DNA of 64,000 nt from Planctomycetota bacterium (lineage in GTDB: Bacteria; Planctomycetota; Planctomycetia; Pirellulales; Pirellulaceae), in contig JAPLNM010000035.1 of NCBI GenBank assembly GCA_026692845.1, positions 1 to 64,000 on the forward strand, read 5' to 3'. The notes beneath the pieces are model-generated. The model was not told the origin of the DNA. It saw only the letters and a list, made by a program, of their open reading frames with translations, and did not search any database. Shown here one piece after another: positions 1 to 64,000 of the stretch (position 1 is the stretch's first letter; each line of letters opens with the position of its first letter). The position numbers and the translations under genes are program-made.

Positions 1-43
1 ATCTGCTCCCTTCCATTCCGACTTTGGAACTATGCGATAAACC

Positions 44-64
44 TTCGCCGCACGACGCGGCGAA
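44..64 (-). terminator. Hairpin downstream of the dockerin surface protein, candidate terminator
   Basis: A perfect inverted repeat with 8-bp arms (TTCGCCGC / GCGGCGAA) and a 5-nt loop lies 20 nt beyond the stop codon of the minus-strand surface protein. No T-run follows it on the minus strand, so it could be a Rho-dependent or processing-type 3' structure rather than a classical intrinsic terminator. Confidence 0.4.
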
Positions 65-83
65 ATCCCCGTGCAGGATGCCT

Positions 84-3000
84 TCAAACTTCGTTAGCTA
101 TGAGACCGTAGATTCCACTTGCCGGTGAACCAAAACAGCCACTTACATCGAAAACATCGACTGGTTGTCCGTTGACCGTTACGGATTCGATCGAATTAGG
201 GAAGAAGACTCCGGACTGGACGCCTACTTGGGCAGCTTCTGCGAGCCCCTCAATAATCCTCTTTCCAACGCGACTGATTTCCTCAAACGGGCGGAAAATA
301 TAAAGGTTGGGCGGAGGGACTGCGTCCACGATGAGTTGTAAGACGGTTGGTTGCACATCGCGCGAAGCAGACTGCAATAAAAGTTCCGTTTGAAGATACC
401 GGCCGACCACGTTGTCAATTGCGGCGCCGGATTGCACTTCAACCCAAGGTAGGTTTTCAAGAGCTTGACGTGAATTTGATGCCCGCAAGCGTATCGTTAC
501 GCTGGTGTTCGGTGGCGTATTAGCGATCACGCGAGCCACCGCCCATTTCGCATTTTCGCGTTGTGCATCGACGATTTCTGTCCAGGTTCCTCGCCGGGCA
601 GTGATCCCTTGGCGAATCGCACCTGTCATGTCGCTATAGTTGTAAGGAGAGAGGCCTGTTGCAATCGGCCAACCTGGGACAACTGTGCTCGTTGTTGTAT
701 CTATCTTGTAAGCTCGACTATCGTTGAGCGTCGTAGTCCATAAAAACCCATCCGCGTCGATACTCGCCGCTTTAGGTTGTCCTGGAACGGAAAGCGAGGT
801 TTGGCTAACGATGGTTTTTCTGTCTGGACCAATGGTGAGTTTGTACATCCGATCCGTGTTGTATCCGACGAACCAGATATTTTCCTGGCGATCGACCATA
901 ATGCCCCCACCGGACTGAACACCCACATTATATCTAGTGATTTCTTCAGTCCGTGGATCTAGTCTTGTCACCTCTGTACCTGGGTACGGGGATGTCCAAA
1001 TAACGCCATCGGTATCAATAGCGATGCCGTAGTTACTAGTCCCCGTATGGTAGGACTTCACCAGGGTCCTTGTTTGCGTATCGATTTTCTCGATTCGGTT
1101 ATCATCAAGCGTTGCACCCCATAACATACCTTGGGAGTCAATGAGCGCTCCGTAGGGAGTGCCTGGTGTTGCAACCGCCGTTAGGAACTGGCCCGTTTTT
1201 CCATCATAGACCTCGTACTGCCGCTGGTTGAAGATGCCTACCCAAACGTTATCGTTTGCATCGACTGCAACTGCGCGTGCGACACCGTTCGAGCGTAATT
1301 CTTCAGGATTCGCCGGGTTTCTACCAACGGGTATGGAGAACGAGATTTTCTCATCGTCAGGCTGGCCATCATTGTTCGCATCCCACCCCATTAACTCATC
1401 TGGATCGATCACTCCATTGCTATTTCTATCTGTACTGGTATCGACAATCCCGTTTCCATTTCGATCAATGAAACCATCGTTCATAACTTTTATGACGGAG
1501 CCTTGCAGTCCAGGGGCGCGATTTGCAACCCACGCCGAACCGTCCCCAGCTACACCGATACGGGACGGGGACAATCCACCTCCGATACTATTGGGGCCTG
1601 TTCGATAGCGACCAAGCTCCTTGCCTGTTTGCGTATTGAAAAGAGATACGCTTCCTTCACCCGAGTTGGCAATCCAAATGAATGGCAAAAGTGTAGTTTC
1701 GCCAGGCGGATTCAAGTTCAAGATGTCGGGCGACGCCCCAATTAGTGTATTGAACAATGAACCACTGGAAAAATCTGCTGGAGTCGTAAACGACACTGTA
1801 GTCAGATTCGACAGTACCGAATCCTCAGGACGCGATGGAAGAATGAGTTCGTTTAGATTGCCAGCTAGAACTTGCGGAACGATCGGCGGATCGGCGGCGA
1901 TCGTCATACTACGCGTTGTTGACTGACCACTTCGTTCGACGATCACAGGACTTGCGGAAAGAGTTCCAAATCCTGGAACAGTTACATCAGAAATAACGAC
2001 AGAACTTGCTCGATCTGAATCGTTGTTGATCAACCGAAAGATCAACGTTGCTTGTTCTCCGCTAGGTATTCCAATCAAGCTAAGCCGAATCTTGTCCTGG
2101 TCCACTGTGACCGATGAGCTTTTTGATTCCGCGAGGCTTTCAGTTATGTTCCACGCAGCGTCTCGGCCTGGTTGATAGGGAGCAACCAATGGCCGTCCTT
2201 GATTGTCGACGACTGAAACTTCAAATGCGTCGTTGATGAATCGTGGGTCATTTTGGTCGAAGTTCAAGTTATTGACTCGAAACGAGACTTCAGTCGCTCC
2301 GGAAGGGACTACGAAGGAAGTTCTTAGCGTCGTAGTGAAGGAATCGCCTTCCGTGATTACCGCTGAACATGCTGATGCGGTGACAGCCCCTTTTCTTGCT
2401 AACGAGCCTCCAGTCTGTGCGACTGTCCAACCCTCAAGTTGGCTTCCAAATATGCAAGAACCTACAGTTACAGTGAATGATTTCGTGTCTGATAGAACTG
2501 GGCTACCGCCATCGGAAACTCGAACCGAAATCGGATATCCACCGCTCGCCGTATTCTGAGGCACTAGCCAATTGAATACTCCCGTTCTCGAATCGATCGT
2601 GGCTCCTGCGGGAGCACCTGCGAGCAAGCTGTATGTGAGTGTGTTTGCGGGCAAATCGGGGTCAATAGCTAGTGTGTTGAATGAGTGATTCTTTCCGATT
2701 TCCAATTGCTTGTCAGCGATCGGTTGCAGTACTGGCGGTCGATTGACCTCAAGCACAGTGACCGTGAAGGCTTCGGTGTCAAAAGCGCCTTCGAGATCCG
2801 TTGCTCGAATGATGACTTCAAAGTTACCCGGGCCCTGGGCTTCGGTTGGTGTCCAACGGAACCGGCCTGTTGTTGGATCAATAGTTGCTCCATTCGGTGC
2901 GACGTCCAACGAATACCTAAGCGCGTCATTAGGAAGATCCGCATCCATTGCCAGCGTTTGGATCGACAGCTCGGTTTCTTCGTTCATGAATTGATTTGGT

Positions 3001-3872
3001 ATCGCCGTGATGACAGGCTCTGCGTTTCCGTCAAAGGGTTGACCGATTGTCATATCGATCGTGACGTCGTCGTAGCCACGGTCTCCTACTCCAATCCAAG
3101 CTGATGGAGAAAAATGTTCTTCCCAACCAATTCGGACCTTGGAGGTTCCGGTCTCGCGAACCCTGAGGTGTTTGTCTGCATCCCCATTGTCGCTGGTTTC
3201 CTGCAGCACATAGACACCCAGGGTGCTACCCGCAGGGAAAGTTGCTTCACGAGCTGTACGAAAGACAGATCGCTTCGAATAGAGGACCCGTCGATTCGCT
3301 GTTGCAAACACCTCGGTTGAGTAGCTTGGTGAGCTAGGCAAAACTCCATTGACCGCTCCGTTGGGACCATCAACGACAAATAGTCCCATTTCATTAAATT
3401 CTTCACGACCAATGGTTAGTTGCGACGACAGAGCGACGATCTGATCGCGGTTTCCTGGGAGTCCTCCCATTACGATGCTTACAAAGCCAGCTGGAGCAGT
3501 TTCGGCTTCGCCATCGATTCGTTGGCTTGCGTTGTCGGAAGATCGATCGCTTCGATTTAGCTCGTTGATAACGACCAGTGCGTCCAGCGGACTTAGATTT
3601 CGGTCGCCATTGGTGTCCAGGTAGGAGGCAAGCTGATTTTGTCTTACACCTAGGTCGCTAGACGCACCTCGAAAATTGAGGGAATTGATGACGACCAGCG
3701 CGTCGAGTGGCGACACGTACATGTCGTTGTTGACATCCAATGGGCGAGTAGGATTTCGCCAGTCCGAGTTCATCAACAACCGCTGCTCTAGTTGTTCGAA
3801 CATTCGTTGTCGAAAGCGATTGCGCGCGTTGGATCGTTGGCGACCTGTATTCGAACTAGCGTTTTGCGACAT
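84..3872 (-). CDS. Giant secreted dockerin / DUF4114 / Ig-like / beta-propeller surface protein
   Basis: This is a 1262-aa predicted extracellular protein. A basic N-terminus is followed by FEQLEQRLLM at residues 25-34, the short sorting-like motif (often called LEPR) that opens many planctomycete giant surface proteins. Two dockerin-like calcium repeats follow at about 45-66 and 86-106, each carrying PLDALVVIN. Residues about 130-280 resemble DUF4114, ending in a Gly-Asp-rich GVGDRGYDDV stretch. Two putative cadherin-like Ig domains span about 290-475, with the phrases GATIDPTTGRFRW and GATIDSRTGVFNW. A Vgb/NHL-like propeller covers about 740-1110, beginning near IWIANSGEGSVSLFN. An EF-hand-like Asp-rich insert lies inside the propeller. 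The gene stands alone, divergent from the 4328 gene. The last ~20 residues look unlike the usual end of this family, so the C-terminus may be shortened. The likely role is adhesion or a matrix component; the binding partner is unknown. Confidence 0.85.
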   Translation of the reverse strand: MSQNASSNTGRQRSNARNRFRQRMFEQLEQRLLMNSDWRNPTRPLDVNNDMYVSPLDALVVINSLNFRGASSDLGVRQNQLASYLDTNGDRNLSPLDALVVINELNRSDRSSDNASQRIDGEAETAPAGFVSIVMGGLPGNRDQIVALSSQLTIGREEFNEMGLFVVDGPNGAVNGVLPSSPSYSTEVFATANRRVLYSKRSVFRTAREATFPAGSTLGVYVLQETSDNGDADKHLRVRETGTSKVRIGWEEHFSPSAWIGVGDRGYDDVTIDMTIGQPFDGNAEPVITAIPNQFMNEETELSIQTLAMDADLPNDALRYSLDVAPNGATIDPTTGRFRWTPTEAQGPGNFEVIIRATDLEGAFDTEAFTVTVLEVNRPPVLQPIADKQLEIGKNHSFNTLAIDPDLPANTLTYSLLAGAPAGATIDSRTGVFNWLVPQNTASGGYPISVRVSDGGSPVLSDTKSFTVTVGSCIFGSQLEGWTVAQTGGSLARKGAVTASACSAVITEGDSFTTTLRTSFVVPSGATEVSFRVNNLNFDQNDPRFINDAFEVSVVDNQGRPLVAPYQPGRDAAWNITESLAESKSSSVTVDQDKIRLSLIGIPSGEQATLIFRLINNDSDRASSVVISDVTVPGFGTLSASPVIVERSGQSTTRSMTIAADPPIVPQVLAGNLNELILPSRPEDSVLSNLTTVSFTTPADFSSGSLFNTLIGASPDILNLNPPGETTLLPFIWIANSGEGSVSLFNTQTGKELGRYRTGPNSIGGGLSPSRIGVAGDGSAWVANRAPGLQGSVIKVMNDGFIDRNGNGIVDTSTDRNSNGVIDPDELMGWDANNDGQPDDEKISFSIPVGRNPANPEELRSNGVARAVAVDANDNVWVGIFNQRQYEVYDGKTGQFLTAVATPGTPYGALIDSQGMLWGATLDDNRIEKIDTQTRTLVKSYHTGTSNYGIAIDTDGVIWTSPYPGTEVTRLDPRTEEITRYNVGVQSGGGIMVDRQENIWFVGYNTDRMYKLTIGPDRKTIVSQTSLSVPGQPKAASIDADGFLWTTTLNDSRAYKIDTTTSTVVPGWPIATGLSPYNYSDMTGAIRQGITARRGTWTEIVDAQRENAKWAVARVIANTPPNTSVTIRLRASNSRQALENLPWVEVQSGAAIDNVVGRYLQTELLLQSASRDVQPTVLQLIVDAVPPPNLYIFRPFEEISRVGKRIIEGLAEAAQVGVQSGVFFPNSIESVTVNGQPVDVFDVSGCFGSPASGIYGLIANEV

Positions 3873-4327
3873 GATGTGATGGCGTGCTCGGCGATGGGGA
3901 TTAACAAGTCTGGCTGGAAATCGACAATCCTATTGTAGTCCAATTCGGGGGATGCATGGTTGGGCATCGCGACGCGCTGCTAGACTAAAGGTCAGACTGG
4001 GACACAATCGCAAGGCAAAAATAGAGGAAACCAAGTGTGGGGATTGACCGGACTGTGTCCCTTGCGAGCCCAGCTTTGATCAAGCCTGGGATCTTCCATC
4101 GCCGCCATGCACTCGACTAAACTCAGCTTTGCAACCATTCCATGGACACCAGTAAGTGAAAGGAATCCGTTTCCGATATCTTTCGCTGCTAGCATTTTCT
4201 TTGGCACCCCCCATGGTTATGCTAGTCGGTTAAGACTTGAACGCGTTTGCCTTTTGGGCGTTGCATCCGTGGTGGTCTTGCCTTTTTTTGAAATGTTTGT
4301 TTTATATTGCCAACGTTGGTAAACCTT
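3873..4327. other. 455-bp divergent intergenic region with structured repeats
   Basis: I see no convincing gene here. It separates the minus-strand surface protein from the plus-strand sialidase-like gene, so it should hold promoters for both. It contains two competing sets of complementary segments at 3997-4073 (see the separate entry) and a 7-bp inverted repeat CTAGCAT (4189-4195) / ATGCTAG (4219-4225). The last 50 bases are T-rich, with TATATT at 4303-4308, 20 nt before the ATG at 4328. That could be a -10 element, but no well-spaced -35 is visible. Confidence 0.5.
3997..4073. repeat. Two mutually exclusive stem systems, possible REP-like or decayed element
   Basis: One nested fold pairs CTGGG (3997-4001) with CCCAG (4069-4073) and CGCAAGG (4009-4015) with CCTTGCG (4060-4066). 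A competing fold pairs GGGACACA (3999-4006) with TGTGTCCC (4054-4061). The two share bases and cannot form together. It could be a REP-like palindrome, a remnant of a transposon end, or a switching leader. Nothing in the sequence decides between these. Confidence 0.35.
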
Positions 4328-5503
4328 ATGAAACCGATCGACCTGCTACCCCAACGTTTCTTAAGCTATCGCTCAGCAGTGCTCTGCATTGCCTCTTTCG
4401 CAATCGCTGTTGCCTCGATCTGCCATGCCGGGGACCTAGGGATTCCCACGATCGATTTGGATCAACGAAGCGACCTGCAGGTCATCGTCGACCGGCAGCC
4501 TAAGTTGTATCTTGGTCACCCGACGACGCTGCTGCTCGAGGATGGAAAAACGATCCTGTGCGTTTACCCAAAAGGGCACGGCAAGGGCCCGATCCTTTAC
4601 AAGCGCAGTCCCGATGGCGGTGCGACGTGGTCGGACCACCTGCCGACTCCCAAGAGCTGGGAGACCTCCAAGGAAACGCCGACGATCCACCGTGTCGTGA
4701 CCGCAGATGGTAAAAAGCGAATTCTATTGTTTAGCGGACTCTATCCGGTCCGCCAATCGATCAGCGATGATGACGGATCGACTTGGACGGAACTTGAGCC
4801 AATCGGCAATTTCGGTGGGATCGTCACGATGGCATCGCTCGTTCCAGTCCTTTCCAAGCCCGGGCACTACACAGCGCTTTTCCATGACGATGGAAGATAT
4901 TTCAATGCCAAACCCAATCCGGTGCGAGGTCGATTCACGCTCTATCAGACCACAACGACCGATGCAGGGGCGAACTGGTCCGATCCGGCTCCGATCTATG
5001 TTGCCTCGGATATCCATCTGTGCGAACCTGGAGCGGTGTTATCGCCTGACCGAAAGCAAATCGCGGTGCTGCTCCGCGAGAATCGACGCAAAGCCAATTC
5101 GCATATCCTTCTGAGCAACGACGAAATGGCAAGCTGGACCCATCCCAAGCCGCTTCCCAACGCGCTTACGGGCGATCGGCATACGGCCCAATATCTGCCT
5201 GACGGTCGACTTTTTGTGTCGTTTCGGGATATCCCCAGTCAGGGCAACACCAGCCCGACGGCCAACAGTTGGGTCGCTTGGGTCGGGCGTTACGAGGACC
5301 TTGTCGCGGGAAATCCCGGCGATTATCGGATTCTTTTGAAGAAGAACTACAAAAGTGGGGATTGCGGTTATCCGGGGGTCGAAGTCCTGCCGGATGGCAC
5401 GGTCGTTACGACCACCTACGGGCACTGGACCCAAGACCAGTCCCCCTACATCATGACCGTTCGGCTGCAGGTTCCCGAGATCGAGAAGCTCTTGGCGAAA
5501 TAG
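4328..5503 (+). CDS. Secreted sialidase-like (BNR/Asp-box) protein
   Basis: A 391-aa protein from the ATG at 4328; an in-frame TTG lies 21 nt upstream but would only add residues before the signal peptide. The hydrophobic segment around residues 14-35 (AVLCIASFAIAVASICHA) is a signal peptide. The remainder is a six-bladed sialidase-type propeller with Asp-box-like phrases such as SPDGGATWS, SDDDGSTWTE and TTDAGANWSD. The early Arg expected of true GH33 enzymes and the later Arg/Tyr cannot be assigned confidently, so it may be a sialidase relative acting on another glycan. It precedes the DUF1501 gene on the same strand by 156 nt. A second member of the family is at 23180. Probable role: extracytoplasmic glycan processing. 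Confidence 0.8.
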   Translation: MKPIDLLPQRFLSYRSAVLCIASFAIAVASICHAGDLGIPTIDLDQRSDLQVIVDRQPKLYLGHPTTLLLEDGKTILCVYPKGHGKGPILYKRSPDGGATWSDHLPTPKSWETSKETPTIHRVVTADGKKRILLFSGLYPVRQSISDDDGSTWTELEPIGNFGGIVTMASLVPVLSKPGHYTALFHDDGRYFNAKPNPVRGRFTLYQTTTTDAGANWSDPAPIYVASDIHLCEPGAVLSPDRKQIAVLLRENRRKANSHILLSNDEMASWTHPKPLPNALTGDRHTAQYLPDGRLFVSFRDIPSQGNTSPTANSWVAWVGRYEDLVAGNPGDYRILLKKNYKSGDCGYPGVEVLPDGTVVTTTYGHWTQDQSPYIMTVRLQVPEIEKLLAK

Positions 5504-5600
5504 TTTCATCGAGTCCGACGGCCCTCGTTCGGATCGGTTAAGCTAGATCGGATAAGTTAGAGAGTACCGCGACTAGACGCTCAGCAGAACCTACCGCTTT

Positions 5601-5657
5601 GCCCCCCTTCCCCATTACCGCCTTTCACCTTCCCCTTCCCCCTACCCCTTCCTCTGC
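5601..5657 (+). promoter_or_regulatory. Polypyrimidine leader immediately before the DUF1501 start
   Basis: The ~57 nt preceding the ATG at 5660 are almost entirely C and T on the plus strand, with runs such as CCCCCCTTCCCC and CCTTCCCCTTCCCC. No Shine-Dalgarno sequence is possible here. Translation must start on an unstructured or otherwise recognised leader. Confidence 0.45.
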
Positions 5658-5659
5658 TC

Positions 5660-7096
5660 ATGCCTCGATCCAATTCCGATTCTGTTTCGGCACCCTGCGG
5701 CTCGATCGACCAGCGAGGCTGTTCAGGGTTCCGAAAGCTTCGTCGTCGCGACGCGTTGGTCGTCGGTAGCCTCGGTGCTTTGGGCGTTTCCTTGAGCGAT
5801 CTGTTTCGACTGCGCGCTACGGGGGATGAGCCGCAATCGACCCCTTACACGAGCCAGGCGGCCCGAGGGCAACTTCCTGAACGGATCAAGAGCATCATCC
5901 AGTTGAATCTCGGAGGGGGATTTCCACAGCATGAGTCGTTCGATCCGAAGCCCGAAGCCCCGTTGGAGTATCGCGGTTCTTTCGGGGTCACGAAGACCAA
6001 CACCGGGGAAATCTTCAGCGATAACCTTACGAAGACCGCCTCGGTCGCCGACAAACTGACTGTATTGCGGACTGTCGTAGGAAAAGTACCAGATCACGGA
6101 ATTGCCACGTACCATCTTTCCACAGGGTACTCGCCCACGGCGGTCATCGACTATCCGTCGATGGGCTCGTTGGTATCCCATGAATTAGGTCCACGAGGCA
6201 ATCTTCCACCTTACATTGCCATCCCCAAGCGGAATGCATTTTCGGGGAACACGGGTTTCCTACCGAGTTCTTATGGAGTGTTCGAAATCGGGGATGATCC
6301 GGCCAAAGGAAAAGCGTTCAAAGTGCGCGACTTTTCGCTGCCTGAGGGTCTTTCGCTCGATCGATTTCGCCGTCGCAATGCCGCCCGCGAGCTGATCGAG
6401 AAGCGAATCCGCGCGTTGGAAACGGAACCTTCGACGCTCGATACGATGGATGGATTCTATGCCAAGGCTTATTCGATTCTCACATCGGCCGAAACCCAAA
6501 GAGCCTTTACGTTCGAAGGGGAAACCGACGAGACCTTTGCGCTCTATGGCAGCGATGTGACCGGCAAGGTCAAAGCACCGGACAACAAGTATCATCCCAA
6601 AGGGCTTGCCGAACGGTTGATCATCGCTCGAAGGCTCGTCGAAGCCGGAACACGCTTCGTCACGATTGATTATGGGGCTTGGGACTGCCATGTGGATGTC
6701 AAGAAATGCTGCGATGATTTCATGGCACCCTTGGATCATGCGATCTGCGGATTGGTAACCGATTTAGATCGTCGAGGGCTTTTGGATTCGACCCTCTTTT
6801 GGGTAACCTCTGAGTTCGGCAGAACACCCAAAATCAACAAAGACTCCGGACGCGACCACCACGCACGCTGTTACTCCATGATGCTCGCTGGAGGTGGTTT
6901 TCGACCAGGGATGATCCACGGAACTAGCGACTCGGTGGCCAATGAACCGGCTCGCGACGGGCTGCCTTTGGAGGATCTTCTCTACACGATTTATCACGGT
7001 TTGGGAATCGACGCCGACAAAGAACTTGTCGCCTTCGGTACCCGGCCTATCGAGATCATCAAGGACGGAAAACTAGTGTCCGCCATCTTGAGCTAA
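5660..7096 (+). CDS. DUF1501 family secreted protein (sulfatase/alkaline-phosphatase fold)
   Basis: A 478-aa protein. The N-terminus has a Tat-like signal ([20 protein letters not shown], about residues 28-47), as is usual for planctomycete DUF1501 proteins. The body shows family signatures: the [20 protein letters not shown] stretch, the [11 protein letters not shown] segment with conserved His, [14 protein letters not shown], and [14 protein letters not shown] followed by [17 protein letters not shown]. The fold is related to alkaline phosphatase and sulfatase, but no substrate is established for the family. It lies 12 nt before the PPC-type gene, followed by DUF1549/DUF1553 and cytochrome-WD40 genes, the classic planctomycete association. 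Likely periplasmic; catalytic role unproven. Confidence 0.9.
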
Positions 7097-7108
7097 CCCC
7101 ACCGAACT

Positions 7109-8593
7109 ATGAAATTTTCTCAACGAAAGCGTTCTTTGGCCCTGTGGGCCATGTTGGTATGGTGCCTCCTAAGCGGCCTGCCACTGAATGCCGGCGAAAT
7201 GCTTAGGGATGTCGAATGGGTCCGACCCCGCATCGGACAACGTGGCACACGCCTCGAAGTGATCATTCAAGGAAAATTCCTCGGAGATCCCCAAGACTTA
7301 GTCTTCTACAAACCGGGGATCCAGTCGGTGTCGCTAGAAACCTTGCCCAAGCTAGCCCAGCCCATCGGATTGGTGCATGGTGGGCGCATCGAGGAGCAGG
7401 TCAAAGCGGTTTTGCAAATCGACAACGATTGCGAACCAGGAGAACATCCGTTTCGACTCCGAACCAAAACCGGGTTATCCCTTCTGGCAACCTTTCATGT
7501 CTCCCCATTCCCTGTCGTCGACGAATCGATCCAACCGAACGATACCCTCGCAACGGCCCAAGCGATCGCCCTGAATACCACCGTGTTGGGCAAGGTCGAC
7601 ACCGACGTTTACCGAGTCGAGATCGATCCGGGAACGCGACTATCGGTCGAAGTCGATTGCGTGCGGATTGCCGACCAACACTACGGAGATGCAGAGTTTG
7701 ATCTTGCGCTGCGGGTGCTCGATAGCAAGGGGCGCGAACTCGGTTCAAACGACGAAAATGCATTGCACGTACAAGACCCCGTGCTGAGTTTAGTCGTACC
7801 CGAAAGCGTGGTCGATCGACAGGTGTTTATCGAAATTCGTCAATCGGTTCATGCCCCAAGCGATATCCCTTATTGTGTTCATATCGGTGACTACTTTCGA
7901 CCGCTGGGCATCTATCCTGCAGGAGGCCCATCGGGCCAATCGCTGCATGCACAGTTCGTTGGCGATCCAGCAGGGATTGTCTCGGATTCCCTCGAAATCC
8001 CCCCTAAGGTCGGAACGTTCTCATGGATCGGAAACGCGCCTTCGGGTCTTGCGTTTCGATCTTCACCCTACGGAAATATCTTGGAAGATCCCGATGCGGA
8101 TCAAACGACGGTTCCTCAGCTACCCATCGCGATCAATGGTCGGATCGATGAACCCTACGACGTCGACACGTTTCGCCTTCGAGTGAAGAAGGGAGATCGC
8201 TACAAAGTTCGTGTCTATGCGGCGGCACTAGGACATCCGATCGATCCGGCGATCGTCATTCGGCCAACTATCGGATCGAACGCTGCGGAGCTCGAGGCCG
8301 ACGACGCCGATCCGCGCTCGTTAAACGATCGCGATTTATTCGGATCTTCGATTCGCTCGGGTGGTGGTTTCAAAGACGTGCTCGATCCGAGCATCGTTTG
8401 GGAACCTAAATCCGATGGGGAATACCTCCTTGAGATCCATGATACTTCGGGCAACGGTGGTCCGTTGGCGATCTACCGAGTCGAGATCGAATCCCCTGGC
8501 GACTCGATCCACCCAGTTTTGACCAGCCGATTTTTCGATTGGGTCGAAGGTTCGCGCGGGACGGGTTTGGCTATCCCACGCGGCAACCGATGA
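7109..8593 (+). CDS. PPC-type secreted protein, 5' part (ends at an in-frame TGA)
   Basis: 494 codons ending in TGA at 8591-8593. A signal peptide covers about residues 9-28 (LALWAMLVWCLLSGLPLNAG). An N-terminal IPT/Ig-like section (VRPRIGQRGTRLEVIIQGKF) is followed by two bacterial pre-peptidase C-terminal (PPC) type beta-sandwiches, at about 135-255 (VDESIQPNDTLATAQAI, VDTDVYRVEIDPGTRLSVEV) and about 340-465 (INGRIDEPYDVDTFRLRVKK). The reading frame continues without a frameshift into the 3' part at 8600. The gene therefore appears to encode one protein of about 819 residues, as the conserved planctomycete neighbour of DUF1501 and DUF1549 genes. If the TGA is real, the product is truncated and this is probably a pseudogene. 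Confidence 0.75.
   Translation: MKFSQRKRSLALWAMLVWCLLSGLPLNAGEMLRDVEWVRPRIGQRGTRLEVIIQGKFLGDPQDLVFYKPGIQSVSLETLPKLAQPIGLVHGGRIEEQVKAVLQIDNDCEPGEHPFRLRTKTGLSLLATFHVSPFPVVDESIQPNDTLATAQAIALNTTVLGKVDTDVYRVEIDPGTRLSVEVDCVRIADQHYGDAEFDLALRVLDSKGRELGSNDENALHVQDPVLSLVVPESVVDRQVFIEIRQSVHAPSDIPYCVHIGDYFRPLGIYPAGGPSGQSLHAQFVGDPAGIVSDSLEIPPKVGTFSWIGNAPSGLAFRSSPYGNILEDPDADQTTVPQLPIAINGRIDEPYDVDTFRLRVKKGDRYKVRVYAAALGHPIDPAIVIRPTIGSNAAELEADDADPRSLNDRDLFGSSIRSGGGFKDVLDPSIVWEPKSDGEYLLEIHDTSGNGGPLAIYRVEIESPGDSIHPVLTSRFFDWVEGSRGTGLAIPRGNR
8591..8593 (+). other. In-frame TGA splitting one long ORF
   Basis: The codon follows IPRGNR and precedes TILVSLPKGQG in the same frame. Replacing TGA by TGG (Trp) would restore a continuous 2460-nt ORF from 7109 to 9568. 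TGA serves as a genuine stop elsewhere in the window (for example 23181-23183 and 28904-28906), so genome-wide recoding is unlikely. Candidate causes are a nonsense mutation or a single base-call error. Confidence 0.75.
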
Positions 8594-8599
8594 ACCATC

Positions 8600-9568
8600 T
8601 TGGTCTCGCTTCCGAAGGGACAGGGCACAACGTACTCGGGTCCATTCGACCTGATCGCAGAAGGACTCCCCGAGGGGGTCCGCATGGTCTGCCCCACGGT
8701 GCCGGGACAAGCTGGCATCTGGCCAATACAACTCGTGGCCGACGAACAAGCGTCCCTTCAGGGTACGCTTGTTACCCTCAAGGCCAAGCCTACCGATCCG
8801 ACGATCCGATTGGAGGGTGGGTGCCAACAGGTTGTCCCCTTTATCAATCACTCAGGTGGGGACGCTTGGCGCACCGTTCGAGTCGACCGTTTCGCGATGG
8901 CTGTAACCGAACCGGCGCCGTTTCATATCGAAATCCAAGAGCCGACGACGTCCCTGGTCCGAGGGGGTGAACTGTTTCTTCCCGTCAAAGTCGTTCGACG
9001 CGAGGGCTTTACCGAAGCGATTGAATATCAAGCCGACTTCGGACCGACGGGGGTCGGTTTACCACCCAAGGAAACGATCCCTGCCGATCAGACACAAGCT
9101 CTATTGAGGATTGTCGCGTCGCGTTCGGCGTCCATCGGCAAAGGATGGCTCTACGTGATGGGAACGACCCTTACAGGGAGCGATTATCTCGGACCGGGTC
9201 GACTACGGGTCTCCTCGCAGCTTATCGAAATCGATGTCGCCGAGCCCTACGTGGAACTCGCTAGTCAACCCGTCAGTGTGCGTCGAGGTGGAACTGCGAC
9301 CCTAGCCTTTGAGATTCAATCCAAGAGCCCCTTTGAGGGCCAGGCGCCCATTCGCTTGCTGGGGCTCCCCAAGGGAGTTCAAGTCGTTGGGCAGATCCCT
9401 ACGATCACCAAGGAATCCACGAAGGTCGAGTTTCAAGTCTCTGCGACCGACGAAGCATTGCTGGGTCCAAACACTGGGATTGAATGCGAGATGGTGGTTC
9501 GGACAAACGGTCAAGAAATCCGCCAACGGGCGGGCAATGCCAGTCTGCGGGTCGACCCGAGACTCTGA
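8600..9568 (+). CDS. PPC-type secreted protein, 3' part (in frame after the TGA)
   Basis: 322 codons from a TTG at 8600. The part has no signal peptide of its own, so it is unlikely to be an independent gene. It continues the beta-sandwich architecture of the 5' part, with YSGPFDLIAEGLPEGVRM near its start. Alternating Ig-like modules follow (VRGGELFLPVKVVRREGF and VSVRRGGTATLAFEIQSK), typical of the C-terminal half of the planctomycete protein found between DUF1501 and DUF1549 genes. It ends 36 nt before the DUF1549 gene. Treat it with the 7109-8593 part as one interrupted gene. Confidence 0.65.
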   Translation: MVSLPKGQGTTYSGPFDLIAEGLPEGVRMVCPTVPGQAGIWPIQLVADEQASLQGTLVTLKAKPTDPTIRLEGGCQQVVPFINHSGGDAWRTVRVDRFAMAVTEPAPFHIEIQEPTTSLVRGGELFLPVKVVRREGFTEAIEYQADFGPTGVGLPPKETIPADQTQALLRIVASRSASIGKGWLYVMGTTLTGSDYLGPGRLRVSSQLIEIDVAEPYVELASQPVSVRRGGTATLAFEIQSKSPFEGQAPIRLLGLPKGVQVVGQIPTITKESTKVEFQVSATDEALLGPNTGIECEMVVRTNGQEIRQRAGNASLRVDPRL

Positions 9569-9604
9569 TGCGCAAACAGTATCCACTTTGAAAGTTCCCT
9601 TCCT

Positions 9605-11884
9605 ATGAAAACTTATCAGGTCATTGGCGCTTGCATGGTCCTGTTGCTTTTTGCATGGGTCGGAGTCCTGGCCAGTGAATCCTTTGGCGCCGAGCCGGAT
9701 TTATACCCGTCGAGCGTTCCGAGTTTTCGGCGCGACGTGATGCCAGTTTTTTTTCGGGCCGGATGCAATTCGGGGACCTGCCATGGGTCGGCTCGCGGAA
9801 AGGATGGCTACATGCTTTCCCTTTTTGGCTATGACCCGGTTGGCGACTATCGCCGTACCGTCGAGGAGATTCCCAATCGTCGGATCAATACCGCAGTCCC
9901 GACCGAGAGCTTGCTGTTGCTCAAAGCCACCGCGAGCGTACCGCATACGGGAGGCAAACTCTTCGATAGCCAAAGCGAACTGTACCGCACGCTGCTAGCT
10001 TGGATCGAATCCGGTGCGCCCGATGACTTGACTGTCGCTGGCGATGGAACGAATTCTCAAGTGTCCATTCCAGAAGTCACCTCGATTCAGTTTTCGCAGG
10101 ATTCCATCGTCTTTGAAACCGCAAAAAAGACCCAAGCCCTCCGCCTGACGGCGAGCTATTCCGATGGCACCACGCGCGATGTTACGATGCTTGGTCGCTA
10201 CTTCTCGAACAATTCGAGCGTCGCAGAGATCGATGCGAATGGACAAGTCACTTCCCATGGATCTGGAGACACCAATGTCTTTGGCCGATTCAATCGCTTC
10301 ACGGTCGGTGCGGAAGTCATCACCCTGCCGCCTTCGGAAGGTTTCGTCTGGCCCGAACCGCCAAGCAGCAACTACATCGATCGACTGGTTTATGAACGGC
10401 TCGAAAAACTCCGCTTGGCTCCCTCTGAGTTATGCGATGACGAAACGTTCCTACGCCGCGTGAGTCTGGATCTGATCGGCCGACCACCGACGGAATCGGA
10501 GTACCATCAGTACATGGACGATCCCGCGGCAGACAAACGAACCAAAGCCGTCGATCGGCTGCTGGCCATGGATGATTTTTCCGATTACCAAGCGGCCTTG
10601 TGGGCAGAGCAATTGCGCGTGATCGGAGGCAATTACTCGACCGGTGCGACGGTGATCAAAGCCGCTGACCGATTCGCTAACTGGATCCGAGATCAATTTC
10701 GCAAGGGCCAGCCGATCAACGAGTTTGTCGCCGAAATGACTGCGGCTTCTGGGCCGAATATCGCCAATGGACCGGTCAATCTCTACACGATGCTCGTCCA
10801 TAAGCCCCAAGTCGATCCGAAAATGCTAGCCGCCGACTATTCCCAAGTCTTTTTGGGGGTTCAGATCCAATGCGCCGAGTGCCATAACCATCCGTTCGAC
10901 CGCTGGAACATGGACGACTACTACGGCTTTGTCAGTTTCTTTACCGGGGTACGGCGCAAGCCCGGCGTCGAGCCCCGAGAGAAACGGATCTACTGGGACA
11001 TCAAGTCCTCGCCGGCCGTCAGTCCGGTCGATGGCAAACCGCGAGCCGCGAAACTACTTGGGGCACCCTCGGCCATTGACGGCCAAGGGGACCCGCGAAG
11101 GGAGCTAGCACGCTGGATATCGGACCCCAACAACGATCTGTTTGCAAAGAACATCGCCAATCGACTTTGGGCGCACTTGCTGGGTCGAGGGGTTGTCGAA
11201 CCGATCGACGATGTACGTGTCAGTAACCCGCCGACGAACGCCCGTTTGCTCAATGGCTTGTCCGACCGCTTGCGCGAATTGCGCTACGACTTGCGAAGTT
11301 TCGTACGTGAAATTTGCAACTCGCGAATCTACCAATTGTCCTCGCAGCCGAACCTTTCGAACGCCTCGGATTCCCGGCAGTTTTCCCATGCGAAACTCAG
11401 GCGACTGCGAGCCGATGTGCTGCTCGATTCGATCGTGACCGTTACTGGAACCGGCCGGAACCTACCGCAGTGGCCCGAAGGGACTCGCGCTGTGATGTAC
11501 TACCCACGCGTCTCAGGAGATACCGAAGGCCCCCATGCCGGAGACCCGTTCTTCGAAACCTTCGGACGATCCTCTCGAAGCACGGTCTGCGCGTGTGAAA
11601 CGAAAAAGGATCCAACCCTTTCGCAAACCATGCACTTGGTCGTTGGCGATACCATCCGAGATCGACTCAGTGTCGCAGGACTGACAAAATCGCTTATCGA
11701 TCAGCAACAGCCCGCAGAGCAGATCCTTGAACGACTCTTCGTACGTGTCCTGAGCCGTAGACCGACCCATCAGGAACTCAACGGGTGCCTCCAAATGCTC
11801 GAGGGATCCTCTGGCAATCTGGAGATCTACGAGGATATCCTATGGGGTATGCTCAATTCCACTGAGTTTATCTTCAACCACTAA
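9605..11884 (+). CDS. DUF1549/DUF1553 protein with BIG2-type Ig domain
   Basis: A 759-aa planctomycete-specific protein with an N-terminal signal peptide ([19 protein letters not shown]). It carries an atypical haem-like or metal-like motif GCNSGTCHG near residue 55, the CX4CH form seen in this family. An Ig-like group 2 region occupies about 150-235 ([18 protein letters not shown]). DUF1549 spans about 255-460 ([46 protein letters not shown] with a CX2CH motif). DUF1553 covers about 495-740 ([37 protein letters not shown]). It is the usual partner of DUF1501 proteins, located 36 nt after the PPC-type gene and 19 nt before the cytochrome-WD40 gene. The two CxxCH-like motifs suggest covalent haem; the function is not established. 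Confidence 0.9.
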
Positions 11885-11903
11885 ACCCATTGATCCGATC
11901 CTC

Positions 11904-13316
11904 ATGAGACTCACGCTTTGGTTGAATTGGCAAGCCGCATTTTGCCTCGTCTTGGTCGTATGGGTTCTGATCCATGACGCTTCCGAAGCGTCTTTCGAGG
12001 ATCCTCTCAACTACGATACGCATATCGCGGGCATTTTGAAAACAAAGTGTGGCGTTTGCCATGGGGATGGAAAACAAGAAGCTGGATTGAATTTGGCTTC
12101 TTATGCGGGAGTAGTCCAAGGCGGTGGCAGCGGCAAGATCGTCGTGGCTGGCCAACCGACTCAAAGCAAATTGATCGAAGTCGTTACCTCCGAGGACACC
12201 AGCATCAGGATGCCTCCGGATGGAGATCCGCTGACCAAGGAGCAAATCGGGGTTATCGAAGCGTGGATCTCCAAGGGACTTCGGGAAAACGCGGGTAGTT
12301 CCGCTGCGCAAATGCGCACCTTGGGATTCGTTCCACAGGCCGATTCCAATCCACTGGATCCGACCAATCCTGGTTTGCCAGGGCCGATCCCGCAAAACTA
12401 CCCGCCAACGCAAACCATCCCAACTGCACGCCCATTGCCGATCGTCGCATTGGCTGCGAGCCCTCGCGCGCTGCTGATCGCAGCGTCGCGTTATGGTGCG
12501 ATCGACTTGCTCGATCCGGTCTCCTGCGAGTCGGTCGGTACGCTTGGGTTCCCCGAAGGCGAACCGCTAAACCTATCCTTTAGTCGGTCTGGACGAGTGC
12601 TCATGGCCGCGGGAGGAAAGCCCGTCCGAAGCGGTTCGGCAACCCTTTACGATGTAGTGTCTGGAAAAAGACTCGCGAGTCTTGGGGATGAATCCGATGC
12701 GATCCTCTCGGCGGATCTATCGCCTGACGAACGATCGGTAGCCATCGGCTGCACATCGCGTTTGGTGAAAATTCACTCAACCGAAACTGGGGAACTCATC
12801 ACAACGATCGACAAGCATACCGATTGGGTCACTGCTGTCGCGTTTTCCCCGGATGGACGAACGCTCGCGACGGCTGATCGAGTGGGTAATGTCTACCTAT
12901 GGGACAGTCGCTCTGGGGGAGCCTTGCTGAGCCTCTCGGCACACAAAAAATCGGTCCGCTCCGTGCATTGGCGCAGCGATAGCCAAGTTCTGGTCTCCTG
13001 CGGTGAAGACGGCTTAGTGGTTTGGTGGGATGCTAAAGAGGGCTGGCCGTCGATCCAGCGACCCGAAGCGCATGCCCAGGGGGTGCTCGATGCGAAGTTC
13101 GGGAATGGAGGGGAATTGGCAACCTGCGGCAGGGATCAGCTTGTGAAGTATTGGTCGGCCGACGGAACGGAACTGAAGCGCTTCGGACTTGAGACTGCCT
13201 CGGACCAAATCCCAGGAGTCAAGCGACTGCCGCTGCGCGTGGCGATTTCTTCCGACGGGGGTTCTTTGATCGCCGGGGATACCAACGGGCAATTGCATCG
13301 TTGGAGTTTGAAATAG
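11904..13316 (+). CDS. Planctomycete cytochrome C-like domain plus WD40 repeat protein
   Basis: A 470-aa protein. A hydrophobic N-terminal segment (about 9-28) serves as signal peptide or anchor. It is followed by a planctomycete-type cytochrome C domain with CGVCHG (CxxCH) at about residues 48-53 and the conserved MPPDG motif near residue 98. After a Pro-rich linker (about 145-180) come WD40/Vgb-like propeller blades up to the C-terminus, for example [20 protein letters not shown] with YLWDSRSG, and [20 protein letters not shown] with VVWWDAKEG. It is last in the 4328-13316 gene series and converges with mrp. Role: probably an extracytoplasmic haem protein with a protein-interaction propeller; partner unknown. 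Confidence 0.88.
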
Positions 13317-13378
13317 CACGCACCAAGCAGCGATGGGTTTCCTCCTGGCGTCCACGTTCGCGGCTGACGCCTCGAGAC

Positions 13379-13400
13379 GATCGATTGGGGACAATCGATC
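13379..13400. terminator. Hairpin between convergent genes
   Basis: Perfect 9-bp stem GATCGATTG / CAATCGATC with loop GGGA, located between the stop codons of the cytochrome-WD40 gene (+) and mrp (-). A T-rich stretch (ATTTTCTT) begins about 13 nt downstream on the plus strand. It is a plausible bidirectional terminator. Confidence 0.5.
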
Positions 13401-13432
13401 TACACTAAGGCAATTTTCTTGGGGTTTCAGTA

Positions 13433-14515
13433 CTAACCCAGCACTGGCAGGGAGATCTTTCCGAGCGGATCGGCCGCAGTTCGGGCTGTGATCGATCGGA
13501 CCAGCGCGCGACAGACATCCTCGAACGGCTTGGAGATCCGTGGATCCTTGAGCGCTTCGGCCAATCGGCCCTCGTCAGACTCGCTGCGCAGGGCCATTTG
13601 GATCGGTATCTCGCCCAGGAACGGTGCGGCGATTTCGTCGGCTTTGTTCCTAGCCCCTCCGCGTCCAAATATGTCGAAGGTCTTTCCTGTCTCCGGATCG
13701 GTAAACCCACTCATGTTCTCGACGACCCCCAAGATCGGGATCTTGGTCTTCTCAAACATACTGATCGCCTTGCCCGCATCCAACAGAGCGACCTCTTGGG
13801 GAGTGCATACGATGACTGCACCGGTCAGTGGGATCAATTGCGATAGTGTGATCGCAACATCACCGGTCCCTGGGGGCATGTCGATGATCAGAAAATCCAA
13901 ATCCCCCCAAGCCGTATCGCGAAGGAATTGAGTGATCGACCCGTTGAGCATCGGACCTCTCCAAGCGACCGCTTGGTCGCGTTCGATGAGAAACCCCATC
14001 GACATAACCGGCATGGTTCCCGAAAGGATCGGCTGGATCTTGGAGTCGGCGATCTGCGGACGTCCTTGGAGTCCGAGCAGATGCGGGACACTTGGCCCAT
14101 AAATATCCGCGTCCATCAAACCGACCTTGGCCCCTAGACGTTCGAGCGTCAGCGCGATGGCGGCTGCCAAAGTGCTTTTGCCTACCCCACCTTTGCCAGC
14201 CGCTACGGCGATGGCAACCTTGGCCGTCAACCCGATCTGACCGAGTGGTTGGGCGGGTCGTTCGAACCGATCGAGCGCAATTTCGATCGATTCAAGGCCA
14301 GGGACCTGGCTGTGCAGATGGGACTTGAGCCGCTCGGCAACTTCCGGGGCAATGGCAGAGACCATCGAGGTAAGCCGTAGCTTGCACTTGGCGTGCCCGT
14401 CGGCAACGACCCAATCGGTGACTTGTCCGGTTTTGGACAACGGGCGCGCAGTTTCGGGATCCTTGAACGAGTCCAAGGCCTTTTGCAATTGCTGATGTAG
14501 TTCGAGATCGGTCAT
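13433..14515 (-). CDS. mrp: Mrp/ApbC-type iron-sulfur carrier P-loop ATPase
   Basis: A 360-aa protein. The N-terminal ~90 residues form a DUF59/MIP18-like domain. The deviant Walker A motif GKGGVGKS lies at residues 107-114. The remaining Mrp signatures follow: LMDADIYGPSVPHLLGL, the switch segment DLDFLIIDMPPGTGDVAITL, and VVENMSGF. The family assembles or transfers Fe-S clusters as a dimer that usually binds the cluster through a CxxC after the VENMS motif. Here the corresponding segment reads FTDPETGKTFDIFG and has no cysteine pair, so the classic bridging site is missing. It is last in the minus-strand series, 33 nt after dapL. Confidence 0.92.
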   Translation of the reverse strand: MTDLELHQQLQKALDSFKDPETARPLSKTGQVTDWVVADGHAKCKLRLTSMVSAIAPEVAERLKSHLHSQVPGLESIEIALDRFERPAQPLGQIGLTAKVAIAVAAGKGGVGKSTLAAAIALTLERLGAKVGLMDADIYGPSVPHLLGLQGRPQIADSKIQPILSGTMPVMSMGFLIERDQAVAWRGPMLNGSITQFLRDTAWGDLDFLIIDMPPGTGDVAITLSQLIPLTGAVIVCTPQEVALLDAGKAISMFEKTKIPILGVVENMSGFTDPETGKTFDIFGRGGARNKADEIAAPFLGEIPIQMALRSESDEGRLAEALKDPRISKPFEDVCRALVRSITARTAADPLGKISLPVLG

Positions 14516-14548
14516 AGAACGCCGTGCCTTTAGGGTGTTTTTCAGGTG

Positions 14549-15805
14549 CTAAAACGTTAGTTTCAAAGCCGATAGTCGCCGCTCGGTTTCGGCCATGAGC
14601 AGATCTTCGGCCGCTTCGTCGGCAGCTTCGTAGGTCACCGAGAATCTTAGGTGACTACCCGCATCATCCCAGGGAACGATTACGATCGAGTGCTCGGTGA
14701 TGAAGTATTGAGAGGCCTCCTCGGCGTTGCTGAACTTGGCCCCACCGGAAACGCCAGTGGGCGCTTGGACGTAAAGGAAGTAGCTTCCCCCGGGCACCTC
14801 GCAGGTAAACCCGCAGCGACGCAAGGTCGCAACGAGCTTCTCGAGACGCCTTTTGTATTTGGACCGTATACGAGTGGGAATTTCGGGGTTATCCAGGGCG
14901 CTGATGGCTGCCCTTTGAATCGCTCCGAATTGCCCACTATCGCAATTGTCTTTGACGTCCGAAAACGCCTGGACAATTTTCGCGTTGCCGCAAACCCATC
15001 CGATCCGCCAGCCTATCATGTCGAAGCCTTTGCTCATCGAGTGGACTTCGACCCCCACATCCATCGCACCGGGGACCTCTAGGAAGCTCAATGGCTGTCC
15101 CTTGAACGACAACAAAATATGTGCCGCGTCTTGGACCACCACGAACTGGTATTTCTTGGCAAGTGCGATGATTTCTGCATAGAACTCTCGCGTGGCGACT
15201 TGGCCCGTCGGGCTATTCGGGTAGTTGAGTGCAAGCAACTTGGTCTTTTCCCAAATTTCAGGCGTGATGGCAGAGAAGTCCGGATAGAAGTTGTCTTTGG
15301 CCAGCAATGGCAGTCGATGGACCGTTCCACCGTAGTAGCGCGTGTGCGTCCCGGCGACGGGGTAACCCGGGACGGTCATCATGGTGATGTCCCCGGGGTT
15401 GATAAAGCAAGCCGGCAGCATCGACAGAGCGGTTTTACTGCCGATGCAGTGGTTGATTTCCGAGTTGGGATCTAGATCGACATGAAACTGACGCTTCATG
15501 AATCTTCCGACGGCCTGCTTGAAATCCGCCGTACCGTTGTCCATGTAACCACGGTTCTCGGTCCGGTTGGCTTGGACATGCAAAGCATCGCGTACGGATA
15601 GATCTGCCATGGAATCGTTTTCACCGATCCCAAAATCCAACAATTGGCGATCTGGGTAGTCGACAAGGGCCTTGCGTTTGGCCCGCTTGATCTTCTCAAA
15701 CTTGTAGATCTCGTTGGCCTTGCCGTACTGAGCGCCCCCGATACGGTCTGCGAAGAGTTGCTGGAAATAGGGGTCCGAGGCCGTCTCGTTGTGGGTTGTG
15801 CTCAT
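14549..15805 (-). CDS. dapL: LL-diaminopimelate aminotransferase
   Basis: A 418-aa PLP-dependent class I/II aminotransferase. DapL converts tetrahydrodipicolinate directly to LL-diaminopimelate for lysine and peptidoglycan precursors. Visible signatures are the N-terminal LLDFGIGENDSM, VPGYPVAGTHTRYYGG, LNYPNSPTG with substrate-binding Asn, VVVQDAAHILLSF, and SMSKGFDMIGWRIGW, where Lys259 should form the Schiff base with PLP. Length fits the family (about 410). It lies on the same strand as asd, another enzyme of the same pathway, with a sulfatase gene between them. Start chosen at the ATG at 15805, in front of a normal DapL N-terminus. Cytoplasmic. Confidence 0.93.
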   Translation of the reverse strand: MSTTHNETASDPYFQQLFADRIGGAQYGKANEIYKFEKIKRAKRKALVDYPDRQLLDFGIGENDSMADLSVRDALHVQANRTENRGYMDNGTADFKQAVGRFMKRQFHVDLDPNSEINHCIGSKTALSMLPACFINPGDITMMTVPGYPVAGTHTRYYGGTVHRLPLLAKDNFYPDFSAITPEIWEKTKLLALNYPNSPTGQVATREFYAEIIALAKKYQFVVVQDAAHILLSFKGQPLSFLEVPGAMDVGVEVHSMSKGFDMIGWRIGWVCGNAKIVQAFSDVKDNCDSGQFGAIQRAAISALDNPEIPTRIRSKYKRRLEKLVATLRRCGFTCEVPGGSYFLYVQAPTGVSGGAKFSNAEEASQYFITEHSIVIVPWDDAGSHLRFSVTYEAADEAAEDLLMAETERRLSALKLTF

Positions 15806-15977
15806 TGGCTATTTCGTACTGGGATACAAAATGGGAAGGTTAGGGTTTCAAGGGGGCATTGGCACGCCCTCGTTTCGATCCGATTATAGAGAAACCGCGA
15901 TTTCCAGCCATCGCAAACAACTGGCCAGGGGGCCGAATAACGCCAGTTCAACGACGCGTCGGGAACGTGCAGGTCGT

Positions 15978-17951
15978 TTAATTAGCCGTTTTCACCAACC
16001 GTTCGACCAACCGGGAAAGGTATTCAGAGTAACGGTCAGGTTGGGTACTATTCCAGGCTTTGGCGTTGGCATCGAAGCCATCCTGGATCCGGCTGGCCTG
16101 CTGGGGCGAAACTCTCAGGTCGCACAAAGCATTCAGAGCGAGCATTCTGGCACCCCAGGAGGCGTCTTTTTGTAGGTGGATCTGGATGAGAATCTCCACG
16201 GCGCGGTCTTGCATCTGTTTGGAAGTCCCTTGCCGAGCCACCGACTCGGCCACTGCGGCTCGGACCTCCAAGCTCGGATCATTGAGCAGTCCTTGGGCCA
16301 AATCCCAGACCTTCGTCTCCAACCCATCCGATTTGCCTTGCCGCATCGCGATGCCTGCCCGCAGCGCAATGGCTCCCCGCAGCGCGATGGCTCCCCAATA
16401 GCGTTCGATGACTTGCGGGCTTTGTAGCATCCCTATGAGGACCGCTGGGTCGCCTTGGGCTTGTCCCGATCTCCAAGCGGCTCGAACTGCAAGTTGAGTA
16501 TCGGCTGGATGATGGATGCCTATCCAATCTTCCGGGAGCGATCCGGTATCTCCAAGATCAATCATTTTCGATTGGAGCGAATTGGCTAATTCCTCCCGAA
16601 CTCTGGCCAGAGTTGGCTCGGTGGCAAGATTCGCAATCTGATGAGGATCACTCTGCAGGTCGTAGAGTTCCTCGATCGCCTTGGGCTCCCAAAAAACTCG
16701 CTGTACTGGATTCAATGCACCTTGATCGAAGTTGTCCTTCCAAACCCGGGTCGTGGGGGTCTGAAACATGTAGTTCAGATAAGCACCCTGCGGGCGATCG
16801 GGCATAAAATTTCGAATGTACAGATAACGCTCGTTGCGAATGGCTCTGGAGCTATCGATACGTTCATCCATCCGATCGCGGAAGCCGAACAGATAGCCGT
16901 TGCTCTGGTCTTCGGGAGAAAAGAACGAGCGGCCATGCAATCCTTGTGGCAACGGGATTTGGCATAGATCCAAGACCGTGGGGAGCAGGTCGACGAATGC
17001 CACAAGCCGATCGCTCGAAGCTCCTGGGCCGTAAAGCGCATCGATGCGCCCGGCAAAGGCCTTGGGCACATGGACGATCATCGGCACATGAAGCCCTGAT
17101 TGGTACAACCAACGTTTGCCCCGCGGAAGCCCACAGCCATGGTCCCCGAAGAAAAAAACGATCGTCGAGTCTGCAAGCCCAGCGTCTTTGAGCTCTTGGA
17201 GCTGCAGACCTACCCAAGCATCCATTTCGGTGATTCGATCGTAGTACTGGGCCCAATCCAATCGGACTTGTTCGTCATCGGGCTGATAAGGAGGCACGGG
17301 TGCGAGATTCGGATCGTGCTTTGGCGCATAGGGCCGTTTGCGAATCTGGCCTTCATGGGTCACGGTGCTGTTGAATACCGCGAAAAACGGTTGCCCCGCT
17401 TTGCGATTCCTCCAGTGCGCTTTGTTGCTTGAATCGTCCCACATGCCGCTCGGCTTTGGGAAGTTGTAGTCTTCCTTGCTGTTGTTCGAACAGTAGTAAC
17501 CGGCGTGTCGAAGGATCTGCGGGAGAGTTTGAGCACCCTTGGGAAGGGGGACCGAGGATCGCATATGCTGTGCCCCATAGGCTGTCGGGTACAAGCCTGC
17601 GATGAGTGTCGTGCGGGCCGGCGCACAGACCGGAGCGTTGGACCAGCAGCGATTGAATTTCAAGGCAGATTGTGCGAAGGCATCGAGGTTGGGACTCGTC
17701 GCGTAGGAATCGCCGTAGCATCCGAGTTGTGGGCCGGTGTCTTCGCAAGTGATCCAAAGCACATTCGGACGCTCGGGAGTTTGGGCCATGAGTTGCACAC
17801 AAGCAACCTCGACAGAGCCGAGTAGACCAAGGAAACCGGCAAGGATAATCAGACGAAGCGTCCGCTCGCACGATAGCGTGCATTTCGTCCCAATACGTGC
17901 AGCAAAGAGAAGCTCAAGCACGCGGAGCAAAGAGTTTCCCGGCACGAGCAT
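15978..17951 (-). CDS. Secreted sulfatase with C-terminal HEAT-like extension
   Basis: A 657-aa protein. The type I sulfatase core begins at RPNVLWITCEDTGPQLGCYG, with metal ligands near residues 70-71. The formylglycine motif C-A-P-A-R spans residues 109-113, where Cys109 would be modified. Further signatures are TLIAGLYPTAYGAQHMR, the FFGDHGCGLPRGKRWLYQSG metal/active-site segment, and LPTVLDL. Residues beyond about 500 contain Ala/Leu-rich helices (GAIALRAGIAMRQG, LEVRAAVAESVARQG) resembling HEAT repeats. The N-terminus has a hydrophobic stretch (about 32-56) consistent with export. An upstream 31-nt gap follows asd, so it is probably co-transcribed. It likely desulfates a marine or freshwater polysaccharide; substrate not predictable. 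A Cys-type maturase is not in the window. Confidence 0.93.
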   Translation of the reverse strand: MLVPGNSLLRVLELLFAARIGTKCTLSCERTLRLIILAGFLGLLGSVEVACVQLMAQTPERPNVLWITCEDTGPQLGCYGDSYATSPNLDAFAQSALKFNRCWSNAPVCAPARTTLIAGLYPTAYGAQHMRSSVPLPKGAQTLPQILRHAGYYCSNNSKEDYNFPKPSGMWDDSSNKAHWRNRKAGQPFFAVFNSTVTHEGQIRKRPYAPKHDPNLAPVPPYQPDDEQVRLDWAQYYDRITEMDAWVGLQLQELKDAGLADSTIVFFFGDHGCGLPRGKRWLYQSGLHVPMIVHVPKAFAGRIDALYGPGASSDRLVAFVDLLPTVLDLCQIPLPQGLHGRSFFSPEDQSNGYLFGFRDRMDERIDSSRAIRNERYLYIRNFMPDRPQGAYLNYMFQTPTTRVWKDNFDQGALNPVQRVFWEPKAIEELYDLQSDPHQIANLATEPTLARVREELANSLQSKMIDLGDTGSLPEDWIGIHHPADTQLAVRAAWRSGQAQGDPAVLIGMLQSPQVIERYWGAIALRGAIALRAGIAMRQGKSDGLETKVWDLAQGLLNDPSLEVRAAVAESVARQGTSKQMQDRAVEILIQIHLQKDASWGARMLALNALCDLRVSPQQASRIQDGFDANAKAWNSTQPDRYSEYLSRLVERLVKTAN

Positions 17952-17982
17952 GGCATGGGTCCTGGGGCTTATTTTCTAGGGC

Positions 17983-19110
17983 TTAATCTTCGAGTGCGAT
18001 TCGAAGCATTCTTCGGAGCGGTTCGGCAGCGCCCCAGAGCAATTGATCCCCGACGGTAAAAGCCGAGAGGTAACAACCTTCGTGGAGCGGATCGAGCGCG
18101 AGTTTGCGCAATCGCCCGACGGGGCAGATCAGGGTTCCGGAGACTGCAGCGGGACTGAGTTCTCGGATGGTCTTTTCTTTTTCGTTCGGGATGACTTTGG
18201 ACCAAGGGTTCGCAGAATCGATGATTTCGCAAAGTTCGTCCAAGGGTACATTTTTGCTCAGGCGGATCGTCAGGGCTTGGCTATGGCAGCGCATCGCACC
18301 GATACGCACGCAGATTCCGTCGACGGGGATCTGGGCTTGGCGATTCCCTAGGATTTTATTGGTTTCGGCTTGGCCTTTCCATTCCTCGCGACTTTGGCCG
18401 TTTTGAAGATCTTTATCGATCCAGGGTATCAGTCCACCTGCCAGGGGGACCCCAAAGTGTTCGGTGTGAAACTCGGAGCTTCGCATCGTCTGGGTGACTT
18501 GTTGGTCGATATCGAGGATTGCCGAGCTGGGCTTGGCAGCTAGATCGGCAACAGGCGCTGCAAGCTGTTGCATTTGCACGAGCAGTTCTTTCATGTTCGC
18601 AGCACCGGCCCCAGAGGCTGCTTGGTAGGTCATGCTCGTCATCCATTGCACGAGGCCTTCGCGAAACAGCCCGTGCAGGGCGATGAGCATCAACGAGACG
18701 GTGCAATTGCCACCGGCGAAAGTTCGGATACCTCGCTTGAGACCGTCTCGGATGACTTGTTGGTTGACGGGATCGAGGATGATGATCGCATCGTCACGCA
18801 TTCGCAAAGAAGAGGCCGCGTCGATCCAATAGCCGTTCCAATGGTTATTGCGAAGTTTCTCGTAGACGGCCGTTGTGTAATCGCCTCCTTGAGCCGTAAC
18901 AATTGCATCCATCTGGGAAAGCGTTTGCAGATCGTAGGCGTCTTGGAGAACCCCGGAGGCCGATCCGTTGAGGCAGGGGGATGGTCCACCTGCGTTGGAA
19001 GTCGAAAAGAAAACCGGTTCGAACAGATCGAAGTCCTGTTCGGTTTGCATTCGGTCCATGAGGACCGAACCGACCATTCCACGCCAACCTACAATTCCTA
19101 CTTTTTTCAC
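17983..19110 (-). CDS. asd: Aspartate-semialdehyde dehydrogenase
   Basis: A 375-aa enzyme that reduces aspartyl phosphate to aspartate semialdehyde with NADPH, for the lysine, threonine and methionine pathways. The N-terminus [20 protein letters not shown] is the typical NADP-binding opening of the longer (gammaproteobacterial-type) family. The catalytic cysteine is C136 in [12 protein letters not shown], and an active-site His lies in [28 protein letters not shown] is also diagnostic. It sits between xylA (84 nt upstream) and the sulfatase (31 nt downstream) on the minus strand. The pathway partner dapL is two genes downstream. Confidence 0.95.
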
Positions 19111-19193
19111 GGCAACCTATCTGAATCGCTTTCTTATCCGCCTACCGAATCCTTCGACATACTGCATGGGAATGCTGCATGAGACAGAACGCA

Positions 19194-20504
19194 TTAGAGG
19201 TAACGATTGAAGACGTTTTCGAGAAACTCTTGGCGTCCGCTTTCGTTTTTGTCTGCTTCGCCCTTTTCGCAGATGTACTGATCGAGCGAGTCGAAGGTGG
19301 CTTTGCCCGATTCGATTTCCTTACCGATCCCTGAATCCCAGCTTCGGTATCGATTTTTGACGAAGTCGGACAAGACGCCCTCTTTGCGAATATCGGCAGC
19401 GATCCGTAAGCCTCTTGCAAAAGCGTCCATTCCGCCGACGTGGGCGTGGAACAGGTCGATCGGTTCGAAGCTTTCGCGGCGAACTTTGGCATCGAAGTTA
19501 ACGCCACCGGTGGTGAATCCACCGTATTTGAGGATCATGAGCATGCACTGAGCCGTCAGGTAGAAATCCGTTGGGAATTGATCGGTGTCCCAACCCAGGA
19601 GCAAATCGCCGGTGTTCGCATCGATCGAACCGAGCATGCCTTGCATCCCTGCGTAGTCCAGTTCGTGCATCATTGTGTGCCCAGCCAAGGTAGCATGGTT
19701 GGTTTCAAGATTGAGTTTGAAGTAGGGAGCTAGATCGTAGGCTCGTAGGAAGTTGCAGCAGGCGGCCGCATCGGTGTCGTACTGGTGCTTGGTCGGCTCT
19801 TTGGGCTTTGGTTCGATCAAAAACTGGCCTTTGAAGCCGATTTTCTTGGCGTAGTCGACGGCAAGGTGCATGAAGTGACCGAGGTGATCGATTTCCCGTT
19901 TCATGTCGGTATTGAGCAGCGTCATGTAGCCTTCGCGTCCACCCCAGAAAACGTAGTTTTCACCGCCGAGTTCTTTGGTAACCTCCATCGCGTTTTTGAC
20001 TTGAGAGGCGGCATAAGCGAACACATCGGCATTGCAGCTCGTCGAGGCTCCGTGCATAAAGCGAGGGTTGCTGAACATGTTGGCCGTGCCCCACAGGAGC
20101 TTGATACCGCTTTTTTGTTGATGGGCCTTTAGGGAATCGGCGATGCGTTGAAGATTCTTGTGCGACTCGCGGATGTTCTTGCCCTCGGGAGCCACGTCCC
20201 GATCGTGGAAGGCATAGTAAGGAACCTGAAGTTTTTCGAAGATTTCGAAGGCCACTTCTACTCGTTTGAGTGCATTGTCGATCGAATCGGAGCCATCGTC
20301 CCAGGGGCGTTCGGCCGTCGCCGGTCCGAAAGGGTCCGCACCGCCGCCGCGCATCGTGTGCCAATAGACGATGCTAAAACGCATGTGGTCGCGCATCGAG
20401 CGTCCTTCAATCAGCTCGTCCGGATTGTAAAAGCGGAAAGCCAAAGGGTTCCTAGACTCGGGGCCCTCGTATTGAATGTTCTGAATTTCCGGAAAAAACT
20501 GCAT
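19194..20504 (-). CDS. xylA: Xylose isomerase
   Basis: A 436-aa enzyme that interconverts D-xylose and D-xylulose, a TIM barrel needing two divalent metals. The active-site segment [13 protein letters not shown] supplies His100 and Asp103, matching the His/Asp pair of E. coli Xyl[32 protein letters not shown] (metal Glu), [12 protein letters not shown] and FDAKVRRES further identify it. Length fits the ~440-aa class. It is the first gene of the minus-strand series xylA, asd, sulfatase, dapL, mrp. No xylulokinase gene is adjacent. Confidence 0.97.
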
Positions 20505-20883
20505 AATCGGTTTAACTGGGTTAATGGTTCAGTCGCGAGCGGATCGACGCATCCGGGCCGTTGCCGAAGTGGCACGCCGCTGGAATCTAAAGATCCTAAC
20601 AGTTTATCGTTGGTGCAACGGGGGGGGAGTCCACTTGATCGAAAAAACGCCCCTTGCAACAGGTCCTAATCGGCGGAGTTGTTCGGTCGAACCAAGCGCC
20701 CCAAAAAAACACGAATTTGGGGGACTTTCCGCTATCCGATGAACTTGATTCAGGGAATTCTAGTACACTTGATGCCCTTCGTCGGGCGATGCGATATATG
20801 CGATATATGCAATATAGCAGTTCGGCACAAGAACTCCGAGGCTCCGGTTGGGACCTCTGGATGGGTACAAGAGAATTCGTAGC
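20505..20883. other. Divergent intergenic region between xylA and the Ser/Thr kinase
   Basis: 379 bp without a convincing gene; it must carry the promoters of xylA (-) and the kinase gene (+). An in-frame TTG at 20848 could extend the kinase by 12 residues. The one notable element is the 9-bp tandem repeat at 20791-20816, described separately. No tRNA or strong terminator was seen. Confidence 0.5.
20791..20816 (+). repeat. GCGATATAT tandem repeat, possible operator
   Basis: Two perfect 9-bp units GCGATATAT (20791-20799 and 20800-20808) and a degenerate third unit GCAATATA lie 68-93 nt upstream of the kinase ATG. The AT-rich core resembles a -10 element, or a repeat operator overlapping one. 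Confidence 0.4.
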
Positions 20884-22503
20884 ATGACGCAGATCACCGC
20901 CGACAAAGTCTTCGAATTGATCGAAAAGAGCAGGCTCGTCGATCCTGTGGCTTTCGCTGCGCGAAAAGAAGCCCTTTTGACCACGGCCGATGCGGCGATC
21001 CTTGAAGACCCCGTCGCTGTTTGCAAGTCCTACGAAGATGCCGGACTGTTGACCCGATGGCAATCAGAGAAAATCCTCCAAGGCAAATACAAAGGCTTCT
21101 TCCTGGGCAAGCACAAACTCCTGGGCCATATCGGCACCGGTGGCATGAGCAGCGTTTACCTAGGCGAACATATCGTTCTGAAGCACCGCCGAGCCGTCAA
21201 AGTCCTACCCAAATCCAAGCTCGGTAACAGTTCCTACCTCGAACGCTTCCAGCGGGAAGCCAAAGCGATCGCTTCGTTAAGCCACCCGAACATCGTTCGA
21301 GCCTACGACATCGATCATGAAAAAGACACCCACTACATCGTCATGGAGTACATCGAGGGGGTCGACCTACAAATCCTTGTCAAAAAACATGGCCCCCTGC
21401 CCTATGCGATCGTAGCTGATTACATTGCACAAGCCGCACATGGACTTCAGCACGCCCACGAGCAAGGCTTGATCCATCGCGATGTGAAACCCGCGAACTT
21501 CCTAATCAACACTGAGGGCATGATCAAAGTTCTCGATTTGGGGTTGGCTCTGTACCAGGACCAAGACGATGCATCGCTGACGATGGAGTACAACGACAAA
21601 GTCCTCGGTACGGCCGACTACCTCGCACCCGAACAAGCCCTCAACAGCCATACCGTCGACAACCGCGCCGATATCTACGGCCTGGGTTGTACCATGTACT
21701 TCCTGCTCACAGGGCACCCACCGTTCCCCGATGGAAGCATCGCCAGCCGCATCGTCAAACACCAAAACTCCATGCCGGCCGATATCCGCAAGGATCGACC
21801 CGATTGCCCTGGTGAACTCGATGGAATCTGCGTCAAAATGATGCAGAAAGACCCCAAGTTCCGGTACCAAGACTGCAACCAAGTCGCCTCGGCCCTCGAA
21901 GTCTGGCTAAACAAATACAAAACGGAAAACCCCGAAGTCGCCACCAAACCGGCCCGAGGCATGACCCTTGACGATCTTCTCGAAGACGCCAAATCCAAAG
22001 ACAACTACCTCTCGGAAACGGTCAACAACCAACTCGACGACACCAAAATCGAATCGAATCGAAAATCGGCTCGTGCTGGCCAAGTCCTATCGAGCTCCGA
22101 TAGCGGGATCTTACGTGCAATCGTCAAAAGCGAGGCATCCTCGATCGATAGCAGAATCGACCTGATCCACGATTCAAGCCAACCGAACCAAACCAAATCC
22201 AAATCCCAAGCAATCCAGCAAGCATCTGGAAAGTCCCACCCTAGTTCCTCGGATCCCTCTCCCCTGACCCAACCGGTAGAGCGAAAAACCACCAATGCCA
22301 AAGCGTCATCAAAACCCGTGACCAACGCACCGGCGAAATCCACTGGGTCGCAAACGAAACTTCCAAGCCCCCAGCCAAAAAGTCAGGATCAAAACGATCA
22401 GGACGCCGAAGGCTCACGCAGTTGGTTCTGGATCATCACCGTGCTGGTTGCATTGCTGGCCCTCGGTGGCATCGCTGCCGCAGTGGTACTTCTGAAGTCT
22501 TAA
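20884..22503 (+). CDS. Membrane-anchored Hanks-type Ser/Thr protein kinase
   Basis: 539 aa from the ATG at 20884. An N-terminal ~75-residue helical extension (LTRWQSEKILQGKYKGFFLG) is common in planctomycete kinases. The kinase domain spans about 76-350: glycine loop GTGGMSSVYLG (84-94), ATP Lys106 in AVKVL, catalytic HRDVKPANF with Asp200, the DLG variant of DFG at 218-220, the GTADYLAPEQA P+1 loop, and ADIYGLGCTMYFLLTG. A Ser/Thr/Lys/Pro-rich low-complexity linker (about 370-510) leads to a single C-terminal transmembrane segment (WFWIITVLVALLALGGIAAAVV). The kinase therefore faces the cytoplasm and is tail-anchored. The kinase gene ends 12 nt before the next gene. Confidence 0.94.
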   Translation: MTQITADKVFELIEKSRLVDPVAFAARKEALLTTADAAILEDPVAVCKSYEDAGLLTRWQSEKILQGKYKGFFLGKHKLLGHIGTGGMSSVYLGEHIVLKHRRAVKVLPKSKLGNSSYLERFQREAKAIASLSHPNIVRAYDIDHEKDTHYIVMEYIEGVDLQILVKKHGPLPYAIVADYIAQAAHGLQHAHEQGLIHRDVKPANFLINTEGMIKVLDLGLALYQDQDDASLTMEYNDKVLGTADYLAPEQALNSHTVDNRADIYGLGCTMYFLLTGHPPFPDGSIASRIVKHQNSMPADIRKDRPDCPGELDGICVKMMQKDPKFRYQDCNQVASALEVWLNKYKTENPEVATKPARGMTLDDLLEDAKSKDNYLSETVNNQLDDTKIESNRKSARAGQVLSSSDSGILRAIVKSEASSIDSRIDLIHDSSQPNQTKSKSQAIQQASGKSHPSSSDPSPLTQPVERKTTNAKASSKPVTNAPAKSTGSQTKLPSPQPKSQDQNDQDAEGSRSWFWIITVLVALLALGGIAAAVVLLKS

Positions 22504-22514
22504 GCTCAAGTGCC

Positions 22515-23183
22515 ATGCGAACCGGCGTTCTGAAAATCGGCGGAGCCTCAGTCTTCTCAAGCGGCACACCATCGGACCCCTTGCGGCACTTTATCCAATG
22601 CATCCAAACAGACAACTCACGCCGATGGTTCGTCATCCTCGGAGGCGGCGATACGGTCGAATCGATGCGCACGCTCCATCGACATCACCCCCAACTCGAT
22701 ACCCAACGCATGCACTGGCGATGCGTCGAGCTACTACGAGCAACCTCCGACGCCGCAAGGGAACTGTTTTCCTTCGAGCACTTCTTGGAAACACCCAAAG
22801 CGCTCGCACAAGCCATCCTCGATCCAACGCCTCGATGCTATTTGGTAGAAGTTTCCACCTACTACCATCGAGATACTCTGCATTGGATCCCGATGGAACT
22901 TCGGCCAGTCGAGAGCTGGGATACGACCTCCGATACCCTCGCTTGGCTTCTAGCGCTTCAGCTTCGGGCTGACGAACTCCATCTGCTAAAAAAACCCGAT
23001 TGCTCGTCGATCCAGACACTCGAACAAGCTGCCCGGATCGGGCTTGTCGATCCCCAAATCGAAACCCTTGCCAAAAACCGTCCTGTCGATTGGCAACTCG
23101 ATACCTATCTGGTTTATCATACGACAACCTGGAACAAGAAACTTCTCCGCCCCTGCCCTGCTCTGTCTACCAAAAAATCATGA
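22515..23183 (+). CDS. Amino acid kinase-fold protein, MfnE-like (COG2054-type) candidate
   Basis: 222 aa from the ATG at 22515. The N-terminus GVLKIGGASVF and the later FVILGGGDTVESMR match the nucleotide-binding glycine motifs of the aspartokinase/uridylate kinase fold. The MHWRCVELLRATSD segment resembles the AHW helix of the small archaeal-type kinases that include MfnE, which phosphorylates the furan precursor of methanofuran. Planctomycetes are known to carry methanofuran/H4MPT-linked C1 genes, so that role is plausible but inferred; no other such genes are visible here. Its TGA stop overlaps the ATG of the next gene (ATGA), implying translational coupling. Confidence 0.6.
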   Translation: MRTGVLKIGGASVFSSGTPSDPLRHFIQCIQTDNSRRWFVILGGGDTVESMRTLHRHHPQLDTQRMHWRCVELLRATSDAARELFSFEHFLETPKALAQAILDPTPRCYLVEVSTYYHRDTLHWIPMELRPVESWDTTSDTLAWLLALQLRADELHLLKKPDCSSIQTLEQAARIGLVDPQIETLAKNRPVDWQLDTYLVYHTTTWNKKLLRPCPALSTKKS

Positions 23184-24373
23184 CCACAACTCGTCACCGG
23201 CGACTCGATGCCCGCGTCGTCCCCCTATCGGCCCACGTGTTGGCCTACTTGTTGGCCTACATGATCGGTCTTGCCTGTTGCCCATGGACACTCCAAGCCC
23301 AAGAGTCCCAAGAATCCGATAGTACCTTCCCTCCAGTCAAATCAGTCAGTCCAGTCCACTCCAAGCCCCATCCGGCGGTCAAGTCATCGGGCTTTGTCTA
23401 TGAGACAGCTCCGTTTCCGAGCTGCCATGCTTCAACGATCGAAGAGACGCCTTCGGGAATGGTCGCTGCTTGGTTCGGCGGAACGCACGAGAAACATCCC
23501 GATGTAGGAATCTGGGTCTCATCGCTTCAAAACGGGAAATGGACCGAACCTACCCAAGCGGCCAACGGCCTGGGAGCAGGAGCCAACGGAACCCAGCTAC
23601 CGACTTGGAATCCTGTACTGTTCCAACCGAAAACCAATCGCGATGGAAAACCCGCACCCTTAGTGCTGCTCTACAAACTTGGCCCCACCCCGGAAACATG
23701 GTGGGGCATGGAGACCTTGAGCTACGATGGTGGAAAGACCTGGACGAAGCCAACGCGCTTGCCCGATGGAATTCTCGGTCCGATCAAAAACAAACTCATC
23801 GAACTTGAAAATGGCGATTGGCTATGCCCATCGAGCACCGAGACCGAAGAAGAACCTAGCAAATGGCAAGTCCATTTCGAGCGACGCAGCTATGCGGATA
23901 AAACCTGGAGCAAGACTCCATCGCTCAACGATGGAATCGAGATCCAAGCCATCCAGCCGACGTTGCTTCAAATAGCGCCCCGAAAATGGAAGGCCATCGG
24001 ACGCAGCCGCCAAAACAAGATTTTTGAAACCACGTCCGACGATGACGGCTTGACTTGGAAACCGATGAGTCTCGGGACCCTTCCAAACAACAATTCAGGA
24101 CTCGATGCGCTGACACTTCAAGACCGAAGGCACTTGGTCGTCTACAACCACATCGGAGGCACCCCTGGCCAATGGGGTGGTAAACGAACCCCCTTGAATG
24201 TCGCATTATCCAAAGACTCCGTCTCCTGGGCTCCATCGGTCGTCCTGGAAGACACCCCAGGAGAATTTAGCTACCCGGCCGTAATCCAATCGAGCGATGG
24301 ACTCGTGCATATCACCTACACTTGGAACCGCAAAAAAATCAAGCACGTTGTACTGGATCCAACGAAGCTGTAA
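23180..24373 (+). CDS. Secreted sialidase-like (BNR/Asp-box) protein
   Basis: 397 aa. The start is taken at the ATG at 23180, which overlaps the preceding stop codon by 4 nt; the longer open frame upstream lies inside the previous gene. A signal peptide covers about residues 18-42 (VLAYLLAYMIGLACCPWTLQA). The propeller shows FPSCHASTIEETPSGMVAAW, WFGGTHEKHPDVGIWVS, MWWGMET-like and YDGGKTWTKPTRL Asp-box phrases, then TSDDDGLTWKP. The pattern matches the planctomycete sialidase/BNR family that often acts on rhamnogalacturonan or other non-sialic glycans. Related to, but clearly different from, the gene at 4328. The following pyroglutamyl peptidase gene starts 30 nt downstream. Confidence 0.82.
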   Translation: MTTTRHRRLDARVVPLSAHVLAYLLAYMIGLACCPWTLQAQESQESDSTFPPVKSVSPVHSKPHPAVKSSGFVYETAPFPSCHASTIEETPSGMVAAWFGGTHEKHPDVGIWVSSLQNGKWTEPTQAANGLGAGANGTQLPTWNPVLFQPKTNRDGKPAPLVLLYKLGPTPETWWGMETLSYDGGKTWTKPTRLPDGILGPIKNKLIELENGDWLCPSSTETEEEPSKWQVHFERRSYADKTWSKTPSLNDGIEIQAIQPTLLQIAPRKWKAIGRSRQNKIFETTSDDDGLTWKPMSLGTLPNNNSGLDALTLQDRRHLVVYNHIGGTPGQWGGKRTPLNVALSKDSVSWAPSVVLEDTPGEFSYPAVIQSSDGLVHITYTWNRKKIKHVVLDPTKL

Positions 24374-24402
24374 TCGAGATTCTCCAACCCACGAGACATC
24401 CT

Positions 24403-25029
24403 TTGAAAATCCTGGTAACCGCCTTCGAACCCTACGACCAGTGGAGCGAAAATTCCAGTTGGGAAGCCTTATCCGAGATGCTCAAAGTCTACGGACTCCC
24501 AGAGGGACTCACCACACGCCGATACCCGGTCGACCTTCAACGCCTCGAAGAGCGTCTGTTCAAAGACCTCGAATCGGGCTTTGATGCGGTCTTGCATCTA
24601 GGGCAATCCCCTGGGTCATCGTCGATCCATATCGAGACGATCGCCGTGAACATCGCAGGAGTCACCTACAACTCAGGTCGACTCTGGGGACCCTTGGTCG
24701 ACGGCGCTCCTACGGCTTACCAAAGCAGCCTCCCGTTGAACCGAATCCGCGACGAACTGCTCAGTGAAAAAATACCAACCACAATCACCTACCACGCCGG
24801 TACCTACTTGTGCAACGCGATCTTCTACCTAAGCCAACATTGGCACGCTCAGCGACGACGCGTCTGCCAAGTCGGCTTCGCTCACTTTCCGTTGATCACC
24901 GAACAAGTCGTCGAAAAAGGTCGCGATATGCCTTCGCTAACAAAGCTGGAATTGGCCAAGGCGATCGCTATCATGATAGGGGTCTTACGCAACCAGAGCC
25001 TCGAGCCCAAGGCTTCGGTGATCGCCTGA
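24403..25029 (+). CDS. pcp: Pyroglutamyl-peptidase I (C15 cysteine peptidase)
   Basis: About 208 aa from a TTG at 24403, giving the expected N-terminus LKILVTAFEPYD; the open frame upstream to 24322 overlaps the preceding gene. The family removes N-terminal pyroglutamate from peptides. All three catalytic positions are visible: Glu in SIHIETIAVNIAG, Cys in HAGTYLCNAIFYLS, and His in VGFAHFPLITEQV. Length is normal for the family (200-215). It is 29 nt after the sialidase-like gene. A 16-bp tandem repeat follows its 3' end. Cytoplasmic. Confidence 0.87.
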   Translation: MKILVTAFEPYDQWSENSSWEALSEMLKVYGLPEGLTTRRYPVDLQRLEERLFKDLESGFDAVLHLGQSPGSSSIHIETIAVNIAGVTYNSGRLWGPLVDGAPTAYQSSLPLNRIRDELLSEKIPTTITYHAGTYLCNAIFYLSQHWHAQRRRVCQVGFAHFPLITEQVVEKGRDMPSLTKLELAKAIAIMIGVLRNQSLEPKASVIA

Positions 25030-25070
25030 TCGCTTCAAAGCCTGATGTCTTCAACGCTTGATCTGCCAAG

Positions 25071-25134
25071 CCCAATGCCCTAAGGGCCCAATGCCCTAAG
25101 GGCCCAATGCCCTAACGGTCCAATGGCCTAAGCT
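25071..25134 (+). repeat. 16-bp tandem repeat, four copies
   Basis: Consecutive units CCCAATGCCCTAAGGG at 25071-25086 and 25087-25102 are identical. The third (25103-25118) differs at one base and the fourth (25119-25134) at four. Each perfect unit boundary contains the near-palindrome GCCCTAAGGGC, so transcripts could form alternative small hairpins. It lies between pcp and larB and may act as a 3' structure. Confidence 0.8.
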
Positions 25135-25177
25135 AGCTTGTCGCTGCCCCAATGAGCCTCGCCCCCGGAATACGACG

Positions 25178-25990
25178 ATGGAAAATCCTCCTGCCGAAAC
25201 CTCGATCGACGATCTCTTCCGACAATTCCAATCCGGCCAACTTTCGGCCCTGGAACTCGGGCAAAAAGTCCTTGCCGTGTCGATCCCCTCGGAAGGGAAC
25301 CTAACGCCTGACCTAGATCGCTTGAAACGAACCGGATATCCCGAGGTCGTCTTTGGGCAGGGCAAATCCACCGAAGCGATCCGGCGAGTGACCGAGCGTC
25401 TCCTGGAGACCACCAACGAAATCCTCATCACACGAATCTTGCCCGAACAAGTCCGAGTGCTTGCCGATGTTTTCCCATCGACCCGCTGGAACCATTTGGC
25501 CAAAACGCTCCGAGTGTCCACCGGCGAGGTTCCCTTGGACCCCGATGCAGTGCAAAGCCCAAGGCGCGTTGGAGTTGTCACTGCAGGAACGACCGACGAA
25601 GCCGTCGCGCTCGAGGCCCGCGAAACACTGGCATGGATGGGAGTAGCCTCGGAACTGATTCAAGACGTGGGCGTTGCAGGCCCCTATCGACTGCTTTCGC
25701 GAGTCCCGGACCTGCGTCGCTGTGCGGCACTGATCTGCGTCGCGGGCATGGAAGCAGCCCTTCCGAGCGCCCTGGCCGGTCATGTCGGATGCCCGGTCAT
25801 CGCCGTACCGACAAGCGTCGGATACGGCGCGAATCTCGGAGGAGTCGCAGCCTTACTCAGCATGCTCAATAGCTGTGCAGCGAATGTCACTGTCGTCAAC
25901 ATCGACGCAGGCTTCAAAGGCGGATATGTCGCAGGACTGATCGCAAATACCGATCGCGATTGGACCGTGGAACGAAAGAAACCAGTGTAA
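25178..25990 (+). CDS. larB: Nickel pincer cofactor biosynthesis protein LarB
   Basis: A 270-aa protein. LarB carboxylates and hydrolyses nicotinic acid adenine dinucleotide to pyridinium-3,5-biscarboxylate mononucleotide, the first step to the nickel-pincer nucleotide. The C-terminal PurE-like domain (about 128-260) shows VGVVTAGTTDEAVALEA, VAGMEAALPSALAGHVGCPVIAVPTSVGYG and NSCAANVTVVNIDAGFKGGY. Cys233 in NSCA corresponds to the conserved LarB cysteine. The N-terminal half (LDRLKRTGYPEVVFGQGKS) is also LarB-specific and excludes a plain PurE. No larC or larE gene is near, so the cofactor pathway must be completed elsewhere. Confidence 0.9.
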   Translation: MENPPAETSIDDLFRQFQSGQLSALELGQKVLAVSIPSEGNLTPDLDRLKRTGYPEVVFGQGKSTEAIRRVTERLLETTNEILITRILPEQVRVLADVFPSTRWNHLAKTLRVSTGEVPLDPDAVQSPRRVGVVTAGTTDEAVALEARETLAWMGVASELIQDVGVAGPYRLLSRVPDLRRCAALICVAGMEAALPSALAGHVGCPVIAVPTSVGYGANLGGVAALLSMLNSCAANVTVVNIDAGFKGGYVAGLIANTDRDWTVERKKPV

Positions 25991-26007
25991 AGCCGGTATC
26001 AACCCGA

Positions 26008-26172
26008 CTAGCTCTTCGAATCGGCCGCAACGGGCTTTTGAGTCATCGGAACCCCTGCAATTCGCGGAGCATTGCTCATAACGACCAAGCCCATGGCCGT
26101 CAGGACCATCAGCATAACGACGTACTCGACGGGTCCTGGCCCGGCCTCGCTCTTGAAAATTCGGTCAAGCAT
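26008..26172 (-). CDS. Small Flp/Fap-pilin-like membrane peptide
   Basis: A 54-residue ORF on the minus strand, ATG at 26172 and stop at 26008-26010. The sequence begins MLDRIFKSEAGPGPVEYVVM and continues into an uncharged stretch of about 20 residues with repeated Met, Val and Leu. The G-x-x-x-V-E-Y arrangement immediately before the hydrophobic helix is the hallmark of Flp-type type IVb prepilins, where cleavage follows the Gly and Glu at +5 is needed for assembly. Codon use looks like that of neighbouring genes. No tad genes are near, so it could be an orphan pilin or a pseudopilin. It converges with larB, whose stop codon is 18 nt away. Confidence 0.6.
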   Translation of the reverse strand: MLDRIFKSEAGPGPVEYVVMLMVLTAMGLVVMSNAPRIAGVPMTQKPVAADSKS

Positions 26173-26464
26173 TTGCTTTATCCCAACGTTGGATGGTTAA
26201 TAATTGCCCCTCCAGGCCGACTCGATACTCAGCGCCACGAACCTTTTCGTGCCGCTTGAGGAACATCCATGCTTTTTTCGTATCGACCACTCCGGCAGCC
26301 AGTTCCGCGTTTATTTTTCCACTTCCACCCAAACGATCCGGCCTGCATAATCCGACTTGTTGACGGACCAAATCGAATGGTGAACAATGCTCGCAAGATA
26401 CGGGCAATGAGAAATACCGAAACCAACCCAACCGGATCACCTTTTCTAATCGCGAAAGCCGCCT
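26173..26464. other. Intergenic region between the Flp-like ORF and glyA
   Basis: About 290 bp between two divergent genes. It must contain promoters for glyA (+) and the small pilin-like ORF (-). Short open frames on both strands here show no recognisable protein features. I see no clear hairpin, riboswitch or tRNA. Confidence 0.4.
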
Positions 26465-27742
26465 ATGTCGGATCTACGAACTCAAGACCCAAGCGTTTGG
26501 CAAGTCATCGAGAACGAGGCAAAACGCCAAAAACAGGGGCTCGAAATGATCGCCAGCGAGAACTACACCAGTTTTCCTGTGATGCAAGCCGTCGGCAGTG
26601 TTCTGACCAATAAGTACGCCGAAGGCTATCCAGGGAAACGTTACTACGGCGGGTGCGAACACGTCGATGTCGTCGAGACGATCGCCATCGAGAGGGCCAA
26701 ACAGCTTTTCGGTGCACAGCACGCGAACGTTCAGCCTCACTCGGGTTCCCAGGCCAATATGGCCGTATACCTTTCGCAACTTCAACCCGGCGACGTCGTG
26801 CTCGGTCTAGATTTAGCCCAAGGTGGCCACCTGACGCATGGCATGTCGCTGAACATCAGTGGCAAGCTCTACAAGTTCTACTCCTATGGCGTCGATCCCC
26901 AAAACCATCGAATTGACTTTGACCAAGTCGCTGCGTTGGCCAAGGAGCACAGACCCAAGATGATCATTGCCGGCGCGAGCGCTTATCCTCGCGAGATCCA
27001 CCACCAAAAGTTCGCCGAGATCGCCAAAGAATACGGCGCAAAACTCATGGTCGACATGGCTCACTATGCAGGGCTTGTAGCCGCAGGCATCCATAATTCT
27101 CCGGTTCCCCACGCCGATTTCGTAACGACCACCACGCACAAAACCCTTCGGGGCCCTCGCGGCGGATTGATCCTATGCAAAGACCAATACGCCAAAGCCA
27201 TCAACAGCGCCGTGTTTCCTGGAACCCAAGGAGGGCCACTGATGCACGTCATAGCTGGCAAAGCCGTATGCTTCGGCGAGGCACTCGATCCATCGTTTAA
27301 AGAGTACGGCCGCCAAGTCGTTGTCAATAGTCAAGCGTTAGCCGACGTGCTCCTATCGCACGGCCTGCGGCTCATCAGCGGCGGAACCGACAACCATTTG
27401 GTTCTCGTCGACGTGACCGTCTTTGGTATCGGTGGCAAAATCGCTGAAAAAACCCTCGACCATTGCGGAATCACCGTCAACATGAACATGATCCCTTTCG
27501 ATACCCGCAAACCGATGGATCCGAGCGGAGTTCGCATCGGTAGCCCTGCCCTGACGACCCGTGGGATGGGTGTCGACGAATTCAAACAGGTCGGACATTG
27601 GATTGCCACGGCACTTCATTCGCACGACAACCCAGAGGCCTTGGCTCGCATCCATGCCGAGGTCCAATCCATGGCCACCTCCTTCCCGGTTCCCGCCGAG
27701 CGCTGTTCCACAGGCGCCGAGCCGACGTACTGCGTATCCTAA
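26465..27742 (+). CDS. glyA: Serine hydroxymethyltransferase
   Basis: A 425-aa PLP enzyme that converts serine plus tetrahydrofolate to glycine plus 5,10-methylene-THF. Signatures: [67 protein letters not shown], and [13 protein letters not shown] with the PLP lysine at residue 226. The C-terminus [16 protein letters not shown] is also typical. Length fits the bacterial family. It is followed 23 nt later by the response regulator gene. Confidence 0.98.
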
Positions 27743-27765
27743 GTCAACTTGAAAATCACAAGCTT

Positions 27766-28200
27766 ATGCTAACCCCCCGGATCCTCATCGCCGACGACAA
27801 TGCCGCGAACCGCGAACTTCTCGAAGCCCTTTTGGCCAAAGTCGATTGCGATACCCAAATCGCCATCGATGGCCAAGACACCCTTGATAAGGTTAAGAGT
27901 TTCAAACCGGACTTGATCCTGCTCGATGTCATGATGCCCAAGAAGAACGGTTTCGAGGTCTGCCGCTCGCTCAAAAGCGATCCAGCTACGTCGCGCATCA
28001 TGATCCTTATGGTCACGGCCCTGAGCGAACTGGGGGATGTCGAGAGGGCCGTCGAGGCCGGTACCGATGACTTCTTGTCTAAACCGGTCAACTCCCTGGA
28101 ATTCCAGAAAAGAGTTCGCAATATGCTCAAACTCAAAGGGACCGAGGACGAACTCGAACGGCTGCGTGCCTACATCCGGGAGATGGAAGAGCGAACTTAA
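27766..28200 (+). CDS. Single-domain (CheY-like) response regulator
   Basis: 144 aa from the ATG at 27766; the open frame upstream lies in the glyA gene. The receiver domain is complete: acidic pair Asp10-Asp11 (IADDN), phospho-acceptor Asp54 (ILLDVMMP), Thr84 (LMVTAL) and Lys106 (LSKPV). A short helical tail (LERLRAYIREMEER) follows, with no DNA-binding or enzymatic output domain. No histidine kinase is adjacent. It probably relays phosphate or regulates by protein contact. The stop codon is one nt from the next ATG, so the two genes are likely co-translated. Confidence 0.92.
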   Translation: MLTPRILIADDNAANRELLEALLAKVDCDTQIAIDGQDTLDKVKSFKPDLILLDVMMPKKNGFEVCRSLKSDPATSRIMILMVTALSELGDVERAVEAGTDDFLSKPVNSLEFQKRVRNMLKLKGTEDELERLRAYIREMEERT

Positions 28201-28201
28201 A

Positions 28202-28906
28202 ATGCATAGGCAGGCCGACCCGAGATACGCGCTAAAGTTGCTCAAGCGCCTGGAGCGCAGGGTCGAACTCGAACATGTTCATGCCGAAATTGCTGGAACA
28301 TCGTACCCTTGGGCTCGCGTCGTTAACCCAGACAAACTCCTCGAAGAAACACTTCGCAACGACCAACCTGAATCGGCGACGTTCGACCCATTCTGGGCGG
28401 CCACTTGGAGAGCAGCCCAAGGGCTCGATCGCTTCCTGGGAACTCTCGAGCTGCCGACAGGTTCGCGCATTTTGGAACTCGGCGGCGGAAGTGGCCGAGC
28501 TGGAATTTCCGCCGCTTTGCGAGGTGCGAACGTTTGCATCACCGACGCGTCGAGCATGGCGCTGATCATGTGCAGATTCAATGCTCGCTACGTTTCGGAT
28601 CGAGTGACCGTCCGAAAACTCGATTGGGCAAACCTAACAGGTTTCCACGAACGATTCCCGATCGTTCTCGGTTCGGACATCGTCTACAACCCTTCGCTTT
28701 ACCCAATCCTGGAACCTTGCATGCGCCAGGTCTTGGATTCAAACGGCGTTGTCTTGCTGAGCGAACCTCAGCGCCATACCGGCGACCGTTTTGAAAACTG
28801 GATACGGCATGCTGGCTGGCGCTGCGACTCAAGCTTGGTCGACCTTAAGGATGGCCAACGCGAAATCCGCATCTTTCAATGCAGGCTCAAGGAGTTCGCA
28901 GCGTGA
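28202..28906 (+). CDS. SAM-dependent methyltransferase (METTL / lysine methyltransferase type)
   Basis: 234 aa from the ATG at 28202, immediately after the response regulator stop. Motif I reads GSRILELGGGSGRAGISAA. The acidic residue in motif II sits in VCITDAS, and a DIVYNPSLY motif resembles the D-x-x-Y active-site motif of the methyltransferase 16 family (protein lysine or small-molecule N-methyltransferases). FDPFWAATWRAAQGL near residue 65 matches the F-W-x-W entry motif of that family. Substrate not predictable. Its TGA stop overlaps the GTG start of the next gene (GTGA). Confidence 0.85.
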   Translation: MHRQADPRYALKLLKRLERRVELEHVHAEIAGTSYPWARVVNPDKLLEETLRNDQPESATFDPFWAATWRAAQGLDRFLGTLELPTGSRILELGGGSGRAGISAALRGANVCITDASSMALIMCRFNARYVSDRVTVRKLDWANLTGFHERFPIVLGSDIVYNPSLYPILEPCMRQVLDSNGVVLLSEPQRHTGDRFENWIRHAGWRCDSSLVDLKDGQREIRIFQCRLKEFAA

Positions 28907-31900
28907 AATCCAATTCGACTCGACTTCGAACATCTCTGGGAATCCTACTGCTTGCAGCCATCGGATGCAGTCCCTCACCCTCCTCTAGCCAACCCACGCT
29001 CCCTCCCCCGACCTCGGGGCGTGCTGCGGGGCAACCCGAACAAGTCCGAGCCAGTTCTCTGAAGGCTTTGAAACTGCTCGAAGCCAGTCGATTCGATGAG
29101 GCTTGGGAAGAATGCCAAAAGGTGCTGTTCACTTCGCCTAACGATGCCCGGGCCCTATACGTTTCGGCCGAGGTTCTCGTACATCGCAAAAAGATCGATC
29201 AAGCTCTCGCGATGGTCGATCGGATCGCGATAAGCGATCCGGAGTATGGACTGCTGGCTCACCGCTCGGCCATGAATTGGTGCTCGGATCGATCGTCGGT
29301 GGTCGCCGCCGAGGAAAGGGCCAATAAAATCCTCGAACGAAAACCCGATGATTACGAAACCAACAAATTCCTAGCCGCCCTTTTGGATCTTCAGGGACGA
29401 CGTTTCGAATCCTCGTTGGTCATGCAAAAGCTCGTTCGATCCAGCGCCGTGGACCTTACCACCTTGGTGCTCGCCATCGACACGGTCAAACCCGTCGCCG
29501 GAGACGAACTGAGCCTCAAGAAACTCGAACGCAATCCAAAGGAAATCCGACTCAAAAGCTCGCTGGCCTTTGGTGCCATGTACGAAAAGAAACCCGAACA
29601 AGCCGAGTTGCTCTTCCGAGAGATCTTGCAGACCGACCGATCCGCGACGGCCCTTTGGATCGGACTTGGGCTCTCGCTGATCGACCAAGAGAAATGGATT
29701 GAACTGAGCGATTGGTACCAACAAGCTCCCCGGAAAGCCATGGAGTTGTTCCCCGACTATTGGCGAGCCATGGGGCTTTGGTTGCTCCACCAAAATCGGC
29801 ATCAGGATGCTGCAAAGTGTTTCACCAGGAGCCTCGAACTCGATCCGATGAACCACTTGGCAGCTGGGCAACTAGCGCAGACCCTTGCGATTCTCGGGGA
29901 CACCTCCGGCGCGGCTCTGGCCGAGCAAGCGTTTCAAGAAACGCAACTGGCCAATCGAAATCTCAATTACTGCCGCGACGGCAACCGGCGCTCCGAATGG
30001 ATGCTCCAAATCGCCGATACACTCGAAAGCCGTGGTAGGGTCCTCGAAGCGATCTTGTGGCGAGAATTCAACGAACGGTCCAACAACCCAGCCTCAACGA
30101 AAATCAAAGAATTCGAAATCCTTCGTAGCCGCCTTAGCCAATCCGGACCGTCCACCCTCCAAACCCGACTCGACCGGTCCTCAGACGCTTATCCTGCCAT
30201 CGATTGGACTTCATTGACCCAATCGGTATACCCCTCGGCCGATCACCCGACGGCACGGCTAGGAAAAGCTGGGGGTGTCCAAGCCAAACTCGGATGGATC
30301 GATGTGGCCAAAGAACTCCATGCGGACATCGTCTATCGAAACGGCGACGATCCGAAAACCTTGGGAATGCAGACCTATCAAAGCAACGGTGCTGGTGCCG
30401 GAGTCATCGACTACGATCGCGACGGATGGCCCGATCTGTTCGTCTTGCAAGGTGGCTCAGACCCCAGGGATCCTGCGTCAAACGATCCGAATGTACTATT
30501 GCGAAACATCGCCGGATCGAACTTCCGAAATGCTGCCAATGACGCAAAGGTCAACCAGCGCGGGTACGGCCAGGGAATCGCCGTTGGGGATTGGGACCAA
30601 GATGGATTTGCCGACCTGTTCGTATTGAACTTTGGACAGAATCAGCTCTTGAGGAATCAAGGCGATGGGACCTTTGAAGCCATCGTAGTCGAGATGATGA
30701 AACGGGATGTTTCGAACCATCCAGTCTGGAGCGTCAGCGGCGCGATTGCGGATATCAACGGCGATGCGTTACCGGATCTGGTCGAGGTCAACTATGCTTC
30801 AGGAATCGATGTCATTACCCACCTTTGCATTTCCAAAGAAAAAGTACCACAGGTTTGCCGTCCGACCGAATTTCCGGCATCTGAGGACTTCATTTACTTG
30901 AGCGACGGCCAAGGAGGCTTTCGCTTAGCCAACCAAGACTGGAATCTTCCGATGCAAGACGGACGCGGGCTTGGACTGATCGTCGGTAACCTCGATCGAA
31001 AACACGGCAACGACATCTACATCGCCAACGACATGTCGGCAAATAATCTCTACCTCAGCGCCCAGGATCCCAATCGCCCTGGAAGATTTTTGGTGGCAGA
31101 CGAAGCCGTCCGCAGGGGTTGTGCCGTCGACAACCAAGGCAAGCCGCAAGCCAGCATGGGGGTCGGTTGCGCAGACATCGATCGCAACGGTACCCTCGAT
31201 CTATTCATGACGAATTTCATCGATGAGTACAATGCGATCTACCTCCAGAACGAGATGGGCTTTTTCTCCGATGCGTCTCGCCGGTACCGACTGATCGATC
31301 CTAAAAAGAAAACGCTCGGTTTTGGAGCCCAATGCCTGGACCTTGATTGCGATGGCTGGCAGGACCTCATGGTCGTCAACGGGCATGTCGATGATTATCG
31401 ATCCAAGGGTCAACCCTACACGATGCGCCCTGAAGTCTTCTTGCAACGCGACGCTGTTTTCGCACAGCAACCCAACGAATCCTTGGGCGATTTTTTCAAC
31501 AAAGAGTACCTGTCCCGATGCTTGGGATTGTGGGACTTCAATCGCGATGGGCTTGTCGATTGCTACGTCACCCACTTGGATCATCCGCTGTCGATCCTCA
31601 AAAACCAGACCATCACCGATGGAGCTTGGTTCTCCATCGAGCTGACCGGGACCGTATCGGAACGCGATGCGATAGGAGCCATGGTGACGGTTCAAGTCGG
31701 CCAAGAACGCTGGGTTCATCAGCGATTGGCCGGAAACGGCTTCGAATGCACGAATGAAGACTTCATCCACCTGGGGCTTGGAATCTCCCCGAACATTGAT
31801 TCCTTGGAAATCGCCTGGCCTAGCGGTCAAATCTCCCGATGGGAGAACCTGGCCATCAACCGCCGATACCGAGCCGTCGAAGGCCAAGTGGTACTCGACG

Positions 31901-31920
31901 AGGTAAAACTCAGGCAGTAG
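28903..31920 (+). CDS. TPR plus FG-GAP/ASPIC (CRTAC1-like) lipoprotein
   Basis: 1005 aa from the GTG at 28903, which overlaps the previous stop by 4 nt; an upstream ATG at 28879 would lie inside the methyltransferase. The N-terminus LGILLLAAIGCSPSPSSSQ reads as a lipoprotein signal with Cys near residue 22. TPR-like helices fill about 50-390 (ALKLLEASRFDEAWEECQ, DARALYVSAEVLVHRKKID). From about 460, FG-GAP/VCBS calcium-binding repeats appear (DYDRDGWPDLFVLQGG, DWDQDGFADLFVLNFG, DINGDALPDLVEVNY, DIDRNGTLDLFMTNF). The C-terminus holds an ASPIC/UnbV domain (ELTGTVSERDAIGAMVTV, SLEIAWPSGQISRWENL). The family is abundant and uncharacterised in planctomycetes. Likely cell-surface. Confidence 0.88.
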   Translation: MKSNSTRLRTSLGILLLAAIGCSPSPSSSQPTLPPPTSGRAAGQPEQVRASSLKALKLLEASRFDEAWEECQKVLFTSPNDARALYVSAEVLVHRKKIDQALAMVDRIAISDPEYGLLAHRSAMNWCSDRSSVVAAEERANKILERKPDDYETNKFLAALLDLQGRRFESSLVMQKLVRSSAVDLTTLVLAIDTVKPVAGDELSLKKLERNPKEIRLKSSLAFGAMYEKKPEQAELLFREILQTDRSATALWIGLGLSLIDQEKWIELSDWYQQAPRKAMELFPDYWRAMGLWLLHQNRHQDAAKCFTRSLELDPMNHLAAGQLAQTLAILGDTSGAALAEQAFQETQLANRNLNYCRDGNRRSEWMLQIADTLESRGRVLEAILWREFNERSNNPASTKIKEFEILRSRLSQSGPSTLQTRLDRSSDAYPAIDWTSLTQSVYPSADHPTARLGKAGGVQAKLGWIDVAKELHADIVYRNGDDPKTLGMQTYQSNGAGAGVIDYDRDGWPDLFVLQGGSDPRDPASNDPNVLLRNIAGSNFRNAANDAKVNQRGYGQGIAVGDWDQDGFADLFVLNFGQNQLLRNQGDGTFEAIVVEMMKRDVSNHPVWSVSGAIADINGDALPDLVEVNYASGIDVITHLCISKEKVPQVCRPTEFPASEDFIYLSDGQGGFRLANQDWNLPMQDGRGLGLIVGNLDRKHGNDIYIANDMSANNLYLSAQDPNRPGRFLVADEAVRRGCAVDNQGKPQASMGVGCADIDRNGTLDLFMTNFIDEYNAIYLQNEMGFFSDASRRYRLIDPKKKTLGFGAQCLDLDCDGWQDLMVVNGHVDDYRSKGQPYTMRPEVFLQRDAVFAQQPNESLGDFFNKEYLSRCLGLWDFNRDGLVDCYVTHLDHPLSILKNQTITDGAWFSIELTGTVSERDAIGAMVTVQVGQERWVHQRLAGNGFECTNEDFIHLGLGISPNIDSLEIAWPSGQISRWENLAINRRYRAVEGQVVLDEVKLRQ

Positions 31921-31952
31921 GCACTAGGACGGGCCTCTTTGGCTGCCGCTTC

Positions 31953-33173
31953 CTAACGCAGAGGAGTCTTTGCCGGGACACTCGGAGAAGATTCCGCGTT
32001 CCAAAAGCCGATACGACCGATGGCATCTTGAAGTTCGCAGTCGGCTTGATGCCATTGCGACCAACGCTCAATCTCCTGAGCCTTGGCTCGATAAAGTTCG
32101 AGTCCTGCTTGGACCTGTTCTGGTAGATTCCCTTTGAAGTCCGAGATTGCCTTAAGGTTTTCGCATCGCTCGGAAAGCGTTTCGGTCTTCTGGACTGCAA
32201 GCTTCCAACGCTCGACAGCAAGCGACTTGGATCTATACGCAGCAGCCGTTTCGATACGGATCTGATCGCTGCGGATTCGGATCCAATCATCGAGCCCCTT
32301 TTCCAGTTGGGAAATCTGATCTAGCGATGGTCGATGCGCAAGCAAACGCCTAGGATCCTTGGGGCCCCACAACATCTTGAGACCGATTGGGAAGCTAGAA
32401 AACCCATCGATCAGCGCCATGGCTTCCTCGGTAAATCCATCCCCATGCTTACGCACACAGCCGAGCGCTCGCAATTCGGCGCGATTTGCAAGTGCCCAAG
32501 ACTCGACATCGCATTGCTCAGACAGATCCGGGGTTGGACAAGTAGTTTCTTCGGGCAGGTAGGAACAAGCCCATTCGGGCCCCACCAAAAGCGAAAGTTC
32601 GTCGCGAAGCCGCGACTGTTGATTCTCGATCTGGAGTTTTTGATCGCGAAGATCGATCAAGGCACGTTTTAGCTCCGTCGTATCGTCGACCTGACCACCG
32701 ATTTCGATCAGTTCCTCTTCGACATCCATTTGATCCAAAACGTACGCTTCAGCTTCGGATTGCAAGGCCAAGCCCATCTGGCAAGCGACTAGCGCATAGT
32801 GCAGCTTCAGGGCTGCGACCGCCGACTTGAAACGGGCTTGGTTTTCCAATTCCCTCGATACGCAATTCCAAAGCGTATGCTGTTGCTGGATCGACTTTTT
32901 CGATAGCAAAGTCCACTTCGATGGGGCCGACCAAGCATCCCGTGCTTGTGCCAACACTTGGCCTTGTCGGCTCTCGCGAAATGCAGCGTCAGCCAATTCT
33001 CGAGGGCGATCTTCTTGAGCTTGCTGCGCGTGGGCGACCCTGACGCTATGCCCACTGCTCAGCAGCAGGCACATCGCTATCGACGATAACAGAGTGATCG
33101 ACCGTCTCGATACCATCGCCCGCGAAATGAACCTCCGGAGAGCACCTAAGCCTCGACTTGCGAAAGCTAGCAA
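31953..33173 (-). CDS. TolC/OEP-like coiled-coil outer membrane efflux-type protein (divergent)
   Basis: A 406-aa protein. A signal peptide (about 24-48, ITLLSSIAMCLLLSSGHSVRVAHA) precedes a mostly helical Gln/Glu/Leu-rich body. Long heptad-like helices at about 100-200 (LKRALIDLRDQKLQIENQQSRL is part) and about 290-390 resemble the periplasmic helical barrel of outer-membrane efflux proteins. The intervening segment with LSLLVG and TPDL echoes the LLG..DL region of the OEP family. Alignment is weak, so the assignment rests on helix layout. No partner MFP or RND gene is adjacent. It converges with the FG-GAP lipoprotein gene. Confidence 0.55.
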   Translation of the reverse strand: MLAFASRGLGALRRFISRAMVSRRSITLLSSIAMCLLLSSGHSVRVAHAQQAQEDRPRELADAAFRESRQGQVLAQARDAWSAPSKWTLLSKKSIQQQHTLWNCVSRELENQARFKSAVAALKLHYALVACQMGLALQSEAEAYVLDQMDVEEELIEIGGQVDDTTELKRALIDLRDQKLQIENQQSRLRDELSLLVGPEWACSYLPEETTCPTPDLSEQCDVESWALANRAELRALGCVRKHGDGFTEEAMALIDGFSSFPIGLKMLWGPKDPRRLLAHRPSLDQISQLEKGLDDWIRIRSDQIRIETAAAYRSKSLAVERWKLAVQKTETLSERCENLKAISDFKGNLPEQVQAGLELYRAKAQEIERWSQWHQADCELQDAIGRIGFWNAESSPSVPAKTPLR

Positions 33174-33699
33174 ACCGCACTACCGAGCCCGTTGTAGGGG
33201 TTCGGCTCGTACACACTCCTTAGCATCGATTTCCGATGGTAGGAAACTCAACGATTCTTCCTAGCGTTCCGGCCGGGCAAAATGGGTCGGCTTTGCCGGA
33301 TCCGCTTTGGCCACCTCCCTATGGGAACTTCTTTAGGCAACTGTCGAATGGCAAAATTAAAAATTTTTTAACAGATTTCACGGACCAAACCTAAGTAAGA
33401 GTACTCGCAAGGTTCCTGTTTGTTATATTCTCGAAGTCGGCTTGGGGTACCTCCCAGCACCCTGCCGTCTAAAGCGCACTGCCACGAACGCCTTCGGGCG
33501 TTCGATGGTGGTGCGTAACAGGGCCGATTGGGCTCTGCATAATCCGCAAAAGATAATCTGCAGAAGCGGCATAATCCTCAGTAGTGGCCCATCTATCGCC
33601 ACAAGGGCTCGACATGTCGGTACCATGATGCGGCTGATTCTTGCGAGCCGCATGCGAGCCAAATACGAGCCGAAACCGTCCAATTCTTTGCCGAGATCA
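33174..33699. other. 526-bp leader/intergenic region upstream of the CrtI-like gene
   Basis: Lies between the divergent TolC-like gene and the desaturase. It contains an AT-rich patch at about 33350-33372 (AAAATTAAAAATTTTTTAAC) and a TATATT hexamer near 33425 that may belong to a promoter. A very stable hairpin occupies 33474-33516 (separate entry). The desaturase frame stays open back to 33442, but that stretch lacks domain features and includes the hairpin. I treat it as leader, not protein. Confidence 0.5.
33474..33516 (+). other. 43-nt stable hairpin with UUCG tetraloop in the crtI-like leader
   Basis: An 8-bp perfect stem CGAACGCC / GGCGTTCG closes a TTCG loop at 33493-33496, the C(UUCG)G tetraloop known for exceptional stability. 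Pairing continues outward past one bulged A (33505): 33475-33484 pairs with 33506-33515, with two G-U wobbles, giving about 18 bp in total. No T-run follows, so it is not a typical intrinsic terminator. It lies 184-226 nt before the ATG at 33700. Confidence 0.7.
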
Positions 33700-35259
33700 A
33701 TGAAAAAAAAGAAAATTGTCGTCATCGGTGCTGGTCCTGGCGGACTGGCTGCTGCCATGCAACTTGGGTTTGCCGGTGCGGAAGTGACGGTGCTTGAGGC
33801 AAAATCGGTTGTCGGGGGTCGTTGTTCGACGATCCACGCCGGCGATTATCGCTTTGACCTGGGTCCGACGTTTTATCTGTATCCGCGAATTCTCAAGGAG
33901 ATTTTCGAATCGGTCGGGTACGACATCGACCAAGTCATCCCGATGAAACGCCTTACGCCGCAGTACCGTGTGGCATTTGAAGCTGGCGGTCATTTGGATT
34001 GCACGCATCTTTTGGATGACATGGACGCGCAGATAGCCAAGCTATCCCCTGAAGACGTTGGGCAACTGAAAAAGTACTTGGACCACAACCGGGTGAAACT
34101 GGCCAAGTTCCGTCCTATTCTCGAAAGCCCCTTTAATTCGCTCAAGGACTATCTGAGTCCTTCGCTGATGGCCGCAGTACCCTACGTCAAACCCTGGATG
34201 TCGCTTGGTCAGGAACTCCAACGTTACTTCAAAGATCCACGCCTTGTGATCGCTTTTTCCTTCCAAGCCAAGTACTTGGGAATGTCGCCGTTTCGCTGCC
34301 CGAGTCTTTTCTCGATCCTTTCGTTTCTCGAATACGAGTATGGAGTCTACCATCCGATCGGAGGGTGTGGCCAAGTCAGTCGTCGAATGGCTGATGTGGC
34401 CCAGGAGTTGGGATGCACGATCCGGTTGAACGAACCGGTTCGCAAGCTTCAGTTTTCCGGCAAGCGAGTCACGGCCGTCGAGACCGATCAGGGGACATAC
34501 CAAGCCGATGCGATCGTGATCAATGCGGATTTTGCGCATGCGATGCAGCAACTCGTTCCCGACGAGTTACGCCCGCGCTGGACCGATCGCAAACTAGAGA
34601 CCAAACGGTTTTCTTGCTCAACGTTCATGATGTACTTGGGCCTGCGAGGCCAGTTCCCTGATCTTCCTCACCACACGATTTACATATCGAAGGACTACGA
34701 AGGCAACTTGCGGCAGATCGAGCAAGAGAAGTGTTTGCCTACCGAGCCTTCTTTTTACGTTCAGAATGCCTGCGTGAGCGACCCGAGTCTTGCGGCCCCC
34801 GGCAAGAGTACCCTGTATGTTTTGGTTCCTGTACCGCACTTGAGTCCTCAAACACCTTGGGACGCTAAGCAGACGGCAGCTTACCGAGCCTTGACGTTCA
34901 AGCGTCTTGAATCGATTGGATTGACGGGCCTAGAGGATCGCATCGAGTACGAGAAGATCATCACCCCGGCCGATTGGAAGGACGACTACTCGGTCTACCG
35001 TGGAGCAACGTTCAACTTGGCACACAATCTCGGCCAGATGCTCCACAAGCGGCCCCATAACAAATTCGAGGATCTCGAAAGCGTCTATTTGGTCGGAGGT
35101 GGCACACACCCCGGCAGTGGACTTCCGGTGATTTATGAATCCTCGCGCATCACGTGCCGTCAGTTGCTCTCCGAGTTCGATTTGCCCAACGGCTTTATCG
35201 ACGAATTAAAACCACTGAACGCTCCGAGTCCCCTCGAATCGACTTTAGTCAACCGCTAG
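33700..35259 (+). CDS. CrtI-type carotenoid (phytoene) desaturase
   Basis: 519 aa from the ATG at 33700, the point where a normal family N-terminus begins; the upstream extension to 33442 lacks homology-like features. The FAD-binding Rossmann motif VVIGAGPGGLAAAMQLG is at residues 7-23, followed by VLEAKSVVGGRCSTI. The CrtI C-terminal signature appears as VYLVGGGTHPGSGLPVIYES. YHPIGGCGQVSRRMADVA matches the substrate-domain glycine motif. These enzymes dehydrogenate phytoene-type carotenes, or act as isomerases or oxidases in variant families. No crtB or other crt gene is adjacent. A glutathione peroxidase gene starts 7 nt downstream, suggesting a shared oxidative-stress context. Confidence 0.9.
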   Translation: MKKKKIVVIGAGPGGLAAAMQLGFAGAEVTVLEAKSVVGGRCSTIHAGDYRFDLGPTFYLYPRILKEIFESVGYDIDQVIPMKRLTPQYRVAFEAGGHLDCTHLLDDMDAQIAKLSPEDVGQLKKYLDHNRVKLAKFRPILESPFNSLKDYLSPSLMAAVPYVKPWMSLGQELQRYFKDPRLVIAFSFQAKYLGMSPFRCPSLFSILSFLEYEYGVYHPIGGCGQVSRRMADVAQELGCTIRLNEPVRKLQFSGKRVTAVETDQGTYQADAIVINADFAHAMQQLVPDELRPRWTDRKLETKRFSCSTFMMYLGLRGQFPDLPHHTIYISKDYEGNLRQIEQEKCLPTEPSFYVQNACVSDPSLAAPGKSTLYVLVPVPHLSPQTPWDAKQTAAYRALTFKRLESIGLTGLEDRIEYEKIITPADWKDDYSVYRGATFNLAHNLGQMLHKRPHNKFEDLESVYLVGGGTHPGSGLPVIYESSRITCRQLLSEFDLPNGFIDELKPLNAPSPLESTLVNR

Positions 35260-35266
35260 TGCGCCA

Positions 35267-35926
35267 ATGTCCAGTCCCCAGGAGCCAACAAGTCGACGCA
35301 TCGGAACATACGGGTCATACCGATCGATCGTACTGGCAGCACTTACGATAATTGCCATAGTCGTTTTCCTCGGAGGTCTTTCGAGTTTTACCTCTCCATC
35401 CCAAGGACGATCCAATCCGATGAACAGTTCGAGTAGCCAGCAGTGGTTTTCGCTTGGGGCCAAGCAGATGGATGGATCTTCGTTGCCGATCGAGTCCTTG
35501 CGGGGTCGGATTGTTTTGGTCGTCAATGTCGCGAGTAAATGCGGATTTACGCCGCAGTACAAGCAACTTCAGGAGTTGCATGATCGGTTCGGTTCCAAGG
35601 GGCTTACGATTCTCGCATTCCCCTGCAATCAGTTTGGCGGGCAGGAACCTGGCAACGACACCCAGATCCTCGAATTCTGCAGCACCAACTACGGCGTGAC
35701 TTTCCCAGTGATGTCGAAAATCCAAGTCAACGGTGCCCAGGCCGATCCAATCTACATGCATCTAAAGAAGCAATCACCGGGTTTGCTCGGCTCCGAAGCC
35801 ATCAAATGGAACTTCACCAAGTTCCTCGTCGACCAACAGGGCAACGTCATCACGCGTTATGCGCCGACGACCTCACCGAACGACATCGCTCGGGACATCG
35901 AGAAACTCCTGACTTCAGAGGGATAG
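35267..35926 (+). CDS. Glutathione peroxidase family protein with N-terminal membrane anchor
   Basis: A 219-aa protein. The membrane or signal helix lies at about residues 20-40 (SIVLAALTIIAIVVFLGGLS). The thioredoxin-fold peroxidase domain follows from about 58. The peroxidatic residue is Cys92 in NVASKCGFTPQY, a cysteine and not selenocysteine; the partner Gln126 is in NQFGGQEPG and the Trp-Asn pair is 181-182 in KWNFTKFLV. Bacterial Cys-type members usually use thioredoxin and reduce lipid hydroperoxides. It is tightly linked to the carotenoid desaturase (7-nt gap) and the NHL gene (11-nt gap). Acts at the membrane, probably outward-facing. Confidence 0.93.
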   Translation: MSSPQEPTSRRIGTYGSYRSIVLAALTIIAIVVFLGGLSSFTSPSQGRSNPMNSSSSQQWFSLGAKQMDGSSLPIESLRGRIVLVVNVASKCGFTPQYKQLQELHDRFGSKGLTILAFPCNQFGGQEPGNDTQILEFCSTNYGVTFPVMSKIQVNGAQADPIYMHLKKQSPGLLGSEAIKWNFTKFLVDQQGNVITRYAPTTSPNDIARDIEKLLTSEG

Positions 35927-35937
35927 AACGGTCCAAA

Positions 35938-37065
35938 ATGGGTTTGTCCAATAGGATCGATAGACGGGTTGCGACGGCCCAAATTGGATTGGGGCTTCTC
36001 GGGAGCCTGATCGCCCGGACCCAAGCCCAATCGGATGGGGCTTGGAAAATCGAAAACATCGCAGGGACTGGAATCGCAGGATCCCAAGGAGACCGAGGAC
36101 CTGCGCTCATGGCGCAACTCGACAATCCGTTTGGAGTGGTGCGCGGTCCAGATGGCGACATCTGGTTCTGCGAATACACCGGCCAACGTGTACGCAAGAT
36201 CCGTGCCGATGGGACAGTCGAAACCATCGTCGGAACCGGACAGAAAGGCTACACCGGGGATCGTTCGGCGGCACGCCAAGCGACGATGAACTTACCCCAC
36301 GAAATCCGTTTCGATTCGGCGGGGGATTTGTACATCGTCGACATGCAAAACCATGCGATCCGCAAAGTGGAACTTGCCACGATGCAAATCACCACGATTG
36401 CCGGAACGGGCAATCCGGGTTACTCCGGAGACGGTCGGCCGGCGATCGAAGCGCAGTTCAAACAGCCGCATAGCATCCAGTTTGGTCCCGAAGGAGATCT
36501 TTATGTTTGCGATATCGGCAATCATGTCATCCGACGAATCGACAGCAAAACGCAGATCATATCCACGTATGCAGGCACCGGCCTGCCCGGGCCTACTCCA
36601 GACGGTGCGCCCCTTGCAGCGACCCCCTTGAAGGGCCCCCGAACGATCGACTTCGATAGCCATGGCGATTTGTGGTTGGCCACACGGGAGGGAAACCAGG
36701 TGTTTCGCATCGATCGCAAGCAGGGGCGATACCACCATATCGCCGGTACAGGCCAAAACGGACTTGAGGGGGACGGTGGACCTGCCAAACTCGCCAAACT
36801 CAACGGACCCAAAGGGATCGCGTTGGACAACCAAGGGGGAGTCTGGCTTGCCGATACAGAGAATCACTGCGTCCGGCGCATCGATTCCGATACAGGGCGA
36901 ATCGAGCGGATTGCAGGAACCGGTATCCAGGGGGATGGACCAGTCGGTGATCCTTTGAAGTGCAGGCTCGCAAGGCTCCATGGAATCTATGTCGATCGCG
37001 ATGGTTCGATCTTGATTGCAGACAGCCAAGCTCATCGAATCCGTAGGCTCTACCGAGAAAAATAA
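35938..37065 (+). CDS. Secreted NHL-repeat beta-propeller protein
   Basis: 375 aa from the ATG at 35938; the open frame further upstream overlaps the peroxidase gene. The N-terminus (RRVATAQIGLGLLGSLIARTQAQ) looks like a signal peptide. Six NHL-type blades follow, with recurring phrases IAGTGIAGSQGDRGPA, IVGTGQKGYTGDRSAA, IAGTGNPGYSGDGRPA, YAGTGLPGPTPDGAP and IAGTGQNGLEGDGGPA. Each is followed by a D-N-x-x-R segment (DMQNHAIRKVE, DIGNHVIRRID, DTENHCVRRID). No catalytic residues are recognisable. It is last in the desaturase-peroxidase-NHL set. Confidence 0.9.
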   Translation: MGLSNRIDRRVATAQIGLGLLGSLIARTQAQSDGAWKIENIAGTGIAGSQGDRGPALMAQLDNPFGVVRGPDGDIWFCEYTGQRVRKIRADGTVETIVGTGQKGYTGDRSAARQATMNLPHEIRFDSAGDLYIVDMQNHAIRKVELATMQITTIAGTGNPGYSGDGRPAIEAQFKQPHSIQFGPEGDLYVCDIGNHVIRRIDSKTQIISTYAGTGLPGPTPDGAPLAATPLKGPRTIDFDSHGDLWLATREGNQVFRIDRKQGRYHHIAGTGQNGLEGDGGPAKLAKLNGPKGIALDNQGGVWLADTENHCVRRIDSDTGRIERIAGTGIQGDGPVGDPLKCRLARLHGIYVDRDGSILIADSQAHRIRRLYREK

Positions 37066-37217
37066 TCGCTAAGGGATACTACTCACGAGCGAATTATTGC
37101 GTTACGTTTTCCAAGGCGACTCTTGTTTTTTTCTCAATCGCCCCAGAACCCTCGGCTAGTCATGAGACGAACGATCCATTAAACTTCGGCGAGGCGATTA
37201 CAAGGATTCTTGGTACC

Positions 37218-37225
37218 AGGAGGAG
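37218..37225 (+). promoter_or_regulatory. Strong Shine-Dalgarno site AGGAGGAG
   Basis: Lies 5 nt before the ATG at 37231. It decides the start of the PstS-like gene over the in-frame TTG at 37210, and is unusual here because most genes in the window lack a recognisable ribosome binding site. Confidence 0.8.
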
Positions 37226-37230
37226 TCGAG

Positions 37231-38244
37231 ATGCTGTGCCGTATTTTGTTGGTCATCGTTGGGACAGTCGGTTTGGCCAATGGCCCGATCGATCAGGCCC
37301 GCGCACAGGATGCTGAGAAAAACGATCAGCACCTGGCTCTGATGCATCTGATCGAGTCTCTCGAACCCTATCGTCCCAATGGGGAGATACGAGGTACGGC
37401 GATCATGTCCGGATCGACTACCATGCAATCCCTGGCTCGATCTTGGTCGGAGCGATTCCGTCAATTCCATCCCGAGGTTGTACTGACCAAAGGAAAAGAT
37501 GGGACCGAAAATGCCCTGCAAGAGATCTCGGAAACCCCTGGTGTGATCGCCGGAGCCAGCCGCCCCTTGACCGAAGCTGAACTCGCAGGCCTCAAGAGCA
37601 AGAACTGTAAAGAACCGATATCCGTGATCGTCGCCTTGGATCCGTTGGCACTCTATGTCCACATCGACAACCCGATCAATAGCATTACCCCGGAACAACT
37701 AGAAGCGATATTCCGAGCACCCTCTGCCGATAAACCGCACGCAGCCAAGTGGGGAGATCTAGGCGTCAAAGGTGCTTGGGCCGACCAACCGATCCGCATC
37801 CACTCTCGCTCCGATGTCAGCGGTACGACCGGCTTCATCAAGCAATGGGTTGCTGCGGGTTCGGAACTGGCCAAATCGGCTCAAGTCCACGAGACAAACC
37901 ACGATGTGACCAAAGGGGTCGGCAGTGACAAGTACGGTGTAGCGCTGAGTGGCTTTGGCGAGGCGAATCCCACCGTGCGGGGCGTTCCTCTGGTTCTCAA
38001 TGGCGCGGCAATCGAAGCGACCGAAGCGAATTTTCTCGCAGGTAGATACCCATTCGTCCGTCCGCTGATTCTCATCATCGACAAAGAAGCCACAAAAACC
38101 GATGGAGGACTCCGCGAGGGAATCCTGCGGTATGTCCTGAGTCGCGACGGCCAGCTCGAAGCCATCCGCGCGGGATTCTTTCCGCTCGATCCGGCCTTCA
38201 TCCGCAAGCAACTCGATGGGATCAGTGGTCCACAAGTAAGATAG
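37231..38244 (+). CDS. PstS-like phosphate/oxyanion-binding periplasmic protein
   Basis: 337 aa from the ATG at 37231, which follows the AGGAGGAG ribosome binding site. A signal peptide covers about 1-25 (ILLVIVGTVGLANGP). The PBP-like domain shows AIMSGSTTMQSLARSWSERF (anion-binding Ser/Thr loop), ENALQEISETPGVIAGASRP, and SRSDVSGTTGFIKQWV matching the PstS R-S-D-x-S-G-T signature. DKYGVALSGFGEA and LREGILRYVLSRDGQ are also typical. No pstCAB genes follow. The stand-alone form may act as a sensor or carrier rather than in a transporter complex. A PDZ/YbaY protein gene is 31 nt downstream. Confidence 0.88.
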   Translation: MLCRILLVIVGTVGLANGPIDQARAQDAEKNDQHLALMHLIESLEPYRPNGEIRGTAIMSGSTTMQSLARSWSERFRQFHPEVVLTKGKDGTENALQEISETPGVIAGASRPLTEAELAGLKSKNCKEPISVIVALDPLALYVHIDNPINSITPEQLEAIFRAPSADKPHAAKWGDLGVKGAWADQPIRIHSRSDVSGTTGFIKQWVAAGSELAKSAQVHETNHDVTKGVGSDKYGVALSGFGEANPTVRGVPLVLNGAAIEATEANFLAGRYPFVRPLILIIDKEATKTDGGLREGILRYVLSRDGQLEAIRAGFFPLDPAFIRKQLDGISGPQVR

Positions 38245-38275
38245 ACCGTCCAAGGAATCCATAAGGATATTGAAG

Positions 38276-39532
38276 ATGACATCAAGACATTATCGGTTGG
38301 GCTTGCATCTGCTCAGTTGTTGCTGCCTCTGGATAGCGATCGGCCCGATAGGACAAGCTCAAAGCTGGCTTGGTTTCAACGCCGCGGTTCCGAAGGTTGC
38401 ACCTGGGTACGGATCTGGCGTCACAGTCAATGCCCCAGGAGTTGCACCAAGCATCCCGAGCACTCCAACGGCCTACCCCGCAGGGCTATCCCCAGCCGCT
38501 CCCACTTTGGTGCCGACGACCAAACTATGGAAACTCGGAGTGGTGGTCCGCAACACCGATGTAGGCGCGATCGTTCAAACCGTCGAGCCCAACAGTGCCG
38601 CGCAAACCGCCGGAATCCTTCCCGGGGATAGTATCATCGCCGTGTCCGGAACTCGGATCGGTGAATTCGACGGTCGAGTCGTCGAAATCGGGGAAGAAAT
38701 CAAGCGGTATGTCGATAGTCTCGGAAGGGTCCCTCTGCTGATCCAGGATTCGCGAACCCGAGCCCTACGATCGAGCGTCGTGACCCTGACCTCGGCGGCC
38801 ACAGCACTCAGCGGATCGGTCTCCTTGGCCGATCGCGGCAGTTTGCCGATCGGCTCGGTACTGACGATCCAACTTCAGAATTTAACCCGCCCCTTCTACG
38901 AAGTAGCCGGTGGTAAAACCGTCCTGAAAGCCGAGGGGCCCGGCCCATTTCGTTTCGACCTCTTTATCGATCCTCGTTACTTGACTCCGACCGACCAATA
39001 CCAACTCACTGCGTTCGTCAGTTCGAACAACCAAGTTGTCTACAACCTACGGCAACCCGTACTCGTTCCGGTCCAGGGACTCAATCAACTTTACAATCTC
39101 GCACTCGAACGACCCTACACTCCAGCCCCTACAACAATCGCCACGAACCCGATCAACACCACCACTTTCAACTCAGGCGTGGTCACCGCTTCGCTCCCTG
39201 CGGCACCCTCGCTACCCGGCCAAGTCAGCACCGATGCGCTCAACCAAATCTTCGTTTCTTTGCTCGGAAGGCAACCCTCAAGCCGTGAGCTGATCGCTTG
39301 GCAAGATTACATGCAGCAAGGACACACGCTCAACGAAGTGGCCGCCAAGATCATGGCGAGCCCCCAGTTTCGAGAACGCTACGCCACCGATCAGGCCTAT
39401 GTGCAACAAGTCATCCAAACACTTACGGGCAAGCTCGCCACGAGCAACGACGTCAATTATTGGGTCGGTCGAATGACAACCCTGGGCTCACCCGAAAAGA
39501 TGATCGCTGAACTTATGGCCCAAAAGAAGTAA
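38276..39532 (+). CDS. Secreted PDZ + YbaY-like + DUF4214-like protein
   Basis: 418 aa from the ATG at 38276 (AAGGA 8 nt upstream); an in-frame TTG lies two codons before. Signal peptide about 9-30. Residues about 85-165 form a PDZ domain (VVVRNTDVGAIVQTVEPNSA, AGILPGDSIIAVSGTRIGEF). About 180-275 match a YbaY-type beta domain (LSGSVSLADRGSLPIGSVLT, PGPFRFDLFIDPRYLTPTDQY). The C-terminal ~100 residues look like DUF4214 (LNQIFVSLLGRQPSSRELIA, EVAAKIMASPQFRERYATDQ). The combination is unusual but each piece is clear. It follows the PstS-like gene and may share its transcript. Confidence 0.8.
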   Translation: MTSRHYRLGLHLLSCCCLWIAIGPIGQAQSWLGFNAAVPKVAPGYGSGVTVNAPGVAPSIPSTPTAYPAGLSPAAPTLVPTTKLWKLGVVVRNTDVGAIVQTVEPNSAAQTAGILPGDSIIAVSGTRIGEFDGRVVEIGEEIKRYVDSLGRVPLLIQDSRTRALRSSVVTLTSAATALSGSVSLADRGSLPIGSVLTIQLQNLTRPFYEVAGGKTVLKAEGPGPFRFDLFIDPRYLTPTDQYQLTAFVSSNNQVVYNLRQPVLVPVQGLNQLYNLALERPYTPAPTTIATNPINTTTFNSGVVTASLPAAPSLPGQVSTDALNQIFVSLLGRQPSSRELIAWQDYMQQGHTLNEVAAKIMASPQFRERYATDQAYVQQVIQTLTGKLATSNDVNYWVGRMTTLGSPEKMIAELMAQKK

Positions 39533-39633
39533 GCACTACAAGAGTCTCATGCTTCGGTAGGTCATGCTAAGTGTTATTGATCTCACTCGCCCATAATCGA
39601 CGCACTACGGGCTCAGAGAGCGCACACTACGGT

Positions 39634-39658
39634 TGGCATAGTTAAATGGCATAGTTAA
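39634..39658 (+). repeat. TGGCATAGTTAA direct repeat, two copies
   Basis: The 12-mer occurs at 39634-39645 and 39647-39658, separated by one A, giving a 13-bp tandem pair. A further partial TGGCTAA follows. It lies in the gap between the PDZ gene and the convergent uncharacterised gene. No function is evident. Confidence 0.5.
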
Positions 39659-39758
39659 TATGGCTAAGGAATCCCTAGCACGGCTCTGAGCGTTCCGTCT
39701 CATCGCAGATACGTCCGACCAGGCCATTTTACGAATAATCGGCTTTGAATTGGCATTC

Positions 39759-41111
39759 TTACCTCAGCGAAAATACCGGCCAACGCGAATCATGCGCAAG
39801 TGCCCTTGTTTGCCATTCGTCGGGTACGAATAAAAATGCGCAGTTGGCAGGCAAGCGGGCTAAACGCAAATCGTCGGGAAATCGCCATTCCCTTTCAACC
39901 GTCCAATCGCGGTCCTCTGGCCGCTCAGGCATGGGTTGGCAGAAGACCTGTTCGTCGGGAGCAAGACGAGCGATTTCGCATTTTCTCATATAGCGAACCG
40001 GTCGGCACCCGAGCTGTTCAAGCGTCGACTTGAGAATGGCGATTCCGTAGGGTTCCCAATCCCAGCGAGCCAGGTGGGATTGAAAGGTACGCATCGTCAG
40101 GAGTGCGGCAAGAGGATTTTCCGTCAGGCAGATCGAGGCTTTGGCTCCGCGTTTTCTCGCGGTCGTCGCGATGAGGCGTTGACTCAGGACGATACGATGC
40201 AGGGTTTCAAAAGGTGTGGGGCTTGGGTTCCATTCGAATCGAAACGCCTCATCGAGCAGATCGCGTTGCGATTGATCTGGCCATTGAGATTGCCTTGCAC
40301 GCGTCGTGTGGATCAGGTACCGGTCGCTGGACAATAGCGAGCTTGGGATTCGTCCTGCGAGTTGGAGCGTCGAGGGAACGGCTCGGCGTGAGCAGGACCA
40401 GGACGATTGGCTTGGTTCTGGGGCTTGGTTGGGAAACCACAGGATTGCTCCCAGATCGCTCCAGTGCTTTTGTGCGACACTCTGAGACTTCGATGCGGTC
40501 GATTCGGCGCGGATCCAAAGAGAGCTCGGGGGAACGTGGGAGCATCTCAAGCGGTGTTCGAGCAGCGATGCAACTTTTCCACCCGGAGATACGTTCAGGG
40601 CCACGAGGCGATCGGCAAGAGCGCAGACGGCTAGGTCTTCGGAGGGAATGGTTGGGGTTTTTGAACCATCCTCCTCCGAATGGAACTGGCAGTACAGATC
40701 GATGCAGCGAGGGTTGGTCTGGTCGGTTGTCGTCAGGGCGATGGGTGATTTGTCGGCGTGCGTTTTGACGGCATGCGTTTTGACGGACAAGCATTCGATG
40801 GCGAAGCGATTGCATGCGAATTCGATTGCTGGGCCGTAGGGAGCTTGGTGGGGATACAGAACGACGGCCGCTTCGTGTTTGGCCAGTTGCAGGATGGAGT
40901 CTAGGGATTTTTGCCATTGGGGGGCACGAAAGGCATCGCGTGCGGGGTGCGACGAGAGGATTCCCAGGAGACGTCGCCTGAGGAGTCTTTCTGGAAAGCC
41001 GCAGATGCGAGGGTTGTTTCCTAGGGAGTCGACCAGCGAGGGGTGCCAGCGATGGGGCCAATCCCTCAGGCAGATCGGTTTGGAGTAATCCGATGGGGGG
41101 TATAAGGCCAT
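39759..41111 (-). CDS. Uncharacterised protein divergent from the moxR operon
   Basis: A 450-aa protein whose start is taken at the ATG at 41111, because the frame further upstream lies antisense to moxR. I do not recognise the family. Visible features are Arg/Trp/His-rich composition and a tandem VKTHAVKTHADK near residue 110 produced by a short DNA duplication. Near the C-terminus, EDRDWTVEREWRFPDD carries a W-x-x-E-R-E-W-R signature like that of DUF2971/AbiGi-type proteins. It lacks a signal peptide. It is convergent with the PDZ gene and divergent from moxR, with 168 bp between starts. It might be part of a MoxR-linked or defence-related module, but that is only positional. Confidence 0.7.
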   Translation of the reverse strand: MALYPPSDYSKPICLRDWPHRWHPSLVDSLGNNPRICGFPERLLRRRLLGILSSHPARDAFRAPQWQKSLDSILQLAKHEAAVVLYPHQAPYGPAIEFACNRFAIECLSVKTHAVKTHADKSPIALTTTDQTNPRCIDLYCQFHSEEDGSKTPTIPSEDLAVCALADRLVALNVSPGGKVASLLEHRLRCSHVPPSSLWIRAESTASKSQSVAQKHWSDLGAILWFPNQAPEPSQSSWSCSRRAVPSTLQLAGRIPSSLLSSDRYLIHTTRARQSQWPDQSQRDLLDEAFRFEWNPSPTPFETLHRIVLSQRLIATTARKRGAKASICLTENPLAALLTMRTFQSHLARWDWEPYGIAILKSTLEQLGCRPVRYMRKCEIARLAPDEQVFCQPMPERPEDRDWTVEREWRFPDDLRLARLPANCAFLFVPDEWQTRALAHDSRWPVFSLR

Positions 41112-41279
41112 AGCGGAGCTTCGGTTGGAAATTTGGACCAATCGCACCCAAACGACCTCAGGATAACGTAAAATGCGATTTTGGGTTGAATTTGGTTCGC
41201 TGAGTTCCAATTCGCCTCTGAACGAGTCCCACCCCGTACCACCCCGTACCGCCGCGCAACCGATCGCGTGATCCAGAAT

Positions 41280-42317
41280 ATGACAGATTCGATCGATTCT
41301 AGTTTCCCCTTGGATAGCGATGCTTCCATGCCCCTGAAGACCCTCGAGGCGGCAAGCAACACGAGCAATGAAGTTCGAGTTTTTTTTGAGCGTGTATCCA
41401 GCGAGGTAGCGAAGATTGTCGTTGGGCAAGAGGAACTTGTCACGACCGCCTTGATCGCGTTGGTTTCCGGTGGCCACGTTTTGATCGAGGGCGTACCTGG
41501 CCTGGGCAAGACGCTGTTTGTCAAAACGCTTGGGCATGTCATCGGATGTCAGTTTGGTCGAATCCAGTTTACGGCCGACTTGATGCCATCGGATGTCACA
41601 GGCGCCCCGATCTTCGACATGAAGCTTCAGGATTTTCGCTTTCGTCCCGGTCCGGTTTTTGTGCAATTGTTGCTTGCAGATGAGATCAATCGATCGCCAG
41701 CCAAGACCCATGCGGCATTGCTTGAGATCATGCAAGAGTCACGCGTGACGATTGACGGAGTGACCCATCGGGTTCCGAATCCGTTTTTGGTTTTTGCGAC
41801 CCAAAACCCGCTTGAGAGCGAGGGAACCTATTCGCTTCCAGAGGCCCAGCTCGATCGTTTCATGTTCAAAGCGATGGTGGGCTATCCCAGCGAGGAGGAG
41901 GAGTCCCGGATATTGGAGATGCACTCACGGAAGGTGGACATGGCTCGCTACCTAGAAACCGAAGTACAGAATGTGGCCAGTGCCGAAACGATCCAGGATT
42001 TGATCCAAAAGGTATCTCAGATTCGCATTGAGCCGAAGTTGCTTCAGTACATCAACCGCATCGTCCGTGCCACTCGCACTTGGCCGACGTTCCACCTTGG
42101 GGCATCCCCACGAGCCGGCTTGAGTTTGATCCAAGGAGCGCGAGCATTGGCAGCGTTTCGAGGGCGAGATTATGCGGTCCCCGACGACGTGGCTGAGATT
42201 GTGCTACCGACGTTGCGTCACCGCGTGGTATTGGGAGCCGAGGCGGAAGTCGAAGGCTTGAGCATCGATCAAGAGTTGCGAACGCTTCTCAAGAGCATAG
42301 AAGTTCCGAGGACCTAG
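41280..42317 (+). CDS. MoxR-type AAA+ ATPase
   Basis: 345 aa from the ATG at 41280; an in-frame GTG four codons earlier is also possible. AAA_3/MoxR features are Walker A GVPGLGKT (about 71-78), Walker B LLADEINRSPAKTHAALLEIMQ, sensor 1 FATQNPLESEGTYSLPEAQLD and the lid segment GASPRAGLSLIQGARALA. MoxR proteins act as chaperones with VWA/DUF58 partners. The DUF58 gene follows 7 nt downstream, the classical pairing. moaA and a PfkB kinase complete the operon. Confidence 0.95.
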   Translation: MTDSIDSSFPLDSDASMPLKTLEAASNTSNEVRVFFERVSSEVAKIVVGQEELVTTALIALVSGGHVLIEGVPGLGKTLFVKTLGHVIGCQFGRIQFTADLMPSDVTGAPIFDMKLQDFRFRPGPVFVQLLLADEINRSPAKTHAALLEIMQESRVTIDGVTHRVPNPFLVFATQNPLESEGTYSLPEAQLDRFMFKAMVGYPSEEEESRILEMHSRKVDMARYLETEVQNVASAETIQDLIQKVSQIRIEPKLLQYINRIVRATRTWPTFHLGASPRAGLSLIQGARALAAFRGRDYAVPDDVAEIVLPTLRHRVVLGAEAEVEGLSIDQELRTLLKSIEVPRT

Positions 42318-42324
42318 TTGCCCT

Positions 42325-43818
42325 ATGGAACCCCAAGGACCGTTTTACGACTGGATTGGAAGTTATCTGTTTTGGGCACCTTGGGTGGGGTTAATCGCTG
42401 CGATTTCTCCGCTTTTGCTTTTGGCTCTTGGGTGGCGGATTTATCCGACGCTCCGTGCGGTGCGGTTGTTGATCCCACTGCTGTTCCTTTCGGTGCTTAT
42501 GGTCGCTCTGCCTCCTTTGGCGCAGATGTTCGACCCTCAGGCAAAATCGAGCTTCTTTTGGACGCTTCAATTCAGCTCGAAGCTCCTGGTCTATTTCTTG
42601 ATCCTGATCGATTTGCTTGTGGTTGCTTTCTTGGTCATGGATCTGATGACGCTCACGGCACCGTCAGGGATTCGCGTTTCGCGCAAGATGCTTCGAAGTG
42701 CCTCGCTCGGCGGGCAACACACCGTTGGGTTGATTGTCGAGAACTTTGGGAACCGAACCCATCGACTCGACGTCAAGGACGATATTCCAGAGACGATGAT
42801 TGCCGATCCGGAGTCGCAGGAGGTGGTGTTGGCTCCTCGGAAAAAAGTCGAGATCGAGTATGAGCTCAAGCCCACAAGGCGTGGCGTTTTCGGATTGGAA
42901 AGCATCTTTCTGCGATTGCAAAGTCGATTAAATTTATGGCATCGGTATGTTGAGCGCGAGTGCAAGTCGGAGTTGCTTGTCTATCCGAACATGCAGCAGC
43001 TTCAAGAGTATGCCCATTTGGCTCGAACCAATCGGCTCAGTCTCATCGGAGTTCGCAAGACGCGTAAGATCGGTCAAGACAACAATTTCGAGCGATTGAG
43101 AGATTACAACCAAGACGACAATTACAAACACATCGATTGGCGAGCGACGGCCAGACGCCAGAAGCTCACCGTCAAGGAGTTTCAGCAGGACCAAAGCCAA
43201 CGAATTGTTTTTATGCTCGATTGCGGTCGGTTGATGACCAACGAGTACAAAGGCTTGAGCATGCTCGATTACGCCATGAATTCGATCCTGATGATGAGCT
43301 ACGTCGCATTGAATCAAGGGGATTCCGTAGGCTTGCTCTGTTTTTCTGACAAAATCGAAAAATATGTTCCGCTCCGGGGTGGACCAAGGCAAATGAACCA
43401 CATGTTACACGGGTTGTTCGATCGTTTTCCGCAAGTCAAGCAGTCGAACTTCGACGAGGCGTTTTTGTACTTTTCTAATCACTGCCGAAGAAGGACCTTG
43501 GTGATTCTGATTTCGAATGTGATCGATGACATCACATCCTCGCAAATCACTGGCTACCTTTCGACCTTGTCGCCTCGGCATCTGCCTGTCCTATGCTTGA
43601 TGCGAGACCGCAGCGTTTTTGAAATTGCGGACAATCCTGCACTCGACGAAGACGTGTTGTACCGTAGTGGAGCCGCAGCCAATCTACTCCTGTGGCGTCA
43701 TGAAGTGCTCAAAAAGGTTTCCGATAGCGGGGCGTTGGTCGTCGATGCGTTTCCGGATCAATTGACAGCACCGCTGATCAACCGCTACCTTGAGGTCAAA
43801 GCCAAACACCTGCTGTAG
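42325..43818 (+). CDS. DUF58 (VWA-like) membrane protein, MoxR partner
   Basis: A 497-aa protein. Three hydrophobic segments lie in the first ~110 residues (LFWAPWVGLIAAISPLLLLAL, LLIPLLFLSVLMVALPPLA, LLVYFLILIDLLVVAFLVMD). A C-terminal cytosolic region follows with the DUF58 core FERLRDYNQDDNYKHIDWRA and the VWA-type MIDAS-like VFMLDCGRLM. The N-terminal membrane part and DUF58 core at about 250-300 match the family. It works with MoxR ATPases in complex assembly of unknown target. It overlaps the next gene by one nt at its TAG stop. Confidence 0.93.
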   Translation: MEPQGPFYDWIGSYLFWAPWVGLIAAISPLLLLALGWRIYPTLRAVRLLIPLLFLSVLMVALPPLAQMFDPQAKSSFFWTLQFSSKLLVYFLILIDLLVVAFLVMDLMTLTAPSGIRVSRKMLRSASLGGQHTVGLIVENFGNRTHRLDVKDDIPETMIADPESQEVVLAPRKKVEIEYELKPTRRGVFGLESIFLRLQSRLNLWHRYVERECKSELLVYPNMQQLQEYAHLARTNRLSLIGVRKTRKIGQDNNFERLRDYNQDDNYKHIDWRATARRQKLTVKEFQQDQSQRIVFMLDCGRLMTNEYKGLSMLDYAMNSILMMSYVALNQGDSVGLLCFSDKIEKYVPLRGGPRQMNHMLHGLFDRFPQVKQSNFDEAFLYFSNHCRRRTLVILISNVIDDITSSQITGYLSTLSPRHLPVLCLMRDRSVFEIADNPALDEDVLYRSGAAANLLLWRHEVLKKVSDSGALVVDAFPDQLTAPLINRYLEVKAKHLL

Positions 43819-44900
43819 TGGACTCTTCGCAACCCAAGGCCATCGTGCTTACTCCGCAAACCGACACTCAAGCTGCATCTAGCCTACCGCGACCGATCGG
43901 GTCCTTGGTGGACCGTTACGGCCGAGTCCATACCTCGTTGCGGGTATCGGTGACCGATGCTTGCAATATCCGTTGCACCTACTGCATGCCCGAGAAAGTT
44001 TCGGGGTTTCTACCCCAGGATCGGTTGCTCGGTTTCGATTCGATCGCTCGGTTGGTTCATGTGCTGGTTCGAGCCGGGGTTCGCAAGGTTCGCTTGACGG
44101 GTGGAGAGCCGCTGATGCGGCCGAATCTGAGCCAATTGGTTCAGAGGTTATCGGCCATCGTCGGGCTCGAGCAACTCGCACTGACGACCAATGGCATGCT
44201 CCTTTCCGAGCAGATCGATGGATTGGTTGCAGCGGGTTTAACCCACATCAATCTTTCGCTCGATACGCTGCGCGAGCCTGCGTTTCTTCAGATATCAAGA
44301 CGCGACGGATTGGATCGCGTTTTAGAAGGAATCCAAGCGGCGGTTGAAAGTCCGTTGCACGTTCGAATCAACGCATTGCTTCTGCGCGATATCAACTTGG
44401 AAGATTGCCTGCCGCTTGTTGGCTATGCGCGCAAGTTGGGGGTGGTCCTGCGGTTCATTGAGTTTATGCCCTTGGATGCCAATCGCTCTTGGAGCCGCAC
44501 GCAGGTCGTCACCGGGGCCGAAATCCGCGAATTGGTAGAAGCCCAATACGGGGCGTTGGTTCCGCAGGACAGAGCCGATGCATCGCAGCCCTCACGGGAC
44601 TTTCACTTTGCCGATGGGGTCGGCGGAATTGGTTTGATATCTCCGGTTTCCGAGCCATTCTGCTCAAGTTGCAACCGTTTGCGGTTGACGGCTGACGGCA
44701 AGTTCCGAAACTGCCTGTTTGGAAAACAGGAGTGGGAGGTCAAGCGTTTGCTCGAACCACCCCTGGGCCAAGAGGATTGTTCGGATGAGGATCTGCTGGC
44801 CGTCGCGAAGGCGTGTGTGGAGCAAAAGCATGCTTCGCATGGCATTTCCGATAGTGATTTTCAGCCACCGGCTCGTGCGATGTATCAAATAGGGGGATAG
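43818..44900 (+). CDS. moaA: GTP 3',8-cyclase MoaA (molybdenum cofactor biosynthesis)
   Basis: A 360-aa radical SAM enzyme that converts GTP to 3',8-cyclo-GTP. The start is GTG at 43818, overlapping the previous stop by one nt. The first cluster motif C-x3-C-x2-C is at Cys49, Cys53 and Cys56 (DACNIRCTYCMPE). The second cluster ligands lie in PFCSSCNRLRLTADGKFRNC. The GGEPLMRP segment and the conserved terminal Gly-Gly (YQIGG) are intact. Other mo genes are absent nearby, so the operon mixes MoxR/DUF58, MoaA and a sugar kinase. The next gene starts 7 nt downstream. Confidence 0.96.
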   Translation: MDSSQPKAIVLTPQTDTQAASSLPRPIGSLVDRYGRVHTSLRVSVTDACNIRCTYCMPEKVSGFLPQDRLLGFDSIARLVHVLVRAGVRKVRLTGGEPLMRPNLSQLVQRLSAIVGLEQLALTTNGMLLSEQIDGLVAAGLTHINLSLDTLREPAFLQISRRDGLDRVLEGIQAAVESPLHVRINALLLRDINLEDCLPLVGYARKLGVVLRFIEFMPLDANRSWSRTQVVTGAEIRELVEAQYGALVPQDRADASQPSRDFHFADGVGGIGLISPVSEPFCSSCNRLRLTADGKFRNCLFGKQEWEVKRLLEPPLGQEDCSDEDLLAVAKACVEQKHASHGISDSDFQPPARAMYQIGG

Positions 44901-44906
44901 GGTGCG

Positions 44907-45926
44907 ATGAAACGTTATGATATCTGCGGATTAGGCAATGCGATTGTCGACATATTCTTGCAAGTCCAAGACGACGAGTTCAATGCCTTGGGCTACGAAC
45001 GCGGCACGATGCGACTGGTGGATCTAGACGACCAAAAGACGCTCTTAAATCAGTTTGCCAAGGGAACCCATGAGTTGCAGTTGGTCAGTGGTGGCTCGGT
45101 AGCCAACTCCGTGATCGCCGCATCGCAACTAGGTGGCCAAGGCGCATTCATCGGTTGCGTAGGGGACGACCGCTACGGACTCCACTACGCCGAGGAGTTC
45201 CAGGACTTGCGGATCCACATGGGCAATCCCGTGATTGTCGGTGAGAACACCGGGACTTGCGTCGCGATCATCACACCCGATGCCGAACGGACAATGCGGA
45301 CATGTTTGGGAATTTCGAGCCACTTGTCGGACAAACACATCGATGAGGAGCGGATCGCTCAATCGACTTGGCTGTTCATTGAAGGGTATGTTTTTGCGAA
45401 TCCCGATACAGGTCATCATGCGATTCGCAAGGCGATTGAGTTGGCTAAGAAGCATGGAACGAAAATCGCAGTGACTTGTTCGGAACAATTCGTTCCTGCA
45501 GCCTTCGCCGAAGCGTTCGCCGAGGCGCTCAAGCATACCGACCTGTTGTTTTGCAACGCTCCGGAATCCTTGGCCATCACCGGCAAAGAGGATACTGCCG
45601 AGGCCTTTGAAGCCTTGAAACACATCGTTCCAAATTGCGTCCTGACCGATGGTCCGCACGGAGCCTTTGTGCGCTATCAAGGCCAAGAGTCGCACGTCCC
45701 GGCCTATGCTTGCCACCCGAAGGACCTCACAGGGGCCGGGGACATGTTTGCCGGCGCGTTTCTCTTTGGAATCACCCACGGATATGATGCTGCGATCGCA
45801 GCACGGGGCGCAAATTACTTGTGCTCAAAAGTCATCAGCCAAATCGGCGCTCGACTCCAAGATGATGCGGTGGCTCTGTGGCGAGAGGCGCTTGAAGAAA
45901 CCCGCGCCACAGACGTCGGCGGCTGA
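44907..45926 (+). CDS. PfkB-family carbohydrate/nucleoside kinase
   Basis: A 339-aa ribokinase-fold protein. The N-terminal GGSVANSVIAASQLGGQGAFIG and VGDDRYG form the sugar-binding signature. The C-terminal DLTGAGDMFAGAFLFG carries the anion hole and catalytic Asp (GAGD). The N-terminal CGLGNAIVDIFLQVQDD is typical of the adenosine kinase / PfkB group. The exact substrate (adenosine, ribose or fructose phosphate) cannot be chosen by eye. Last gene of the moxR operon. It converges with the AlkB-like gene; a hairpin lies between them. Confidence 0.9.
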   Translation: MKRYDICGLGNAIVDIFLQVQDDEFNALGYERGTMRLVDLDDQKTLLNQFAKGTHELQLVSGGSVANSVIAASQLGGQGAFIGCVGDDRYGLHYAEEFQDLRIHMGNPVIVGENTGTCVAIITPDAERTMRTCLGISSHLSDKHIDEERIAQSTWLFIEGYVFANPDTGHHAIRKAIELAKKHGTKIAVTCSEQFVPAAFAEAFAEALKHTDLLFCNAPESLAITGKEDTAEAFEALKHIVPNCVLTDGPHGAFVRYQGQESHVPAYACHPKDLTGAGDMFAGAFLFGITHGYDAAIAARGANYLCSKVISQIGARLQDDAVALWREALEETRATDVGG

Positions 45927-45930
45927 GTGG

Positions 45931-45951
45931 AAGCTTGCAGTGATCAAGCTT
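45931..45951. terminator. Hairpin between convergent genes
   Basis: AAGCTTG / CAAGCTT stem of 7 bp with a 7-nt loop, between the stops of the PfkB-like gene (+) and the AlkB-like gene (-). No T-run is present, so it is only a weak terminator candidate. Confidence 0.35.
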
Positions 45952-45958
45952 GCATTGA

Positions 45959-46996
45959 TCAAGTTTGCTCGGCAGGCAATCGCCGGTCCATGATCGAGAA
46001 CCACAACGGCGGCACAAGTGCCAAGAGCACCATGCCCGGGTAGCCGTTGGGCATCTGGGGACTGGCCGGCTCGTTCAGGAGAACTTGATACGGTTTCTCG
46101 GCCGACATGTGGTGATCCGAATGGCGGCTGAGCTCGAAGAGCATCATTCTGCTGATCCGATGGTTGCTATTCCAAGAGTGCGATTCGCTAACCGATTCCC
46201 ATCGACCATTGGCATTTTTTTCACGCCGCAGTCCGTAGTGTTCGATGTAATTGACGATCTCCAGCAGCAAAAACGACAGGACCGCTACGGCCAAATAGAC
46301 CGGCAGGAACGCCGTGCCGAACAAGCAGAAGATCAGACCGATCCAAGCCCCTTGGATCACTAGAAAAGCGAGCATCTCATTGTGGAAACTCCACAGCGCA
46401 ATGCCATGTTTGGCCAAGCGTTTGGCTTCAAGTCTCCAAGCCGAACGCCATTGGCCGGGGACCGTAGAGAGCATGAATCGATAGACCGTCATGCCTTGGG
46501 GAGCCGAGGCAGGATCGTGATCCGTCGCGACCAATGCATGGTGGCCTCGTACGTGTTCGATCGCAAAGTGCATGTAAAGGACGCTCATGAGAATCCACTT
46601 TCCGATCCAACGTTCGGCCCAGCTACGGCGATGGATCAGTTCATGGGCTACTGTGATCCCGATTCCACCGGTGCTGAGCATGACCGAGAGGGTCCAGCCT
46701 AAGCGAACGAACCATTGGGCATCGGAGTGGTTCCAAGTGTAACCGAGATAAAAGATCAGCAGGATTTGGACCGGCAAATGCGCATAGAGGATCCAACTGT
46801 AGAGTCGGTTACCGCGAGCCGATAGAACCGATGTTTCGTCCGTGCCATCCTCTCGTAGGCCCATCCAAGCATCGAACACTGGGATTGCAATGAACACACC
46901 CGCGACGGTGATCCAAGCCCAGGGTCCACCCAAAGCCAAGCCTAGAGCGGCAAGTCCCGGAACAAGGAACGACGCAAGGTAGTGCCAAGGTTTCAC
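45959..46996 (-). CDS. AlkB-like membrane fatty acid desaturase/alkane hydroxylase
   Basis: A 345-aa integral membrane di-iron protein. Histidine motifs are HELIHR at 118-123, EHVRGHH at 147-153, and LSRHSDHH at 289-296, with NYIEHYGLRR at 249-258, matching the alkane 1-monooxygenase branch. Several transmembrane helices surround them. Known members hydroxylate terminal alkanes; a lipid desaturase or hydroxylase role is equally possible in a planctomycete. The gene starts 3 nt after the rseP stop, so it is probably last in the dxr-rseP operon. No rubredoxin gene is adjacent. Confidence 0.88.
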   Translation of the reverse strand: MKPWHYLASFLVPGLAALGLALGGPWAWITVAGVFIAIPVFDAWMGLREDGTDETSVLSARGNRLYSWILYAHLPVQILLIFYLGYTWNHSDAQWFVRLGWTLSVMLSTGGIGITVAHELIHRRSWAERWIGKWILMSVLYMHFAIEHVRGHHALVATDHDPASAPQGMTVYRFMLSTVPGQWRSAWRLEAKRLAKHGIALWSFHNEMLAFLVIQGAWIGLIFCLFGTAFLPVYLAVAVLSFLLLEIVNYIEHYGLRREKNANGRWESVSESHSWNSNHRISRMMLFELSRHSDHHMSAEKPYQVLLNEPASPQMPNGYPGMVLLALVPPLWFSIMDRRLPAEQT

Positions 46997-46999
46997 GCG

Positions 47000-49261
47000 T
47001 CACATCCAGGATCCGAGGAAGAAGAGAATGTCGTTGCGGAACGCTAGAAGCATCAAGCTTAAAAGTGCAACCATGCCGCCGATGGTTAGCTTGACTTGCA
47101 AATCCTCATTGACGGGTTTCCCGGTGATCGCTTCGGCACCCAGGAAAACCAAGTGCCCGCCATCGAGCGCCGGGACGGGCAGCAAGTTGACGACAGCGAG
47201 GTTCGCACTCAGGAGAGTCAAGAACATCAATAGCGACGATACACCTTGAGAGGCTGCCGACGTAGCTTGGGCTGCGATGGTCGCTGGCCCTCCGATGAAA
47301 TTAAACGCTTTGCCCGTGACGATCAGCTGAAGGAACTCGAGCACATCGCCGATCCCTCGTCGGATTTCCTGAAGGCCCTTCGGGAGGGCTTGGGACCATG
47401 ACTTGGCAACGTACGTTTGGCGATATGGGCTCAACGCGATCCGTCGATCGGGCGAAAAGACATCGGGTTCATCCATGACCGATGCGGCACCGGTTTGGAT
47501 TTTCGAATCGCGCTCGACAACAATTTGGAACGGCAGACCGACCGGAAGCGCCTGGATGACCGCGTGAATGTACTGCAGATTCCGGATCGTATCGATCGGG
47601 ATCTGCTTAGCAAAAAGATCGTCGATTCGCGACTCCTTGAGGTAAGTTTTGTGTTCTTGGCTCAAGCTTCCGAATTGCAACTGTTGGACGATGTCACCGG
47701 GACGAATTCCGCTATCTGCGGCCGGGGTGTTTGGAACCACCGAAGCGATCCTTTTGGATACCGAGTAAACCAATCCAGTGCCTGGCAGATCCAGTCCGAC
47801 CGAACCATAGGTAGGCAGATCATTTTCGAGCAGGAATCGTGTTGGAACGGTCCATTCGAAGGTGATCGGATCGCTGTTATCCCTGATGAGTTCGAGGGTG
47901 ACTTTTTGACCTGCCAAGGTTGCAATTCGATTCGGCAGGCAGATTGCATCCTCGATAGGTTGACCGTTGAACTTCGAGAGTTTATCCCCGAGCTTGATAC
48001 CGGCCGCAGCGGCCGCTGAGTTCTCTGCGATGGCCGTGACGGCCTCGGGCGCGAACCGCAGCCCGAGAGATTTTAGAGGAAGGGCTTCAACGCGGATTGC
48101 AAGGGTCTGTTTGCTGTCTGCGTTTTTTCGCTCGACAGCAAGTTCCACGGGTTTGTTGAGTTTTGGGTGGAGTAGTTCATCGAGCTGGTAGCTAAAAAAG
48201 TCGCTGCTCGTGTCGTTGGCTTCGAACAAAACTCCATCGACGCCCAGGATTCGATCACCGAGTTGCAATTCAGTGGGTTTTCTTCCCTCGAGTTTCGATA
48301 GACGGCTGTAGGTCGGAATTTGGCCGACCTCGGTCACAGCGGCCGATCGGATGCCGATGGTTTGGAAGTTGTGTCGGGCATCGGGGTCTGCATGAGCCAT
48401 GCTCCCTGCAATTTGAAGGGTTTTGCGTTCACCTTGGCGTTCGTAAGTCAGATCGATGGGAGCTTCGAGTTTCCGAATACCACCGATCGCGACTTTTTTG
48501 CGTATTTCATCAAAGGACATTTGGTCGTCTTGAGTCGTCTCGATACCGACGATCCGGTCACCGGCACGCAGACCGGCTTTCCAAGCCGGATCGCCAGGCA
48601 TGGTGCTTCCTAGGATTGCCGGGGTGTAGGGGACTCCGATTCGGTAAGCCGTCGCGGCCATCAGGACACCGAAGATCAGGTTCATGATGACGCCGGCGCT
48701 GATGATGATCATGCGAGCAAAGACCGGTTTGGCTGGATAGGACCTTGGATCGAGTTTAGGAGCTTCTTGAGAGATCGGTTCGAGAGAACTGGGTGCGGGG
48801 ACTTGGTTATCCTCTGTGAGGATCCGCTGATTTTCTTCCTTGAGTTTGCGAGGGTCATCGTCTTGGCCGAGCATCTTGACATAGCCACCTAGGGGGATGC
48901 TACCGATGCCGTATTCGGTTTCACCCCATTGGAACCTAGCCAGCCGCGAGGGGAGTCGAATCGGTCCGATCTTCATGGGGACATCGAAGCCGATGTAGAA
49001 TTTCTCACACTTGACTCCGAACATTTTGGCGGCCAAAAAATGCCCCAGTTCGTGGACGAAGATGACAAAGCCCAGGCCCAGGAGCATCAGACCGATGTTG
49101 TAGAGACGTGTGCCCCAGGCTTGGATCAACGAGGTGTCGGCGGCAAGCAACCAAAAAGACCAATGACCTAACGTGTGAGGGCCTATCACGTTCGAGTCGA
49201 GCGCAACGCTTAGGGAAAAACCCGGGGTGATCGAGACCAAGGCGAAACCGAATTCTAGCAT
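47000..49261 (-). CDS. rseP: RseP-type site-2 zinc metalloprotease with multiple PDZ domains
   Basis: A 753-aa intramembrane protease. The zinc motif HELGH is at 70-74, in the first core helix. The C-terminal core holds the LPVPALDGG zinc Asp motif (about residue 690) followed by hydrophobic helices to FLGSWM. Between them lie PDZ-type segments (AGLRAGDRIVGIETTQ, LQLGDRILGVDGVLFE, AAAAGIKLGDKLSKFNGQPI, SGIRPGDIVQQLQFG), so three or four domains, more than the usual one or two. It is therefore much longer than the ~450-aa E. coli enzyme, as commonly seen in planctomycetes. Its ATG overlaps the dxr stop by 7 nt. Confidence 0.94.
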   Translation of the reverse strand: MLEFGFALVSITPGFSLSVALDSNVIGPHTLGHWSFWLLAADTSLIQAWGTRLYNIGLMLLGLGFVIFVHELGHFLAAKMFGVKCEKFYIGFDVPMKIGPIRLPSRLARFQWGETEYGIGSIPLGGYVKMLGQDDDPRKLKEENQRILTEDNQVPAPSSLEPISQEAPKLDPRSYPAKPVFARMIIISAGVIMNLIFGVLMAATAYRIGVPYTPAILGSTMPGDPAWKAGLRAGDRIVGIETTQDDQMSFDEIRKKVAIGGIRKLEAPIDLTYERQGERKTLQIAGSMAHADPDARHNFQTIGIRSAAVTEVGQIPTYSRLSKLEGRKPTELQLGDRILGVDGVLFEANDTSSDFFSYQLDELLHPKLNKPVELAVERKNADSKQTLAIRVEALPLKSLGLRFAPEAVTAIAENSAAAAAGIKLGDKLSKFNGQPIEDAICLPNRIATLAGQKVTLELIRDNSDPITFEWTVPTRFLLENDLPTYGSVGLDLPGTGLVYSVSKRIASVVPNTPAADSGIRPGDIVQQLQFGSLSQEHKTYLKESRIDDLFAKQIPIDTIRNLQYIHAVIQALPVGLPFQIVVERDSKIQTGAASVMDEPDVFSPDRRIALSPYRQTYVAKSWSQALPKGLQEIRRGIGDVLEFLQLIVTGKAFNFIGGPATIAAQATSAASQGVSSLLMFLTLLSANLAVVNLLPVPALDGGHLVFLGAEAITGKPVNEDLQVKLTIGGMVALLSLMLLAFRNDILFFLGSWM

Positions 49262-50502
49262 AGTGATCTATTCCATCGCATCACTTCGTGACGGGCCCAA
49301 CGATCCTGCTCGAGCAGTTCGTTGAGGTTTGGAGTGGGAGCGAAATTATGGTGTTGCAAAACCGAACGACATATTTTAGCGATGTCTGTGAGTCGAATAT
49401 GACCCAAGAGAAATAATTCTACCGCTGCTTCATTGGCTGCGTTAAGCACCGCACCGCAAGTTCCGCCGCGTCGAGTGACTTCAAAACCCAGTTCAAGGGC
49501 TGGATAGCGATCCGGATCGACCGGATACCAACTCAACGCTTGGCTTGTACTCCAATCCATACGCTTGGCCGGACCCGAGGTTCGTTCCGGGTAAGTCAGA
49601 GCGAACTGGATAGGAAGTCGCATATCGGGGGGGCTAAGTTGCGCGATGACCGAGCCGTCGCGGAATTCGACCATCGAATGGATGATCGATTGCGGGTGGA
49701 TCACCACTTGGATTTTTTCGGCTTCTAGGCCGAAGAGCCAGTGGGCTTCGATGACCTCCAGAGCCTTGTTCATCATGGTCGCCGAGTCGACGGTGATTTT
49801 GCGTCCCATCGACCACGTCGGATGGGCAAGTGCGTCTTGAATCGTGGCGTTTTCGAGATCTTCCAAAGGCCAATCTCTCAAAGGACCACCGCTTGCGGTG
49901 AGAATAATCTTTTCGACCGACTCGCTGGCGTTAATAACACTGGGGTAAATACTACCGGTTGCGGCTTCGTGGACCGACGTATGCGGGTCGATAACCCCAG
50001 GGCGATCGCACTGGAGAGCTTGGAAAATCGCGCAGTGTTCGCTGTCGACGGGGATGATTTCGGCGCGGGATTCTTTGGCGCTAGCAAGTAGCAGTTGGCC
50101 AGCGACGACAAGAGATTCTTTGTTGGCCAGGGCAAGACGCTTGCCGTTTTGGACTGCGGCCAAACTCGATTCGAGTCCGGCCACGCCGACGATCGCTGCG
50201 ATGACGATGTCTACTTCGGGTCCTGAGATCGCTTGGATCATGGCTTGGGAACCTGCGGCCCGTCGCATGCGTTTGGGATCCGAGCCGTCTAGCCATCGCC
50301 GGGTCGATGGGCTGAGTTCATCGGTGACAATGGCCAAGGCAGGCTGGTGCTCGATACATTGTTTTTCGAACAATTCTAGTTGCTGATGGCACGTTATGCA
50401 GGTCAGTTCGAACCGCTCGCGATGCGATTGGAGAACCTCCAGCGCCGAGCGTCCGATGCTACCTGTGGATCCCAGGATGGCGACTTTGTGGGTCCGATTC
50501 AC
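49255..50502 (-). CDS. dxr: 1-deoxy-D-xylulose 5-phosphate reductoisomerase
   Basis: 415 aa from the GTG at 50502, chosen because it gives the canonical N-terminus VNRTHKVAILGSTGSIGRSA; the frame stays open upstream but lacks homology and would overlap ftsH. The NADPH-binding motif is GSTGSIG. Others are LALANKESLVVAGQLL, VDSEHCAIFQAL (metal/substrate), LTASGGPLRDWPL and HPTWSMGRKITVDSATMMNK. It commits DXP to the MEP isoprenoid pathway, which supplies carotenoid, quinone and bactoprenol precursors. Its stop overlaps rseP by 7 nt, which implies translational coupling. First gene of the dxr, rseP, AlkB-like operon. Cytoplasmic. Confidence 0.95.
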   Translation of the reverse strand: MNRTHKVAILGSTGSIGRSALEVLQSHRERFELTCITCHQQLELFEKQCIEHQPALAIVTDELSPSTRRWLDGSDPKRMRRAAGSQAMIQAISGPEVDIVIAAIVGVAGLESSLAAVQNGKRLALANKESLVVAGQLLLASAKESRAEIIPVDSEHCAIFQALQCDRPGVIDPHTSVHEAATGSIYPSVINASESVEKIILTASGGPLRDWPLEDLENATIQDALAHPTWSMGRKITVDSATMMNKALEVIEAHWLFGLEAEKIQVVIHPQSIIHSMVEFRDGSVIAQLSPPDMRLPIQFALTYPERTSGPAKRMDWSTSQALSWYPVDPDRYPALELGFEVTRRGGTCGAVLNAANEAAVELFLLGHIRLTDIAKICRSVLQHHNFAPTPNLNELLEQDRWARHEVMRWNRSLC

Positions 50503-50800
50503 GCCCTCGGCTCCGATGCGGTGCAAGAGACCTTGGTCGCAGTGTTCGAGCAACCAGCTTTGCCGATCGACCGGCCATGGGTTATGAGGTCTTGCATGAT
50601 CGGTCCTACGCAGGTGGATCCGCGGAAGTGGCCAGCGGGAATAACTTGGATTTATTATGAGGATTTTAGAGGCTCTGAGGGAATTCCTCAACGTCAAACC
50701 CTGCCAAGGCGTTATCCGGTGTGCATAATAACGGGAGGTATTTCCAGCCGACGCGGCTTGGGTAGCTTTTTCTCTTTGAGCCCTTGATGGGTAACGATAC
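50503..50800. other. Divergent intergenic region between dxr and ftsH
   Basis: About 298 bp that must contain promoters for both genes. A near-palindrome TGAGGGAATTCCTCA lies around 50677-50691. A possible -10 like CATAAT is at about 50725-50730, with no convincing -35. The dxr frame stays open through the region on the minus strand but shows no family features. Confidence 0.4.
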
Positions 50801-52912
50801 ATGGCAGACGACAACAAATCGGATAAACGCTCGAATTCCTCCGGCAATTCCCAACCAGGGAACAGTTGGCTGATCTACACGCTCCTGGGCATGCTCTTGC
50901 TAATGGCAGCCTTTAGCTTCGTTTCCTCTGCGATTTATCAGGAAATCCGGTATCCGGATCTGATCGAGCTGATCGATGCGACCAAGTACACCGACGCCTC
51001 GCAGAGTCAGTTGGAAGAAGGTTCTGAGGGGAAAAAAATCATCACTATCGATTCCGAGAAGTACGAACTGAGCCGGATTCGCAATGTTCAGGTCGATAAG
51101 GAATCAGTGCGTGGAGATGTGAACGTATCGAAAATTGTCGACGGGAAACCCACCGCTTCCAAAAGCCGGATCTTCCAATCGATCAAGGACAATTCCGAGG
51201 GGACCAATAAGGAGCTCAAGGAGAAGCTCACCTCATCGAAGATTTCTTGGGGTAACGCGCCTGGACAGAGCATGCTCACCCAATTCTTTTGGATGTTCTT
51301 CTTGCCTTTCTTCTTGATCTCTACCCTACTGTACTTTTTCATGCGTCGAATGGGTGGCATTGGTTCGCCGATGCAGTTTGGACGCTCCCGCGGCAAGCTC
51401 TACGCACAAGAGGAGATCGGCATTACGTTTCATGATGTGGCCGGGATCGACGAAGCGGTCGAAGAGGTTCACGAGATTGTCGACTTCCTCAAGCATCCTG
51501 AGAAATACCAACGACTCGGCGGAAGAATTCCCCGCGGAGTGCTTCTTGTCGGACCTCCGGGAACCGGAAAAACGTTGCTTGCCAAAGCGATCGCAGGGGA
51601 AGCGGGAGTCCCTTTTTTCTCGCTTTCAGGTTCGGACTTTGTAGAAATGTTTGTCGGAGTCGGGGCCGCACGCGTTCGCGATATGTTCCAGCAAGCCGTT
51701 GCCAAATCCCCTTGCATCATCTTCATCGATGAATTGGACGCACTGGGCAAAAGCCGAGCTGGGAATGTCGTCGGCTCCCACGATGAGCGCGAGCAGACAC
51801 TCAATGCGCTGCTTGTCGAGATGGATGGCTTTGACGCCAATTCAGGAGTTATTGTAGTGGCGGCTACCAACCGTCCCGAAACCCTCGACCCGGCCTTGCT
51901 ACGCGCAGGGAGGTTCGATCGCCATGTGCTTGTCGACCGACCGGACAAACAAGGGCGAGAGGACATTTTGAAGGTGCACGTCAAAAACGTCAAACTCAGC
52001 GGAAATGTCGAGCTCAAACAAATTGCTGCGATCACCCCGGGCTTTGTCGGAGCGGATCTTGCCAACCTTGTCAACGAAGCTGCTTTGCTGGCCGCAAGGA
52101 AGGGAAAGAATGTCGTCGACCAATCGGAATTCAACGAAGCCGTCGAGCGGGCTGCGGCCGGCTTGGAAAAAAAGAAGCGGGTGATGAACGAAGACGAGAA
52201 GCTCAGGGTAGCCTACCACGAGGCAGGCCACGCCCTGATCGCCTATTCGATCCCCAACACCGATCCGGTGCACAAAGTATCGATTATTCCACGTGGCGTG
52301 GCGGCATTGGGCTACACCATGCAAAGGCCAGAAGATGACCGTTATCTTGTAACTCAGCCCGAACTCGAAGCCCAGATGCAAGTGCTCCTGGCCGGCACAC
52401 TGACCGAGGAGATGATTTTTCGAGACGTCAGCAGCGGTGCATCGAACGACCTTGAGCGGGCCACCAACATCGCTCGCGCGATGGTCATGCAGTATGGCAT
52501 GAGCCGCCTTGGACGCGTGAATTTCCGCGAAGGAAATCGCTCCGCATTTCTGGCAACCGGCGGCGGTGAGTCCTACGGGCGAGACTATTCTGAGCAAACC
52601 GCACGTGAGATCGATCAAGAGGTCAAGAGGCTCATCGATGAATCCGCAGGGCACGCTAAAGCGGTGCTTACCGAAAGGCGCGCGGCCCTCGAAGCACTCG
52701 CGAAACGACTCATGGAGGTCGAAGTGGTCGACGGCGAGGATCTAAAAAAGATCGTCGATGCGACGATCGACGGTCCGCGTGTCGTTCCAGGTACCGTTCC
52801 GATCGCCCCGTCAATCGCTACTGGAACTTCTTCGCTCGCCCCTGAGATCGTCCACAAGCAGTCCTCGAGCGGGACTGGAACCCACGGAACCGCATCTTCA
52901 GATCCAAATTAA
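50801..52912 (+). CDS. ftsH: ATP-dependent zinc metalloprotease FtsH
   Basis: A 703-aa membrane AAA+ protease that degrades membrane and regulatory proteins. Two transmembrane helices at about 22-46 and 160-181 bracket a periplasmic domain. The AAA module has Walker A GPPGTGKT (251-258), Walker [12 protein letters not shown] (306-316), and the second region of homology [20 protein letters not shown]. The zinc protease motif HEAGH is at 473-477, and the third ligand lies in [13 protein letters not shown]. The C-terminal ~60 residues are Ser/Thr/Pro-rich. Single gene, divergent from dxr and convergent with the FHA protein. Confidence 0.98.
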
Positions 52913-52927
52913 GATTTAAGGCTCCAG

Positions 52928-54994
52928 TCAAGGGACAGGGTTTTTATTAGGTTCGGACGGATCCGTTGGCCCAGGATCCATTGGCCCAGGATCAGTCGCT
53001 TGGACCCCCGCCCCCGCTTGGACTTGCTTCGGGGCCAGGACCGGGTCTGCGAGTAAGAAATCTGCAGGTAGGAAATCTCCAGGTATAAATTCTGCTGGCA
53101 GATCATCTAAACGGCCAGGAGCACTTGGCCCTTCGGTCTCGGGTTGACTCGATGGAGTTGGCGCGACCGGTGCATCGGCCGAATCACCCGCGGGCAGATC
53201 GGATATTGGGTCTTGCGCGGTTTGTGAAAAAGTGATTTTCAGCCAAATCAATTCGCGCCAACCCTCGGGGATTTTATGCCATACCAATGGACCACCAATC
53301 AAAGTCAAGGCCGCGATGATGCCAAAAAAGAGCAACCATCGCAGGTACACCTTTCTGGCATCTCGGTATCGCAATCCGACGAGCGAGCCGAGCACCTGGG
53401 TCTCTTCCTGGGACTCATTGCTGGCCAATAGCTCAGAATCGTTTTCGATTTGTCTTAGCCGCGTCCTTTTTGCTGTCGATTGGCTGGCCAAGTCTAGCGA
53501 TTCGCTCTGTTCATCGCGTTCGGCAGTGGCTCTGCGACGTTGCGCGGTGTAGGGAATCCAACTGGAAAGTTGGCTCGCTGCGCGTTGTATCCAGGTAGGA
53601 TCCGACGTTGGGGATGGATCGGGGGGACGAACCGTTTGGGTAACTGTTTTCTGCTTTGATTTCGGTTTTGAGGTTTCCTTTTGCGTGGTATTTTTAGCCG
53701 ACTGGGCCTTGATCGAGGACTCTTGAGGCTTTCCAGGCTTGCTTTTCTGCTCAGGAACGATGGGCCTGGTTTTCGTTGGTTCAGAAATCCTGGCCGGACT
53801 TGGAGGTGTCGCCGCAGATGTTCCTGGCTCAACGGTTGTTGGAGCTTGAGAAAGCAGGTCGCGTAACGATTCGATCGCCTCGACAAGTTGCTGCGACTGA
53901 TGATCGATGATCTCAGGCAATGATTCGATGGCTCTTCCCATGCTATCGAGCCGTACGGTTATTTTTTCGAATTGACCGCTGAGGCGGTCTTGAGATTTCA
54001 AAACTCGGTCCAGTCCCTCGACACCCCCCGGACCTGCCGAGATCGAGCTTATCGCCGTTGGGAGATGAACCGAAGGGTTACGCGAAGCGGCGTTGTCGAA
54101 GCCGATCGCACGCATAAGGCGGTCTTTTATTTTTTGGATATCCGACAGACCCGGTTTTGGCAATTGCTGCAAGTCCGGAGCCTCAGGTGCAAAGGGCGGC
54201 AAGGGGGCCGGGGTGGATGTCTTGTCGGAAAGGGACCCTGGGATGAATTGACTGCGAGCTTCGACGATGAGATTCGTCCCTGAAACGTTGTAGAGAAAAC
54301 GTGCCGCTTCGAAACTCAAAGTCGCGATTCGAATCTCGCTGCCGACTTCGAGGACCTGTCCATGGGCTGGTTTGTCGTCTACGAGTGTCGGATGCTCACC
54401 GAAAAGATCCACCACACGGCACAAGTCGCCCTGACTCTCGCCCCGAAACAGGATCGCCTGAAACCTGCTGACTTGCTTGTGCTTGGGCTGAATATGGCAA
54501 GCCGGGGAAGTTCCAAGGATCGACAGTGCCGATTGGATTCGGAAATGCGTCGAGTTGGGTGCTGAGTTCAAATATCCGGAACGAGCAACCAGGGTGTTCG
54601 GGAAAACCCGAATGTCGTCGACGTTGAAGTTTTCCCAAGAAAACGTTTCGGGTTGCGATTCCGCTGACCGTATCGATTGCACCGTGACTCGGGCGTTGGG
54701 TTGTAGCCAAAATGTCCCTCCTTGGGTCGCAAAGACCGGTTCGCACAAGGACATTGGGTTCGATTCAACCAACTCCAAGACCGCGACAAAGGTTTTTGAA
54801 ACCTGCAAGTAGACACAGACTGGCGCCGGAAGCCCCGGAATGCAGATTTCACATCGTGGGTCGCTTCCGATACGAGCAAAAGGCCCCTCAACTTCGAAAT
54901 GCTGCGTTTTGCCTAAAAACACGCACTCGAGGCGCACCTTTCCACCACCCCACTCCAGGTGGGACAGACTAGCGTCTATCCTCGATTCCTCCAC
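52928..54994 (-). CDS. FHA-domain membrane protein with Pro/Lys-rich linker
   Basis: A 688-aa protein. Two FHA-like beta domains appear at about 15-115 (VEGPFARIGSDPRCEICIPG, R-I-G-S-D signature) and about 150-240 (SALSILGTSPACHIQPKHKQ with QVSRFQAILF). A coiled-coil-like segment at about 325-385 (SQDRLSGQFEKITVRLDSMG) leads to a Lys/Thr/Pro-rich linker. One transmembrane helix (LRWLLFFGIIAALTLIGGPLVW) lies at about 548-569. The C-terminal tail of ~100 residues includes PAEF/PADF and DPGPMDPGPTDPSEP repeats. FHA domains bind phosphothreonine, so it may respond to Ser/Thr kinases such as the one at 20884. Convergent with ftsH (15-nt gap). Confidence 0.78.
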   Translation of the reverse strand: MEESRIDASLSHLEWGGGKVRLECVFLGKTQHFEVEGPFARIGSDPRCEICIPGLPAPVCVYLQVSKTFVAVLELVESNPMSLCEPVFATQGGTFWLQPNARVTVQSIRSAESQPETFSWENFNVDDIRVFPNTLVARSGYLNSAPNSTHFRIQSALSILGTSPACHIQPKHKQVSRFQAILFRGESQGDLCRVVDLFGEHPTLVDDKPAHGQVLEVGSEIRIATLSFEAARFLYNVSGTNLIVEARSQFIPGSLSDKTSTPAPLPPFAPEAPDLQQLPKPGLSDIQKIKDRLMRAIGFDNAASRNPSVHLPTAISSISAGPGGVEGLDRVLKSQDRLSGQFEKITVRLDSMGRAIESLPEIIDHQSQQLVEAIESLRDLLSQAPTTVEPGTSAATPPSPARISEPTKTRPIVPEQKSKPGKPQESSIKAQSAKNTTQKETSKPKSKQKTVTQTVRPPDPSPTSDPTWIQRAASQLSSWIPYTAQRRRATAERDEQSESLDLASQSTAKRTRLRQIENDSELLASNESQEETQVLGSLVGLRYRDARKVYLRWLLFFGIIAALTLIGGPLVWHKIPEGWRELIWLKITFSQTAQDPISDLPAGDSADAPVAPTPSSQPETEGPSAPGRLDDLPAEFIPGDFLPADFLLADPVLAPKQVQAGAGVQATDPGPMDPGPTDPSEPNKNPVP
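52960..52989 (-). repeat. 15-bp tandem repeat coding the DPGP(M/T) tail
   Basis: Two adjacent 15-bp units of GATCC(G/A)TTGGCCCAG at 52960-52974 and 52975-52989, and the start of a third, encode the repeated Asp-Pro-Gly-Pro tail of the FHA protein. The repeats are in phase with the reading frame. Confidence 0.75.
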
Positions 54995-55234
54995 GTTCCC
55001 CCCTTTGAAAATCGATCAAAGCAATCGAACTTCTGACTCGACGAGGCACTCGCATCGCCACAGCGGAACTTTGCAGCTCCTGGTTCACTCTAGCCCAGGT
55101 CGATTCTCCAGAGTCTCCCAAAGAACATGGGAAAACTCCTAAGAATATTCTCTCTGATTTTTTCTTCGGGTCAAACCGCTCCACCCTTTAACACTAAGCT
55201 TGCGCGAACTCCATTAAGCCGATCGTTACGACGC

Positions 55235-55270
55235 CCTAGACGCCATTGCCGTCGCAATCGGCGTCCTAGG
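55235..55270 (+). other. 36-nt bulged hairpin in the sugar transferase leader
   Basis: The arms CCTAG, ACGCC and ATTGC (55235-55249) pair with GCAAT, GGCGT and CTAGG (55254-55270). Two single-C bulges (55259 and 55265) lie on the 3' side and the loop is CGTC, giving 15 bp in total. It is 247 nt upstream of the ATG at 55518. It could be a 3' structure for a transcript from upstream, an RNA element, or a binding site for a dimeric protein. Confidence 0.6.
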
Positions 55271-55429
55271 TAGGATCCAATCGAACGACCCCGACGTGCC
55301 TTTTCGGCAGAACCCACCGAAATCGTTGTTTTACAGGTGTTTTCATGCCGATTTGCGTTCTGTCCCCAGACCTTCCGCACCGTAATCTCATGCAAAAATC
55401 GCACGCAAATTCCATGAAAGGTTAACCAC

Positions 55430-55443
55430 TTGCAAGGTTGCAA
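55430..55443 (+). promoter_or_regulatory. TTGCAA-GG-TTGCAA possible operator
   Basis: Two copies of the self-complementary hexamer TTGCAA separated by GG lie 75-88 nt before the sugar transferase ATG at 55518. The symmetric arrangement fits a dimeric regulator site but no regulator is identified. Confidence 0.35.
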
Positions 55444-55517
55444 ATCGGCCTGCTTGCGGTCATACTGTGGATGTACTTGGCGGAAAGTTTACTTGTCTCC
55501 TTCTGAGAAGCCTTGCA

Positions 55518-56390
55518 ATGTCAGAACACCTAGCCTTGAATACACCTGACGCATTTGGAAAACCAGGTTATTCTGAGGGGAATTTCGAAAACCCCAAGCT
55601 TTCACTACCCGCCATACCAGCCTTTGACATTCCAGAGGAACTGCGAGGAGAATTCATCGCTACTGGAGTTTTATCGACCCTCGAAGTACCTTCCTACCAC
55701 GACTGGAAACGCTTTTGGGAAGTCCCAACCGCGCTGGTCCTGGCAGTTCCAGCTTTGATGGTTACCGCCGTTCTGATCGTTTTGGTCAGACTAACGAGCA
55801 AAGGTCCAGGCATCTACCAGCAAGTCCGATCTGGAAAAGATGGCAAGGAATTCACGATGTACAAACTCCGCAGCATGCGTACCGATGCGGAGAAGAATGG
55901 TATCCAGTGGAGCACCGGCGACGCGGATCGTCGTATCACTCCCTTAGGCTATTGGCTCCGCAAGCTTCACCTTGACGAACTTCCCCAAATCATCAACGTC
56001 CTACGCGGCGAGATGTCTTTTTGCGGCCCAAGACCTGAACGACCACAATTCGTTTCAGAACTTGAAAAGTATGTTCCCTACTACCGGACCCGATTGGCCG
56101 TCCGTCCAGGAATTACCGGATTCGCCCAAATCAATTTGCCAGCCGATAGCGACACGGTTTCGGTGATGAAGAAACAAACGCTCGATCTGGACTACATCGA
56201 AGATGCTACACTCACGGCAGATCTGCGAATGGTCGGCTGCACGGCACTTAGACTCGTCGGAATTCCTGGCAAGGTCGCTACGAAAGTCGCCGGCTTGGTC
56301 AGAAGCCCTGAAGAGTCGAAATTCTCAAACCACTACATAGACCTCTGGCGAAAATGCGAGAGCGTTAAGAACCAAAGTTCTCAGAACTAG
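55518..56390 (+). CDS. Polyprenyl-phosphate sugar-1-phosphate transferase (EPS initiation)
   Basis: 290 aa from the ATG at 55518; an upstream GTG at 55467 would add 17 residues. A ~70-residue N-terminal extension precedes one hydrophobic helix (ALVLAVPALMVTAVLIVLVR, about 92-111), then the bacterial sugar transferase core: KGPGIYQQVRSGKDGKEFTM, YKLRSMRTDAEKNG, LDELPQIINVLRGEMSFCGPRPERP, and VRPGITGFAQIN. It lacks the multi-helix N-terminal half of WbaP/WcaJ-type enzymes, so it resembles the small monotopic form (PglC-like). It transfers a sugar phosphate to undecaprenyl phosphate. The next gene is a polysaccharide deacetylase. Inner membrane. Confidence 0.92.
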   Translation: MSEHLALNTPDAFGKPGYSEGNFENPKLSLPAIPAFDIPEELRGEFIATGVLSTLEVPSYHDWKRFWEVPTALVLAVPALMVTAVLIVLVRLTSKGPGIYQQVRSGKDGKEFTMYKLRSMRTDAEKNGIQWSTGDADRRITPLGYWLRKLHLDELPQIINVLRGEMSFCGPRPERPQFVSELEKYVPYYRTRLAVRPGITGFAQINLPADSDTVSVMKKQTLDLDYIEDATLTADLRMVGCTALRLVGIPGKVATKVAGLVRSPEESKFSNHYIDLWRKCESVKNQSSQN

Positions 56391-56394
56391 CGAG

Positions 56395-57276
56395 ATTTTC
56401 ATCGGAGTCCAAACGATTCGATCCGAACCCAAGCATATCTTCTCGATCGACGTTGAAGACTACTACCACGTTTCGAACTTTGACTCGATCTCATCTCGGG
56501 ATCGTTGGTCGGACTGGGAACAACGCGTCGAGACGAGCACCAACAGAATGCTCGATCTTCTAGAGCGCAAGTCCGTGAAATCCTATTGCTACTTTCTCGG
56601 CTGGGTAGCCGACAAGTATCCCGATCTGGTTCTCCGTGCGGTTGCCCAAGGCCACATTGTAGGGTCCCACACCTACTGGCACCGCATGATCCACCAACAT
56701 ACCCCCACCTCGCTCCATCTCGACCTGGGGATGGCAAACAATACTCTCTCGAAACTCACGAACTACCCAATACGCCACTTTCGTGCACCCACTTTTTCGA
56801 TCACCAAAAAATCTCCGTGGGCCCTGGCAATCCTAAAACAACATGGCTTCGAACACGACAGCAGTGTTGTGCCTGTGCGACACGATCGATACGGTATCCC
56901 GGATTCCCCTCTGGATTCCTATCTCCTCTGCGACGGCCAAGACCAAATAGCCGAACATCCCGTCAGCGTCCTAAAACTCCCCGGGGTCCGACTCCCCATC
57001 GGAGGAGGTGGCTACTTCAGAATCTTTCCATGGTGGTTCACTCGATGGGCCTTTCGTAAAATCGAACGATCCGGCCGCACCATCCACTTCTACATCCACC
57101 CTTGGGAAATCGACCCAGGCCAACCCGTCGCCGATCGACTCGGGACCCTCTCGCGTTTTCGCCACTACCGAAATCTCAATCGATGCTTCGATCGATTAGA
57201 ACGACTCTTCGATACGTTCTCCTTCGGAAATCTCGAACTTCCCAAACCCCAAGGAAGCTACTTGCTGGGCGGGTAA
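56395..57276 (+). CDS. XrtA-type polysaccharide deacetylase (DUF3473), start uncertain
   Basis: Open frame from 56341, with no ATG, GTG or TTG before the first ATG at 56548. However, the catalytic motif IDVEDYYHVSNFDS (56443-56484), the family's motif 1, lies upstream of that ATG. Translation must therefore start earlier, perhaps at ATT (56395), giving 293 aa, or an indel hides the start. The other NodB-like motifs are intact: HTYWH (zinc-binding H-x3-H), RHFRAPTFSI (motif 3 Arg) and the DUF3473 tail FYIHPWEIDPGQPV. The enzyme removes acetyl groups from an exopolysaccharide; its neighbour is the initiating transferase, 4 nt away by this reading. It converges with the protease gene and overlaps it by 19 nt. 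Confidence 0.8.
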   Translation: MFIGVQTIRSEPKHIFSIDVEDYYHVSNFDSISSRDRWSDWEQRVETSTNRMLDLLERKSVKSYCYFLGWVADKYPDLVLRAVAQGHIVGSHTYWHRMIHQHTPTSLHLDLGMANNTLSKLTNYPIRHFRAPTFSITKKSPWALAILKQHGFEHDSSVVPVRHDRYGIPDSPLDSYLLCDGQDQIAEHPVSVLKLPGVRLPIGGGGYFRIFPWWFTRWAFRKIERSGRTIHFYIHPWEIDPGQPVADRLGTLSRFRHYRNLNRCFDRLERLFDTFSFGNLELPKPQGSYLLGG

Positions 57277-58256
57277 AGTATCTCAGCGATCTGCGAAAAC
57301 AGTTTTTCCAGCTCCTCGTAGTACCGTACCGGTTCGATCGAATTTTTCTCGGCCCTCAAGTCTTCGAGTCGCTTCTCAAGTTGACCGATGAGGTTGCTCT
57401 GTTCGACCGATAACCCTTCCCGCTGAATTGGCTCCTTGAGCCATACCAACCTAGCCAACTCTCCATCGACGATTCCATTCTCGGGTCGCTTGATGCGTCG
57501 AAGGCCTCGATAGAAATCCGCAGGCGTTCCCTTGCCGTCGCCATTGTCGTCTAAGATCGCATGCTCGGTCGCTAACAACTTGTTATCCTCGTAGTAACGA
57601 TCCGTCTTGCGACTGGCCGATACAAATGCCTCCAAAACCGAGATGGCGTGGTCATGATCCAGATCCGAAGCCGGATCGCTGATGCTCTGAGCGAAAAACC
57701 CTCCAAATCGCGAAAAGTTCGACTCCGATCCACTCTTGGTCGATGTGATCACCACGCGCTTGGGATTCGATAAAACCGCCAAAAATGGTCCCGAACTAGA
57801 ACCGCAAACAGCGATCACCCAACGATGCTTCGATCCACTTAGCCATTGCCCAAGCTCCTGTGCCGACACGTCGGCACCTCGCATGTTGAACTTGGTCGTT
57901 TTGCCATCATGTGTCCCATGCCCCATCATCACCAGCCAATAAGTCCCCTCGTCGCTCATGTGCTCGACTCGCTCAATCCATTCCTTGAGCATCTCCCGGT
58001 CGCTTGCCCCACCTAAAACTCCCCCCTGTGCAGGGACATCCCGGCCTACCCACTGAACCTTCGTCCCGCGAGTCGACTCGGTCCAGCCCTGTGCCCACTC
58101 TTGGAACAACTTGCCATAGAGTGGCTCTCCGGGTGCCCCTAGAACCACGCACACACTTGGCGCCGACGCAGGCACCAACTCCTGGCCCAACAACGCCCCA
58201 GGCTTGAAACCAACCAAAAGAACCCATCCAACCAAAACTCGCTTAGGCCAATCCAT
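57258..58256 (-). CDS. Clan CD (caspase/legumain C13-like) secreted cysteine protease
   Basis: A 332-aa protein. A signal peptide covers about residues 6-24 (RVLVGWVLLVGFKPGALLGQ). The caspase-type fold shows the His-Gly signature VMMGHGTHDG, with His113. The second signature is WVIAVCGSSSGPFL, where Cys151 is the likely nucleophile. LGGASDREMLKEWIERV and HAILDDNGDGKGTP are also family-like. Its substrate is unknown. It overlaps the VWA gene by 14 nt at its start, so it is translated with it, and converges with the deacetylase, overlapping 19 nt at the 3' end. Confidence 0.82.
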   Translation of the reverse strand: MDWPKRVLVGWVLLVGFKPGALLGQELVPASAPSVCVVLGAPGEPLYGKLFQEWAQGWTESTRGTKVQWVGRDVPAQGGVLGGASDREMLKEWIERVEHMSDEGTYWLVMMGHGTHDGKTTKFNMRGADVSAQELGQWLSGSKHRWVIAVCGSSSGPFLAVLSNPKRVVITSTKSGSESNFSRFGGFFAQSISDPASDLDHDHAISVLEAFVSASRKTDRYYEDNKLLATEHAILDDNGDGKGTPADFYRGLRRIKRPENGIVDGELARLVWLKEPIQREGLSVEQSNLIGQLEKRLEDLRAEKNSIEPVRYYEELEKLFSQIAEILYPPSK

Positions 58257-60624
58257 GTCGTCGCCTCCACCACCACTCAGCAGCTAAACAAAATACAGCC
58301 ATTCCAAGCAACCATGGAGTGTGCCAAAGCGGTGAGGTTCGCTGCTCGGTAAACTGCAATCGACCTACAGGAATTTTCGCAATAAGCGTATCTAGCGAGT
58401 CAGAGCGGATCAGCGTGCCGCCACTGGATTGGGCCAAGTCTCGTAAACGGTCTTCATCGACGCTGCAATCGGCTAACTCGATCGCCTCGGGCTCATAGAC
58501 AAAGGCTGACTGCGCCTGGCCAACGAGATTCCCCTCTGGACTTCGAGCTTCGGCCTCCACGCGATAAACTCCAGAGCGACGCATCAGAAAACTGGTTTCA
58601 TAAACCCCTGCAGATTCCAACGATGCGACCCCCTTGACCTCGATCGTCTCGCCACCCTCAGGGGGTAAAATCCGAACCTCCACAGAGGCATTGTCCATCG
58701 CCAAATACTTTTCGTCTCGCACCGTTACCTCAATCAATCGCTTGGTGTTCTGAACCAAATCCAAACGCCCTGTCATCTCCACACGCCTCGGGATGTCGAC
58801 CATCAACCCTCGAACGATTTGCCTCCAAGATTGATAAAACGGACTGACGCTCTCTTGGCGATGCATCATCGCCCAGCGCCACAAGTCACCGAGGAGGACC
58901 GCTCCGGTCTGTCCTCTCCCGAATTTCTGAACCACAAGCAGCGGGGCCTTCGATCCATCCTGCAATGGCCCCTCGACCAGAATCCTTGCACCCGCTTTTA
59001 CCTCCACCGTGCGATTCCAAACCTCAAAAGATGGCATTTGCTCAAGGCGTTTGGATTCGTCTGCCTCGTTGTCTTGCACTCGCAAGTACGGCAACAACCA
59101 ACCCTCTCGCGTAAGCTGATATCGGATCGCTCCCTCAGAGGGTTGTTCAATCTCTGGAACAAACTTTTCCGGTTCCGTCGGATCGCCATACACCGGCAGG
59201 AGTTGGCCTAGCACGGAATCCCGAAACCCACGACCTCGCATGCTCTCCTGGCCTCCGAGCATTAACAAGGTCCCTCCCCTAAGGGATACAAACTGCCTCA
59301 AAAGCTGCATTTGATCGACGCTGAAAAATTCCGTTTCTAAATCGTCGAGGATGATCATCGAATAGGCATAAAGCTCTGAAGCATCCTTGGGAAAACCCTT
59401 CGTTAGCTCCTCTTTACCTAGCACACCCAATCTCGCAAATACCGGCTCGTCGTACTTCTCTTTCTCTTCCTCCGAAACATCCTCAAACCCAGAAAACAAC
59501 GGATTACTGTCCTCGGTCCCCTTGCTGCGAAAACTGAATTTCGGCTGCCTTTTTGCAATCCTAATCAAAGCCGTTAACGCCAACTCGGCGTCTTGACTCA
59601 AGGCCCTTTGGAGGAACTTGTACTCCCAATTGGGCCTGCCCGAAAGGTACAGGATCCTATAAGGCCCCATCGTCCGATCGACCGCTACATACCGGTGGTT
59701 GTTCTCTAAGGTCATCTCCCGTCCGGGGATTTCTCGCGAAGAACGACACTCGACCTTGTAACCTTGGGGTCCAATCTCCTTAGGCCGAAACTGAAACCGT
59801 ACCACCGATGGCTTGCCCGATGCGTCGAGCTCGATCGTCTGCTTCTGCAATACGACTTGATCAAGTCCCTCCAAATGCACATCGATCCGTTCGGACGGGA
59901 AACCTCGATGGCCAATACTCGCAACAATCGTTACCGGAGCGGTTTCAAAGTCGCTGGTCTGAACACTCACGTCCTGAATCCATAAATCCCGCTTCTGATC
60001 CCCTTGCGTCGGTACCAACACCGGAAAAATAGGGATGCCCTTGAATAGACTCCCTTGGGATTGCAAACTTTCAGCCTTTTGGGTGCTTCTGCCATCGGTA
60101 ATGAGCACGATCCCCGCCGGCGGTTCGGTCGGATAACGCTCCTTGAGACTCACAATGGCCCCTTCGATATTGGATTGGTACTCCGTACCATCCCATTGAC
60201 TCAATTGCTCTACCGATCGAATCTGTCCCCCAAAAAGATACTTTTTTACGCGGTACTCGGCTCCCAGTTCACTCAACCAACTGGCCTCATCGGCGATCAT
60301 CCCCGCAAACGACGGAACCAACCGACCCTCCTCAGACGGGTCCTGGGTATACAAAGCCTTCATCGAACGGCTGTTATCGACAAGCACCGCTATCGTGTTG
60401 GCTTGGGATTTCGGTACGGTCAGACTGCGGGTTGGCTCCAAAAGACAAAAACACAAAATGCCCAAGCCGATGGCTCGAAGTAGCGTCCCTATCCATCGAG
60501 CCCTTAGCCCTGCCGCTTCACGGTAGGAGAACCATGTAGCGACCGTAAATGCAACCCACATCAAGATCGCTAGCGGTAACCAAGCGGCTTTGGCAAAGAC
60601 AAGACCATCGAGCAAATCGATCAC
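58243..60624 (-). CDS. Membrane VWA / glutamine amidotransferase-like protein
   Basis: A 793-aa protein. Two N-terminal membrane helices (about 14-32 and 45-60, AILMWVAFTVATWFSY and IGLGILCFCLLEP) precede a VWA domain with MIDAS-type IAVLVDNSRSMK at about 81-92. Residues about 340-620 show ILYLSGRPNWEYKFLQRAL, then YSMIILDDLE and RGGTLLMLGGQESMRGRG, resembling the type 1 GATase-like/DUF4159 fold, without the catalytic Cys-His-Glu being evident. A C-terminal membrane helix (LLGMAVFCLAAEWWW) ends the protein. Genes of this type pair with MoxR, DUF58 and DUF4175 proteins in planctomycetes. It overlaps DUF4175 by ATGA and the protease by 14 nt. Confidence 0.85.
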   Translation of the reverse strand: MIDLLDGLVFAKAAWLPLAILMWVAFTVATWFSYREAAGLRARWIGTLLRAIGLGILCFCLLEPTRSLTVPKSQANTIAVLVDNSRSMKALYTQDPSEEGRLVPSFAGMIADEASWLSELGAEYRVKKYLFGGQIRSVEQLSQWDGTEYQSNIEGAIVSLKERYPTEPPAGIVLITDGRSTQKAESLQSQGSLFKGIPIFPVLVPTQGDQKRDLWIQDVSVQTSDFETAPVTIVASIGHRGFPSERIDVHLEGLDQVVLQKQTIELDASGKPSVVRFQFRPKEIGPQGYKVECRSSREIPGREMTLENNHRYVAVDRTMGPYRILYLSGRPNWEYKFLQRALSQDAELALTALIRIAKRQPKFSFRSKGTEDSNPLFSGFEDVSEEEKEKYDEPVFARLGVLGKEELTKGFPKDASELYAYSMIILDDLETEFFSVDQMQLLRQFVSLRGGTLLMLGGQESMRGRGFRDSVLGQLLPVYGDPTEPEKFVPEIEQPSEGAIRYQLTREGWLLPYLRVQDNEADESKRLEQMPSFEVWNRTVEVKAGARILVEGPLQDGSKAPLLVVQKFGRGQTGAVLLGDLWRWAMMHRQESVSPFYQSWRQIVRGLMVDIPRRVEMTGRLDLVQNTKRLIEVTVRDEKYLAMDNASVEVRILPPEGGETIEVKGVASLESAGVYETSFLMRRSGVYRVEAEARSPEGNLVGQAQSAFVYEPEAIELADCSVDEDRLRDLAQSSGGTLIRSDSLDTLIAKIPVGRLQFTEQRTSPLWHTPWLLGMAVFCLAAEWWWRRRHGLA

Positions 60625-63600
60625 TTGGTTTGTTCTCCCCCCAAGCGTTCGAAATACCGATCCAGCTCCGATCGGAAGCGTTCTGGTACCGGATCCCGAT
60701 CCAAGGGCACCAACTCATTCTCCTTGGCCGTCTTGCGAACCAACTCCTCTTGCACGCGTCGCTGCAAATCCTGCAAAGGATTGGAGATCATCTTCTTGAC
60801 CAACTCCCATTGCGGCTCCTTCGAATGCCGCTTGTACTCCCTACGGAAATCACGGGCAGCCTCGCGCACTCGCGCAGCCTCTGCCTTCAATTCCGGATCT
60901 CGAACCAACTCCTCAATATCCCGAAGCCGGTCGGTCCACTGCGCGTAGTCTTGACCCATCAACGGTAAACTCGAATCCAACCCTCCTCGGCCTGCTGCTC
61001 GCTGCATCCGCTCCCCGAGCTGATCGAGCGCTGAGCGTGCGGAAGGCTCGCGACCTCCCGAGGAAGTTCGACCTTCGCGGGGCTGACCTTCGCGGGGCTG
61101 GCCTTCGCGGGGCTGGCCTTCGCGGGGCTGCAGCGTATTGGCTTCTTGCGAACTGTCCGGTCCGGCACGCTGCTCGATCTCGTTTTCGATCGCTCGGTTG
61201 GCCTGATCAATCTCCTTAAGTGCGCGACGCAACGATTCCTCCTCGGAACCAAGCACGCTTTGGGTCGAGTTCTGAATACGCTCCCTAAGTATTTGCAGAT
61301 CCTTGGCGACTTCCCCAGATTCCTCGACTGCTGGTTGATCCATCCCTCGCTCGATCATCATGGGGATCCGATCCAGGCGTTGCTCGGTCGGCAAACGGCT
61401 CGCATCCCTATAAGTCTCAAACAACTGTTCAGCCAGAAGCGGTTCGCTTCCTTCGGCCTGTTCGACGGTCTGCTTGATTCGGTCCAACAGATCGACATAT
61501 TGCGCCTTCTGTTCCTTCCAATCCTCAAGGTTCCCACTCTTGGGCATGTCTCCCTTTTGGGCCAATTCGGCGTCGCTGCGCAGTAACGACTGTCGTCGTG
61601 GTTCGGTGGCCTCTGGTCCGTTGGGATCAGCCTGCGGTTCCCTCGGTGGCAGATTCGCTTGCTCGCGCAGCTGGCGTTCCAATTCGGTTTGGTTTTGGGC
61701 GATGCTCTGGGCTTGCTCGACCAACTGCTGGACATCCCTTCGAAGCGATTCGGAACTTTGCTCTCTGAGTTGCTCGCGTGTTTGATCGACTCTTTGCTGT
61801 GCGCGTGTTCCTGAGTTCAAGGCTGCCGAGGGTTGGGAATCTCGCAATTGACGCTCGGATTGCTGCATTTGTTCGCGAGCGTTTTCGATCTGTTGACGTG
61901 ATTCCTCAAGTGCGTTTCGCGACTCAGGATCGTTCATCCGTTCAAGCAATTCGTCTGCATCTTGTACAAGCTCCTGCTGGTTCTCTCGCAATTGATCCAA
62001 GCGCTCCTGAAGTTCCTTCCTCTCCTGTTGGTCTTTGGCCGATTGCAGTGCTAAGTCCAATTCCCGTATTTGCTCGTTGAGATCCTCTTGACGGCGCGCA
62101 AGTTCATCGAGGCGATTCATCACTTGGCGCATTTCTTGATCCGATTTTGACGCTTCGGTCATGGGTTGCGATTCTTCCTCGTACCGGCTCGGATCTTGTT
62201 CGAGTTGCAGTTGCTGTATCTGTTGCTGTCGATTCCGCTGAGAAGCCGATTGAGACTGCTGGCTAGAGGATTGCTGTTGCTGACTTTGCGATACCTCATG
62301 CTCGCGCGCTCGCAGTCGCAGTAGCCCTTCATAAGCTCCCCGCATCTGCTTGATCGCACCCCGCAGTGCCACGGCAGGTGTATCCGATCTTGCTTGGTTC
62401 AATTCGACGATCGCCTCGCGCATGGCCGATTGGATTTTGAGCAAATCCTGGGCAGCATTCGGAGCTTGCAATTGCTCTTTCAATGCCTCGGTTTGCCCGA
62501 GGGCCTGATTCTGGGATTCCAAGAGTATCGGAACCTGTTCCTGGGTGATTCGGGAGGAATCCTGGTTGGATTTAGACAATCCACGGAGCAGGTTCCAAGT
62601 CGCCGAGAGGACTTTCTTTTGTAGTTCTGCCAATTCCTCGGCTTGCTGGGCCGATTCCGAGCCCTGCTGTTGCTGCTGTTGTTGTTGCCGTTGTTGGGTC
62701 GCCGACGCATCTCCTTCGCGAAACAGCTCCTCAAAAGGACGAACTTCCGCGAAAAACATTTCGCTATCAATCCGCCTCGGTTGGCCATCACGATCGAGGT
62801 CTTCCGTCCAAAAATGGTAGGTAACCAATTGATCCGCTTTGGCTTGGAGTGATTCCAGGTCGATCAAATGCTGCAGCTCCGTTTTTTTCTTCGCAAATGG
62901 ATCCGTCGCTCTGAGCTCAATTTCCGACGGTTCACTATCACCGACAGATACATGAATACCAGCTCGATGGATTCCAAAATCGTCCTGCACTCTAGCCCCG
63001 ACGATCATCTCTTGGATCGGCGAAACGCGCTGATCGACTGCCGAGATCAACTTGAGTTCGGGTTCCCGATTGGGGATGATTTTGACGACGAACTCTTCGG
63101 ATGTTTTTTCGGTCCGTCCTTGAGCGTCGGTCAACTTCAGCCGGTAACGCATCGATTCCCTGGGAGCATTCGGAATCGAGTATTGCGTTGGGTTCTGCGC
63201 ATTTTCTTCCAACAGGGTGCTTTGTCCGTTTTCGTCGATCCATTCGGCCGATGCAACCGACTTATTGAGCTTGAGACTCCATAGGATTTTCGCCCCATCG
63301 ACGATCGAGACACGTCGTGTGTTGGAAATCGTCCTTTCGTCCTGCCGAGCATAGGCCGGTGATTGGATCGAAGCGTCGCTTTGGACCACCGCAGGATACT
63401 CGAAGATTCCAACTTCAAAGCTCTCGCTACTTTTCGCGATGCTCTCGATGCGATAGCGAAGTGGTTCCTTGACCTTTCGTATCGTCGCACTTGCGATCGG
63501 ATCGCGTAAACTTCGCTGCATGCTCACGGTTTGGGATTCCCCGCTGGGGGTTTCCAAAATGAGCTGCAGGTTATCAGCAAAGTCGTCTTGGAAACGCACA

Positions 63601-64000
63601 CTGATGAGCAAATCGCTACCTTTCTCAATCTGGGTGTTTCCAGGTTCGACCATCCATTCGTGCCCGCGGATTCCAGCGGGTTCAACCGCCAGCTTCATGT
63701 TGCGGCTTTTCGATTCAAGCACCCACGAAGCGGCGATCGTCGCAACGAGTAGGAGCCATTGCAAGCTCCAGAGCATCCGAAGTTTCCATGGTGGAACGAT
63801 CCGTTCCCATGGTTGAGATTTGGACTGAAGAAGCGTTTCCTCGATCAATTGAGACCGAAAGAATTCCGATTCGTTGGGCTTCATCGGCTCGATAGCCGTT
63901 AGCAGCTTTTGGTCAATATCCGGGAAATGCCGTTCGACCCGCTGGGCAACCGAGCCAAGATCTCGGTATCCGAAACGGGTCCACAGATAGAAAAGGAAGG
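60621..64000 (-). CDS. DUF4175 coiled-coil membrane protein, 5' end beyond the window
   Basis: At least 1126 codons on the minus strand. The ATG at 63884 is internal: the frame continues to the window edge, and residues just upstream (LGSVAQRVERHFPDIDQKLL, TAIEP) match the family's conserved region before the second membrane helix. Thus the gene is truncated on its 5' side by the window. It has one visible helix (about 42 residues after that Met, LLLVATIAASWVLES), Ig-like beta segments, and a long Gln/Glu-rich helical region with QQRQQQQQQQQ and many QxxRExQxxL heptads. Near the C-terminus it carries four GQPRE repeats. It is the first gene of the operon with the VWA protein and the protease. 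Confidence 0.85.
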   Translation of the reverse strand, partial: FLFYLWTRFGYRDLGSVAQRVERHFPDIDQKLLTAIEPMKPNESEFFRSQLIEETLLQSKSQPWERIVPPWKLRMLWSLQWLLLVATIAASWVLESKSRNMKLAVEPAGIRGHEWMVEPGNTQIEKGSDLLISVRFQDDFADNLQLILETPSGESQTVSMQRSLRDPIASATIRKVKEPLRYRIESIAKSSESFEVGIFEYPAVVQSDASIQSPAYARQDERTISNTRRVSIVDGAKILWSLKLNKSVASAEWIDENGQSTLLEENAQNPTQYSIPNAPRESMRYRLKLTDAQGRTEKTSEEFVVKIIPNREPELKLISAVDQRVSPIQEMIVGARVQDDFGIHRAGIHVSVGDSEPSEIELRATDPFAKKKTELQHLIDLESLQAKADQLVTYHFWTEDLDRDGQPRRIDSEMFFAEVRPFEELFREGDASATQQRQQQQQQQQGSESAQQAEELAELQKKVLSATWNLLRGLSKSNQDSSRITQEQVPILLESQNQALGQTEALKEQLQAPNAAQDLLKIQSAMREAIVELNQARSDTPAVALRGAIKQMRGAYEGLLRLRAREHEVSQSQQQQSSSQQSQSASQRNRQQQIQQLQLEQDPSRYEEESQPMTEASKSDQEMRQVMNRLDELARRQEDLNEQIRELDLALQSAKDQQERKELQERLDQLRENQQELVQDADELLERMNDPESRNALEESRQQIENAREQMQQSERQLRDSQPSAALNSGTRAQQRVDQTREQLREQSSESLRRDVQQLVEQAQSIAQNQTELERQLREQANLPPREPQADPNGPEATEPRRQSLLRSDAELAQKGDMPKSGNLEDWKEQKAQYVDLLDRIKQTVEQAEGSEPLLAEQLFETYRDASRLPTEQRLDRIPMMIERGMDQPAVEESGEVAKDLQILRERIQNSTQSVLGSEEESLRRALKEIDQANRAIENEIEQRAGPDSSQEANTLQPREGQPREGQPREGQPREGRTSSGGREPSARSALDQLGERMQRAAGRGGLDSSLPLMGQDYAQWTDRLRDIEELVRDPELKAEAARVREAARDFRREYKRHSKEPQWELVKKMISNPLQDLQRRVQEELVRKTAKENELVPLDRDPVPERFRSELDRYFERLGGEQTK
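61071..61130 (-). repeat. 15-bp tandem repeat, four copies, coding GQPRE
   Basis: Four in-phase units (A/G)CCTTCGCGGGGCTG at 61071-61085, 61086-61100, 61101-61115 and 61116-61130 encode repeated Gly-Gln-Pro-Arg-Glu in the DUF4175 protein. Near-perfect identity suggests recent expansion. Confidence 0.9.
62668..62700 (-). repeat. CAG/CAA (poly-Gln) tract
   Basis: An imperfect trinucleotide run (CTGCTGTTGCTGCTG and onward on the plus strand) encodes about eight consecutive Gln plus flanking Gln-Arg in the DUF4175 protein. Confidence 0.75.

Follow-up and report, generated by a model that had tools for sequence, protein, structure and literature searches.

A conserved AUU codon as the most likely start of an XrtA-type polysaccharide deacetylase gene in a group of planctomycetes

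The window analysed here, a stretch of 64,000 nucleotides from contig JAPLNM010000035.1 of a Planctomycetota bacterium (assembly GCA_026692845.1), carries a polysaccharide deacetylase gene with no ATG, GTG or TTG in frame 5' of its conserved N-terminal motif. This most likely reflects a genuine and conserved AUU start in what is otherwise an ordinary enzyme gene, and the comparison of related sequences makes us quite confident that fMet initiation takes place at AUU 56416-56418, with guidance from a GGAG located 8 nt 5' of it, on an intact gene of the XrtA type (Table 1). A base error, a frameshift or a pseudogene seems unlikely here. Judging from the genomes compared, the ATT start appears to belong to a small freshwater group of planctomycetes within one genus, the Pirellula clade.

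Table 1. Features of the deacetylase locus, in window coordinates.
Feature	Position	Strand	Basis
Upstream gene, bacterial sugar transferase	55518..56390	+	PF02397, 177.2 bits (Pfam); stop TAG 56388-56390
Shine-Dalgarno core GGAG, 8 nt 5' of ATT	56404..56407	+	Same place in 6/6 close genomes
Proposed start codon ATT (AUU)	56416..56418	+	ATT in 5/6 close genomes, coding border
Predicted deacetylase CDS, 286 aa, XrtA-system polysaccharide deacetylase with DUF3473	56416..57276	+	TIGR03006, PF11959, PF01522
N-terminal motif IDVEDYYHVSNFDS	56446..56487	+	Translation
ATG, first canonical in-frame codon, read as internal Met	56548..56550	+	Same place in 6/6 genomes
HTYWH, an H[ST]xxH metal motif	56668..56682	+	Aligns with HTYSH of peptidoglycan deacetylase 5o6y

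The deacetylase frame follows an in-frame TAG (56338-56340), is open from 56341 and ends at 57276. An earlier note on this DNA had rightly described the open frame, an ATT at 56395, the ATG at 56548 as the first in-frame canonical codon and the motif IDVEDYYHVSNFDS 5' of any canonical start, although the place that it gave for the motif, 56443-56484, is 3 nt off. Positions are counted below from 56440, the F preceding SIDVEDYY (position 0), which puts ATT 56416 at -24. The near-cognate codons in frame 5' of the motif are ATT 56395, the only one mentioned in the earlier note, ATC 56401, ATT 56416 and ATC 56437, and from -86 to +13 the window contains no ATG, GTG or TTG in any of the frames. The product read from ATT 56416 scores 300.4 bits against TIGR03006 (cut-off 276.2) and spans profile positions 3-267 of 272; PF01522 (Polysacc_deac_1) is matched with 66.4 bits by the product read from 56395 (Pfam cut-off 23.1), and PF11959 (DUF3473) is matched as well. 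HTYWH presumably has a metal role, and one D of IDVED may be the catalytic Asp of CE4 motif 1. The PDB matches start 3' of the IDVED motif, at query residue 39 or later, and relative positions 0-45 show zero non-synonymous changes in the five genomes compared. Judged by its sequence, this is an intact polysaccharide deacetylase gene of the XrtA type.

The upstream sugar transferase also scores 226.5 bits against TIGR03025, which is below the cut-off of 295.55. In four genomes, 28 nt separate its stop from the ATT; in L048 the distance is 14 nt, and the TAG at -38 runs into the GGAG (TAGGAG); in L050 the stop lies 16 nt 5' of an AGT codon that stands in place of the ATT. Compared with the others, L048 carries a one-base indel just 5' of -39, which alters the relative frame of the two genes.

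Five relatives were close enough for a detailed comparison (L046, L047, L048, L050 and L051, from genomes G010, G019, G001, G013 and G017, respectively). By title, all but one of the six are MAGs, and the genome of the window is in 182 contigs, points that count somewhat against the AUU start. From -39 onward all six are in gapless register, and the distance to the stop does not differ between them (278 codons). ATT with GGAG at 8 nt is found in the window, L046, L047, L051 and L048; in the tree, L050 groups with these five genes (100/99), the branching order of L050 and L048 not being separated. The earlier note had reasoned that a canonical start at this position in relatives would reveal a base error: none of the five nearest has one there, and four have ATT.

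The start can be located at 56416 because three features coincide there. (i), a coding border: between ATT and 56548, the window differs from all five relatives with a pN of only 0.05-0.08 for a pS of 0.42-0.82, while 5' of ATT, in the deacetylase frame, pN/pS is 0.29/0.24 for L046, 0.27/0.11 for L051, 0.31/0.31 for L047 and 0.52/0.45 for L050, so that, on these figures, there is no sign of coding 5' of ATT in the four in-register relatives. Against L050, the codons from -99 to -45 are 2 same, 1 synonymous and 15 non-synonymous. L048 was left out of this upstream comparison, being in register only from -39 on, and its figures 5' of that point (0 same, 1 synonymous and 17 non-synonymous codons; 16/59 bases identical; pN 0.60, pS 0.80) were not used. 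On the other side of the border, from -21 to 0, the window and L048 have 3 same, 4 synonymous and 0 non-synonymous codons, and of the 21 bases 3' of ATT 17 are identical, the four changed codons all being synonymous. (ii), a Shine-Dalgarno core: between the window and L048 the spacer separating it from ATT is identical at 2 of 8 bases only, as against 4/4 for GGAG and 3/3 for ATT. In a single genome the GGAG would not be decisive, because 1.9% of the internal ATH codons in frame (47 of 2507) also have one 5-10 nt 5' of them. (iii), a special codon: ATT is a minority Ile codon of this gene (13 of 93 Ile codons, five genomes pooled), and none of the 14 invariant-Ile columns is ATT throughout; five of the 14 have one codon in all five genomes, ATC in each. 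Local RNA folding around the start showed nothing unusual (z 1.01 and 0.09).

Protein searches matched 33 of 60 related genomes (our own included), 16 of the 27 of the genus and 81 of the 199 of the family, each tally including some weak matches that may be other deacetylases. Among the loci returned by the searches, which represent a subset of the matching genomes, 25/30 have an in-frame canonical codon at most 40 codons 5' of the motif, a weak criterion as some such codons will be present by chance, and 5/30 have none (L001, which is the window, and L002-L005, four relatives of the same genus). Such a codon is present at all 20 of the further loci, one of which (L138) coincides with L026, and an in-frame canonical start is also present in L042, on a second contig of G011. 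L042 and L007, on contigs C703 and C672 of that genome, have near-identical deacetylase N termini, which suggests mixed strains or a duplicate. Separately, the distant deacetylases L021, L023 and L029 of the same genus (genomes G020, G023 and G007) lie in an open frame some 600 codons long, which may represent a fusion to a domain further 5'.

Some observations count against the AUU start. At the ATT position L050 carries AGT, yet it has a longer Shine-Dalgarno sequence, AAAGGAG, 8 nt from the AGT codon, and an in-frame GTG 30 nt further 5', at -54. The ATT is dispensable, to judge from this sequence; in L050 the GTG at -54 may serve as the start, and the ACG at -27 is a less likely one. In L046, L047 and L051 the frame is open up to an in-frame TTG 159 nt further 5', making a long N-terminal extension from this far TTG formally possible in these three genomes; in the window and L048, in-frame stops (at -102 and -84, respectively) rule out a far-upstream canonical start.

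The earlier note had the right kind of start, a non-canonical ATT, and placed it at 56395; the likeliest position is 21 nt further 3', at 56416. The codon at 56395 is AAC in L046, AAT in L051, CAC in L047, ATC in L048 and AGG in L050, in a fast-changing stretch where non-synonymous change is frequent, and it was rejected. It is unlikely that another near-cognate nearby, ATC 56401 or ACG 56413, is the start. The codon at -39 is ATC or, in L048, ATA in five of the six genomes, and that at -27 is ACG in five of six, L050 included; but the ACG is TCG in L048, the window's ATC 56401 has no Shine-Dalgarno core at the usual distance 5', and the GTC CAA that the window group has at -33 and -30 is GAA GCT in L048, two non-synonymous changes. 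Initiation at ATG 56548, which automatic calling restricted to ATG, GTG and TTG would choose, as the earlier note foresaw, would yield a 242-residue protein stripped of the N-terminal motif. The conservation of this ATG in all six genomes would suit such a start, but purifying selection acts strongly, in the deacetylase frame, on the 44 codons between ATT and 56548, and the shorter product, which begins at profile position 39, reaches 252.4 bits against TIGR03006, less than the cut-off, all of which makes this reading very improbable.

We give just as little credit to a fusion protein made by ribosomes that shift frame while translating the sugar transferase gene. The two open frames do overlap 5' of the sugar transferase stop in all six genomes, but the shift, also put forward in the earlier note, would have to go by +1 in five of the genomes but by -1 in L048; the sugar transferase stops lie at -52, -38 and -40, no common slippery sequence is seen in the alignment by eye, the overlap evolves rapidly when read in the deacetylase frame, and a canonical start is present in more distant relatives. 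Least credible of all is an assembly artefact, whether a wrong base or an indel. The window does come from a draft of 182 contigs, but ATT, Shine-Dalgarno core and register are identical in four other assemblies (QWPJ, JAJTEK, JAJTFB and JAJTFC, the last three of which look like one project), and the gapless register and equal length of the six genes contradict the suggestion of an indel; moreover, a single indel would give no close canonical start, since none exists in any frame from -86 to +13. Coupling to the preceding gene, a further suggestion of the earlier note, is possible given the distance of the upstream stop (28 or 14 nt), but a start codon would still be needed. The AUU at 56416 thus stays our preferred start.

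How does such a start fit the translation machinery of the lineage? The 16S genes of relatives end in ...GGATCACCTCCTTTCT (9 loci), the CCUCC of which is complementary to GGAG, so that the anti-Shine-Dalgarno sequence is present in the genus; no 16S match was found in the genome of the window itself. Any Shine-Dalgarno core at -18 to -3 was seen at 5 of 38 unambiguous starts (234 kb) and GGAG at 5-10 nt at two of the 38, in a rough set whose only selection criteria were ORF length and start spacing, and small fractions of Shine-Dalgarno genes are reported for Planctomycetes in an excerpt of PMC5397173. The infC gene served as a control and was found in 23 of 27 genomes, with a readable start in 22 (L079 being the exception). 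Our own infC (L071; G000 C131:15613-16104, minus strand) has AAGGAG, 7 nt and ATC, with no canonical in-frame start near the conserved N terminus. Like L071, L069, L070 and L057 have no in-frame ATG, GTG or TTG before the conserved N terminus, and AAGGAG or AAAGGAG stands 7 nt from ATC in these four; L058 shares the site and has one in-frame TTG far upstream. Other genus members have the same ATC, some of them with canonical codons upstream and longer open frames. From this survey, the lineage probably uses AUH starts with a Shine-Dalgarno sequence in infC, like other bacteria. A subgroup (L059, L060, L062 and L072) lacks the ATC and has an earlier ATT, maybe the start, with AAGGAG-TTTTTT-ATT in three of the four. 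G011, for its part, has an ATG both in infC (L068, just 5' of the ATC) and in its deacetylase (L007), its near relatives having AUH or other starts.

A simple scheme may be suggested. The AUU at 56416 would be read as an fMet start under the guidance of GGAG, yielding the 286-residue deacetylase, and ribosomes that finish the sugar transferase may re-initiate there, so that AUU initiation is perhaps coupled to translation of that gene. As AUU is a weak codon, synthesis would be low and sensitive to IF3, by analogy with measured AUU, AUA and GUC starts, and the deacetylase is probably weakly translated. It is tempting to go further and speculate, with considerable doubt, that in the Pirellula clade an exopolysaccharide deacetylase has come under an infC-like, IF3-sensitive control of AUH starts, such that polymer deacetylation would track the condition of the initiation machinery and stay at a level far lower than that of the sugar transferase encoded just 5'.

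The start was located by comparative genomics alone, in a genome sample where Shine-Dalgarno cores are rare, and the coding-border method could list further hidden AUH starts across genomes. Gene finders that accept only ATG, GTG and TTG shorten such genes, here at the cost of the N-terminal motif. When 100 kb of the same contig were screened for non-canonical starts, 9 of 20 ORFs with a G001 homologue of at least 50% identity were flagged, the deacetylase included. Two of the other eight were inspected: an FGGY-family kinase was a false alarm, with an ATG at the domain start, and in the second ORF (window 58243-60714) the upstream extension is interrupted by a stop in the frame of G001.

Genes with AUU, AUC or AUA starts are already known, and the deacetylase would be a conserved new member of this set. 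According to PMC5472188, experimental characterisation exists for very few non-canonical starts, and the papers found by our literature searches do not mention, in title or abstract opening, a Pirellula gene or a deacetylase that starts with ATT. One of the closest cases is infC, which starts with ATT in E. coli, ATC in Streptomyces and AUA in S. aureus (PMC5472188 and PMC13009471, in part). Like the deacetylase it has an AUH start, with a similar Shine-Dalgarno architecture in our own genome; however, infC encodes the very factor, IF3, that represses such starts, whereas the deacetylase has no feedback role and its ATT is seen only in a small clade. The E. coli pcnB gene, whose AUU start is described as limiting expression in a reference title of PMC13009471, is likewise an enzyme gene, albeit for an unrelated enzyme in an unrelated organism. 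In S. aureus, cvfC1 (AUU) and ccpN (AUA) combine, as the deacetylase does, a conserved non-canonical start with a Shine-Dalgarno sequence; they gave about 10% of the AUG output in poor medium, and reporters with AUU and AUA starts yielded less than AUG (sections of PMC13009471). These two were measured by ribosome profiling and reporters, whereas the deacetylase is known by comparison alone and has a shorter Shine-Dalgarno sequence. The sigR gene of Streptomyces likewise has a rare start, missed by annotation, within an operon (a putative one in the case of the deacetylase), but its codon is GTC and its repression by IF3 has been demonstrated (PMC5472188, in part); re-initiation 3' of an upstream stop is aided by a Shine-Dalgarno sequence, as an extract of PMC2268962 states. 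Finally, other TIGR03006 deacetylases are alike over nearly the full length and, unlike the window gene, have a canonical codon within 40 codons of the motif at 25/30 and 20/20 of the loci counted above.
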